41,224 nt of DNA from Nitrospira sp. (GTDB lineage Bacteria > Nitrospirota > Nitrospiria > Nitrospirales > Nitrospiraceae), in contig SWDI01000002.1 of assembly GCA_005116955.1 (NCBI GenBank), positions 166,497-207,720 on the forward strand, in the 5' to 3' direction. The notes beneath the pieces were generated by a model, which saw only the letters and a program-made list of their open reading frames with translations, was not told where the DNA came from and made no database searches. Positions 1-41,224 of the stretch are shown piece after piece. A program made the translations under genes and the position numbers. How positions within the stretch are numbered: the stretch's first letter is position 1; each line of letters starts with the position of its first letter.

Positions 1-146
1 AACCCCTCAGCCACCGACTGAGACATGTGAATCAGCTTGATCGCCACCGGCTTCAGCCCGGCTTGCTCATAGCGATTGATAATATCTCCCACGACATTCT
101 TTTTCACGGCATCCGGCTTGATGATAGCCAACGTTCTTTCGCTCAT
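1..146 (-). CDS. ndk: Nucleoside diphosphate kinase, N-terminal part (runs off the left edge)
   Basis: The minus strand from an ATG at 144-146 reads [20 protein letters not shown] and continues with [20 protein letters not shown], the highly conserved N-terminus of Ndk, which moves the gamma-phosphate of ATP onto nucleoside diphosphates through a phosphohistidine. The KPDAV motif, where the conserved lysine contacts the nucleotide, is present at residues 10-14. About 48 residues are visible; the catalytic histidine region lies outside the window. A clear ribosome binding site (TGGAGGAA) lies about 10 bases upstream of the ATG. Nothing looks abnormal in the visible part. Confidence 0.93.
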
Positions 147-274
147 GATATCAACGATTCCTCCAGATAGTTAATGCATGCACTGAACGGCGCAGCACAT
201 TATAGGGGGGGCTTCTTGCACCTTGCAACCATCTTCGGGATGGAGGGGAATATGCTTCACTGGATCTCTGAGTG

Positions 275-940
275 CTACGATTGCCGTTCGATGACGACAA
301 GCATGCGGAAGGTGAGCAGGTGCCCCAGTCGCTCCAGCATAGGCTTCAATCGCAGCATCGGCATGACCATCCACTGAGGCAGAAGCAAGGGATGGTCAAA
401 GCCGCCGCTCAACGGATATGTCGTGCAGGCCATTCGTCGGATATGTTGAACAGTGAGCGAGTATAACGCGAATGGAACTGCGGCTGGTTCCGCTCGAATA
501 AGGTCGTCGTGATGGCTTGTTTGGCGGCAAACGGCGGTTTCAGCGATCTCCAACGTCTCCGGATCATCAACTCTGAACTCCAAGGCAGGATGGCGCCGAG
601 CCGCTTGCTTGGCCATTTCTGGACTCAGTTCGATGCCGACACCACGCACCGGTCCAAGCGCGGCGAGCAAATTACCTAGGCCCGAACCAATTTCAAGTAC
701 ATATAATCCTTCGGGCACGAGGAATTTGATATAGCGAACCTGATCGTCGTAGTACGCCCTGGTTTTCTGCTCCCATTCCATCCGCCATGCGGCCCAGGCA
801 TCAAAATGATCGCGGGTTGCCTGTTTTCTCCCATCCGTCGGCGACTGACTCCTTGTTTGAAACAGATCGTCAGCCTCGGTGGACACCAAATCCAATGAGG
901 CTGGAGCGGATGGTAGTTTAGAAACTCGAGCCGGTGCCAT
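275..940 (-). CDS. Chimeric SAM-dependent methyltransferase, probably non-functional
   Basis: A 221-residue ORF with a class I methyltransferase start. Motif I, VLEIGSGLGNLL, is at residues 81-92, followed by the acidic ribose-binding strand VGIELSPEM. Up to about residue 136 it reads like the N-terminal half of a methyltransferase. The following 30 or so residues do not fit the fold. The last 50 (TYPLSGGFDHP to FRMLVVIERQ) look like the C-terminal end of a different methyltransferase type. The simplest reading is an internal deletion or recombination near 530 that joined two paralogues in frame. The substrate-binding core is missing and 221 residues is short, so activity is doubtful. The ribosome binding site is weak. 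It lies upstream of ndk on the same strand. Confidence 0.6.
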   Translation of the reverse strand: MAPARVSKLPSAPASLDLVSTEADDLFQTRSQSPTDGRKQATRDHFDAWAAWRMEWEQKTRAYYDDQVRYIKFLVPEGLYVLEIGSGLGNLLAALGPVRGVGIELSPEMAKQAARRHPALEFRVDDPETLEIAETAVCRQTSHHDDLIRAEPAAVPFALYSLTVQHIRRMACTTYPLSGGFDHPLLLPQWMVMPMLRLKPMLERLGHLLTFRMLVVIERQS

Positions 941-1169
941 CGATACCTATACGAAGGGTCTTGTGACTCAACTTTAGCATCTGGTCGATATAACCGCACG
1001 TGATTTCAGCTACTTACGACAGAATAAGGCAGGGGAGATACACTAGTGAAGACGATAGGTATGGGTCGATCAGGCGGCACGGCTACACAAGGTTATTTAG
1101 GGGGTTTGTAGAGATCGCAATGCAGCGGCTGAACCTTTCTCCTCAGGGACAGTGCAAAGGAGTTTGAGC

Positions 1170-1253
1170 ATGGCGGTAGTACTTATCACCTTGGTTGTTT
1201 GTATTGGCTTCATGATTGCTGGTTTTACGTTATTCATAGACAGCAATGATTAA
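1170..1253 (+). CDS. 27-residue single-span membrane peptide
   Basis: ATG at 1170, 27 codons, TAA at 1251. A good Shine-Dalgarno (AAAGGAG) lies 7 bases upstream. The product starts MAVVLITLVVCIGFMIAG and ends FIDSND: an uninterrupted hydrophobic stretch of about 22 residues, then a short acidic tail, which is the architecture of small bacterial membrane peptides. No family is recognised. The flanking 941-1169 and 1254-1466 stretches show no other gene. Support rests on the ribosome binding site and hydrophobicity only. Confidence 0.5.
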   Translation: MAVVLITLVVCIGFMIAGFTLFIDSND

Positions 1254-1466
1254 GAGAACCAGTCGGTCCTGTCAGCAGTCCTGCCACACTATCAAACACT
1301 TGTCGACGTCCCATTCATGAATTCGGGATGCACGCGATAATCCCTCTCCAGCCAGGAGTACAGAGAAGTTTGACATGGCACAAGGAGGGGTTGCGGACAG
1401 GTTGGTTCACAGAGGAGATCTGCTCTGTGAAATATTGGTAGCGTTCAGAGATTATGGGGTGCGACA

Positions 1467-1976
1467 TCAACGATCGCATTCGAGGCCATATTGCTTCTGA
1501 ATCGATTCTGCGACATTCGGCGGCTCTTTGGTGAGGAGCGCACAGGTGGTGAAATTGCCAACAACCTTCTTCTTGCTTTTATCGATATACGTCCAATCGA
1601 TGATCTCTGTCTTTGCAAATGCGTACGACTGTCCCTTTTTGACTGATCGAATCATCGGGAGGTTGTCGATCCGTCCAGACCAGAGATCTCCTTGTACCTT
1701 GAGGTTGGAGAGCCACAGATATTCTTGCTGGTCGCCTTCACTCACTCTGACCTTGACCGAATACTGATCAGTGTTGGGTGGCGGTGATCCGGCTTTTCGA
1801 AGGAAATCTTCCAAGCCCGCTCGGGCGCGTTCCATCGCTTTCTGCATCGCAGGGTCCTCATCACTGAATTCAACCGCACTGTCCTTCTTGGCTTTGTCAG
1901 TGAACGATTGCGAAAACGCAGAGGGGGATATCAGGATCGCCAGCAGGGCGACGTTGAGCACGACAAGTCGTTGCAT
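1467..1976 (-). CDS. Exported DUF2314 domain protein
   Basis: A 169-residue protein with an N-terminal signal peptide (hydrophobic core around residues 5-20, cleavage probably after SAFS at 19-22). Residues 70-150 carry the DUF2314 pattern: a WLSNLKVQGDLWSGRIDN segment, then GQSYAFAKTEIIDWTYID and a GNFTTCALL strand near the end. The role of DUF2314 is unknown; E. coli YegJ is a member. Export points to a periplasmic protein. A GGGAGG ribosome binding site precedes the ATG. It is transcribed alone on the minus strand, divergent from the transglycosylase-like gene. Confidence 0.75.
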   Translation of the reverse strand: MQRLVVLNVALLAILISPSAFSQSFTDKAKKDSAVEFSDEDPAMQKAMERARAGLEDFLRKAGSPPPNTDQYSVKVRVSEGDQQEYLWLSNLKVQGDLWSGRIDNLPMIRSVKKGQSYAFAKTEIIDWTYIDKSKKKVVGNFTTCALLTKEPPNVAESIQKQYGLECDR

Positions 1977-2161
1977 ACCAGCCTCCCAGAGCCTACGGCG
2001 TACTACGAATGGAGTCAGCTCACTATTTTCCGGGCATATTGAACTCGTCCTGACTGCAAATCAAGATCGTTCAATCATTCAGCATCTCACAGAACTGTTG
2101 TGTACACCCACGCCACTACCTCTAAGAGGAAGAATTTATCTGTTTTTGGTACTCTGCCACT

Positions 2162-3001
2162 ATGTCCCCTCGCCGCCACGTCCACCCTGCTCGCCAACAC
2201 CATCCTCACCCAGTGCGGTCGATGGCACGTTTCATTCATCGGCGATGGAAGAATCTCTGCACGTTTCTCCGGGCCGTCGGCCGAACGCCACCCGCGATGC
2301 AGCTGGCAATCAGTACCCTCCTGCTTTTCGTCGTCCTGTTGGGGATTAATTGGACCTATCACACGTTTTATAAACCGACGGAATTGTTCTTTCCAGTAGA
2401 GAAGGCCCTCAGCAAGAATCCCCGCCAGACGTGGCAAGAATACGGCGCGTTATTCGAGACACATTCGACCGCAATTATCACACCTGACCTGCTCGCGGCC
2501 TTGGCTCAAGCCGAGGGCTCCGGTAATCCCGTGGCACGAACCTACTGGCGGTGGCGCGTCGTCTCCTCAAATCCTCTGGAGTGGTACCAACCGGCCTCGA
2601 CGGCAGTCGGCATGTTTCAAATCACCGACGGCACATTTCACGAAGGGACGCGCTACTGTATCCACAACCATGTCGTCGTTGAAGATGGGCCCTGGCACAA
2701 CCTCAACTCCTGTTGGTTCAATGGCCTCTACACCAGAGTCATCCCAGGCCACGCGATCGAGCTGACCGCCGCGCTCCTCGACCGTCATGTGGCAAAACTG
2801 GTGGGAGAGCGACTGGCGACGTTTCAGCAAAAGCAGGACCTGGCCGCGGTCATCCATCTCTGCGGTGCAGGGACGGGCCGTGACTACGCGAAGCGGAACT
2901 TTCGTCTCATGCCCCACCAACGCTGCGGCGACCACGATGTGAGAACCTATCTACTGAAGATTCAGACATTCAAACAGCAGTTTGCTGCACTGAAGTCATA
3001 A
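2162..3001 (+). CDS. Membrane-anchored lytic transglycosylase-like protein
   Basis: After a basic N-terminus there is one membrane span (residues 41-60, starting MQLAISTLLLFVVLLGINW) and a periplasmic domain. That domain has the SLT-type lysozyme-like pattern: AQAEGSGNPVA around residues 118-128 supplies the likely catalytic glutamate, and STAVGMFQITDGTF around 146-159 matches the conserved SxAxGLFQ-type motif. Lytic transglycosylases cut peptidoglycan between MurNAc and GlcNAc. Four or more cysteines in the domain (RYCI, SCW, LCGAG, RCGD) suggest disulphides. Neither the first ATG nor the ATG at 2222 has a good ribosome binding site, so the start is uncertain; the later start still includes the span. 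Confidence 0.7.
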   Translation: MSPRRHVHPARQHHPHPVRSMARFIHRRWKNLCTFLRAVGRTPPAMQLAISTLLLFVVLLGINWTYHTFYKPTELFFPVEKALSKNPRQTWQEYGALFETHSTAIITPDLLAALAQAEGSGNPVARTYWRWRVVSSNPLEWYQPASTAVGMFQITDGTFHEGTRYCIHNHVVVEDGPWHNLNSCWFNGLYTRVIPGHAIELTAALLDRHVAKLVGERLATFQQKQDLAAVIHLCGAGTGRDYAKRNFRLMPHQRCGDHDVRTYLLKIQTFKQQFAALKS

Positions 3002-3287
3002 GTGCGTGCCGAGATACACGGAATAGAAGACGGGAACAGCTAGGGGCCGTGTCACGGTTGGAGGTTCTCACCACGACACGAACGGAGCTCTCCCAACAAT
3101 CTTAGTGAGCCATGAAGAGCGAATGCATATCTGCACCATTCGCGCAGTGTCCTTCCAAGGTGATCACATGAGTCAATCCATCACACTATTGAGCGCTCTC
3201 GTGACGACGCACCTCTCGCATCTGACTGAGATATTCATGGTATGGTGACCGCGGAACTGTGCCACTGTTGTGCGAGGGTGGCTCTTC

Positions 3288-4583
3288 ATGAATTCAGATG
3301 GACCAAAAGTATTACGGAAGACGGTCTTGGCCGGTGCAATCGGTAATGTGCTGGAGTGGTATGACTTTGCCCTCTTTGGATACTTCGCACCGATCTTGTC
3401 TCGTCTCTTCTTTCCTGCGTCGGATCCGTCGTTGTCGTTAATCGCCACGTTCGGTGTGTTCGCCGTCGGCTTTCTGGCCAGACCACTGGGTGCGCTGCTA
3501 TTTGGGCACTGGGGTGATACCAGGGGCCGACGAGCGGCCTTGGCTTGGTCCATCATTTTAATGGCATTGCCCACCTGCTTGGTTGGCATGTTGCCGACCT
3601 ATGCGCAGATCGGTCTTGCCGCACCGTTCATACTCACCATGCTGCGCTTTCTTCAGGGTCTCTCGGTCGGCGGAGAATTCACAGGGTCCGTTACCTTCCT
3701 TGTTGAACATGCCGCACCGAGCGAGCGAGGCTATATCGGCAGTTGGGCGGGGTTCAGCGCACAGATCGGCGCGCTGTTAGGCTCTGGTGTCGGGACTATG
3801 GCGACGCTGAACCTCTCATCGGAGGCACTCCAAGAATGGGGATGGCGCATCCCGTTCGTGGCGGGAAGTGTCATCGCGTTGGTCGGCTGGTATCTTCGAC
3901 GGCGCATTCCAGAGTCACCGGTTTTTGAACGGCTGCAACAATCGGGTGTGGTGTCGTCCTCACCCGTCCGTGAGTTGTTTACATCACACCGTGCGCCACT
4001 CCTACAAGTGATCGGTCTCGTCCTGGTACATGGCGTTGGGTTTTACATCTTCTATGTGTTTCTCCCCACCTATCTGACCAAAGTGACCAACCTCCCGATG
4101 GGAACGGCATTGCTAATCAACACAGTGTGCATGGCACTGTTGGCGATACTGATTCCGTGCATGGGCAAGCTGTCCGATCGAGTTGGGCATCGATGGGTAC
4201 TGGCCATTGGCGCCGCAGGCCTGGCCCTCGGCTCCATCCCGTTCTTTTCGTGGTTGAGCAGCGGCCAGCTCGTGCTGATCATCACGGCCCAAGTCCTGAC
4301 TACCCTGTTCGTGTCAGCCTATATGGGTCCGTTCTTTGCCATCGTGGCGACGCTCTTTCCTGTCGCGAGCCGCTATACAGGCCTCTCGATTTCGTACAAT
4401 ATTGCCTCGGCTCTGTTCGGCGGGACTGCCCCGTTGATGGCCACGGTGATTATGGAACGGAGTGGGAGTGCGCTTGCCCCTGGATGGTATGTCAGTCTGT
4501 GCGCCGTCCTGTCGTTGATCGCACTGTCCACGATTCGTGAAGAGAAGAAAGAGACCGCCGATGTTGCAGCTGGCAGTCATTGA
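3288..4583 (+). CDS. MFS transporter, metabolite:H+ symporter (MHS) type
   Basis: A 431-residue, roughly 12-span permease. The N-terminal GNVLEWYDFALFGYFAPI is typical of the MHS subfamily (ProP, KgtP, ShiA), and the cytoplasmic loop 2-3 signature appears as GHWGDTRGRRAAL. These are proton-coupled importers of small organic acids, betaines or amino acids; the substrate cannot be read from sequence. I start at the ATG at 3288 because GAGG lies about 10 bases before it; a GTG six codons upstream is possible. The downstream P450 starts 49 bases later on the same strand, so co-transcription is plausible. The 3002-3287 stretch holds no visible gene. Confidence 0.85.
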   Translation: MNSDGPKVLRKTVLAGAIGNVLEWYDFALFGYFAPILSRLFFPASDPSLSLIATFGVFAVGFLARPLGALLFGHWGDTRGRRAALAWSIILMALPTCLVGMLPTYAQIGLAAPFILTMLRFLQGLSVGGEFTGSVTFLVEHAAPSERGYIGSWAGFSAQIGALLGSGVGTMATLNLSSEALQEWGWRIPFVAGSVIALVGWYLRRRIPESPVFERLQQSGVVSSSPVRELFTSHRAPLLQVIGLVLVHGVGFYIFYVFLPTYLTKVTNLPMGTALLINTVCMALLAILIPCMGKLSDRVGHRWVLAIGAAGLALGSIPFFSWLSSGQLVLIITAQVLTTLFVSAYMGPFFAIVATLFPVASRYTGLSISYNIASALFGGTAPLMATVIMERSGSALAPGWYVSLCAVLSLIALSTIREEKKETADVAAGSH

Positions 4584-4632
4584 CAACGACAACTAGACGT
4601 ACGGTTTCTCTTATGAGAGACCTGTAGGCACC

Positions 4633-6048
4633 ATGATCGATCAGACGATCCAATCTCCCACCCTTTCCGGCCCACCGGTCTCGCGTTGGTGGGGATGTTT
4701 CCCCGACCTTCGCCGCGACACCCTTGGCTTTCTCATCCAGTGTCAGGCCTATGGGGACGTGGTCAAACTTCCGATGGGGCTTGTCGTTGAACTGTTCTTG
4801 CGGCAGCGTGACGCCGCCATGTATGTGCTGAACCATCCCACCGATGTGAAACATGTACTCGTGACCAATCAAGACAATTATCGAAAGGCGCCCGTCCCCC
4901 CGGTTGAATCGCGCATCTTTGGTCAGGGCGTACTTCACACAGAAGGCCAAATCCATCACCATCAGCGACGGGTACTCCTACCCTTCTTTCATGGAAATCA
5001 TGTGACCGCTTACAGCAACCTCATCACGAGCCAGGCTCGCGACCGTGTGGCACTGTGGCAGGATGAAACAACCATCGACATTGGACAGGAAATGGCCCAC
5101 CTCACTCTGTCGGTAATCTGGCGCCTTCTCTTTGGTCAAGATCTGCGGTCCGAGGGGGAGACCATTCGTGAAGCCATTGCAGTCGGTCAACGTCTCATCA
5201 AGCTCCAATATGACTCCCTCCTCGCAAGCGTGACCCCTCTCTGGGTTCCCATCCCACGACATCGTCGCTTCACCCGTGGCTTCCGCATGATCGAAGAGAG
5301 GCTGTTTCAATTCATTCACGAGCGACGGATGGCTGCTGAGCCACATGATGACGTGTTATCTCTTTTACTGAGCGCGACCGATACAGAAGGTCGCCCGCTG
5401 AGTGATGAAGAAATTCGTGATGAACTCATGACCTTCTTGCTGGCTGGTCACGAAACCACCGCCAACGCCCTGACCTGGACGTGGTTTCTCCTATCGCAAT
5501 ATGGATCAGTTCGAGAACGACTGACTCAAGAACTGAACGAAGTCTTGGGGGATCGGCTACCTAACGCAGCCGATCTCTCTCGCTTGCGCTACATGAAGAT
5601 GATCTGGGATGAGTCGCTGCGCCTCTACCCTCCAGCCTGGACACTTCACACCCGTCTTGCCCATGCGCAGGACCGACTTCCAACTGGAGCAGTCCTTCCG
5701 CCAGGAGCCGGGGTCGTCATCAGCCCCTGGAACTTGCACCGCAATGCACGGTGGTTCGCCGATCCAAACCGATTCGATCCTGAGCGCTTTTCAGACGAGG
5801 CGCAACGGACCCGCCCGGCGTTCACCTACATCCCGTTCGGTGCCGGTGGACGGCGATGCTTGGGAGAGTCATTTGCGGAAATGGAAGGACTGTTGATTTT
5901 GGCGACAATCGCCTCCACAGTTCGCTTGCACCTGGTCAACGGGCAGACAATCCGTCCGGAACCGGTCATGACGTTACGTCCGCATGTTCCGGTGCAGATG
6001 CTCGTTCAGCGAGTCGAGATCTCGGCAGCACACCCCCCTGTGGCATAG
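4633..6048 (+). CDS. Cytochrome P450
   Basis: A 471-residue soluble class P450 with all core motifs: the I-helix oxygen-activation motif AGHETT (residues 271-276), the K-helix ExxR (ESLR, 327-330), the meander PERF (383-386), and the haem loop FGAGGRRCLGE with cysteine ligand C409. These enzymes insert oxygen into substrates using electrons from a redox partner; no ferredoxin or reductase gene is nearby. There is no membrane anchor. The style (RKAPVPPVESRIFGQGVL, long I-helix) resembles bacterial P450s related to fatty-acid or terpenoid hydroxylases, but the substrate is not predictable. It follows the MFS gene closely. Confidence 0.92.
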   Translation: MIDQTIQSPTLSGPPVSRWWGCFPDLRRDTLGFLIQCQAYGDVVKLPMGLVVELFLRQRDAAMYVLNHPTDVKHVLVTNQDNYRKAPVPPVESRIFGQGVLHTEGQIHHHQRRVLLPFFHGNHVTAYSNLITSQARDRVALWQDETTIDIGQEMAHLTLSVIWRLLFGQDLRSEGETIREAIAVGQRLIKLQYDSLLASVTPLWVPIPRHRRFTRGFRMIEERLFQFIHERRMAAEPHDDVLSLLLSATDTEGRPLSDEEIRDELMTFLLAGHETTANALTWTWFLLSQYGSVRERLTQELNEVLGDRLPNAADLSRLRYMKMIWDESLRLYPPAWTLHTRLAHAQDRLPTGAVLPPGAGVVISPWNLHRNARWFADPNRFDPERFSDEAQRTRPAFTYIPFGAGGRRCLGESFAEMEGLLILATIASTVRLHLVNGQTIRPEPVMTLRPHVPVQMLVQRVEISAAHPPVA

Positions 6049-6146
6049 CTTGCTGACCGACTCGTCTTTCCTGCTGCTAGGCATCTCCCTGGTGATATGG
6101 TACAACCGCGTTTGATTGTTGTCGGCGTTCGCAGAGAGGAGCTGGC

Positions 6147-7349
6147 TTGATCAGGAATTCCGTTGTGCCCACTGCTTGGTTCAGCTTAGGGGTGGTCTCC
6201 TGTCTCCTCTCGTTGTCAGGATGTCTCTCGCCGATCACTCTGACGCGAGCCGTCATCGCCTACGACGAGGCCATCACCGAATCGCAATCCAAGCAACTGC
6301 TCGTGAACATCGCCCGAGCACAACACCATCAGCCGATTCACTTTACCGGCGTCTCCAATGTCGCGGCGACCTTCGATTTTCGTTTCACAGCCGGTGCCAC
6401 ACCGGCCCTCACCGGAGACGCCAGCCGGACGATCTTGCCTGTCATCGGCGGAAGCGTGGCCGAGAACCCGACTATCAGTATCGCTCCGATTGAGGGAGAA
6501 GAGTTTACTAAACGCTTACTCACGCCGTTCCATGAAGCCAAGCTGACGCTGTTGCTGCGGCAGGGTATCGATATCGATCTCCTCCTCCGACTAATGGCCA
6601 AAGAGCTCCGAGTAAACCAGAGCGAGGGCGCCATCGCCTATCGAAATAGTCCATCCGACAAGGCCGGCTACGAGATGTTCAGGCGGGTAGTCCTCCATCT
6701 TTCGGCCATTCAAGACCACAACAGTCTCTATGTTGAACCGCTGAACATCGAACGAAGTTGGACGATTCCCGCCGAGTCGGTCACGGCAGAAGGATTCAAA
6801 GCGCTTGAACAGGAATATCAGGTGGTCTACAACGCGAAAGAGAAGACCTTCACGTTGCGGAAGCAGATCGAAGGTGGCACGCTGATCACGAACTACGATC
6901 CAAATCTACTGTCCCGCGAAGAACGGGCCCGCTTGCAGAACGAAAACGAACAGGGACTCCCGCACGACGTGACCTTTGATATTCGCCCGGGACATGTCGG
7001 TGGCGACTGGCCACTGAAGGGAGACTTTCGGCTACGCAGCTTCAATGCCATGCTGAACTTTCTGGGGCTCTCCCTCTCTGAAGAGCCGGAGTATCATATC
7101 GAGAAAGATAGCCGCACACCTGAGGTGATGGAGAATCCGGTCAAGACGATGGATCTGATCCTGTCGTCGTCAGCTCCATCAGGGCTGGATCTCGTCATGA
7201 AATCCCACGGGAACTATTATGCCGTCAATACGACCGGGCCACAGGCGCGCTGGAACCGCGAGGCCTTCAAGCTCTTGTCGCAACTATTTCAGATGACGGT
7301 TACGGAGATCTCACGCGCCGGTGTGCCCAGCATTACCATCGCCAAATAG
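6147..7349 (+). CDS. Outer-membrane-type lipoprotein of unknown function
   Basis: A 400-residue protein. The TTG start at 6147 is chosen because GAGGAG lies 5-7 bases upstream. A signal peptide ends in the lipobox LSGC, with C26 as the lipidated cysteine. The mature part begins with an AYDEAITESQSKQLLVNIAR segment, which I recognise as a recurring but unnamed family in which short conserved helices follow lipidation. No catalytic motif is seen. It stands alone between the P450 and a convergent small membrane protein. Confidence 0.65.
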   Translation: MIRNSVVPTAWFSLGVVSCLLSLSGCLSPITLTRAVIAYDEAITESQSKQLLVNIARAQHHQPIHFTGVSNVAATFDFRFTAGATPALTGDASRTILPVIGGSVAENPTISIAPIEGEEFTKRLLTPFHEAKLTLLLRQGIDIDLLLRLMAKELRVNQSEGAIAYRNSPSDKAGYEMFRRVVLHLSAIQDHNSLYVEPLNIERSWTIPAESVTAEGFKALEQEYQVVYNAKEKTFTLRKQIEGGTLITNYDPNLLSREERARLQNENEQGLPHDVTFDIRPGHVGGDWPLKGDFRLRSFNAMLNFLGLSLSEEPEYHIEKDSRTPEVMENPVKTMDLILSSSAPSGLDLVMKSHGNYYAVNTTGPQARWNREAFKLLSQLFQMTVTEISRAGVPSITIAK

Positions 7350-7468
7350 CCTGGCAAGATCCGGTGCGTTGATGGGCTGGTTTCTACTCGAGGGATGCGA
7401 CAAACAGGCCGTACATTGAGCCTCTGAGCGAGAGGAGAAGGCCGCTGGCGGACTGTTTCCGTATTCTG

Positions 7469-7774
7469 CTACGCGTCGGCTCGATCCAGGTTGGCCTTCG
7501 GGGGACGGCGGCCGATCAGATAAATGATGGCGGGAAAAAGCATCGTGGTACCAGGGAAAATCAATCGGTACCCCCACCAGGGCAAGGTCGGCTTGAAAAA
7601 TCCAAGGCCAAGGGTTAGCAGAATCGACGCCACGATTCCATAGATGTAGGCTGGAACAAGCGTCGTAGAATGATGCTCGCTGCGTTGCCTGGATGCCGCG
7701 AAGAACCCCTTGATGAGGATATAGAGGGAGGAAATGATACAGGCGCTCCCATAATACACTGAGTAATCTTGCAT
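7469..7774 (-). CDS. Small three-span membrane protein
   Basis: 101 residues with three hydrophobic stretches (about residues 8-26, 43-60 and 72-87) and a basic C-terminal tail RRPPKANLDRADA. There is a GAGG-containing leader upstream of the ATG. No family is recognised. Several overlapping ORFs in other frames lack membrane or codon logic. It is convergent with the lipoprotein gene; the 119 bases between hold nothing obvious. Confidence 0.5.
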   Translation of the reverse strand: MQDYSVYYGSACIISSLYILIKGFFAASRQRSEHHSTTLVPAYIYGIVASILLTLGLGFFKPTLPWWGYRLIFPGTTMLFPAIIYLIGRRPPKANLDRADA

Positions 7775-7917
7775 AACCCCGACCTCGTTCTGATCTCACG
7801 TGCGTTGTTCGATAGATACTGTATAGCGTATCGCCTCCACTCTTGTCGAGCTGCTTCCCGCATGACCACGCTCCGCATCAATCCCGAGAGCTGCATTCAG
7901 CATATGTGTCATAGGAC

Positions 7918-7952
7918 GACGACCTCCGGCAACAGGGCTGCTGGAGGTCGTC
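7918..7952 (-). terminator. Hairpin terminator of the coiled-coil protein gene
   Basis: A perfect 10-bp stem, GACGACCTCC (7918-7927) with GGAGGTCGTC (7943-7952), extended inward by GGCA/TGCT with one G-U pair. It lies 48 bases beyond the stop of the minus-strand gene at 8000-8368. There is no strong T-run after it, so it may be a bidirectional or weak terminator. Confidence 0.55.
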
Positions 7953-7999
7953 TGGAAGACTGCTGAACTCTCAAGCATTGTGGATCTGAGCCGAGTCGT

Positions 8000-8368
8000 C
8001 TAGTACGGCCTAGACGTCGTGGATTCAACCGCTTCCTTGGCCTTCCTCTGGGCCTTACCTTTCTTTGCCTTTGCGGTACTCTTCATCTCCTGCCTCTCAG
8101 CCTTGAGCGCATCTCGCTTCGCTTTCATCTCGGATTTCATCTGCTCTCGTTTGGCCTTCATCTCGTCCTTCATCTGATCTTTTTTGGCTTTAAAGTTCTC
8201 CTTCATCTGCTCATGCTCTGACGCCATGTCGCCCTTTGCCTCACTGGCCATTGAACCCATGTCCTGCTTCATATCAGAACCGAGGTTCGTGAGCTCGTCC
8301 GCCATAACCAAGGGGCCACCACCGATGACGAGTGCGGATGCCACTGCCGATACAAGGATGAACCGCAT
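8000..8368 (-). CDS. Exported Lys/Met-rich coiled-coil protein
   Basis: 122 residues. A signal peptide (hydrophobic residues 4-21, cleavage after VMA) is followed by a highly charged helix with repeating units of the type QMKxEMKAKR, low complexity and no aromatic core, so it is predicted to be a continuous amphipathic helix or coiled coil in the periplasm. Such proteins resemble apolipoprotein-like or stress-induced exported helical proteins; no specific function is known. A strong ribosome binding site (AAGGGAGGG) precedes the ATG. It shares an upstream block with the small gene at 8627-8695 and ends in a similar hairpin. Confidence 0.7.
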   Translation of the reverse strand: MRFILVSAVASALVIGGGPLVMADELTNLGSDMKQDMGSMASEAKGDMASEHEQMKENFKAKKDQMKDEMKAKREQMKSEMKAKRDALKAERQEMKSTAKAKKGKAQRKAKEAVESTTSRPY

Positions 8369-8410
8369 GGATAACCCTCCCTTGAAATAGGTTGTTTCAA
8401 TGTGACCGGC

Positions 8411-8471
8411 GCCAGGAACCAGCGCCCCGTCTAGGGGTATCGTGAGACAGATTTTCTGGCAACTGATTTCA
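8411..8471 (-). promoter_or_regulatory. Duplicated promoter-like block, copy A
   Basis: 61 bases upstream of the coiled-coil gene, matched at 51 of 61 positions by 8736-8796. The centre CTAGGGGTATCG and the segment TTTTCTGGCAACTGATTTCA are identical in both copies. Read on the minus strand it holds TTGCCA, then 17 bases, then TACCCC, a possible -35/-10 pair with a poor -10. The 5' untranslated stretch would be about 65 bases. Confidence 0.55.
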
Positions 8472-8539
8472 TGGTTTTAGACTCAGGAATCTTGTGAGAC
8501 ATATGGAAAGGCAAGACAAGAAATGGAGCGCAAAGACCA

Positions 8540-8570
8540 CGGCCTCCAGCAGGCTGTCCCCTGGAGGCCG
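8540..8570 (-). terminator. Hairpin terminator after the 22-residue peptide gene
   Basis: A perfect 10-bp inverted repeat, CGGCCTCCAG (8540-8549) and CTGGAGGCCG (8561-8570), with an 11-base loop. It is placed 57 bases beyond the stop of the minus-strand small ORF at 8627-8695, mirroring the gene-to-hairpin spacing of the neighbouring unit. Confidence 0.55.
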
Positions 8571-8626
8571 CGTACGAGCATGCACCTCAAAAGAGCACGC
8601 TCGATGCTTTTACCTGGAAGCAAGCT

Positions 8627-8695
8627 TTATGGCCGGATCTCCCACAACAAATACACTAACCCGACTGCGATAGCTGACACCACGACGAAATGCAT
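8627..8695 (-). CDS. 22-residue single-span membrane peptide
   Basis: ATG at 8693-8695, stop TAA at 8627-8629. The product starts MHFVVVSAIAVGLVYLLW and ends EIRP: one hydrophobic span with a charged end. A strong ribosome binding site (GGAGG) lies 6 bases upstream. Three facts raise it above chance: the ribosome binding site, the promoter-like block 40-100 bases upstream shared with the 8000-8368 gene, and a clean hairpin downstream. No homologue is recognised. Confidence 0.55.
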   Translation of the reverse strand: MHFVVVSAIAVGLVYLLWEIRP

Positions 8696-8735
8696 GCAGA
8701 TCCTCCGTACGATTGATTGTTGTACCGTTTCCAAC

Positions 8736-8796
8736 GCCGGAACCCAGCGTCTCGACTAGGGGTATCGCGAGATGGGTTTTCTGGCAACTGATTTCA
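8736..8796 (-). promoter_or_regulatory. Duplicated promoter-like block, copy B
   Basis: Second copy of the 61-base block at 8411-8471, offset by 325 bases in the same orientation. The TTGCCA-17-TACCCC arrangement on the minus strand is kept while the spacer bases vary, which is what selection on a promoter would leave. It drives, by position, the 22-residue peptide gene. Confidence 0.5.
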
Positions 8797-8938
8797 AGAT
8801 TTGTGACATGCGGTATTCAGCGATGCTGAACATGAGACAATGTTGACGAGCGCGCCGGACAGCCACGCGCTGAGATCCGTATTACCGAACAAAACGGTGT
8901 GCTGACCAGCCACAACGAGTGCAATGAAAAGGACTTAG

Positions 8939-9133
8939 CAGTCTGCTGAAAAACTCTCTTTTTCTGACGGATGCTTCCGTTTCCTGAGATCACTAGGCGT
9001 TATCGTTTCGAGGGTGAGTGAATTCGCTGTGCTGCTGATCGTCAAATGCTCCGCGCATGATTGCCCCTCCCTTCTACCTGAAACCAGAGAATCATATTCC
9101 GCACCGCGTTGCGAGGGGTTTTTCAGCAGACTG
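8939..9133. mobile_element. Miniature inverted-repeat element with TA flanks
   Basis: The ends are a perfect 16-bp terminal inverted repeat, CAGTCTGCTGAAAAAC at 8939-8954 and its reverse complement at 9118-9133. One base outside each end there is a TA dinucleotide (8936-8937 and 9135-9136), as expected for TA-targeting transposition of IS630/Tc1-mariner-like transposases. The 195-bp body has no ORF long enough for a transposase, so it would be a non-autonomous element. The 8801-8938 stretch before it shows no gene. Confidence 0.65.
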
Positions 9134-9204
9134 TTAGAGGATGAGTAGGGGAAGAACAGGGACTGTAGATATCATTCGACTTTTCTCCCCATCAGGGTCT
9201 TCCC

Positions 9205-10038
9205 CTACCAGAGCTGTGCCCAGGTTGGGGCTGACATAGGAGTCGGTTCAAGGTTCGAGAGATCCGCTTCAAAGAGAATTTCCGGACTATCGCCTTCAAG
9301 ATTTCGTATTTGTAGCCGGCCCGTTCGTGTCGCCACGAGCAGTTGGCCTTCCCGACTCCAATCGGCCCACTGAAGATCATCCAAGAGTTCGAGCTCGCCG
9401 TTGGACTCCAGCGAGTACCGGACTCTCAGCCCATCAACGGATTGGTCGATACCAAAATCCCCTCCCGCAAACCCCACGCTTTCCACACAGAGCACTCGTG
9501 CCCCATGCGGCTGAGGTTTTCGCATGCGCGCGTTGCGTTGCACATCCCAGGCATCTCCGGGATTACGGATTGGCGAGTCCTCCGCTTCACTCCATCCTCG
9601 TCGTCGTTCATTGGCAAATTGAACAACCGGGATAGAGTGTAGGCTGTAGGGAATCGGGAGCTTCTCCATCTGCTGATCGTCACGACTGCTCTCTTCTGTG
9701 AAGTAGTAACCGCGAGTCCAAGTCCCACAGGTGGCGAAAGCATGAAGCGCCGTCAGCCACGGAAGTTTCGACAGGGCGACATACGCCTCGCCATGTTCCC
9801 ACCTGGCGCTCGGTTTATGTGCAAAGTAGCAGAGGTACTGTCCGTCTGGAGAAAGATCCGATCGCCGCGGAAAGATGCGACCGCCGAGCCAGGCCCCGGG
9901 TTCGTATCGGCCCGCAGCCAGATCCCACCGCCCCACATGCGCCCAGTTACTCGGTCCCCGACGAAACACAGCCACCACCGGCGCCTGAGTTGCTGGGATG
10001 CAGTAGATACGAGGAGCGGCCCGCTGAATGTCTGCCAT
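9205..10038 (-). CDS. Conserved hypothetical protein, beta-propeller-like pattern
   Basis: 277 residues from the ATG at 10036-10038; an ORF extends 33 codons further upstream, but that part looks non-conserved and has no ribosome binding site. It opens with PRIYCIPATQAPVVAVFRRG and GRWDLAAGRYEPGAWLGGRI, followed by DLSPDGQYLCYFA, a TolB/WD-like strand motif. A second strand set near the C-terminus (WADWSREGQLLVATRTGRLQ) is similar. I recognise this as a recurring family of unknown function that may report or bind through a small propeller. No signal peptide, so probably cytoplasmic. Confidence 0.6.
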   Translation of the reverse strand: MADIQRAAPRIYCIPATQAPVVAVFRRGPSNWAHVGRWDLAAGRYEPGAWLGGRIFPRRSDLSPDGQYLCYFAHKPSARWEHGEAYVALSKLPWLTALHAFATCGTWTRGYYFTEESSRDDQQMEKLPIPYSLHSIPVVQFANERRRGWSEAEDSPIRNPGDAWDVQRNARMRKPQPHGARVLCVESVGFAGGDFGIDQSVDGLRVRYSLESNGELELLDDLQWADWSREGQLLVATRTGRLQIRNLEGDSPEILFEADLSNLEPTPMSAPTWAQLW

Positions 10039-10186
10039 GCCGAGCACCACGGTATATCGCACTTGCAGAACAATGATTGGGAGATCACACCTGTTCTGAG
10101 ACGAATCTTGCCGGGCGAATCCGCGATCGGCAAGCAAGAGATGGAAATGCGCAGAAGTAGCGGTGTTGAGATCAGCGGTCCTAGCT

Positions 10187-10261
10187 CACATTATTCATGA
10201 ACGCTTCTGCTGTAATCGCGGGTTCGCCGCTACGACAAGCCTAACTGTCATGAATACTGTG
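10187..10261. repeat. Compact 75-bp inverted-repeat unit
   Basis: The left end CACATTATTCATGA (10187-10200) and right end TCATGAATACTGTG (10248-10261) are inverted copies matching at 13 of 14 positions. They enclose 47 bases with no gene. It sits in the intergenic gap between the propeller-like gene and the DJ-1 operon. It could be a very small element, a pair of regulator sites or a structured RNA; no target duplication is evident. Confidence 0.4.
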
Positions 10262-10284
10262 GGCCAGTAGTGCTCTCGACGGGA

Positions 10285-10953
10285 CTATGGCATGACAACC
10301 AACTTGCTGAACTCTTCACGCGCCGCAGTCACAATGGCTGAGGGCGCTTTGTCTGGGCTCCCGGCATCAAACGGTGGTTGGGGGTCGTATTCAATGAGCA
10401 GCTGGATAAGTTGCGCCGCATCAGCGCCAAACTCTTCCGCGACCAGAGTGAGGGCCATGTCGATCCCTGAGGAAACTCCGGCGGCCGTGACAACCTTGCC
10501 GTCGCGGACGACACGTGCTTTAGTCGGAATGGCACCAAATTGTTGCAAGATATCGTGGGCGAGCCAATGTGTCGTCGCCTTCAGCCCTTGTAGCACGCCC
10601 GCAGCTGCCAGTCCTAAAGCGCCGGTACAGACCGACGTGGTCCACGTGGTTGTGCGGTGTACCTGCGCTATCCATTCGAGAACCAGCGGATCCCCCATCA
10701 CCGCTTGCGGAAAGGCTGTGCCTGGTACCACCAGGATATCGGGGCTGGTGGTTTCAGCGAGCGAATAGTCTGCCGTCAGGCGGAGTCTTCCAAAATCGGT
10801 CCGTTTCACGCCCCTCTCACGCGCCACAAAGCGCACGTCGGTTCCGAGTGTCGGCGCCTGGAGGACTTCGTAGGGGCCGATGGCATCGAGCGCCGTCATG
10901 CCGTCGTACAACAGAATCGCCACTTGCAACTTCTTCTCTGGAATCATCATCAA
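10285..10953 (-). CDS. DJ-1/PfpI superfamily protein (isonitrile hydratase-like)
   Basis: 222 residues with the class I glutamine amidotransferase-like fold. The nucleophile elbow TSVCTGALGLAAAG has C109, then H129 in THWLAH, the arrangement of the isonitrile hydratase/AraC-sensor branch. VAILLYDGMTALDAIGPYEV at the N-terminus is typical and supplies the conserved Glu/Asp contact. These enzymes act on isonitriles, glyoxals or damaged metabolites; the exact substrate is unknown. The start has a GAGAGG ribosome binding site. It is the last gene of a minus-strand operon, 38 bases after the acetyltransferase. Confidence 0.8.
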   Translation of the reverse strand: MMMIPEKKLQVAILLYDGMTALDAIGPYEVLQAPTLGTDVRFVARERGVKRTDFGRLRLTADYSLAETTSPDILVVPGTAFPQAVMGDPLVLEWIAQVHRTTTWTTSVCTGALGLAAAGVLQGLKATTHWLAHDILQQFGAIPTKARVVRDGKVVTAAGVSSGIDMALTLVAEEFGADAAQLIQLLIEYDPQPPFDAGSPDKAPSAIVTAAREEFSKLVVMP

Positions 10954-10991
10954 CCTCTCTCTTGGTCATCAATGAATCTCATATGATAGGC

Positions 10992-11510
10992 TCAGCCAAC
11001 ATAGGCATACAACACTTGATCAAGGACCTGGCCATCCTTGATCGCACTCTTGCGCATGAGGCCCTCACGGAGGTACCCAGCTTTTTCCAGTACCCGGCAG
11101 GAGGCGACATGGTGAATAAATGGCGTCGCGAAAATCCGGACAAAGCCCAACTGGGCCATGCTCCAGGTCGTCAGTGCTCGAACAGCGGCGGTTGCAATGC
11201 CCTTTCCCCAATGAGCTGTTCCCACCCAGTAGCCAATTTCGGCTGACAACCGATTGATGTCAGGCTGTACGATTAGGCCAATCACACCGACGACCTGGTC
11301 ATTCACCGCAAGGGCAAATGCAGTCGGCTGGTTCTGTATTTGGATTCGTTGAATAAACTCTGTGGCGTCCTCTTCCCGATAGGGATGAGGAAACATGTCG
11401 CGTAGCTGTACCCAGACCAGCCAATCATTGGCATGCAGCGCCAGGGACGGTGCATCATTCAGCACCAACTCTCGCAGGATCGCATGGCCAAGATCAAGTT
11501 GGAGAGGCAT
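10992..11510 (-). CDS. GNAT acetyltransferase, RimJ/RimL type
   Basis: 172 residues. The N-terminal LRELVLNDAPSLALHAND is typical of RimJ/RimL-like enzymes. The acetyl-CoA loop is around residues 107-118 (YWVGTAHWGKGIATAAV, with the Q/RxxGxG/A loop as HWGKGIA), and the C-terminal NxxSxxVLEKAGY signature appears as HHVASCRVLEKAGYLREG. It transfers acetyl from acetyl-CoA to an amine, possibly a protein N-terminus or a small molecule. A GAGGAA ribosome binding site precedes the ATG. It is the middle gene of a three-gene operon (gaps 33 and 38 bases). Confidence 0.85.
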   Translation of the reverse strand: MPLQLDLGHAILRELVLNDAPSLALHANDWLVWVQLRDMFPHPYREEDATEFIQRIQIQNQPTAFALAVNDQVVGVIGLIVQPDINRLSAEIGYWVGTAHWGKGIATAAVRALTTWSMAQLGFVRIFATPFIHHVASCRVLEKAGYLREGLMRKSAIKDGQVLDQVLYAYVG

Positions 11511-11543
11511 CTGTGGTTCCTCTATGAACGAGCCCGCGGTGGG

Positions 11544-11894
11544 TCAGAACACCATCGCGTGATCAACCAAATACCTGGACTCGTTTTCCACCAGAACCAA
11601 TTCGGCCACATACTCTCCTGCTTGCTTCGTGAACCATTGTTTCCACACAATTGCCACCGACTGTGGACGTCGGAAGACAGCCACACACTCTCTTTTGGCA
11701 AAATACCCTCGTTCGGCCTGATATGTTCTGCACACGGTCTCCAGGTATTTCTTCGTGACGATACGTTTCATTCGGTCCGTGAAGTCTCTTGTGTGCTTTT
11801 CATGGTCGATTGCTGTCGATCCCTCCATCAGATTGTCCATAATCGGATCCGCGATAGCCAAAATCTCCCTATCAGATTTTTCCGCCAGTCTCAT
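11544..11894 (-). CDS. Conserved hypothetical protein
   Basis: 116 residues, soluble, no signal. It opens with a helix-rich segment (REILAIADPIMDNLMEGSTAID, HEKHTRDFTDRMKRIV), then a beta-rich part with FRRPQSVAIVWKQWF and YVAELVLVENE. The layout (small alpha-beta with Trp/Tyr strand edges) resembles small NTF2- or SnoaL-like proteins, but I cannot assign it. GGAGG precedes the ATG. First gene of the operon with the acetyltransferase and DJ-1 protein. Confidence 0.65.
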   Translation of the reverse strand: MRLAEKSDREILAIADPIMDNLMEGSTAIDHEKHTRDFTDRMKRIVTKKYLETVCRTYQAERGYFAKRECVAVFRRPQSVAIVWKQWFTKQAGEYVAELVLVENESRYLVDHAMVF

Positions 11895-11922
11895 ACTTCC
11901 TCCATCAGCAACTCATGGCGTC

Positions 11923-11950
11923 TTGATAAGTCGCAAGTCAGCAGTATAAT
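11923..11950 (+). promoter_or_regulatory. Sigma-70-type promoter for a leaderless message
   Basis: TTGATA (11923-11928), 16-base spacer, TATAAT (11945-11950), a near-consensus promoter. The ATG of the next gene starts at 11957, where transcription itself should begin, and no Shine-Dalgarno fits between. Confidence 0.65.
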
Positions 11951-11956
11951 GATTTT

Positions 11957-12304
11957 ATGAACCGCATGGCTGTTTGCCTCATTATCATACTTGGCACTGG
12001 ATGGCCAAGCCTATTGCTCGCCGGTGGGGAGGAACCCTCTCAACAACCGAGTGCACAGGAACGCTTGAATCAGGTATTAGATTCTGAAGGCGGCACAACA
12101 GTTTATAAGGATCGGAAAGGAAATGTAGAGAATACAATCAATCTGCCTGGCGGAGAACAAATTATCACGGTACAGCCACCCCAGGGTGCTGGGATCAACC
12201 TTGGTCCTCCCCTTCAATTAAACCATCAGACACTCCGGTTTCCTCCTCAACCTCCCGTTCCCGCTCTACCACCACCGCCAGACTTTCCACAGAGGGCTCG
12301 GTAG
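11957..12304 (+). CDS. Small exported proline-rich protein
   Basis: 115 residues. A signal peptide (hydrophobic residues 4-21, cleavage after LLAGG) is followed by a charged linker with KDRKGNVENTINLPGGEQI and a C-terminal Pro-rich tail (FPPQPPVPALPPPPDFPQ). No family is recognised; the fold is probably extended and periplasmic. Its start lies six bases after a TATAAT box, so translation is probably leaderless. The Met at codon 4 would also lack a ribosome binding site. Confidence 0.6.
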   Translation: MNRMAVCLIIILGTGWPSLLLAGGEEPSQQPSAQERLNQVLDSEGGTTVYKDRKGNVENTINLPGGEQIITVQPPQGAGINLGPPLQLNHQTLRFPPQPPVPALPPPPDFPQRAR

Positions 12305-12403
12305 CCAAAACTGTGCTCCACGCTCCGCATCCTGTCGAAGGAGCTCACTCCCTCACCTTTCAGCTTGACGATTCCTTTGCGTGCACGGCATACTCAAAAA
12401 CCC

Positions 12404-12871
12404 ATGCGTGCTATTGCCACCATCATGCTTCTCGCAACCCTTGCCCTTCCTCTTGGAGAAGGAGCAGCATTTGCCCCACTCGACAACAAAGACATGAAGG
12501 CACTCCAGGCCCAGGCTACCCAAGGAGATGCGGAGGCACAGAATCGACTCGGGGAACTGTATGCCAAGGGAAGAGGCGTACCACAAGATTATACCCAGGC
12601 GCGAGCGTGGTACGAGAAAGCGGCTGAACATGGTCACCCACTGGCGCAAAATAACCTTGCGGAGTTGTATTTCGCAGGGCTAGGAGGCTCACCGGACTAT
12701 GTGCGGGCCTATATGTGGGTGAGTCTTGCCGCCGCACACATGCAGGGTGAGGAAAAGAAGCAAGCGGAAGAAAATCTCGAGGATGTCGCCAAGCGTATGT
12801 CGCCAGCCCAGGTCACAGAAGCCAAGCGGCTGTCGGAACAGTGCCGGACAAAGAAGTTCAAGGGCTGCTGA
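12404..12871 (+). CDS. Exported Sel1-repeat protein
   Basis: 155 residues from the ATG at 12404. I reject 13 upstream codons because the signal peptide (MRAIATIMLLATLALPLG) begins here. Two Sel1-like TPR units follow: AEAQNRLGELYAKGRGVPQD with YTQARAWYEKAAE, then PLAQNNLAELYFAGLGGSPD with YVRAYMWVSLAAA. A helical capping tail ends in CRTKKFKGC. Sel1 proteins scaffold protein-protein contacts, often in envelope or signalling complexes. Two cysteines near the C-terminus could form a disulphide. Confidence 0.8.
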   Translation: MRAIATIMLLATLALPLGEGAAFAPLDNKDMKALQAQATQGDAEAQNRLGELYAKGRGVPQDYTQARAWYEKAAEHGHPLAQNNLAELYFAGLGGSPDYVRAYMWVSLAAAHMQGEEKKQAEENLEDVAKRMSPAQVTEAKRLSEQCRTKKFKGC

Positions 12872-13017
12872 GATTCACTCGGCTGCCTCTGTGCTCACCG
12901 TTTCACGATCCCACCAACTCTCCACGCAACGACACACATAACTCTCTGCCGGACGTTGAGCAGGCCGATGGCGGATATTGCTAACCGAGTACTTGGTTCA
13001 GACGGGAGCTGAGCAAG

Positions 13018-15309
13018 TTACGAGACGCGGGTGTTGCCATGCATCCGACTGAAGACATCCCAGTCGAACTGTTTCGGCATGACTGCGTGGAGTGGAATCG
13101 GGCTGATTGATCCCCGTTCACGGTAGGCTAAGAGACACCCGACAATGTCCTCAGGCGATTCGATCAGCCGGTGCACCACTTCATGGGCAAGATGCTGGGC
13201 AATCGCCTTGTCCTCCGGTATTGGCCGGGCACCCCGGAGTGTGTGGCCAAGAATAGTGGCTTTGGTGGCTGGCGTGAGCGGATAGTGATCAGGCCGCGGC
13301 TGTCGTTCCGGCCATCGCGCAATCACACCAGCCACATAGTCCACCAGCCCATGGACGCCACCGTCCTTATGATGACGGTGCGGTGTCCGTTCGGCGACGA
13401 CGAAGAGGTGGCTCTTGTTTGGTACTCCCAATGTCCGCTTCAGCGTCCCCAGGATCACCTCATCGATATAGGTGTTTGGGTCGGGATGCTCATTGACCAA
13501 CAACCCTTCGGCTCTCGCCTGATAGGCACAGGCCAACGCAAGATGACCTGACCCAGCGCCCATGATCTCCACAAAAAACACACTGCCCATCGCCGCGCTG
13601 GTGGCTTTGAGAGAGTCGATGGATTGATCCGCCAACGTCACGGCGGACTGAAACCCGAGAGCTATGGTTCCTTCGAGATTATTGTCAATGCTCCCTGGCA
13701 TGCCAACCACCTGCACGCCGAATTCTTCGTAAATAGCCCGAGCGCCTCGCATGCTGCCGTCCCCTCCCAGCACAATCAGTGCACCATCGCGCACGTAGGG
13801 TTCCAGGTGGCGCATGGCTACCTGCTGCACCGTCGGCTGTTTGAACTCCTCGAAGCGGCTGCTGCCGATGGGACTGCTGGGATAACTGCCCATGCCGCGA
13901 GTATGTTCATCGGTGACACGTTCAATCCAATTGTTGGCCAGGCCCAGATAGCCATGCCGAACAAAATAGACTTCCAATCCCATGCGTTGGCCTGTCACAT
14001 GCAATTCTTTGAGCGCGGCGCCGGCCCCGGCAAAATCACCTCCGGAGACAAGCGCCACGATCCGCTTGAGGGACCGAGGTTTGAGTGTCACGCGATCTTT
14101 TCTTGCCCGCTCCACTGTCACCCAGGTATTCCAGGCGACCCGCTCGCGCTCGGACAGTCCAACCGCCGTTGAGTAGCCGGACATCCGTCCCTGTTCGACC
14201 GTGAGCAGCACCACATTGTCTTGGCTTTCCTTGTAGTCGCTGAACTCACTGAACGCTTCATGGAACGGACGTGGGTCCAAATAGATCATTAAGGCCCGCA
14301 GGGTGGAACTGTGAGTATAGAGACAGGCGACTCTCCCCTTTTGCGCAGAACCCAACCGGTGGAGCCCATCGATGACGTCAACATAGAGGTCGAAGAAAGA
14401 ATTGCCATCGGGATAACAATAGAGCGGATCTTTCATCAGCCGCTTGGCCGTCGAGGTCTCCACGCCGAAGGCCTGCGCGGCTTCTTCGATCTCCACCGAC
14501 TTCTCCAATCCCGTGACCCAGCCGAAATCCGACGATTCAAGTGCCGGCTCGGCAATCGGTTCGGCTGCGGACGCACCTTGGAGCAGTGCCGCGGACACCC
14601 GTTCGTACAGTTGCCTGGTATTCGGGCTGCGGCTGATGCAATGGAGGAAGGTTCGTGGATCGAGGTAATTCGCGAGATGCAGAAAATCCAGCTGCTGTCC
14701 TACGAGGCCGATCATGTGGGCGAGCGCTGCCCCTACCGCATCAGCTTTGGCAACGCCTCGTTCGCGGTCTAATTGGTTTGGCAAGCGGCATCCGACACGA
14801 TGGGTCTTGCTGTCAACCTGTGACACGCCGTGACGCATGGTGAGGAACAGCGTCCGGTCGCCAAGGTCCCGTGGCAATAACCAAAACCGGTCGTCGCCTA
14901 GTTCCAGAACAATCCGGCCTTCCGCCAGCGTGGGTGTCAGCTGCGAGCGAGGTACAATGGCGACCGGGCGCCGATAGGTCGGTTTGGCCACCGACCCGAT
15001 TGTCGCTCGGAGCAGCGGCTGCAGCGAGCCTTCCGCCAGAAGAGCGTTCCATGCTGCAAAGAATATGAGTTGGTCATCGATGAGGCTTTCCCGGGCCGAC
15101 TGGTACGCTTCGGCGGTTGCGAACCCGGCCTTGGAGCGTTCGACAAACGAGCGGAGCTGTTCCATCTTGGCGTGGACGCGATCAGATTCATTGCCGGATG
15201 TTTCTCTTAGTGAGGGTTGGACGAGTCCCCGCTCCGACGCTCGTCGCGCGAGAGCACGACCATAGGCAAGGAGTCCTTCAATAGTGACAAAATCTAGGGG
15301 GTGGCTCAT
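13018..15309 (-). CDS. Histidine phosphatase / 6-phosphofructokinase fusion
   Basis: 763 residues from the ATG at 15307-15309; a TTG four codons earlier is possible and neither has a clear ribosome binding site. Residues about 150-400 hold a histidine phosphatase domain: RHG at 159-161 with the phospho-accepting H160, SRSPNTRQ at 226-233, and the second catalytic histidine at H333 (YTHSST). Residues about 413-763 are a PFK-A type phosphofructokinase: SGGDFAG (422-428), IGSSRF (481-486), VLGGDGS (513-519, the ATP-type glycine), GMPGSIDNN (536-544, with the catalytic Asp), VAE (638-640) and LGHTLRG (687-693). Odd points: the usual MGR arginine is Ala (583-585), GGDxPG is GGDFAG, and the second Asp of IDND is Asn. 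The first 150 residues are an extra helical domain. Probable role is fructose phosphate phosphorylation, with the phosphatase domain regulating or opposing it. Confidence 0.85.
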   Translation of the reverse strand: MSHPLDFVTIEGLLAYGRALARRASERGLVQPSLRETSGNESDRVHAKMEQLRSFVERSKAGFATAEAYQSARESLIDDQLIFFAAWNALLAEGSLQPLLRATIGSVAKPTYRRPVAIVPRSQLTPTLAEGRIVLELGDDRFWLLPRDLGDRTLFLTMRHGVSQVDSKTHRVGCRLPNQLDRERGVAKADAVGAALAHMIGLVGQQLDFLHLANYLDPRTFLHCISRSPNTRQLYERVSAALLQGASAAEPIAEPALESSDFGWVTGLEKSVEIEEAAQAFGVETSTAKRLMKDPLYCYPDGNSFFDLYVDVIDGLHRLGSAQKGRVACLYTHSSTLRALMIYLDPRPFHEAFSEFSDYKESQDNVVLLTVEQGRMSGYSTAVGLSERERVAWNTWVTVERARKDRVTLKPRSLKRIVALVSGGDFAGAGAALKELHVTGQRMGLEVYFVRHGYLGLANNWIERVTDEHTRGMGSYPSSPIGSSRFEEFKQPTVQQVAMRHLEPYVRDGALIVLGGDGSMRGARAIYEEFGVQVVGMPGSIDNNLEGTIALGFQSAVTLADQSIDSLKATSAAMGSVFFVEIMGAGSGHLALACAYQARAEGLLVNEHPDPNTYIDEVILGTLKRTLGVPNKSHLFVVAERTPHRHHKDGGVHGLVDYVAGVIARWPERQPRPDHYPLTPATKATILGHTLRGARPIPEDKAIAQHLAHEVVHRLIESPEDIVGCLLAYRERGSISPIPLHAVMPKQFDWDVFSRMHGNTRVS

Positions 15310-15473
15310 AGGCGGGATCAATAAGATGATGTTCTAACAAGGCGCTATTCTTGCGCCCGCTCAAGGACTTGTCAACTCCGCTCATTTCACCTTCCTACTC
15401 TGAAAGGATTTTCCTCCTCGCCCCATATCCTCCTGTGAAGGCCTCGCAAGGCCGAAGGAAACCAGGAGACGCC

Positions 15474-16362
15474 ATGAGGCAAAACAACGGCACGAGCCAA
15501 CCGAACAAATCAGCCTTCTGGCGGTATCCCCGTCTTTATCAGATTGCGAGCCTTTCCACCCTCCTTAATATACGGCCTCTTCTGGCTCCACTTCGATATC
15601 TCAGTTTGGCAGGTCGCTATTACGTTGGGCGTTGCTCAATTGACTCAACTTGCCGGTACTCGTTATTTCAACCTTCCCTACTTTGATCCCAAGAGCGCAC
15701 TGATCTCGTCCCTATCCCTCTGTTTACTCCTTCGGACCAATGATCTCACGATAGCCGCCCTGGCGGCGTGTATTGCGATAACCAGCAAGTTCGTCATCCG
15801 ATAGAAGGACAAGCACGTCTTCAACCCGACGAATCTCGCTCTCGCCGTGATCCTTGCCAGCGGTCTTGGCTAGATCTCACCTGGTCAATGGGGACAGGTC
15901 GCATGGTTTGGTTTTCTCATTGCGTGTCTCGGGAGTCTCGTCGTCACACGCGCAGCACGCGCCGACGTGACACTGGCCTTTTCCACCTTCTACGTCGGCC
16001 TCTTGCTTGTTCGCGCTCAGTGGCTTGGCGATCCGCTGACGATTCCGCTGCATCAAATCGAAAGTGGCACATTACTTATTTTCTCGTTCTTTATGATTTC
16101 AGATTCAAAGACCACACCGGATTCCAGAACCGGCCGGATCGTCTACGCCCTGCTCGTCGCACTCACCGCACTCTCTGTCCAGTTTCACTTCTTCAAACCA
16201 AATGGCCCTCTCTGGGGGCTCATCGTATGCTCGCCACTCGTTCCCTTACTGGATCGTCTATTTCCCGGAACTCGATACAGCTGGTCAGAACCCACAACTG
16301 ATCACACTCTCCTGTCCCTTGCCATGTCGCTCTCACTTCAACCACAAAGGAGGTCTTCATGA
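15474..16362 (+). pseudogene. RnfD/NqrB-family membrane protein, broken
   Basis: Start ATG at 15474 with AGGAG upstream, then an RnfD-like membrane protein. The frame shifts by one base near 15565-15575: QIASLSTLL in the first frame, LIYGLFWLHFDISVWQ in the next. Two TAG codons then interrupt that frame, at 15802-15804 and about 15871. Both fall where related proteins have tryptophan (R-W-K-D-K-HVFNPTN and GLG-W-ISPGQWG), so each is a single G-to-A change of TGG. The rest reads on to 16362. KHVFNPTN is a family signature. RnfD-type subunits bind flavin and help ion-coupled electron transfer; here the protein cannot be made intact. It overlaps the DUF2330 gene by four bases. Confidence 0.8.
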
Positions 16363-17594
16363 ATCCTGTACTTGTTTCTTTCGTCACCGTTGGTATTGGC
16401 CTACTCCTCTGGAGTATCGAGGCCACGGCTTTTTGCGGGTTCTATGTCGGCAAAGCAGATACGAAGCTCTTCAACAAAGCGTCTGAAGTTGTCATTGCCC
16501 GTCACGACAGCAAGACCGTCATCACCATGGCCAACGACTTCAAGGGCGATGTCAAAGAATTCGCGATGGTCGTACCGGTACCAACTGTCCTGAAAAAAGA
16601 CCAAGTTCATGTCGTCGATCCGGCCGTGCTGAAACATCTGGCTGATTATTCAGCACCACGGCTAGTGGAATACTTCGATGAGAATCCCTGCCGACGCTAT
16701 GAACTGATGGAAGACCGGATGGGGTCCATGAAGAACATGGCGCCCGCATCGGCTCCGGCAAAACAAGAGCGAGACAAGGCGCTGGGTGTGACCGTCGAAG
16801 CACAATACACCGTCGGCGAATACGACATCCTCATTCTCTCGGCCAAGGAGAGTCACGGCCTTGAAACATGGCTCAGTGAAAAGGGATACCGCATTCCATC
16901 AGGCACATCAACGGTTCTCCAGAGCTACTTAAAGCAGAACATGAAATTCTTTGTGGCCAGGGTAAACCTGGTTGAGCAATCAAAGCTCGGCTTCACGCAC
17001 CTGCGTCCTCTCCAGATCGCCTTCGAGTCGCCGAAGTTCATGCTGTCGATCCGGTTGGGTACCGTGAATGCGGAGGGCGCTCAGGAACTCTTCATCTATC
17101 TCCTGACGAAACAGGGCCGCGTCGAAACAACCAACTACCGAATGGTCCGCTTGCCGGAAGCCCAGGAGATCCCTCTTTATGTGAAGGAGCAGTTCGGAGA
17201 CTTCTACCGTGACCTCTTTACACAGCAAGTAAAGCGTGAAGGCGAGCGCGGCGTATTTCTCGAATATGCCTGGGACATGAGCTGGTGCGACCCCTGCGCC
17301 GCCAACCCATTGTCAACCGAAGAGCTGCGGAGCCTTGGTGTCTTCTGGCAAGACAACCAAAACGAGATGCAGCGAGGCAAAGCGTTGTACCCGCAGGGCC
17401 AAAACGTCTTCCTCACACGACTCCACGTCCGCTACGACGCCACTCACTTTCCCGAAGACTTGATGTTCCAGGAAACATCGAATCGTAACAACTTCCAGGC
17501 CCGCTATGTCCTTCGCCATCCCTGGACCGGCACGGAGAACTGTCCAGCTGCGACCGCCTATCGGCAGCAGCTGTGCGAACGGTATGAGCGATAA
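16359..17594 (+). CDS. DUF2330 exported protein, C-terminally truncated
   Basis: 411 residues with a signal peptide (cleavage near ATA at 21-23), then CGFYVGKAD at the start of the mature protein, the hallmark of DUF2330 exported proteins, and MVVPVP in the first third. Several conserved cysteines (NPC, WCDPC, ENCPA, LCERYER) suggest disulphides. The TAA at 17592-17594 is followed in the same frame by codons for AQTLANMTGWNIGEIRKAMN to WYQRLWTN, ending at TAG 17712-17714, which looks like the missing C-terminal 39 residues; CAA to TAA would explain it. Function unknown. The start overlaps the broken RnfD-like gene (ATGA), implying translational coupling. Confidence 0.85.
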   Translation: MNPVLVSFVTVGIGLLLWSIEATAFCGFYVGKADTKLFNKASEVVIARHDSKTVITMANDFKGDVKEFAMVVPVPTVLKKDQVHVVDPAVLKHLADYSAPRLVEYFDENPCRRYELMEDRMGSMKNMAPASAPAKQERDKALGVTVEAQYTVGEYDILILSAKESHGLETWLSEKGYRIPSGTSTVLQSYLKQNMKFFVARVNLVEQSKLGFTHLRPLQIAFESPKFMLSIRLGTVNAEGAQELFIYLLTKQGRVETTNYRMVRLPEAQEIPLYVKEQFGDFYRDLFTQQVKREGERGVFLEYAWDMSWCDPCAANPLSTEELRSLGVFWQDNQNEMQRGKALYPQGQNVFLTRLHVRYDATHFPEDLMFQETSNRNNFQARYVLRHPWTGTENCPAATAYRQQLCERYER

Positions 17595-17722
17595 GCACAA
17601 ACCCTGGCGAATATGACCGGATGGAATATCGGCGAGATTCGCAAGGCCATGAACCTAGCCTCATTGCCAGCAGACGAGGATAAGAAGTGGTATCAGCGAT
17701 TGTGGACGAACTAGATGATCAT

Positions 17723-17761
17723 GTTGAGGGCGAAGCCGGCATGCACGACTTCGCCCTCAAC
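17723..17761 (+). terminator. Long perfect hairpin closing the DUF2330 operon
   Basis: A perfect 13-bp stem, GTTGAGGGCGAAG (17723-17735) with CTTCGCCCTCAAC (17749-17761), and a 13-base loop. It lies just after the ancestral DUF2330 stop and before a convergent gene, so it may serve both strands. Confidence 0.65.
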
Positions 17762-17796
17762 GACTCGACATCAACCACGAATGAGCAGTATTTGGA

Positions 17797-18657
17797 TTAA
17801 CTCTGGATCGACAGTGAGAGTGATGTCTCGGTGACTGTTCGATAGGCCACAAGTAAGCTGCTGCTGGTTGTCGGCGAGTTAATCTCATCCAATACTTGAG
17901 GTCGTGAATGATTCTGCTCATCAGCCTTGGGCTCCTGCTTGCCTCGAAGTTCCTTCGCCAGATCCTCGCGTAACTTGTCGAAGAAGTCTGGCAGATGCTT
18001 ACGGACCTTCTCTAACTCGACCTTCGCTTCCTTCAGTGCATCAAGGACTTGCTGAATGATTGATGCCAGCTGCGCGTCTTTTACTGGAACAGTGAGATGA
18101 GTTCCATCGGGTGAATCCGATGACGGGATGGGCTCCGGGGTACCGTGTGATGCTGCCACCACCGCAACCGATCGAACAACTTCGACAGTCAAATCAAGAC
18201 TGGAGAGTGAGTCCAACTGTGTAAACCCTTCCGCAAGTTTGGTGATATGCGCTCTGGCATCCTCATCTTGGCCCTGAAAGAATCCACGAAAGATGTTCGC
18301 AATATTCCCGAAGAGGATTTTCAGGTCGTGCAGCTCCTCTTTGTTGAGATCTCCATCCACAGCGATACCGAACTCTCGTTGGACGGCGTAGTGTGTATAC
18401 GTCGCTTCAACCTTCCCCGTTGTCCGATCGTCCGCCACCTGGGAGCTATAGCTTCCTGATCGAAAATCGGTTGCAAGATCTGCGGTAAGGGTAATCCGAT
18501 CCCCCTCTGCTGTCCTCACCGCAAGACGTCCGGACAAATCGTTGGACACCGCCACGCCGCTCACCCTGGTATCCAGTCGATGGCCCTCAGCATCGGATAG
18601 CTGACGCAGATTGAAGAAGTGATGTGGATCGATGGATGTCAGGGCCTGAACCGGCAT
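17797..18657 (-). CDS. Conserved hypothetical protein with central helical region
   Basis: 286 residues, no signal peptide. A beta-rich N-terminal third (GRLAVRTAEGDRITLTADLAT) leads to a helical middle containing LNKEELHDLKILFGNIANIF and RGFFQGQDEDARAHITKLAE, then a Lys/Glu-rich predicted coiled coil (LKEAKVELEKVRKHLPDFFD) and a disordered tail. This layout resembles a group of proteins of unknown role seen beside cell-surface genes; I cannot name it. An AGGAG ribosome binding site precedes the ATG. Confidence 0.6.
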   Translation of the reverse strand: MPVQALTSIDPHHFFNLRQLSDAEGHRLDTRVSGVAVSNDLSGRLAVRTAEGDRITLTADLATDFRSGSYSSQVADDRTTGKVEATYTHYAVQREFGIAVDGDLNKEELHDLKILFGNIANIFRGFFQGQDEDARAHITKLAEGFTQLDSLSSLDLTVEVVRSVAVVAASHGTPEPIPSSDSPDGTHLTVPVKDAQLASIIQQVLDALKEAKVELEKVRKHLPDFFDKLREDLAKELRGKQEPKADEQNHSRPQVLDEINSPTTSSSLLVAYRTVTETSLSLSIQS

Positions 18658-18796
18658 ATGAGGTCTCCTACTCGATTGATGAGAGATACGCCTTGCCTCA
18701 TTCCGCTATCGGCATCTCGTCGGCTGAACTTAAGAGACCATATGATATAGTGTGGGCATTCAGACATCTTGATCCTGCTTAAAGAGGGAGGACTCC

Positions 18797-19195
18797 ATGC
18801 GGAAATCTTTTCGAACTATGGCAGCCATCGGTGCAAGCCTGATGTTTGGCACAACGGGTTGCACCCTGAAAGCCACCATTAATCAAACGACCGACACGAC
18901 ATCCAACATCACCGGCACCACGTCAGGAGCTGCCTGGTGGAGTGAAGATGGCCAAATTAAGCCGGATTTTAAAACGACGGCGTTTGTCAGCTTCAATCAC
19001 GAGAATCTACGGCAGAATCTGGCAGCAGGACGAGGAGAATATTTGGTGTCAATGAGTACGCTGTTGGGGATTCCGGAAGACCGGCAACCGGCATTTTTCT
19101 CCGCCGCCCAGGCAAGTTATACCCAGATGGCGGATCGGGATTCCACGGCCTTGCTCGCACTGTTGAAGGACACCTCCAGGTTGTTTGTTCGCTGA
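18797..19195 (+). CDS. Putative lipoprotein, DUF3015-like
   Basis: 132 residues. A signal peptide ends in GTTGC (C22), a plausible but imperfect lipobox. The mature part has FVSFNHENLRQNLAAGRGEY and LVSMSTLLGIPEDRQPAF, matching the general DUF3015 pattern (bound helix, GEYL, LLG). Function unknown. GGGAGG lies before the ATG. It is convergent with the helicase fragment, separated by only seven bases. Confidence 0.6.
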   Translation: MRKSFRTMAAIGASLMFGTTGCTLKATINQTTDTTSNITGTTSGAAWWSEDGQIKPDFKTTAFVSFNHENLRQNLAAGRGEYLVSMSTLLGIPEDRQPAFFSAAQASYTQMADRDSTALLALLKDTSRLFVR

Positions 19196-19202
19196 CCTGA
19201 GG

Positions 19203-21221
19203 TTAAGGACGTTGCTGCACGGCCCGTGCACCGACCTGCTCTTGGGCGAAGAGCGCGGTCTCACCCTGACGACCGATGACCGTCCGCACCACAATCCCAT
19301 CTTTGAGGATGAGAAAGTTTGTTGGAACAGCGGGGATGCGTGGCCCCGGCAACACAATCCCCGCAAGATTCAGCGGATCGCAGGCTGAAATCTTCACCTC
19401 CACCCCGGCGCTCAGATTGCCGCTTTTACGCAATGCACGCAACCCCCCCAGCGCCTCCGGCAAGGCAAACTGCTCACCGGTAAATCCACTCACGAATCGA
19501 CCGCCACGGACTTCTCCTGCCATCTCCATCCGCCGATACTGTACCAGCAGATCCCGCCAGGATAGAGCTATCGATTCCCGTGCTAGCAGATCACGAAACA
19601 CAACCCCATAACGACGAAGCAGTTGGTGGGCGGTGCGTTCGCATAAGCCAACAGCCGTCAGATGACCGCTCTCTGCTGACCGCAACAACGACCACCGTCC
19701 TGCTGCATGCCGAGGCCGACGCGCCCGTTCTCCTCCCTCGGCGCGACGCCGATGCGGGTCCATGAGGGCACGGAGATTATCGAACCCATCAGCCGTCACC
19801 AGACCGGCGGCCACCAGCTCCCACAATCCCTGCTCGACCTCAGAGGGAAGATGGTTGGTGATCCGCACCAGGTCGGTAAAAAAACTGGCCCCCTGTTGCT
19901 GCAACGCACGACGGAGATCTTGGGCTACCGAACTCAGCAGTGTGAACGGATCGGGGCCTACTGCCGCTACATCACGATGGAGTGCGGCGAGCAACCAGTC
20001 ACACTCCTCCCGCGGGAAGATACTGATGGGCGCAATGCTCGTCGGGGTGATGCACCGCCCCGACATCTCACTACCCGATGCCAGTTTCGGATGGGGCGAG
20101 AGGCGCCCCCAACTGACCACGCCGCTTAGACAGAGCCGATCTAAGAGTTCCGGCTCATACTTGGCCATCCTCGTACGTAACAGCTGGGGCTCCCACGCAG
20201 ATGCCGCGGCATCGAACCCGGCGAGTTGTTTGATGACCTCCATGAGCCCCGCGTCGCCATGCTGACGCGACCCTGGCACGACATGCTGCCATTGCATCAA
20301 GAATCGCATAAAGTCCGACGCCGTCACCGGTTCCACTTCCTTGCGCAGGATCCCGATCGTCAACCGATGGATCCTGGCCAGTAAGCGGCGGTGACACCAC
20401 TCTCGTCCAGATGCGCCGGATAGTGCTGAGTGCTGAGGACTGAGTGCTGAGATCGCACGGAATTGGCCGCGCAGGACTTGACCTTGGGATTCGAGGCGAA
20501 TCATCGCGGCCTCGATAGCAGGAACCGGAAGATGCAGTCGCTCGGCCAGCTCTATCGTCGTCATCGGGCCAATGCTTTCCATCCACCCAAGCACGACGGC
20601 ATTACAGGTCCAGTCCTCACCGCCGGTTAACAGCTGTCGGACTCGTTCACTATTTTCGGTGGCAACCCATCCCTGTACATCTTGAACAGCAAGGACTATC
20701 ACACGACCAGTCTCGACTAGGGATGGAAAGAACGGAATCCACGCACTCACCTCGGCCTCAGGCACCCACACCAGCGTTAAGAGTGCGTCATGCAGTTCGT
20801 CGGCATCGCGCACCACCGGCCAGGATTCACGTTGCACTGTTTCAATCGCAGCTGGATCCAAGGCCCCTACTTGCCCCAGCAGATCCGGCGGCAGCGTCCG
20901 GCGCAATTCCACGGCCCGCGCCCGCCGCTCTTCCAATGGTGCATCATCCAGGAAGGCATAGGGATTGGCGTTCAGGATTTCGTGGGAGAACACAGAGGGC
21001 GCCGGCGTCTCCACCGCCACACAACGAATGTGGCCGGCCTCGATCCGTTGCAGCACCGCCGTCAGGCCATCAAGATCCATCGCCTCCGTTAGACAATCAC
21101 GCATCGTCTCCGCCACTAGCGGATGGTCGGGGATCTGACGAGCAGCTCGCTCCCCTGTTAGATTCTCGGGCGTGTCAAGTTTTCTGTGTAACTGATTGTG
21201 GTTAATCACTGGTAGGCACAC
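19203..21221 (-). CDS. lhr: Lhr-type helicase, C-terminal part (separated by insertion)
   Basis: 672 residues, the C-terminal half of the Lhr (large helicase-related) family, with helical and winged-helix segments and no ATPase motifs. The first 18 or so codons come from inserted DNA (GTG start at 21219-21221, AGGGG five bases upstream). The true helicase sequence begins at ENLTGERAARQIPDHPLV. Removing the element at 21168-21363 together with one 8-base target copy restores the frame exactly to the upstream half ([16 protein letters not shown]). The C-terminal domains of Lhr contact DNA and the protein core, so this part alone is unlikely to act as a helicase, though it might still be translated. 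Confidence 0.85.
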   Translation of the reverse strand: MCLPVINHNQLHRKLDTPENLTGERAARQIPDHPLVAETMRDCLTEAMDLDGLTAVLQRIEAGHIRCVAVETPAPSVFSHEILNANPYAFLDDAPLEERRARAVELRRTLPPDLLGQVGALDPAAIETVQRESWPVVRDADELHDALLTLVWVPEAEVSAWIPFFPSLVETGRVIVLAVQDVQGWVATENSERVRQLLTGGEDWTCNAVVLGWMESIGPMTTIELAERLHLPVPAIEAAMIRLESQGQVLRGQFRAISALSPQHSALSGASGREWCHRRLLARIHRLTIGILRKEVEPVTASDFMRFLMQWQHVVPGSRQHGDAGLMEVIKQLAGFDAAASAWEPQLLRTRMAKYEPELLDRLCLSGVVSWGRLSPHPKLASGSEMSGRCITPTSIAPISIFPREECDWLLAALHRDVAAVGPDPFTLLSSVAQDLRRALQQQGASFFTDLVRITNHLPSEVEQGLWELVAAGLVTADGFDNLRALMDPHRRRAEGGERARRPRHAAGRWSLLRSAESGHLTAVGLCERTAHQLLRRYGVVFRDLLARESIALSWRDLLVQYRRMEMAGEVRGGRFVSGFTGEQFALPEALGGLRALRKSGNLSAGVEVKISACDPLNLAGIVLPGPRIPAVPTNFLILKDGIVVRTVIGRQGETALFAQEQVGARAVQQRP

Positions 21222-21363
21222 GATCCCCTAAAATCATGGCAAATTGATTGAGCGCCCGTTTCCACAGCAACGCATCCGTGTTGGTATCTGGCTTGGTCAT
21301 CAAACCCTCCCTCCTCTCTAGAAGAAGCATGATAACCAGTTACACAGTTAATCTTACACGCCC
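21168..21363. mobile_element. 196-bp miniature element, IS256-like ends, inserted in lhr
   Basis: It begins GGGCGTGT (21168-21175) and ends ACACGCCC (21356-21363). The two ends are inverted copies over about 30 bases, with CTGTGTAACTG shared inside. It is flanked on both sides by AGATTCTC (21160-21167 and 21364-21371), an 8-bp target duplication. The GGG start and 8-bp duplication suit the IS256 family. Only 196 bp remain, so it is an internally deleted or non-autonomous copy. Its insertion splits the Lhr gene. Confidence 0.88.
21202..21300 (-). pseudogene. 32-residue transposase N-terminal remnant inside the miniature element
   Basis: ATG at 21298-21300, preceded by a strong ribosome binding site (GAGGAGGGAGGG). 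The reading frame gives MTKPDTNTDALLWKRALNQF followed by AMILGDRVPTSD and a TAA at 21202. Position, strong ribosome binding site and helix-rich start suggest the first codons of the parent transposase joined to its tail by deletion. This is inference; the identity needs a parent element. Confidence 0.45.
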
Positions 21364-23687
21364 AGATTCTCCTGACAAGCAATCGCATCGGGAAACACTG
21401 CCGCCAGCAGATCCTCGGCCCTCATGCGCTGAATCTGCGGCGGCACCTTCTTGCCGTTCGAAAAGCGCAGCAACGCCAGCGCGCGCGACGCATTCCAACG
21501 CCACCTGGTGGTGAACATCGGGGCCAGCAAGACCGCTTGAATCAAGACCTCTCGCACCGTGTTGGAATGGAGATAGCTGAACACGGACTCCAGCGGGAAA
21601 CTGTGCTTCTCGCCCAGTGAGATCACGAGGCCGTTATCCGTCGCCGCCGCCTGCAGCTCGAAATCAAACGTCACACAAAATCGCTTACGCAGCGCGAGCC
21701 CCCAGGCTTTGTTGATGCGTCCACCAAACGGGGCATGGATGATCAGCTGCATCCCCCCGCTTTCATCGAAGAATCGCTCGGCCACGATCGTCTCCTGCGT
21801 CGGCACGACTCCCAATACCGCCTTGCCAGCCAACACATATTCGATGACCTGCTGGGCACCGCGTGAATCGAGCGCACATTCTTGGCGAAGCCACTGGACC
21901 GGTGAGGGGGTCTCGTTCGCAATTCTATCGATCTCAGCCCGCAATGACGCGACTTCAGCGGAGAGTTCCGCTGTGCGAGATGGCGCTTCCCCTCGCCAGA
22001 ACGGAATGCTGGGCGGCGCCCCTCGCGCATCTTCTACCCGTACCTTGCCCGCCTCGACGCCCTTGATGCGCCATGAGGTATTGCCGAGCAGCATGATGTC
22101 GCCCGCCAGACTCTCCACGGCGAAGTCTTCATCGACGGACCCAACCACCGTGCCGTCCGGTTCCGCCACGACAGCGTAATTCGCAGTATCGGGAATCGCA
22201 CCGCCTGAAGTGATAGCCGCCAGCCGCGCCCCACGTCGGCCTCTGATTCGATGATTGATCCGGTCGTGATAGAGATAGGCCAGTCCGCGCCCTCGCTGCG
22301 TCGCAATGCCATCAGCCAACATCCGCACCACGGCATCGAAGTCGTCCCGTAACAGAATGCGATAGGGAAAGGCTCGCCGACAGAGTGCGAACAAGTCCTC
22401 CTCCGCCCAAGTCTGGCTGGCTGAAGCAGCCACGATCTGTTGGGCCAGGATATCGAGTGGAGCCGGCGGCACGGTGATCTGATCCAGCATCCCCTGCTTG
22501 ATTGCCCGCACCAAGGCGGCACATTCCAGCAATTCATCCCTGGTCATCGCGAACAGGCGACCTTTCGGAATTGCGTGGATCCAATGGCCTGCCCTCCCGA
22601 TCCGCTGCAGCCCCGTGGCGATGGCTCTCGGCGACCCGATCTGACAAACAAGATCGACGGTGCCGACATCAATGCCCAGTTCCAACGAGGCCGTGGCAAT
22701 CACGACGCGAGTCTTGCCGGTTTTCAACCGCTCTTCCGCCGAGAGGCGAATCTGCCGCGAGAGGCTCCCATGATGGGCCGCCACAACATCCGGGCCTAAG
22801 TCTTTGAGACGTTCCTCCAGATAATGCGATACCCGCTCAGCCAATCGACGCGTATTGACAAACACCAACGTGGAACGATGCTGCCGGACCAGCTCAGCTA
22901 CACGATCATAGACATCCGACCAGATCGCATTCGTGGCGACGGCACTCAGCTCATCCTTCGGCACTTCGACAGCCAGATCCAACTCGCGGCGATGGCCGAC
23001 ATCAATGATCCCCGGGCGTGGGCGAGCGCCGACAAGAAACTCCGCTACCAATTCGATCGGTCGCTGGGTTGCCGATAAGCCGATCCGCTGTGGTTTTGTG
23101 AAGGTGAGCGCTTCCAGCCGTTCCAACGACAGCGCCAGATGAGCCCCGCGCTTGTTGGGTGCCAGCGCATGAATCTCGTCCACGATCACCGTGCGTACCG
23201 TCTGTAAGAGCTTTCGGCTCTTCTCGGCAGTCAGTAAGATGAAGAGCGACTCCGGAGTCGTGACGAGGATATGGGGCGGCCGTTTCAGCATCTGCTGACG
23301 ATCCGTCATCGGCGTGTCGCCGGTACGGACCAAGACGCGTAGTTCCGGCATCAGCAGCCCGGCCTGCAAGGCAAGCTGACCGATTTCCGCCAGCGGCTTC
23401 TGAAGATTTTTCTGGATGTCGTTACTTAAAGCCTTGAGCGGTGAGACGTAGAGGACATGGGTGTGGTCGTCCAGTTCACGGGCCAGGGCCTGTTTGAAGA
23501 GCTGATCAATGCAGGAGAGAAAGGCCGCAAGGGTCTTGCCGGATCCGGTCGGAGCAGCGATCAGCGCATCCGTTCCAGATTGAATCGCGGGCCACGCTCG
23601 GAGTTGAACGTCGGTCGGCTGGCCGACCTGCGAAGCAAACCATTCCGAGATGACCGGATGGAATCGAGTGAGTGGCATCGGCGGCAT
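21354..23687 (-). CDS. lhr: Lhr-type helicase, ATPase part (truncated by insertion)
   Basis: 777 residues with the RecA-like core of an Lhr superfamily 2 helicase. The Q-motif region precedes Walker A APTGSGKT (about residues 41-48). [10 protein letters not shown] follows (motif Ia), then the Walker B box as VDEIHAL, LSATQ (motif III), [12 protein letters not shown] (motif IV) and QRIGRAGH (motif VI). Lhr enzymes are 3'-5' DNA/RNA helicases linked to repair. The last two residues and stop (GV*) are contributed by the inserted element. The intact gene would be about 1430 codons. The start is uncertain (ATG at 23687 or 23678; no good ribosome binding site). Confidence 0.9.
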
Positions 23688-23804
23688 TTAATCACGCATG
23701 AAAGATGTCAGTAGGGCACACCTGCGCGTCCTCGCTCTATGACATCATGCGAAACTGACAGCCCATTTCGCAACCCATGGCAAATGTGGCATCATGGCGA
23801 TCTC

Positions 23805-24530
23805 ATGTACCTCTCCATCGTCATCCCGGCATTCAACGAAGCCCGTCTGATCGAAGACTCGCTGAAATCCGTCGCTGCCGCGATCGCTGCGAATCAGAAA
23901 TCCGGTTTCACATCCGAGATCATTGTCGTGGATAACAATTCCACTGACAATACAGCCGAGCTTGCCAGACTAGCCGGTGCAACAGTCGTCTTCGAACCGA
24001 TCAATCAAATCGGCCGGGCCCGCAACGCCGGTGCAGCTCACGCCACGGGAGACTGGCTGCTATTCTTGGATGCCGACAGCCTGCTGAGTCCCGGCCTGCT
24101 GGCCGATATTCTGCAACTGATTGAGTCAGGAAAGTACGTTGGATGCGGCAGCACACTGCGCATGGATGGGCTGCCCTGGTGGGCGAACTTGACCCTACAG
24201 TTCTGGACGTCGGTCTCGGTACTCTGTCGTTGGGCTGCCGGGGCGCTCGTGGTCTGTCGGCGCGACGCGTTTCAGGAAGTGGGCGGGTTCGACCAGGAGC
24301 TCTACGCACTGGACGAAATCAGACTGAGTAAGCAGCTTAAACAATGGGGACGGCAGCGCAGCCTTCAGTTCACAATTTTAACGGGACACCCTCTCGACAC
24401 CTCGTCGCGTAAAGTGTCGCTCTATTCGAGCCGAGAGATTGCCGTGCTGATCTTCTGCATCTTTTTCCTTCGAAAACAAACACTACAAGATAAGAAACAC
24501 CTCTCGGTGTGGTACGACGGACGGCGCTGA
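23805..24530 (+). CDS. Family 2 glycosyltransferase
   Basis: 241 residues from MYLSIVIPAFNEARL; 22 codons upstream are rejected as non-conserved. It has IIVVDNNSTDNTAE (nucleotide-sugar binding), the FLDADS segment with the DxD metal motif, RARNAG, and a C-terminal GGFDQELYALDEIRLSKQLK with the ED-type acceptor motif region. This is the GT-A fold of inverting GT2 enzymes that move sugars onto lipids or polymers. There are no clear membrane spans except a weak hydrophobic stretch near the C-terminus. It is convergent with the thioredoxin-like gene, three bases apart. Confidence 0.85.
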   Translation: MYLSIVIPAFNEARLIEDSLKSVAAAIAANQKSGFTSEIIVVDNNSTDNTAELARLAGATVVFEPINQIGRARNAGAAHATGDWLLFLDADSLLSPGLLADILQLIESGKYVGCGSTLRMDGLPWWANLTLQFWTSVSVLCRWAAGALVVCRRDAFQEVGGFDQELYALDEIRLSKQLKQWGRQRSLQFTILTGHPLDTSSRKVSLYSSREIAVLIFCIFFLRKQTLQDKKHLSVWYDGRR

Positions 24531-24533
24531 CCA

Positions 24534-25067
24534 TCACCCTTCCGCCAATAAGGCTTGAATCTGCCGCTCTGTCTCGCTGTAGCCCCCCTCACCGATTCTG
24601 ACATAGCGAATGATCCCGCGCTTGTCGATCAAGTACATCGCCGGCCAGTACCGATTCCCGTACCGGTTCCAGGTCGAGAACTCGTTGTCGATCGGTACAG
24701 GGAAACGGATGTCGTGCTCCTTCATATATCGTTTCACATTCTCGATCTCACGTTCGTGTGAGAACTCCGGTGAATGGACGCCGATCACGAGAAAGCCTTG
24801 ATCCGCATAGTGCCGGTACCACTCCTTCACGTAGGGTTCGACGTTTCGGCAGTTGTGACAACCGAACGTCCAGAACTCGACCATCACCACCTTGCCACGG
24901 AGATCAGCCATCCGCAGCGGCGCACTGTTAAGCCAGGTTGGATTGGCGATGTTAGGAGCCGGTTTGCCAATCATCGCGTCGGCCGGACGAAGAGTGAGCC
25001 ATCCTACCAATAGAACGACAACTACAATTCCCAACCAACGAAGCGAAACGCAAGTCTGTCTCAGCAT
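24534..25067 (-). CDS. Membrane-anchored TlpA/ResA-like thioredoxin protein
   Basis: 177 residues from MLRQTC; the ORF extends further but would overlap the upstream gene. An N-terminal anchor (about residues 10-26) precedes a thioredoxin fold with the active-site motif GCHNC (C70 and C73) after MVEFWTF, then VIGVHSPEFSHE and the cis-Pro strand WPAMYLID. It likely handles disulphide reduction or maturation in the periplasm. The ATG lies one base after the stop of the molybdenum oxidoreductase gene, so it is the third gene of a cytochrome b / oxidoreductase / thioredoxin operon. Confidence 0.85.
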   Translation of the reverse strand: MLRQTCVSLRWLGIVVVVLLVGWLTLRPADAMIGKPAPNIANPTWLNSAPLRMADLRGKVVMVEFWTFGCHNCRNVEPYVKEWYRHYADQGFLVIGVHSPEFSHEREIENVKRYMKEHDIRFPVPIDNEFSTWNRYGNRYWPAMYLIDKRGIIRYVRIGEGGYSETERQIQALLAEG

Positions 25068-25068
25068 C

Positions 25069-25839
25069 CTAAATCCCGGCGTACCACTCATACCCCTGAT
25101 CCTCCCAATAACCACCCTTGCCACCTCCGATGCCGGCAAGGGATTCGACCAACTCGATCTTCATGACATACTTTGCCTGCTTGTATCCGAGCTGTCGCTC
25201 GAAGCGGAGCCTGAGAGGAGCGCCATGTGGAACATCCAGTGGCGAACTATTGAGCTCGTACGCCAAAATCGTCTGGGGGTGATAGCAATCGGCCACGGCG
25301 ATGCTCTCGTAGTACGCGATCCCTTCGTCATCCACATCGGCACAGTGGAACACAGCATAGCGGGCATTCGGCAACGGTTCGACTTGGCGCATCAAATCAC
25401 CGACTGGGATACCAGTCCATTTCCCAATGGCACTCCACCCCTCGACACAATCATGACGAGTAATTTGCGTCCGAGCGGGCAGCTCTTTCAGCGCAGCAAG
25501 CGACCAACTTCTCGACGCCTGGACCAAGCCAGCCACTTCCAGCATCCATTCCGAAAAGTTCTGTGCGACATGCTCGGCATATTGTTCCGTGCCAGGATCA
25601 GTATTGCCGTTCGCCGGAAAGATCTTCGAGATATCGGCCACACCATATTCTTTTGCCAATGCGTCTTTCGGAGTGACCGCCCGCTGTACAGTTTCCGTCA
25701 ATCGCTCCGCCTTATTAAGAATGGACGGGAACCAACTGCTCTGCGTGAGATTGTCGCACCCAGAGAGCGCAACCAAACTTGCCGCGCCTAACGTTCCCTT
25801 GAGAAATCGGCGTCGTTCCATTGCATGTTCAGACTTCAT
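25069..25839 (-). CDS. Tat-exported molybdopterin oxidoreductase, sulfite-oxidase family (MsrP/YedY-like)
   Basis: 256 residues. A Tat signal (ERRRFLKG, residues 8-15) also carries a lipobox-like LSGC (C28). The domain has ITRHDCVEGWSAIGKWTG, in which C131 is the expected molybdenum ligand, then the C-terminal VPHGAPLRLRFERQLGYKQA and AKYVMKIELVESL typical of the fold. Family members reduce oxidised methionines or other oxides in the periplasm using electrons from a membrane haem protein. The upstream cytochrome b overlaps it by 11 bases and is the likely electron donor. AAGGAG precedes the ATG. Confidence 0.88.
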   Translation of the reverse strand: MKSEHAMERRRFLKGTLGAASLVALSGCDNLTQSSWFPSILNKAERLTETVQRAVTPKDALAKEYGVADISKIFPANGNTDPGTEQYAEHVAQNFSEWMLEVAGLVQASRSWSLAALKELPARTQITRHDCVEGWSAIGKWTGIPVGDLMRQVEPLPNARYAVFHCADVDDEGIAYYESIAVADCYHPQTILAYELNSSPLDVPHGAPLRLRFERQLGYKQAKYVMKIELVESLAGIGGGKGGYWEDQGYEWYAGI

Positions 25840-26755
25840 GACGCACTCCTTGATGTTGAACGAGAAACCACCCCGTGACCATCGAACGGATGTTGTTGAA
25901 GAACCCTGTGAGAATTACCTGGAGAACGTGAATCACGATGAAGCCGATAAACGAAAAACAGGCAACAAAGTGAATCGTCCTCGCCGTTTGGCGTCCTCCC
26001 GATATGGTCAAGAGCCAGGGAAACGCGGTGTCGATCGTCGGCGACATCGCCAGACCAGTGAACACAATCAGCGGTGCCACGATGAACAAGACCGTGGCAT
26101 AGGCCAACTTCTGAAGGATGTTGTACCGCTTCGCTTCTTTGCCGCTTGGATGTCGCAGGAGCAGATGATCTCTGAGTGATTTGCCAATGCCACGAAACTC
26201 TTTGCCGGTTGGAGCCAGGTCGCGAGTGGCATGTCGGCTCGCGAAGGCATAGGCTGTGAACACGAGGCCATTGATCACAAAGAACCATGCGAAGAACAGG
26301 TGCCATTGCCGCCCCATCGCCAGCCACTTGGCGCTGGGAATCGTCGCCCAGGCTGGGAAAGCGCGTCTCATGTCGTCGGAGTAGCCGAGCACGCCGGTCG
26401 TATCGAACTGATGCCCCAGGATCGTGGTCATACCCCTTATCTCACCGCTTTCAGTTTGCATGGGCCTGATTGAGAGTACTGCCTGGTCGCGATCAGAACG
26501 GTCGCCCCAATAGAGCGCTGGGTGCGCATTGAAAATCTGCAGGCCACTCATGATGAGGATGATCAGGAATGGGACATTCATCCAGTGACTGATCCTGACT
26601 GGAAGTCGATGGCGGTACACTCGCTCAATTACAGGGGGAGTCGAAATCATGGGGGTACTCACTGTCGATAACGTTTCAGATGCCGACGGCTCTACAATCG
26701 GCATCTGAGCTCCCTCCCTACTGATAGCTTCTTCCGACTGAATGAGTAACGCCAT
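25829..26755 (-). CDS. Cytochrome b (b561/hydrogenase-type), electron donor to the molybdenum enzyme
   Basis: 308 residues from the ATG at 26753-26755, with GGAGGGGG just upstream. A cytoplasmic lead segment is followed by four hydrophobic spans. Candidate haem histidines are in RISHWMNV (span 1), GRQWHLFFAW (span 2), and RTIHFVACFS with IGFIVIHVLQV (last span). An unusual hydrophilic insert (LYWGDRSDRDQAVLSI) lies between spans 1 and 2. It transfers electrons from quinol across the membrane to the MsrP-like partner. A segment of this gene (26084-26515) recurs at 32159-32590. Confidence 0.85.
   Translation of the reverse strand: MALLIQSEEAISREGAQMPIVEPSASETLSTVSTPMISTPPVIERVYRHRLPVRISHWMNVPFLIILIMSGLQIFNAHPALYWGDRSDRDQAVLSIRPMQTESGEIRGMTTILGHQFDTTGVLGYSDDMRRAFPAWATIPSAKWLAMGRQWHLFFAWFFVINGLVFTAYAFASRHATRDLAPTGKEFRGIGKSLRDHLLLRHPSGKEAKRYNILQKLAYATVLFIVAPLIVFTGLAMSPTIDTAFPWLLTISGGRQTARTIHFVACFSFIGFIVIHVLQVILTGFFNNIRSMVTGWFLVQHQGVRHEV
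26084..26515 (-). repeat. Cytochrome b segment, copy 1 of a direct repeat
   Basis: 432 bases that align without gaps to 32159-32590 in the same orientation, with scattered substitutions (roughly 90% identical by eye). Similarity stops abruptly after CAATAGAG on the right and at GAACAAG on the left. Together the copies bracket the islet at 26.5-32.2 kb. This copy is inside the intact cytochrome b gene. Confidence 0.8.
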
Positions 26756-26974
26756 GATTCCCCCTCCCCTCAATGCACAACCTAGCGTTTCGTCGGAAGT
26801 ATGCGTGGTTTCTTACAGCAGCGAATGATGCATGCGGAAAAACGAAACGGCCTGCCTCGGATGGACCGCGCACAGGCCTTGAAAAGAACAAACGTTTAAT
26901 GGCAAGGATTAAACTCAGCTTGAGTTCTAACTCCACGTGCAACACTTCCAGCTCGAATGGGCAAAGGTGTTGCC

Positions 26975-27807
26975 ATGAACACCACAGGCTATACGCACTT
27001 GAGTCCTGAAGAACGAGCCACCCTGAGCCTGGGCCTCGCCCAGGGGTAGCCGCTCCGGATGATAGCCCGCGTGTTGGGCCGCGCGCCCAGCACCCTGTGA
27101 GCCGGGAATGCGCCCGCAACACAACGCGGGCCATCCCTATCGCGCCTGCACAGCGCAGATCCAGGCGGCCGCCAGGGTGCACCAGCCCCGACGCCCCCGG
27201 AAACTCCTGGATCCCTGGTTGTGGGCGTCTGCCCAGACCCACCTGAAAGACGGCTGCTCGCCGGAACAGATTGCGGGCCACCTGCGACGCGCGTCTACTG
27301 CCGACATGCGCCAACACCTCTCGCCCGAGACCATCTATGCCGCGCTGTACGTGTTGCCTCGTGGCACGCTGCGCAGTGAATTACTGGCCGCCCTGCGTCA
27401 GGCACGCAAGGCGCGCCAGCCTCTGGCACGAGGGACTGCCCGCCGCGGCCAGCTCCCCAATATGACGCCGATTGTCGAGCGTCCCGCCGAGGTGGCCTCC
27501 CGCACAGTCCCAGGCCACTGGGAAGGCGACCTCATCAAGGGAGCCCGCAATGGCTCAGCGGTCGGCACGCTGGTCGAACGGACGACACGCCTGGTGCTCC
27601 TGGCCAAGATGAATGGGACCGATGCGAGGAGTGCGCGTGAAGGTTTCACGAAGAAGCTTCGGCATGTCCCCGCGCTGCTGCGCCAGTACTTACCCAAGGG
27701 CACGGACTTGTCGGGCTACACGCAGTAGAAACTGTCCCGACTTTGCCACGCCCCTGGAAGTCTATGCGCACCTGCGCCATTATTCACCCGTTGCACTTGG
27801 AACTTGA
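26975..27807 (+). pseudogene. IS30-family transposase wreck
   Basis: It begins MNTTGYTHLSPEERATLSLG, the IS30 N-terminal helix-turn-helix region, and is broken by TAG at 27047-27049 and a TGA soon after. It reads on in a second frame (27108-27728) with the conserved SPEQIAGHLRR, ETIYAALY and VPGHWEGDLIKGARNGSAVG (first catalytic Asp region). The middle of the catalytic domain is deleted: LRHVPALL jumps to RQYLPKGTDLSGYTQ. A third frame supplies the tail TPLEVYAHLRHYSPVALGT, to the stop at 27805. Weak inverted ends with GTGCAAC lie near 26937 and 27790. No active transposase can be made. Confidence 0.85.
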
Positions 27808-27935
27808 AACCGCCCCCTATATATTTGATACTCGTTTATTCCACGTTACGCGTCCCAGAGAATTTCATGGGATTGTTTAGTCTAAGAAAAACTTCAACAC
27901 TGACGTGATCTTACCTGAGTTTATCGGGGGAATGA

Positions 27936-29855
27936 ATGCCAACTTCATCACCGCATATAAGGACTTTTCGCGGACGCATGTGGCACTGGCTTTATAATTT
28001 TTGGCTTTCCCATGTTAGCACCTACACATGGTGGAGGCAGCTGAGACCTACTGCCTGGCAAGGTGTCGCTTGGATAGTTTCCATTTACCGGCTGAGCCTT
28101 CGTAGAGCTGTCTTTATCGGCGTCACCGGCAGTTGTGGCAAAACTACAACGAAGGAAATGATTGCCGCAGTGCTCTCCAGCCAATTCAAAGGTCACAAGA
28201 GCCATGCCAATGATAATACCTTAATTGGAGTAATACAGACTATATTACGTACCAGACGGGAATATAACTTTTGCGTACAGGAGTTCACCGTCGGTAGGCT
28301 CGGTGAAGCGATTTCTTTAGAAAAACAGTTCGAAATGTTTAAGCCTCAGATGGGTGTGGTAACCACCGTGGGAGATGATCATATCAGCGCGCACGGCAGT
28401 AGAGAGGCAATCGCTGCTGAAAAGGGAAAATTGATTGCCGCGCTCCCGTACAATGGCACCGCAATCCTGAATGCGGATGACCCTCTCGTCCTGGCGATGC
28501 AAAGCCGCTGCAGAGGGCGCACACTGACGTACGGCCTGTCCCCGGATGCCATGCTGCGTGCGGAAGATGTCCGCGACAATTGGCCTAACCGTTTGTCATT
28601 GACTGTCCGGTATGGGGATGAATCGGTTAGAGTGCAAACTCAATTGTGCGGCGCACACTTAGTGCCGAATGTGCTTGCTGCGATGACCGCCGGGAAAGCC
28701 ATGGGTGTCAGCCTTCAATCGGCGGCGGCGGCGCTAGAAGGCTTGTCCCCGGTTCCAGGGCGTATGTATCCGATTGAAACCCCTGAGGGCGTGACGTTTA
28801 TCTGCGATGACGTGAAGGCTTCTGTATGGGCAATCCCTCCGGCGTTGGATTTCATGCGACGCGCCGCTGCAAAACGCAGAATTGTTATCCTAGGTACTCT
28901 TTCGGATTATCTAAAACCCATGAATCCGACCTATGCTCAGGTCGCCAGACAGGCATTGGAGGTGGCCGATTACGTGTTTTTCGTCGGTCCCTGGGCCTCA
29001 CGCTGCCTTCGTGCCAAGCGGCATCCCAAAGACCAAGCGTTGCAGGCTTTTGTTACTGTGGACCAAATCAATGGATTCTTGCAGGGGTTTTTGGAGCCGG
29101 GCGATTTGGTCCTAATTAAGGGATCATCACGCACCGATGGTCTATCGCGCATCGTATCGGTCTGGAGTCGCAAGCCGCAGGGACGGTCTGTTGAAGTTCA
29201 CCCTGATCGAGACAGCGCGATCCCGGTGCAGTTCGCGAGTGATACTTCAATTCTTTCTACTGACGGCGCGATGCAGGATAAGGGGATGAGCCAACTGGTT
29301 GTGGGCTTAGGCAACCCCGGCAAGCGTTTTGAACAGACTCCTCATAACGTGGGCCAATGGACGCTGGAGCTGCTTGCCGAATCGTTACAGGCGAAGTGGT
29401 CTGAGGAAAATTTTGGCTTAGTGGCTAGAACTCAAGTTGAAGGCCAACCGGTGCTTTTGGTTAAACCGGCGACTGAGATGAACCATACTGGGCCATGGGT
29501 GCGACAGATGGCGGATCAATACCAATTGAAGATCCAAGACTGTGTGGTCATTCAGGATGATATTCACCTCAAGCCAGGCGAAGTGCGCAATAGAATGAGT
29601 GGCAGCTCCGGAGGGCACAAAGGCATGCAGTCCATCATCGCCGCATTTCAAAGCGAAGATATCCGTCGAGTCAAGATAGGTGTAGGCGTACCTACCGATG
29701 GGACACCAGTTGCAAGATATGTGTTAACGCCATTTGAAGGCCCGGAGCGTGACTTGGTCGAGAATGCCTGCCGTCGAGCCGCCACACGCGTCGTCGAGAT
29801 GATTGAAATGCGATCCAGCAAGATTTCACGGAACTTGGGAAACGCATCAATTTGA
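27936..29855 (+). CDS. Mur ligase fused to peptidyl-tRNA hydrolase domain
   Basis: 639 residues in one uninterrupted frame; GGGGGA lies six bases before the ATG. Residues about 58-410 are a MurF-class ligase: P-loop GVTGSCGKTTTKE (62-74), metal region HISAHGS (149-154) with EAIAAEKGKLI, LNADDP (178-183), PVPGRM (272-277) and KGSSRTDGLSR (395-405). The usual N-terminal UDP-MurNAc-binding domain is replaced by about 57 residues with a hydrophobic patch (AWQGVAWIVSIY). Residues 453-630 are a Pth domain: LGNPG (N460), TPHNVG (H470, catalytic), EMNHTG (N516), DDIHLKPGE (D541/D542), GGHKGMQS. Catalytic groups for ligase and hydrolase are all present. An internal ATG at codon 451 follows AGGATAAGGGG and might also yield free Pth. 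The substrate is unknown. Confidence 0.88.
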   Translation: MPTSSPHIRTFRGRMWHWLYNFWLSHVSTYTWWRQLRPTAWQGVAWIVSIYRLSLRRAVFIGVTGSCGKTTTKEMIAAVLSSQFKGHKSHANDNTLIGVIQTILRTRREYNFCVQEFTVGRLGEAISLEKQFEMFKPQMGVVTTVGDDHISAHGSREAIAAEKGKLIAALPYNGTAILNADDPLVLAMQSRCRGRTLTYGLSPDAMLRAEDVRDNWPNRLSLTVRYGDESVRVQTQLCGAHLVPNVLAAMTAGKAMGVSLQSAAAALEGLSPVPGRMYPIETPEGVTFICDDVKASVWAIPPALDFMRRAAAKRRIVILGTLSDYLKPMNPTYAQVARQALEVADYVFFVGPWASRCLRAKRHPKDQALQAFVTVDQINGFLQGFLEPGDLVLIKGSSRTDGLSRIVSVWSRKPQGRSVEVHPDRDSAIPVQFASDTSILSTDGAMQDKGMSQLVVGLGNPGKRFEQTPHNVGQWTLELLAESLQAKWSEENFGLVARTQVEGQPVLLVKPATEMNHTGPWVRQMADQYQLKIQDCVVIQDDIHLKPGEVRNRMSGSSGGHKGMQSIIAAFQSEDIRRVKIGVGVPTDGTPVARYVLTPFEGPERDLVENACRRAATRVVEMIEMRSSKISRNLGNASI

Positions 29856-29958
29856 ATTGTAGCATCCGAGGCATTGGTCTTCACAGTACTCAGCTGGCTT
29901 AATCTCAGGGGAGCACACAGATTTCTGCCAAAATGATGTAGTTCATGGAATATATATT

Positions 29959-31281
29959 ATGAAAATCTTACAGCCATTATTGTTTGCGATCCGGAAACGG
30001 ATTTTCACCAATTTTGATCTTCGACACCGCCTTTTTTATCTTCAACACCGCATTATTCACCTCCGATCTCCTGTGTGTTTACCGTGGTTCAAGATGAGGG
30101 GGAAACAGGACACCGTAAACCGTATTCATCGGTTAGCCTTGGAGATTACTCGTTCACGGATGCGGGGGGGTATGGTTAAGGGTGTACTGGTTTGGCCTAT
30201 CGTTTCGCTACTACTAGCCCTTTACGCTGTCTATCGTTATGGTATTCATGTAGAAAAGAGGTATCGGATCAGCTTGTGGTTGCAATGGAAACAGATTGTC
30301 TACTTGGCAAATGTATACAATCTCCCACCCCAATCGTATTACGATTTCAGGCTTTGGAACGACTCAAATCTAATAAAGGCCGATCAATATATTGTGTGGC
30401 CAGAACATGCCGTCATATTTGATTGGCTCAATAGGAACCTTGACACCAAAACACTCGATAACAAGATTTCCTTCTTTGAATTCTGTCATTCGACTGACAT
30501 CCCAACCCCACCCATAATTGCGAGGTTCGATAGATCTGGAATGGAGCAGTGGTATTGCGATAGTTCGAGTTTTCCCAAGGTGGATCTGGTCGTCAAGCCC
30601 AGCACTTTGAGTTGTGGTGAAGGCGTGGAACGATGGGAGCATGTTGAAGTCTGTCAGAAATGGAAGCGAGGTGATTCATTGCTAAACCACTCAGAGCTTT
30701 TGTCTTATTGCCGCCACCTTGCTGCTAAACACCAGTTGATCGTCCAACCACGATTGCGGAACCACCCCAGCATCGAACAATTTAGCAATAGTGCACTTGG
30801 TACGTTACGTGTAGTTTCCTATCACCTACCCAATACAAAACCGGCACTTTTTCAATCCTGTTTCCGGATGCCCGTAGGAAGGGGAGAAGCTGACAATTTT
30901 AATGCTGGCGGAATCGCTGCTGGGGTGTCCGAGAGAGGTAAATTAGGAGTGGCTGTAGGGAAAGATGTCAGAGCCGGTCTTTTCTCACATCATCCTGATA
31001 CACAGGCCAGAATCGAGGGTGTAGACTTGCCCTATTGGCAACAAATGGTGGACCTGGCTTTATTGGCTCACGAACGACTCGGTGGCCCTTGTTTTGTGGG
31101 TTGGGATATTGCCTTGACGATAAATGGGCCAATTGTACTTGAAGGGAACGACAAGTTTGGTGTGGATTTGGCACAGATGCCTCAAGGGCAACCGCTTGGT
31201 GAGACCAAGTACGCGGAAATCGTTACTGCTGCCGTGAATGCAACAAACCCTGAGCCATTGCTGAAGAACATCCTCGTGTGA
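29959..31281 (+). CDS. Membrane-associated ATP-grasp ligase, sugar-transfer-associated type
   Basis: 440 residues. One hydrophobic segment (about 77-93) is followed by a domain matching the sugar-transfer-associated ATP-grasp group (ATPgrasp_ST): VDLVVKPSTLSCGEGV (208-223, ATP-binding lysine and loop), GTLRVVS (281-287), FNAGGIAAGV (314-323) and the metal-binding end VGWDIALTINGPIVLEGN (380-397). ATP-grasp enzymes join a carboxylate to an amine or thiol through an acyl-phosphate. It lies 103 bases after the Mur ligase-Pth gene on the same strand and is visibly more A+T-rich than the surrounding chromosome, suggesting transfer. It probably works with the upstream ligase. No clear Shine-Dalgarno. 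Confidence 0.82.
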   Translation: MKILQPLLFAIRKRIFTNFDLRHRLFYLQHRIIHLRSPVCLPWFKMRGKQDTVNRIHRLALEITRSRMRGGMVKGVLVWPIVSLLLALYAVYRYGIHVEKRYRISLWLQWKQIVYLANVYNLPPQSYYDFRLWNDSNLIKADQYIVWPEHAVIFDWLNRNLDTKTLDNKISFFEFCHSTDIPTPPIIARFDRSGMEQWYCDSSSFPKVDLVVKPSTLSCGEGVERWEHVEVCQKWKRGDSLLNHSELLSYCRHLAAKHQLIVQPRLRNHPSIEQFSNSALGTLRVVSYHLPNTKPALFQSCFRMPVGRGEADNFNAGGIAAGVSERGKLGVAVGKDVRAGLFSHHPDTQARIEGVDLPYWQQMVDLALLAHERLGGPCFVGWDIALTINGPIVLEGNDKFGVDLAQMPQGQPLGETKYAEIVTAAVNATNPEPLLKNILV

Positions 31282-31354
31282 GAATCTTACCACCCTCATA
31301 GCTCAAAGACTCCAAGCGGGTTCATCGGTCTACGTCAGGTAGAACGAGACGCCG

Positions 31355-31526
31355 GTATCAAAAGGCTTGATGCGGCCGCTCCTGGTTGCACCACTGCACC
31401 CAATCCCGAATGATCTGGCGCGCCTCCTCAAACGTCTGGAACGTGTGCTGCCAGACACACTCTTCTTTGAGACTGCGAAAGAACCGTTCAACCTAATAAA
31501 CGGCAGTTGAAGGATCGTACGGCTCC
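31355..31526 (-). pseudogene. IS3-type transposase (OrfB) C-terminal fragment
   Basis: The minus strand reads VERFFRSLKEECVWQHTFQ, then FEEARQIIRDWVQWCNQERP and HQAF, the end of the DDE domain of IS3-type OrfB with the catalytic glutamate region, closing at TGA 31358-31360. A TAG at 31493-31495 sits just before it. The N-terminal part of what seems the same transposase type is in the chimeric ORF at 31799-32731. The fragment is inert. Confidence 0.75.
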
Positions 31527-31586
31527 ATTATAGCCTTGGTGGAAGCGGGTTGGCGGCGCATTTCTGAGCACGAAGGGAGTCACCCC

Positions 31587-31800
31587 ATGGGTGAAGCACC
31601 ACGCAAGGCCGTGGTCAGGTCACGGCAGTCAATTGCACTCGATAAATTCGGTGGCCGGATCCACGTGGAATGGGACCCCTGCTGCAGCCGTGACTCCTCT
31701 TGGACAGCTACCCTTCTTCATCGAATTTCTCAAAGTGAGCGGCGTCTTCGAGGCCTGGGTGGCGAGTGCCCGCTGGCCTACCACAGTGACCTCGGTCGTC
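31587..31800 (+). pseudogene. IS4/IS1380-like transposase N-terminal fragment
   Basis: Pieces in alternating frames: DKFGGRIHVEWDP, then AAVTPLGQLPFFIEFLKVSG with VFEAWVAS, then ECPLAYHSD. They make up the start of a DDE transposase I know as an IS4- or IS1380-like type. Two frameshifts and an abrupt end near 31800 show it is a remnant. It lies between the two IS3 fragments, so this side of the islet is a nest of broken insertions. Confidence 0.6.
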
Positions 31801-32731
31801 AATAGTGGACGCCATGAATTGCAGCCTCATGCCGCCAGCTGTTGACGGACCCATTGCTGGGCAAATGTCGCGGGCGAGCGATGTCCAGACCGCGCAGGGA
31901 ATAGGGGTAGATCCGATGGGCCGGATGCCGCTGCGTGGTGCAGGGCGTGCGATACACGGCGGTGATCCCCATGCGGCGCATCAGCGTGGCCACCCGCCGC
32001 CGCCCGATGGCGTGGCCCTCTTGCCGGAGGAGATCTCGCAACATCCTGGCGCCAGCAAACGGATACTGCAGATACAGCTCGTCGATCCACCGCATCAGCG
32101 CCAGCACCGGATCCGAGACCGGCGTCGGTTGATAGTAGGCCGTCGAGCGCGCCACGCCGAACAAGATACAGGCGTAGGCCAGCTTCTGAAGGACGTTGTA
32201 CCGCTTGGCTTCTTTGCCGCTTGGATGTCGCAGGAGCAGATGATCGCTGAGTGACTTGCCGATGCCACGAAGGTCTTTGCCGGTTGGAGCCAGGTCGCGA
32301 GTGGCATGTCGGCTCGCGAAAGCATAAGCGGTGAAAATCAGCCCGTTGAGCACAAAAAGCCAGGCGAAAAACAGATGCCATTGCCGCCCCATCGCAAGCC
32401 ACTTGGCGCTGGGAATGGTCGCCCATGCCGGAAAGGCCCGTCTCATGCCGTCCGAGTAGCCAAGCACGCCGGTTGTATCAAACTTATGACCGAGGATAGT
32501 CGTGATACCCATTTCCTCACCACTTTCAGTCTGCATAGGCCTGATTGAGAGTACTGCCTGGTCGCGATCAGAACGGTCGCCCCAATAGAGGGAAATCCAC
32601 TTGTCATCGTCGGCTTTGATTGTGCCACCAGCATAAGCACTCGGCAGCGTGGATCCCATTCCAGCCACCAGTGCCGTCATGGCTCCAGCAACTAAAACCT
32701 TTTTCCACCGCCTCGTAAGATGTTCCTTCAT
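31799..32731 (-). CDS. Three-part chimeric ORF: export signal + cytochrome b piece + IS3 transposase piece
   Basis: 310 residues from the ATG at 32729-32731, which has a strong AGGGAGGG ribosome binding site. Residues 1-48 are a signal peptide (KKVLVAGAMTALVAG to SAYAGG) and the start of a mature protein (GTIKADDDKWISL) like outer-membrane porins of nitrite oxidisers. Residues 49-190 are a cytochrome b interior (LYWGDRSDRDQAV to LQKLAYACILF). Residues 191-286 are the N-terminal part of IS3 OrfB (GVARSTAYYQPTPVSDP to YPYSLRGLDIARP). The tail is out of register. All three pieces are fused in frame, which is striking, but none is complete. A native function is unlikely; expression from the porin signal may occur. 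It could be tagged a pseudogene. Confidence 0.7.
   Translation of the reverse strand: MKEHLTRRWKKVLVAGAMTALVAGMGSTLPSAYAGGTIKADDDKWISLYWGDRSDRDQAVLSIRPMQTESGEEMGITTILGHKFDTTGVLGYSDGMRRAFPAWATIPSAKWLAMGRQWHLFFAWLFVLNGLIFTAYAFASRHATRDLAPTGKDLRGIGKSLSDHLLLRHPSGKEAKRYNVLQKLAYACILFGVARSTAYYQPTPVSDPVLALMRWIDELYLQYPFAGARMLRDLLRQEGHAIGRRRVATLMRRMGITAVYRTPCTTQRHPAHRIYPYSLRGLDIARPRHLPSNGSVNSWRHEAAIHGVHY
32159..32590 (-). repeat. Cytochrome b segment, copy 2 of a direct repeat
   Basis: 432 bases aligned end to end with 26084-26515 in the same orientation, at roughly 90% identity by eye. It is embedded in the chimeric ORF. The substitutions show it is not a recent copy of that gene; a second cytochrome b paralogue probably existed here and was broken by the insertion events. 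Confidence 0.8.
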
Positions 32732-33345
32732 ACTGATGCCCTCCCTTGTGAGTATTAAGAAACCACTGCCCACCTGCACTGATATCCAAAAACGTATACA
32801 ACCAGGAAGTTGGCGGCGAGTATGCCTAAGTGCTCGAAAGATAGCAAGAAACTTTTCTCTACTTGCTTCCACATGTAACAAATATACATATGTATTTCTG
32901 CCTGTCCATCTAAATGCAGGAATCGATCAGGTGCGATACTGATGTGGTTTTCACCTGCGCACCTCAGCATAACCTGCGCAGATCGCGTACAAACCGCATT
33001 GTCACTAACTCGTTTTTCATTTGCCACCATACGTGCCTTTACTTGCCTACGTAGGATGCCCCGCCGTGACGCGGTGGAAGAAGCGTACCGAGTGTCCTCT
33101 GTCTAGTCGGCCAGGGCCATTTGGCGGCGTGCCGACACCTTGGCAAAGGGAGAACAGGTTTCAGCTAGTTTCGCCGAAGGAACCAAACGGACCACCGCTC
33201 TAAAACGTATAGGCTCGACCGGTGTGAAGCAATCCTTGTACCCCGCACTCTTAGGTACACGACGATTCTAGAGTCCACAGAATTATGAGACGGACAACTG
33301 TGAGATGTATGTCCGCACTGAAAAATGTTGGAGGAGGTAACTTAT
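32732..33345. other. Intergenic stretch between the chimeric ORF and the peroxiredoxin terminator
   Basis: About 600 bases with no gene I can support. The left part is the leader and promoter region of the former porin-type gene (its ribosome binding site is at 32735-32745). The rest holds only short spurious ORFs. No repeat or strong promoter is recognised. Confidence 0.5.
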
Positions 33346-33394
33346 AGATAAATAAGAGCCAGGCAGAAGAAGTTCGTCTTGCTCTGCCTGGCTT
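33346..33394 (-). terminator. Terminator after the peroxiredoxin gene
   Basis: An 11-bp stem, AGCCAGGCAGA (33357-33367) and TCTGCCTGGCT (33383-33393). Read on the minus strand it is followed by a T-rich run (CTTATTTATC), so it is a rho-independent terminator 24 bases beyond the peroxiredoxin stop. Confidence 0.75.
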
Positions 33395-33416
33395 TCTTCA
33401 GCACACCGGTAAGAGC

Positions 33417-34052
33417 CTATCGGTTCGGCTGAGGAGTGTAGCGGAGATACGGCTTCACAGTCGTGAAGCCTTTAGGAAACAGTTGTTGTGCTTCTGCATC
33501 ACCCACCGCGGGCGTAATGATGCAATCTTCACCATCTTTCCAGTTCGCCGGAGTGGCGACCTTGTATTTCGAGGTCAGCTGAAGCGAGTCGATCACTCTC
33601 AACAACTCATCGAAGTTCCGGCCGCAGGAAGCGGGATACGTTAAAGTCAGCTTGACCTTCTTGTCCGGGCCGATGATAAAGACCGATCGCACCGTCATAT
33701 TGTCAATGGCATTAGGATGGATCATGTCATACAACGTCGCAACCTTCTTATCCGGATCGGCGATGATGGGATAGTTCATCGTCGTCTTTTGCGTTTCGTT
33801 GATATCGTTGATCCAGCCTTTGTGAGAATCCATCGGATCTACACTGACCGCAATCACTTTTACGCCACGTTTTTTAAACTCCGGCGTGATTTTGGCCACC
33901 GTTCCCAGCTCCGTCGTACACACAGGGGTGTAATCCTTGGGATGTGAAAACAGAATCCCCCACCCGTTACCCAACCATTCGTGAAAATTGATCGTGCCCT
34001 CTGTCGTCTCCGCCGTAAAGTTCGGTGCATCGTCTCCCAATCGTACTGCCAT
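33417..34052 (-). CDS. Peroxiredoxin, Prx6 (1-Cys-like) subfamily
   Basis: 211 residues from MAVRLGDD, with AAGGAGGG upstream; 13 earlier codons are rejected. The peroxidatic site is DYTPVCTTELG with C45, the Prx6 form of PxxxT/SxxC. The long C-terminal extension of this subfamily is present (ATPANWKDGEDCIITPAV). There are two more cysteines: C143, in PASCGRN where related proteins usually have Thr or Ser, and C177. A disulphide-forming mechanism is therefore possible. It reduces hydrogen and organic peroxides in the cytoplasm. It stands alone and ends in a clear terminator. Confidence 0.92.
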   Translation of the reverse strand: MAVRLGDDAPNFTAETTEGTINFHEWLGNGWGILFSHPKDYTPVCTTELGTVAKITPEFKKRGVKVIAVSVDPMDSHKGWINDINETQKTTMNYPIIADPDKKVATLYDMIHPNAIDNMTVRSVFIIGPDKKVKLTLTYPASCGRNFDELLRVIDSLQLTSKYKVATPANWKDGEDCIITPAVGDAEAQQLFPKGFTTVKPYLRYTPQPNR

Positions 34053-34222
34053 GGTATCCCTCCTTAACCTCGGAAAATATCCAGCCATCAACTATTGATC
34101 AGCTATCACCCAACGAATTTTCTACAATACTGTTTCGCAAAGGATGAGTGCAAGGGGCGCTTAAGCTTTGACTCTGGCTTGCCGATAGAGACTCCGGGAA
34201 CCTTTTCTCACGGAGGCTTGCC

Positions 34223-34588
34223 ATGGACAAACCCGACCCAACACGAATCAAACTGCACATGTCAAAAGACCCCATGTATCTGATGCTTCGCGAAGGCTGC
34301 ATCAAGGAGTTTAATGTCAAAAAGGCCTCCGGCGACACATGCGACCTTCGCGGGCTCGACCTTCGCGGGCTGGACCTTCGAGGGCTCGATGCCGATGGAT
34401 TGGATTTCACCGATTGCTATTTTCGGCAGTCCGACCTGAGAGGGGTCGACCTGAGCAAGGCCAAGATGGACGGCGCCAGCATCAACGCCTGCCAGATTTC
34501 CGGTGTCTTATTCCCTTCAGAGCTGAGCGCCTCTGAAATCGAGCTCTCACTTCTACATGGGACAAGAATGCGATATCGGGACAAATAG
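34223..34588 (+). CDS. Small pentapeptide-repeat protein
   Basis: 121 residues with a GGAGG ribosome binding site. Residues 41-95 form pentapeptide repeats of the A(D/N)LxG kind: DLRGL three times in tandem, then DADGL, DFTDC, YFRQS, DLRGV, DLSKA, KMDGA. These build a right-handed quadrilateral beta-helix. The three identical units are encoded by near-perfect 15-base repeats at 34343-34387, which suggests recent unit duplication. Pentapeptide proteins vary in role (topoisomerase protection, scaffolding), and this one cannot be assigned. The N-terminal 40 residues are non-repeat. Confidence 0.85.
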   Translation: MDKPDPTRIKLHMSKDPMYLMLREGCIKEFNVKKASGDTCDLRGLDLRGLDLRGLDADGLDFTDCYFRQSDLRGVDLSKAKMDGASINACQISGVLFPSELSASEIELSLLHGTRMRYRDK

Positions 34589-34729
34589 CGGGACAGCTTT
34601 TTGCTTCGGTTGCTCCTGCCGGCTCGATGCCAGCGACTCCGCCACTGGTTCATCGTCATCTCAACAAGACGACATCCTACCTGACCTACTCCCTTCCTAA
34701 TTCCATGGGAGGCATGCGCGATAACAGTG

Positions 34730-37678
34730 TCAGGATCCAGCAGACAGACCCAATTGCGTTCGCACCTTTTCATGCCCGGGTTCGGCAGCCTCTGGATCCA
34801 AGAGAGACATTCGTTCTTCGGTGAGCTTCCCGTTTTCTAAAAGACGTTGCTGAACCGCCTCCGCACGTTGGTGGGCTAATGCGTCTAACTCCGCACCTGA
34901 AATTTGGATAGCCGCTTCCAGTTTTTGCTTCATGTGCTCCACGGTCGGCTGGGTGGACTCAGCCGGCGTGGCCGCTGGATCAGGCGCCGGTAACTTTGCA
35001 TACAGCTTTTCAATCAACCGTTGCTCGTCTCCTGGTGAGAGCTGTGCCTGATCGGTATGTGCCCCGCCACGCGGGATGCCCTTCATCTCAAACAGTTGGT
35101 CTCGGAGCTTCATCCTCTGAAGTGCTGCTCGGTCAAGCGTCGAATCGGACGTGCCCTTAATATCGAGCCTGAGCCCGGCCCGCTCATCCAATGCTTTCTC
35201 CAGCGCCTCCAGCTTGTGCACTTCGCTCTCCAGCAATGCCGCGCTGCCCGGATCGAACTCGATGAACTGCAGCTCCTCCTCATTCCCCCCGCCCGGAATA
35301 AGCTTCCCCATCAGCGAAAACGGCGAGGCCACGACTTTTGTCAGTAAGTTGAGCAACGTCGAAAGCACGACCTTGCCGTACTTGAAATCCGGGTCATTGA
35401 GGTCTCCACGAATCGGCATATCGACTTCGATCAAGCCCTTACGATCCTTCAGCAGTCCCACAATCAGCGGCACCGGTAGTGACGTCGCATCAGGACTGTT
35501 GGTCTTTTCACCGAATGTCAGCTGATCGACTTGCACGAGATTCTCCGCTTCCAGCACTTTTTGTGAGACCTTATACTTCAAATCAAGCGAGAGCTTGCCC
35601 TTGGACAATCCGTAGCCGGCATATTTGCCGCTGTACGAACCAACCGGAGTCAGGTCCATCCCGCCCAGTGTAATGACCAAGTCGGTGAAGGCGTCCTCGC
35701 TCAGTGGATTTATCTTTCCGACGATGTTAAGTCGCGCCGCTTGACCGATCCTGCCCGTGAGATTGACATCGGCTTTCTTCAGTTGCTTGGACGATAACCC
35801 TTTGATGGTTCCGCCGAACTCGGTGAGGCTGATCTTAACGTTCGGCTCAATGGACAAGTCTTGAAACCTTGCAGCCAGTTTGACCAATTTGACTTGGTCG
35901 ATCGTCACAGGCACGGGCTCCGCCGGTTTGGTGTGCGACTTCTCGGGTTCGAGTTCTTTTGGGGGAGCCGCCTGATCGCCGGGTGGAGGCGAGACAGTCA
36001 GATGGGAAAGATTGAGTTGGCCGTCAGCTTCCACCACCATCCGCATAGACGGTTCTTGCCAGACCACTTCAGCGATTTTCACAGCGGTCGGCTCCACATC
36101 CAACGCGACGCGGTTCACCGCCAACCTCTTCCACGTCACGACATTGTCAAACTCTTTGCGATCGACAACGGCCAACTGATTGACCGCAAGATCACCCTGG
36201 AACCGAAGCAGAGGCTCATTCGGGTGTTCTGTGGCAAAGTGCAGTGCCCCCTTGAGATCGATGGCTCCATCCTGCACGTCGGCATTGAGAAACCGATCGA
36301 GATAGGGCTGAAATGGGTGGATATCAATGTGCTCCAACTTGAGAGCGGCATCAACGATCAATGGCTCGACCGTGACTTTCCCCTGAACACCAATCGTTCC
36401 CGTCTCATTCAATTTCAACGACAGATCCACCGGCAACGGTGTTTTGAAGGGAATCCGCACATCTTTCACCGTGAGATTCATCGCCGACACATCCACATGA
36501 CCAGGTCTCGAGAGCGTTCGATCCTCGAACGCAGCCCGATAGTTCCGTAGGGCAATTTCGTCGACAGCAATGGTCCAAGGCTTTGGTGTTTTCTCGGGCT
36601 TGGCCTTTGCCGTCGTGGGTATTGGAGGCGCCTCATTCCCATCGACGGGCGTAAAGAGCGTGTGATAATTTATCGCCCCGCCTGGGTCCATCCAGGCCTC
36701 GAATCGCGCATTGGCTGAATGCACCTTCGCGATATCAATGGCTTGTTTTTGCAGATCCAGCTGAATCCCTTCCACATGAAAGGCCGGAATACTCACGACT
36801 GGCTCAAGCCCGCCTCGTTCCACGATCGCGAGATTCTGAATCGATACGTTTCCATTCTTGACCGTTGCCTGAGGAGTCTGACCGCGCAGATCAAAATGGT
36901 ACGACGCAGAGAGGCCAAGGGTGCCCTGTGGAATGTCAAACTGAAACAAGTCGTGCACGGCTTGATACAACGTCTTGAGTTTGATTCCGGACAGATTCAC
37001 CCGACCATCAGATTCCACCGGTTCCAGAAATATGCTCCCCTCCCACGAGATCTTTTCACCCTTTCCGACCTCCGCCGTGAACGCATGGGCACCCTCGCCT
37101 CCCTCGGCCTGCACCGTACTGAAGTTGCGCAGCACGATTTCAAACGGCACCACATCGATCACCACCGGTCGCGCCTTTGAATCATCTCGATATTCAATGA
37201 TGCCTTGCCCGATCTCCAAGAGATCGATCTGCACCGGCATCATCTTCTTCGGTTCGCCTGTTGGTTGAGCAGGGGGCTGGGGTGCTTCATCCGAAGGAGG
37301 AACCAGCGACATCAGATTCAACTTACCCTCACGATTCACCTTCGCCGCCACGAATGGCATGACGAGACGAATCTCGTCGAACGCGACTTTTCGCAAGAGC
37401 AGCGTCGTTGCACGCAAATTCACAAACAGTTCCTCAAACCCCAGCATCGGCGTCTTGTTCTGCTCCCGGACCTCTAACCCATTGAGACGGAGCGAGAGCG
37501 CGAACGGATTGAAGGCGGCATCCCGCAACAGGATAGGATGCTTGATTTGCTCCGAGGCGGTGGGAACGACGTACGATGTAATCAGATAGGGAACGAGCAC
37601 AAAGCCGACGAGCGAATAGAGCGCAATGAGACCTACCAGCGTACCGATCAGAACCCGTGGACGAAGCAGCCGACGCAT
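34730..37678 (-). CDS. DUF748 / AsmA-like envelope protein
   Basis: 982 residues from MRRLLRPRVLIG at 37676-37678, with AAGGGG upstream. One N-terminal membrane span (residues 9-28) anchors a long periplasmic beta-rich body with DUF748-type repeats; related AsmA-like and TamB-like proteins bridge the envelope and move lipids. The C-terminal region has FDPGSAALLESEVHKLEALE and LDIKGTSDSTLDRAAL, an OmpA-like peptidoglycan-binding flavour found in DUF748 members. Proline-rich linkers (around residues 115-135 and 560-590) separate blocks. The gene is single, convergent with the pentapeptide gene. Confidence 0.85.
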   Translation of the reverse strand: MRRLLRPRVLIGTLVGLIALYSLVGFVLVPYLITSYVVPTASEQIKHPILLRDAAFNPFALSLRLNGLEVREQNKTPMLGFEELFVNLRATTLLLRKVAFDEIRLVMPFVAAKVNREGKLNLMSLVPPSDEAPQPPAQPTGEPKKMMPVQIDLLEIGQGIIEYRDDSKARPVVIDVVPFEIVLRNFSTVQAEGGEGAHAFTAEVGKGEKISWEGSIFLEPVESDGRVNLSGIKLKTLYQAVHDLFQFDIPQGTLGLSASYHFDLRGQTPQATVKNGNVSIQNLAIVERGGLEPVVSIPAFHVEGIQLDLQKQAIDIAKVHSANARFEAWMDPGGAINYHTLFTPVDGNEAPPIPTTAKAKPEKTPKPWTIAVDEIALRNYRAAFEDRTLSRPGHVDVSAMNLTVKDVRIPFKTPLPVDLSLKLNETGTIGVQGKVTVEPLIVDAALKLEHIDIHPFQPYLDRFLNADVQDGAIDLKGALHFATEHPNEPLLRFQGDLAVNQLAVVDRKEFDNVVTWKRLAVNRVALDVEPTAVKIAEVVWQEPSMRMVVEADGQLNLSHLTVSPPPGDQAAPPKELEPEKSHTKPAEPVPVTIDQVKLVKLAARFQDLSIEPNVKISLTEFGGTIKGLSSKQLKKADVNLTGRIGQAARLNIVGKINPLSEDAFTDLVITLGGMDLTPVGSYSGKYAGYGLSKGKLSLDLKYKVSQKVLEAENLVQVDQLTFGEKTNSPDATSLPVPLIVGLLKDRKGLIEVDMPIRGDLNDPDFKYGKVVLSTLLNLLTKVVASPFSLMGKLIPGGGNEEELQFIEFDPGSAALLESEVHKLEALEKALDERAGLRLDIKGTSDSTLDRAALQRMKLRDQLFEMKGIPRGGAHTDQAQLSPGDEQRLIEKLYAKLPAPDPAATPAESTQPTVEHMKQKLEAAIQISGAELDALAHQRAEAVQQRLLENGKLTEERMSLLDPEAAEPGHEKVRTQLGLSAGS

Positions 37679-37898
37679 GCAATCCAGCCCCTTGGAGGAA
37701 GAATCTGAAGAGCAAACTATAGGGGACGAGACCGTGGAATGTCTACAGAGAGATATCTGCCTGGCCAGAGAAATTATTAGGGAATGCAACGCGCGGTGGC
37801 TGACATCGAGCGATGTCTACCGAGGGAAGGGAAAAGATCCTTGCGGTGTGTATCCCGTCGCCTCAATAGAAACAGCACTGCCATGAGCGAGCTTGGAG

Positions 37899-37975
<77 letters not shown>

Positions 37976-37990
37976 GTTCCAATATTTCAA

Positions 37991-39112
37991 CTACTTGGAC
38001 AAGTGACTCTCCACGGCCATGTCACTTGGTGTTATTAGGGTGTTAACGTCAAGGTACTTTTGCACCTTCAAGGCGGCTTCAGTCAAGTCTCTCTCCTCTA
38101 TTGAGTTGTACCGCTTCCACATCTTCTCTGACTTGTGACCAACAATCTTCATCGCGGTTGCTGTATCCACACCGGCGCGTCGTAGGTTTGTCGAGGCACA
38201 ATGACGGAGATCATGGAATCTAAAGTCGGTTATTCCGGCATCGCTCAACGCGGTCCTGAAGGATCGGCTGATACGTTGAAGCGGTCGGCCCTTGTAGGTG
38301 AACACGTGGTTATTCGTCAGACTGCGAATTTTGGCCAAGCGTTGGAGAGTTGATCGAACGTCTGCGGTCATGGGAATACGCCTCCCGGTTTTGGTCTTGG
38401 TGTCTTGACTTCGAAGGGTGATGAATCCCCGACGGAGATCAACACGGTCCCACGTCAGAGACACAATCTCCCCGAACCGTTGGCCGAGTTGATAGGCCGT
38501 CAAGAGCACCGGGCGGAGGTGTGGCTTCGCGGCCTGATGTAACCGGCCCCATTCTTCTTCCGTGAGCACTCGATCCCGTTCGTTCTGGGGGTTGGGTATC
38601 TCGACTCTGGACGCGGGGTTGGCCTGGAGCAGTCCCCGCTTGATCGCCATGTTCAGGCAGTGTTTTAACGCAATGTGGTCATGGTTGATTGTCTGTGTAC
38701 TCGCCTTGATTCCGTTGGGTTTCGTGCGTTGATTGCGGAAGGCTTCCACATCCTGAGGCTTGATCTCTGACAGGATCTTCTGGCCGAAGAACGGGATGAG
38801 GTGAGTGTTGATACTGTAGGCTCGTCCCACGAAGGAACGAAGTCCTCGGACGGTTTCCAGCTCCAGGTAAGCCTTCGCCCATTCTTTGAAGAAGATCGGC
38901 TTGGCTTGTTCGGTCTTCTCGTGGCCTAGGAGGAGTCGTGTCCTGATGGTGGCTTCCATCTCCTTGGCAACAGTCTTATTGAGACACCCCACCTTCCAGC
39001 GTTTCCAACGGGCACCGGGTACACCACTCGCGAGGACCAATGATTTTCCGTCCGCACTTTCGATCACCGGAAACTCCACATAGTAACTATCGCGCCGTTT
39101 AGTGAGTCCCAT
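37991..39112 (-). CDS. Tyrosine recombinase (integrase)
   Basis: 373 residues from MGLTKRRDSYY, with GGAGAG upstream. An N-terminal arm-binding and SAM-like core-binding domain (residues 70-165) is followed by the catalytic domain with R212 (GQRFGEIVSLTW), a probable lysine around K239-K241, HDLRH (H300, R303), GHKS (H326) and the nucleophile Y335 (WKRYNS). All catalytic residues are present, so it should be active. It overlaps the excisionase by 14 bases and ends 16 bases from the 5' end of tRNA-Arg, marking an integrated element. The arrangement is unusual because the gene lies on the 5' side of the tRNA. Confidence 0.93.
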   Translation of the reverse strand: MGLTKRRDSYYVEFPVIESADGKSLVLASGVPGARWKRWKVGCLNKTVAKEMEATIRTRLLLGHEKTEQAKPIFFKEWAKAYLELETVRGLRSFVGRAYSINTHLIPFFGQKILSEIKPQDVEAFRNQRTKPNGIKASTQTINHDHIALKHCLNMAIKRGLLQANPASRVEIPNPQNERDRVLTEEEWGRLHQAAKPHLRPVLLTAYQLGQRFGEIVSLTWDRVDLRRGFITLRSQDTKTKTGRRIPMTADVRSTLQRLAKIRSLTNNHVFTYKGRPLQRISRSFRTALSDAGITDFRFHDLRHCASTNLRRAGVDTATAMKIVGHKSEKMWKRYNSIEERDLTEAALKVQKYLDVNTLITPSDMAVESHLSK

Positions 39113-39296
39113 GGCTGTCTCTCCGTGGTGTGATCGTGTGCTGATCGATCCAGGCATCCAGCTGAGCTTGCTTGAACTTCACCAGCCGTCCGATTTTGAC
39201 GTACCCCAGTTTCCTCGCGGAAACCCATCCGTACAGGGTCAATTTGGATATGCCTAAATACTTCGCGGCCTCATCCATTGTCAAAAGGTTATTCAT
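39099..39296 (-). CDS. Excisionase-type DNA-binding protein
   Basis: 65 residues with the HTH_17/MerR-like excisionase fold: TMDEAAKYLGISKLTLYGWV (helix-turn-helix), then the wing KIGRLVKFKQAQLDAWID. Such proteins bend DNA at att sites and steer the recombinase to excision. The stop overlaps the integrase start by 14 bases, so they are co-transcribed in the order xis-int. Confidence 0.85.
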   Translation of the reverse strand: MNNLLTMDEAAKYLGISKLTLYGWVSARKLGYVKIGRLVKFKQAQLDAWIDQHTITPRRDSHGTH

Positions 39297-39892
39297 AGCG
39301 CGTTAGACAGGCCCTTCCTTCCTGCTCTACCTAGGTCAAGTGAGCCGACCGACAGCTCCGCACAGCTCTTGAGAGTGGCACTTATGAGAGGGTTCAGAAT
39401 TATTCACCATACCGAAAAAGTAGGGGTGGCCACAGAAGCGAAGGGACTCCGGTGTTGGTGCCGGCCGCGTTCCGGGAGGCACTCACCAAGGTCTGCAGAG
39501 CGGCGGAGTGGCGCACGAATGTCTCCTGAGGCACCGCGTCCGGAGACGCCGTGCCAGGTGGAGTCCGGCACCGTCGTGTCGCGCAACGCGACGCGACCGT
39601 GCCAAGAGAATAGCCGTGGCCCGTCAAGGGGTGTGGCACGCCCGTGGCAACCGTGCCACCGAGGACGGTGTCACGCTTGCAGTCGCGCGTGGCCACAGTC
39701 GCGGAGATTCTGTTGCGCCCTCGATGTGGGTGAGGGGCGCAACACGGTATTGAGAAGAAGTCGGTGTGCGAGTCCACTGTGTGGGGCCGTTCATGATCGG
39801 TCCAGCTCTCGGCTGTTACAGGCACATGGTTGATCAGTGACGTCGCAGAGGAATCGAAGCGGTGGGAGCCCTTCGCCCTCAAGATCCCTCCC
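39297..39892. other. Gene-free stretch with iterated CGTGCCA-type motifs
   Basis: About 600 GC-rich bases. Two long overlapping ORFs on opposite strands have no recognisable protein features. Between 39549 and 39660 the motif CGTGCCA or its complement TGGCACG recurs at least four times (for example CCGTGCCA at 39549, ACCGTGCCA at 39650), with related CGTGGC variants among them. A short GTCGCG-CAA-CGCGAC palindrome lies at about 39576-39591. This could be a set of binding sites for a replication or transfer protein, but it could also be compositional. Confidence 0.35.
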
Positions 39893-39921
39893 TTGACGAG
39901 TTATAACATAAGTGTTATAGT
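39893..39921 (+). promoter_or_regulatory. Promoter with overlapping palindromic operator for the toxin-antitoxin pair
   Basis: TTGACG (39893-39898), 17 bases, TATAGT (39916-39921). A perfect inverted repeat TATAACA-TAAG-TGTTATA (39902-39919) covers the spacer and most of the -10 box, a classic site for autorepression by the antitoxin. The toxin ATG at 39930 is about 8 bases beyond the -10, so the mRNA is probably leaderless. Confidence 0.75.
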
Positions 39922-39929
39922 TTCCACAC

Positions 39930-40280
39930 ATGGCCTGGACAGTCGTCTACTATGAGACGGCGCAGGGAGATAAGCCGATTGAGGCATTTCTCGACGCCTT
40001 GTCCCATGGAGCGCGAGCCAAATGTCTGGCCTATATCAGTCGGCTTGAAATTGATGGGACGCGTCTTCCCGCCTCGATTGCGGCACACGTCCGAGGCAAG
40101 ATCTGGGAGCTGCGTCCGGAATGGTCGGGGACTGAGTACCGGTTCTTTTATGCCGCATTCGTGAGGCAGCGGTTCGTCATCCTGCATGCGATCCGGAAGA
40201 AACGGCAGAAACTGCGAGAACGAGACATCGCCATCGCGGAGCAACGATACGAGGAGGTCACGCGCAAGGCGTCACGATGA
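39930..40280 (+). CDS. HigB-type toxin (RelE superfamily, Gp49-like)
   Basis: 116 residues of the phage-derived Gp49/DUF891 group of RelE/HigB toxins: GKIWELRPEWSGTEYRFFY (57-74) and FVILHAIRKKRQKLRERDIA (82-101) hold the basic and aromatic residues used in ribosome-dependent mRNA cleavage. It overlaps the antitoxin start by four bases (ATGA at 40277-40280), the toxin-first order of higBA. There is no Shine-Dalgarno; the promoter suggests leaderless translation. Confidence 0.88.
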   Translation: MAWTVVYYETAQGDKPIEAFLDALSHGARAKCLAYISRLEIDGTRLPASIAAHVRGKIWELRPEWSGTEYRFFYAAFVRQRFVILHAIRKKRQKLRERDIAIAEQRYEEVTRKASR

Positions 40281-40600
40281 ACACGCATAGACAGTACATC
40301 AACGAACAGATCAGGAAAGAACCAAAATTCGCCGAGGCTCTTGCGAAGGCGGAGCAGGAAGTGGGGATTGCCGTGGAGCTGGCGAGGCTACGGGAACGAC
40401 GGGGGTTGAGTCAGACTGAGCTCGCGAAACTCACCGGCATGAAACAGCCGCAGATCGCCCGCTTGGAAAGCGGGGCCCATTTCCCCGCGTTTCCAACCCT
40501 GCAAAAGCTTCTCGGCGTGCTTGGTGGCAAATTGGAACTAACAGCGGATGCCTGCCATCTCGTTCCCACACGACTGAAGGTCGCCAGCGCGCGACGGTAG
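40277..40600 (+). CDS. HigA-type antitoxin, XRE helix-turn-helix
   Basis: 107 residues. The XRE helix-turn-helix RRGLSQTELAKLTGMKQPQI (about 41-60) with ARLESG after it is the DNA-binding part; the helical N-terminal 35 residues probably wrap the toxin. It should repress the operon through the palindrome at 39902-39919 and neutralise the toxin by direct binding. The translational overlap with the toxin couples their synthesis. Confidence 0.88.
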   Translation: MNTHRQYINEQIRKEPKFAEALAKAEQEVGIAVELARLRERRGLSQTELAKLTGMKQPQIARLESGAHFPAFPTLQKLLGVLGGKLELTADACHLVPTRLKVASARR

Positions 40601-40655
40601 TACGTCCTCAGCATCCAGGATGCAGAGAGACACTGAGGTCGAAGGGAGAGAGACC

Positions 40656-40853
40656 ATGAAACACCATTCCGTGGAACGGCACACACATCTCCAACTCAAT
40701 CAAGTGAAGCTCATGTGCACGAAGACCGTGCTCGGTACCAAAACAGAAACCGAAGCCATCGAATGCGCCCTCGCGCTCGTGGTGGAGGAGCACAGGGGAC
40801 CCTGCCGTCGTTGGCTCATGCTTTTTCTTTTAACATTCAAGGGGTTGCTCTGA
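40656..40853 (+). CDS. VapB-like antitoxin, orphan and perhaps truncated
   Basis: 65 residues from MKHHSVERH, with GGGAGAGAG upstream. TVLGTKTETEAIECALALVV is the ribbon-helix-helix end typical of VapB antitoxins. The expected C-terminal toxin-binding tail is replaced by RRWLMLFLLTFKGLL, a hydrophobic stretch that looks like a frameshifted or foreign tail. No PIN-domain toxin follows, so this is an orphan, probably decaying. It lies 55 bases after higA. Confidence 0.6.
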   Translation: MKHHSVERHTHLQLNQVKLMCTKTVLGTKTETEAIECALALVVEEHRGPCRRWLMLFLLTFKGLL

Positions 40854-40860
40854 CAACTTA

Positions 40861-41179
40861 GAAATTTGACCTGCGGTTTACGAACTGTACCAGATCCAAC
40901 CTCAGACAACGTAACCCCGCAAGAAACAACAAAGCAGGACCCCCCAGACATGGGGCAAGATGGGGCCAGTTTGCCCTGTCCTGGTAGCAGCGTGGTAGCA
41001 GATGATCCTGGGTAGAGTACTGCATCATTTGATTACAAAACCCAGTCAGTGCATGCCCCAAGCATCTGACTACCAAGACTCCCTTTGATCCATTTGACCC
41101 TTCGCCGGCAGTTCTGGTGTATGAGAAACAACTCTGCTACATTAGAAGCTCTTGCTCGTGCGAGTAAGGAGGGGTCTTC
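40861..41179. other. Gene-free stretch with short hairpins before the last gene
   Basis: About 320 bases without a supportable gene. It holds a small hairpin CCCC-AGACAT-GGGG (about 40942-40954), a GGGCAA/TTGCCC inverted pair around 40951-40976, and GGTAGCAG twice in tandem near 40983-41000. AAGGAGGGG at 41167-41174 is the ribosome binding site of the next gene. No copy of tRNA-Arg sequence is seen here. Confidence 0.4.
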
Positions 41180-41224
41180 ATGACCACGAAAACATTAGAT
41201 CAGCACATTGAAACGAGCCTTGAT
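41180..41224 (+). CDS. Start of an unidentified gene (runs off the right edge)
   Basis: An ATG at 41180 follows AAGGAGGGG by six bases and opens MTTKTLDQHIETSLD before the window ends. Fifteen codons are too few to recognise a family. It probably belongs to the cargo of the integrated element. Confidence 0.55.
   Translation, partial: MTTKTLDQHIETSLD

Follow-up and report, generated by a model that had tools for sequence, protein, structure and literature searches.

A single reading frame of 639 codons, at positions 27936 to 29855 on the forward strand of the window (the whole stretch of 41,224 nucleotides of Nitrospira DNA analysed here), encodes a truncated MurF-like ligase followed by a peptidyl-tRNA hydrolase (Pth) domain. 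The fusion is a real, conserved and rare architecture made of known domains, and it is additional to the housekeeping murF and pth genes of its host. It is probably a genuine and undescribed two-activity protein, because selection keeps both of its halves intact. In its housekeeping role Pth rescues translation, while the Mur ligases are enzymes of the cell wall.

The frame was taken from a list of open reading frames, and its main domains score many-fold over the curated Pfam cut-offs. The central Mur ligase domain (Mur_ligase_M, PF08245) covers residues 63-252 with an E-value of 4.3e-35, the C-terminal Mur ligase domain (Mur_ligase_C, PF02875) covers residues 275-397 with an E-value of 2.5e-10, and the hydrolase domain (Pept_tRNA_hydro, PF01195) covers residues 454-625 with an E-value of 2e-48 and a score of 165 bits against a cut-off of 27. 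The coordinates and domains that the earlier note, made from the letters of the DNA, had given for a MurF-class ligase joined to a Pth are thus right, and the motifs it quoted are present. An AlphaFold model of the whole fusion, built from an alignment of only four sequences, reached a pLDDT of 52, too low to be informative. Scans for promoters and terminators gave results at chance level.

Occurrence, selection and independence from the housekeeping genes

A family-level search of 175 genomes found the fusion only in the genome of the window, in a second genome of the same genus (G057), whose fusion is 71 % identical to that of the window, and in a third genome (G849), which, judged by the number of the contig and the position on it, appears to be that of Nitrospira sp. 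ACE_NIT7, in which a fusion of 68 % identity was found at locus L056. A fourth fusion, of 49 % identity, is present in Nitrospirales bacterium Dino_bin26 (locus L057). A profile search of contigs with a single fusion sequence returned no matches; loci L056-L059 were found by the same kind of search with a two-sequence alignment. No further fusions were added by a phylum sample of 396 genomes, and only stand-alone relatives were found in a planctomycete sample of 392 genomes; these genome sets are samples, and the occurrence of the fusion may be wider. The recurrence of the same in-frame architecture in three more Nitrospirota genomes removes the possibility, raised at the outset, that the fusion is a sequencing artefact. 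No description of a MurF-like ligase joined to a Pth was found in the literature searched, most subscription journals lying outside it, which agrees with the original description of the system as a candidate undescribed one.

When the DNA of the window is compared with that of G057 and of Dino_bin26, the matches are confined to the fusion gene, and the comparison with ACE_NIT7 adds only two matches of 52-68 bp; the neighbouring genes are therefore not common to the fusion loci. Among the fusions of the window, G057 and ACE_NIT7 the Mur domains have dN/dS ratios of 0.15-0.20 and the Pth domain has ratios of 0.17-0.19, so that both halves are constrained to a similar degree, while the linker and the N-terminus are under looser constraint than either domain. 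Carriage as prophage or plasmid cargo was considered and rejected, since no relatives of the fusion were found in viral contigs and no full-length matches on plasmids.

In the host genome (3.65 Mb, 99.8 % complete) a full-length murF lies with other mur ligases at C5:130002. There is also a stand-alone pth, at C5:104838, flanked by genes whose translations read as ribosomal-protein-L25-like and ychF-like. Both of the separate genes that the earlier note had proposed to look for are accordingly present, and its view that the ligase is probably not the housekeeping MurF is borne out by the host's own murF. A stand-alone pth is likewise found in all four fusion genomes. That the frame is merely the housekeeping MurF and Pth joined together, or an artefact of assembly, is scarcely credible: nothing but family resemblance speaks for it, and against it stand the host's own murF and pth elsewhere in the genome, the same fusion in three further genomes, and the separate clades that the fusions form in both the Mur and the Pth trees. 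A fused housekeeping pair was therefore ruled out.

The two halves of the protein

The protein begins with a basic, poorly conserved leader of only about 57 residues (positions 27936 to 28106, forward strand), which stands before the P-loop domain in the place of the N-terminal UDP-substrate domain of Mur ligases; no match to that domain was found with Pfam. Basic leaders, with net charges of +5 to +13, are present in all ten family members compared. The central and C-terminal Mur domains follow (residues 58-408, positions 28107 to 29159, forward strand), and here the P-loop residues G65, S66, G68 and K69, together with Glu116, His149, Lys163, Asn179, Asp181 and Asp182, are invariant in an alignment that extends from the fusions to the host's own MurF. 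The fused ligase thus shares with MurF these two domains and the ATP-site and catalytic residues, but it differs in lacking the UDP-substrate domain, in scoring below the MurF threshold and in forming a separate clade; where the host's MurF has a DxYNANP loop, the fused ligase has DDVKASVW. MurF, the UDP-N-acetylmuramoyl-tripeptide--D-Ala-D-Ala ligase, is nevertheless its nearest named relative (TIGR01143, E-value 3.9e-65, 220.4 bits against a cut-off of 288.6). In the Mur tree the fusions (99/98) and the stand-alone relatives lie apart from the housekeeping MurF sequences (98/99), with long branches for some of the stand-alone relatives. The ligase belongs to a small family, distinct from MurF, in which the Mur ligases are truncated and their N-termini basic.

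The stand-alone members compared are six: those of three planctomycetes (L058, L103 and L104), of genomes G082 and G407, and of Gemmobacter. Every one ends in a tail with the cysteine pattern CxxxxCx5-6CxxC (Cys4), which is found in none of the four fusions, and the fused Pth begins after the same point of the alignment as this tail. By parsimony, the Pth would have replaced the Cys4 tail once. In the window the corresponding position is occupied by a variable linker (residues 409-452, positions 29160 to 29291, forward strand), delimited from the alignment and from dN/dS. This unnamed class of truncated Mur ligases, marked by the basic leader and the Cys4 tail, was found in Nitrospirota, Planctomycetota and Gemmobacter, an alphaproteobacterium; genes of this kind lie at positions 9899-11185 of L058, 9261-10499 of L103, 9510-10808 of L104, 9018-10331 of L045, 8834-10141 of L049 and 9902-11227 of L054.

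A known parallel is MurT, the Mur ligase subunit of the lipid II amidotransferase MurT/GatD: it too has no UDP-binding domain, and its substrate, lipid II, is membrane-anchored (PMC6085368). MurT differs, however, in having no active-site histidine, a residue that is invariant in the fused ligases, and in carrying its cysteines in an insertion, whereas those of the stand-alone relatives are in a tail and those of the fusions are absent. Membership in the MurT family was rejected: the MurT model gives the G057 fusion 18.3 bits against a cut-off of 800, and the window protein is not among its matches. No GatD glutaminase stands beside the fusion, the next gene being a sugar-transfer-associated ATP-grasp gene and the other neighbours scanned with Pfam having no glutaminase match. 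Membership among the cyanophycin synthetases was rejected in the same way (49 bits against a cut-off of 877).

The Pth domain occupies residues 453-626 (positions 29292 to 29813, forward strand), and it scores 152.9 bits with the family profile TIGR00447, for which the cut-off is 100. The equivalents of N10, H20, N68, D93 and H113 are retained in all four fusions, as are basic residues at the equivalents of E. coli positions 103, 105, 131 and 133. In the window protein H20 corresponds to H470. Two of these basic positions (K105 and R133 in E. coli) presumably contact the tRNA phosphate. N10, H20 and D93 have been reported to be crucial for Pth activity (PMC4929431). Since these Pth residues are retained, an involvement of tRNA is plausible, but no more than that. 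A model of the Pth domain by itself has a pLDDT of 83 and matches solved Pth structures with Z-scores of about 24-27, giving the full Pth fold; the highest score in the list (27.2), tied with those of several Pths, belongs to CRS2, a Pth-derived splicing factor.

The fused domain thus has the fold, the catalytic residues and the family profile of bacterial Pth1, but it differs from it in being fused, in four characteristic substitutions, in the loss of a C-terminal stretch and in its divergent clade. The substitutions R19P, H92Q, D96H/S and F66E/A mark the fused Pths (the window domain has R19P, H92Q and D96H) and occur in none of 35 stand-alone Pths of the order (loci L007 and L061-L097), nearly all of which have the C-terminal MNxF stretch that is missing from the fused domain. 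The description of the domain as a complete Pth consequently holds for the modelled fold but not for the C-terminus. In the Pth tree a single divergent clade with long branches (100/99) holds all the fused Pths, and the order's stand-alone enzymes (97/99) are separate from it. As a result of the substitutions and of the loss of the MNxF stretch, the activity or the substrate of the fused Pth may differ from that of the stand-alone enzymes. The change N114K was considered as a mark of a dead Pth and rejected, because lysine or arginine is found there in 9 of the 35 stand-alone Pths; the Asn114 position is therefore not strictly conserved among active-looking enzymes.

The ATP-grasp neighbour and the genomic setting

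The gene that follows the fusion (positions 29959 to 31281, forward strand, 440 residues) encodes a protein of the sugar-transfer-associated ATP-grasp family ATPgrasp_ST (Pfam, E-value 9.8e-42, 143.5 bits against a cut-off of 31.4), with one hydrophobic segment near residue 73 in a hydropathy analysis. Of 162 genomes of the order, 24 have a member of the family that scores above the cut-off, as do two of the four fusion genomes. The pairing of ligase and ATP-grasp enzyme pointed out in the earlier note is thus correct as regards the next gene, but not as regards a fixed partnership, which was rejected since the G057 fusion also stands without ATPgrasp_ST; the gene is an optional neighbour. A precedent for a glycan-associated ATP-grasp enzyme that amidates a surface-glycan uronic acid is the TupA-like C-terminal domain of Cj1438, which forms an amide on glucuronic acid of the Campylobacter capsule (PMC11800379), although that domain is by name TupA-like rather than ATPgrasp_ST and is joined to a glycosyltransferase, not to a Mur ligase or a Pth.

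The settings of the other family members vary. The ACE_NIT7 fusion is part of a polysaccharide cluster that also contains ATPgrasp_ST, glycosyltransferases, a DegT aminotransferase and a sugar transferase, and the Dino_bin26 fusion lies near two glycosyltransferases; neither ATPgrasp_ST nor a polysaccharide cluster was found beside the G057 fusion in the stretches read. The stand-alone relative of G082 has both ATPgrasp_ST and an asparagine-synthase-like gene in its vicinity and that of Gemmobacter is among glycosyltransferases, while several other stand-alone relatives are in non-glycan contexts and the planctomycete settings differ from one another. In G407 (L049, positions 6911-10141) the stand-alone truncated Mur ligase gene belongs to a larger cluster, and about 34 bp after it comes an asparagine synthase gene of the same orientation. 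Among the neighbours of the fusion in the window, none was identified as a tRNA-charging or Fem-type gene.

The fusion and its ATP-grasp neighbour are flanked on the left by a decayed and truncated IS30-family transposase gene (positions 27000 to 27728, forward strand; NCBIfam transpos_IS30, E-value 1.9e-44, profile positions 11-186 of 267) and on the right by a remnant of an IS3-family transposase gene (positions 31799 to 32254, reverse strand; NCBIfam transpos_IS3, E-value 1.3e-15, a partial match below the cut-off, and Pfam HTH_21). Outside these remnants a direct repeat of 440 bp (88 %) of a cytochrome b561-like gene is found at positions 26076-26515 and 32151-32590, the right copy being joined in frame to the IS3 remnant. 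Because the remnants flank the pair and the repeat lies outside them, the arrangement is consistent with a reshuffled accessory segment. Elsewhere in the window, a tRNA-Arg (TCT) gene lies beside a tyrosine-recombinase integrase gene at 37899-39157, possibly an integration site of a mobile element; two small overlapping genes at 39930-40600, the second with weak antitoxin or HTH-repressor matches, may be a toxin-antitoxin pair; and a short reading frame at 34223-34588 has repeated GLDLR motifs that look by eye like a pentapeptide repeat.

Proposed function and alternative readings

The reading favoured here, held tentatively, is that the fusion couples two activities, those of an accessory amide ligase, probably associated with the membrane and perhaps serving to decorate surface glycans, and of a hydrolase that acts on peptidyl- or N-acyl-aminoacyl-tRNA. 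The gene would have been acquired or relocated as one unit, and its product would act outside housekeeping wall synthesis and translation. In the reaction of Mur ligases a carboxylate becomes an acyl phosphate and is then passed to an amine, and the action of Pth on peptidyl-tRNA yields a free carboxylate, so that the Mur half might take as substrate the class of compound that the Pth half produces, which would be the simplest reason for the fusion. The Mur half would use ATP to activate a carboxylate as acyl phosphate and join it to an amine; since there is no UDP-binding domain and the N-terminus is basic, it would probably act, like MurT, on a glycan or peptide linked to the membrane rather than on a soluble UDP-sugar. 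The Pth half would cleave the ester of a peptidyl or N-acyl-aminoacyl group, in the simplest case one carried by tRNA, and might either free the carboxylate for the Mur half or remove tRNA by-products that this pathway generates. Operons that combine Mur ligase genes with tRNA-using cyclodipeptide synthases have been reported (PMC2922099). Surface polysaccharide decoration is the likely setting, in view of the ACE_NIT7 cluster, the glycosyltransferases by the Dino_bin26 fusion and in Gemmobacter, and the ATPgrasp_ST of G082. Against this proposal stand the G057 fusion without such neighbours, the relatives in non-glycan contexts, the substitutions and MNxF loss of the fused Pth, and the window's lack of a tRNA-charging or Fem-type neighbour; it would, moreover, be wasteful to free a tRNA ester and then to reactivate the product with ATP. 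A narrower version, in which an amino acid or short peptide is attached in a tRNA-dependent manner to a surface glycan or lipid carrier, the acyl group freed by the Pth half being re-ligated through an acyl phosphate by the Mur half, is improbable.

Three other readings, each rather unlikely, concern the Pth half and its coupling to the ligase. The fused Pth could be a true hydrolase that acts not on tRNA but on an ester-linked N-acyl-aminoacyl group of the product or of a lipid or glycan carrier, which it would cut or edit; the retention of N10, H20 and D93 amid altered near-site residues in all four fusions, the loss of the C-terminal stretch and the long divergent branch speak for this, but the basic residues at the equivalents of E. 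coli positions 103, 105, 131 and 133 are all kept. It could instead have ceased to hydrolyse and serve, like CRS2, as a regulatory module or as one that binds RNA, tRNA or a partner. The position of the domain at the site of the Cys4 tail fits such a role, given that the cysteine-rich element of MurT serves the interface with its partner (PMC6085368), and CRS2 does head the list of structural matches; its tie with several Pths, however, means that CRS2 is not favoured, and the catalytic residues are fully kept, with dN/dS equal to that of the ligase. The halves could, lastly, be enzymatically uncoupled, a chance fusion having been kept for a spare peptidyl-tRNA hydrolase. Each domain is indeed recognizable alone, the linker is variable, and M451 of the window fusion is a possible internal start for the Pth, but the other three fusions do not share this methionine, the in-frame fusion is kept in all four across a large divergence, and a stand-alone pth is already present in each of these genomes.

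The conserved fusion of spare copies of a Pth and a Mur ligase suggests that peptidyl-tRNA chemistry may have been recruited into an amide-forming pathway outside translation. The fusion also brings to light the truncated Mur ligases with a Cys4 tail, a small family without a name, the product of which is directly testable, and the two halves of the fusion can be assayed separately.
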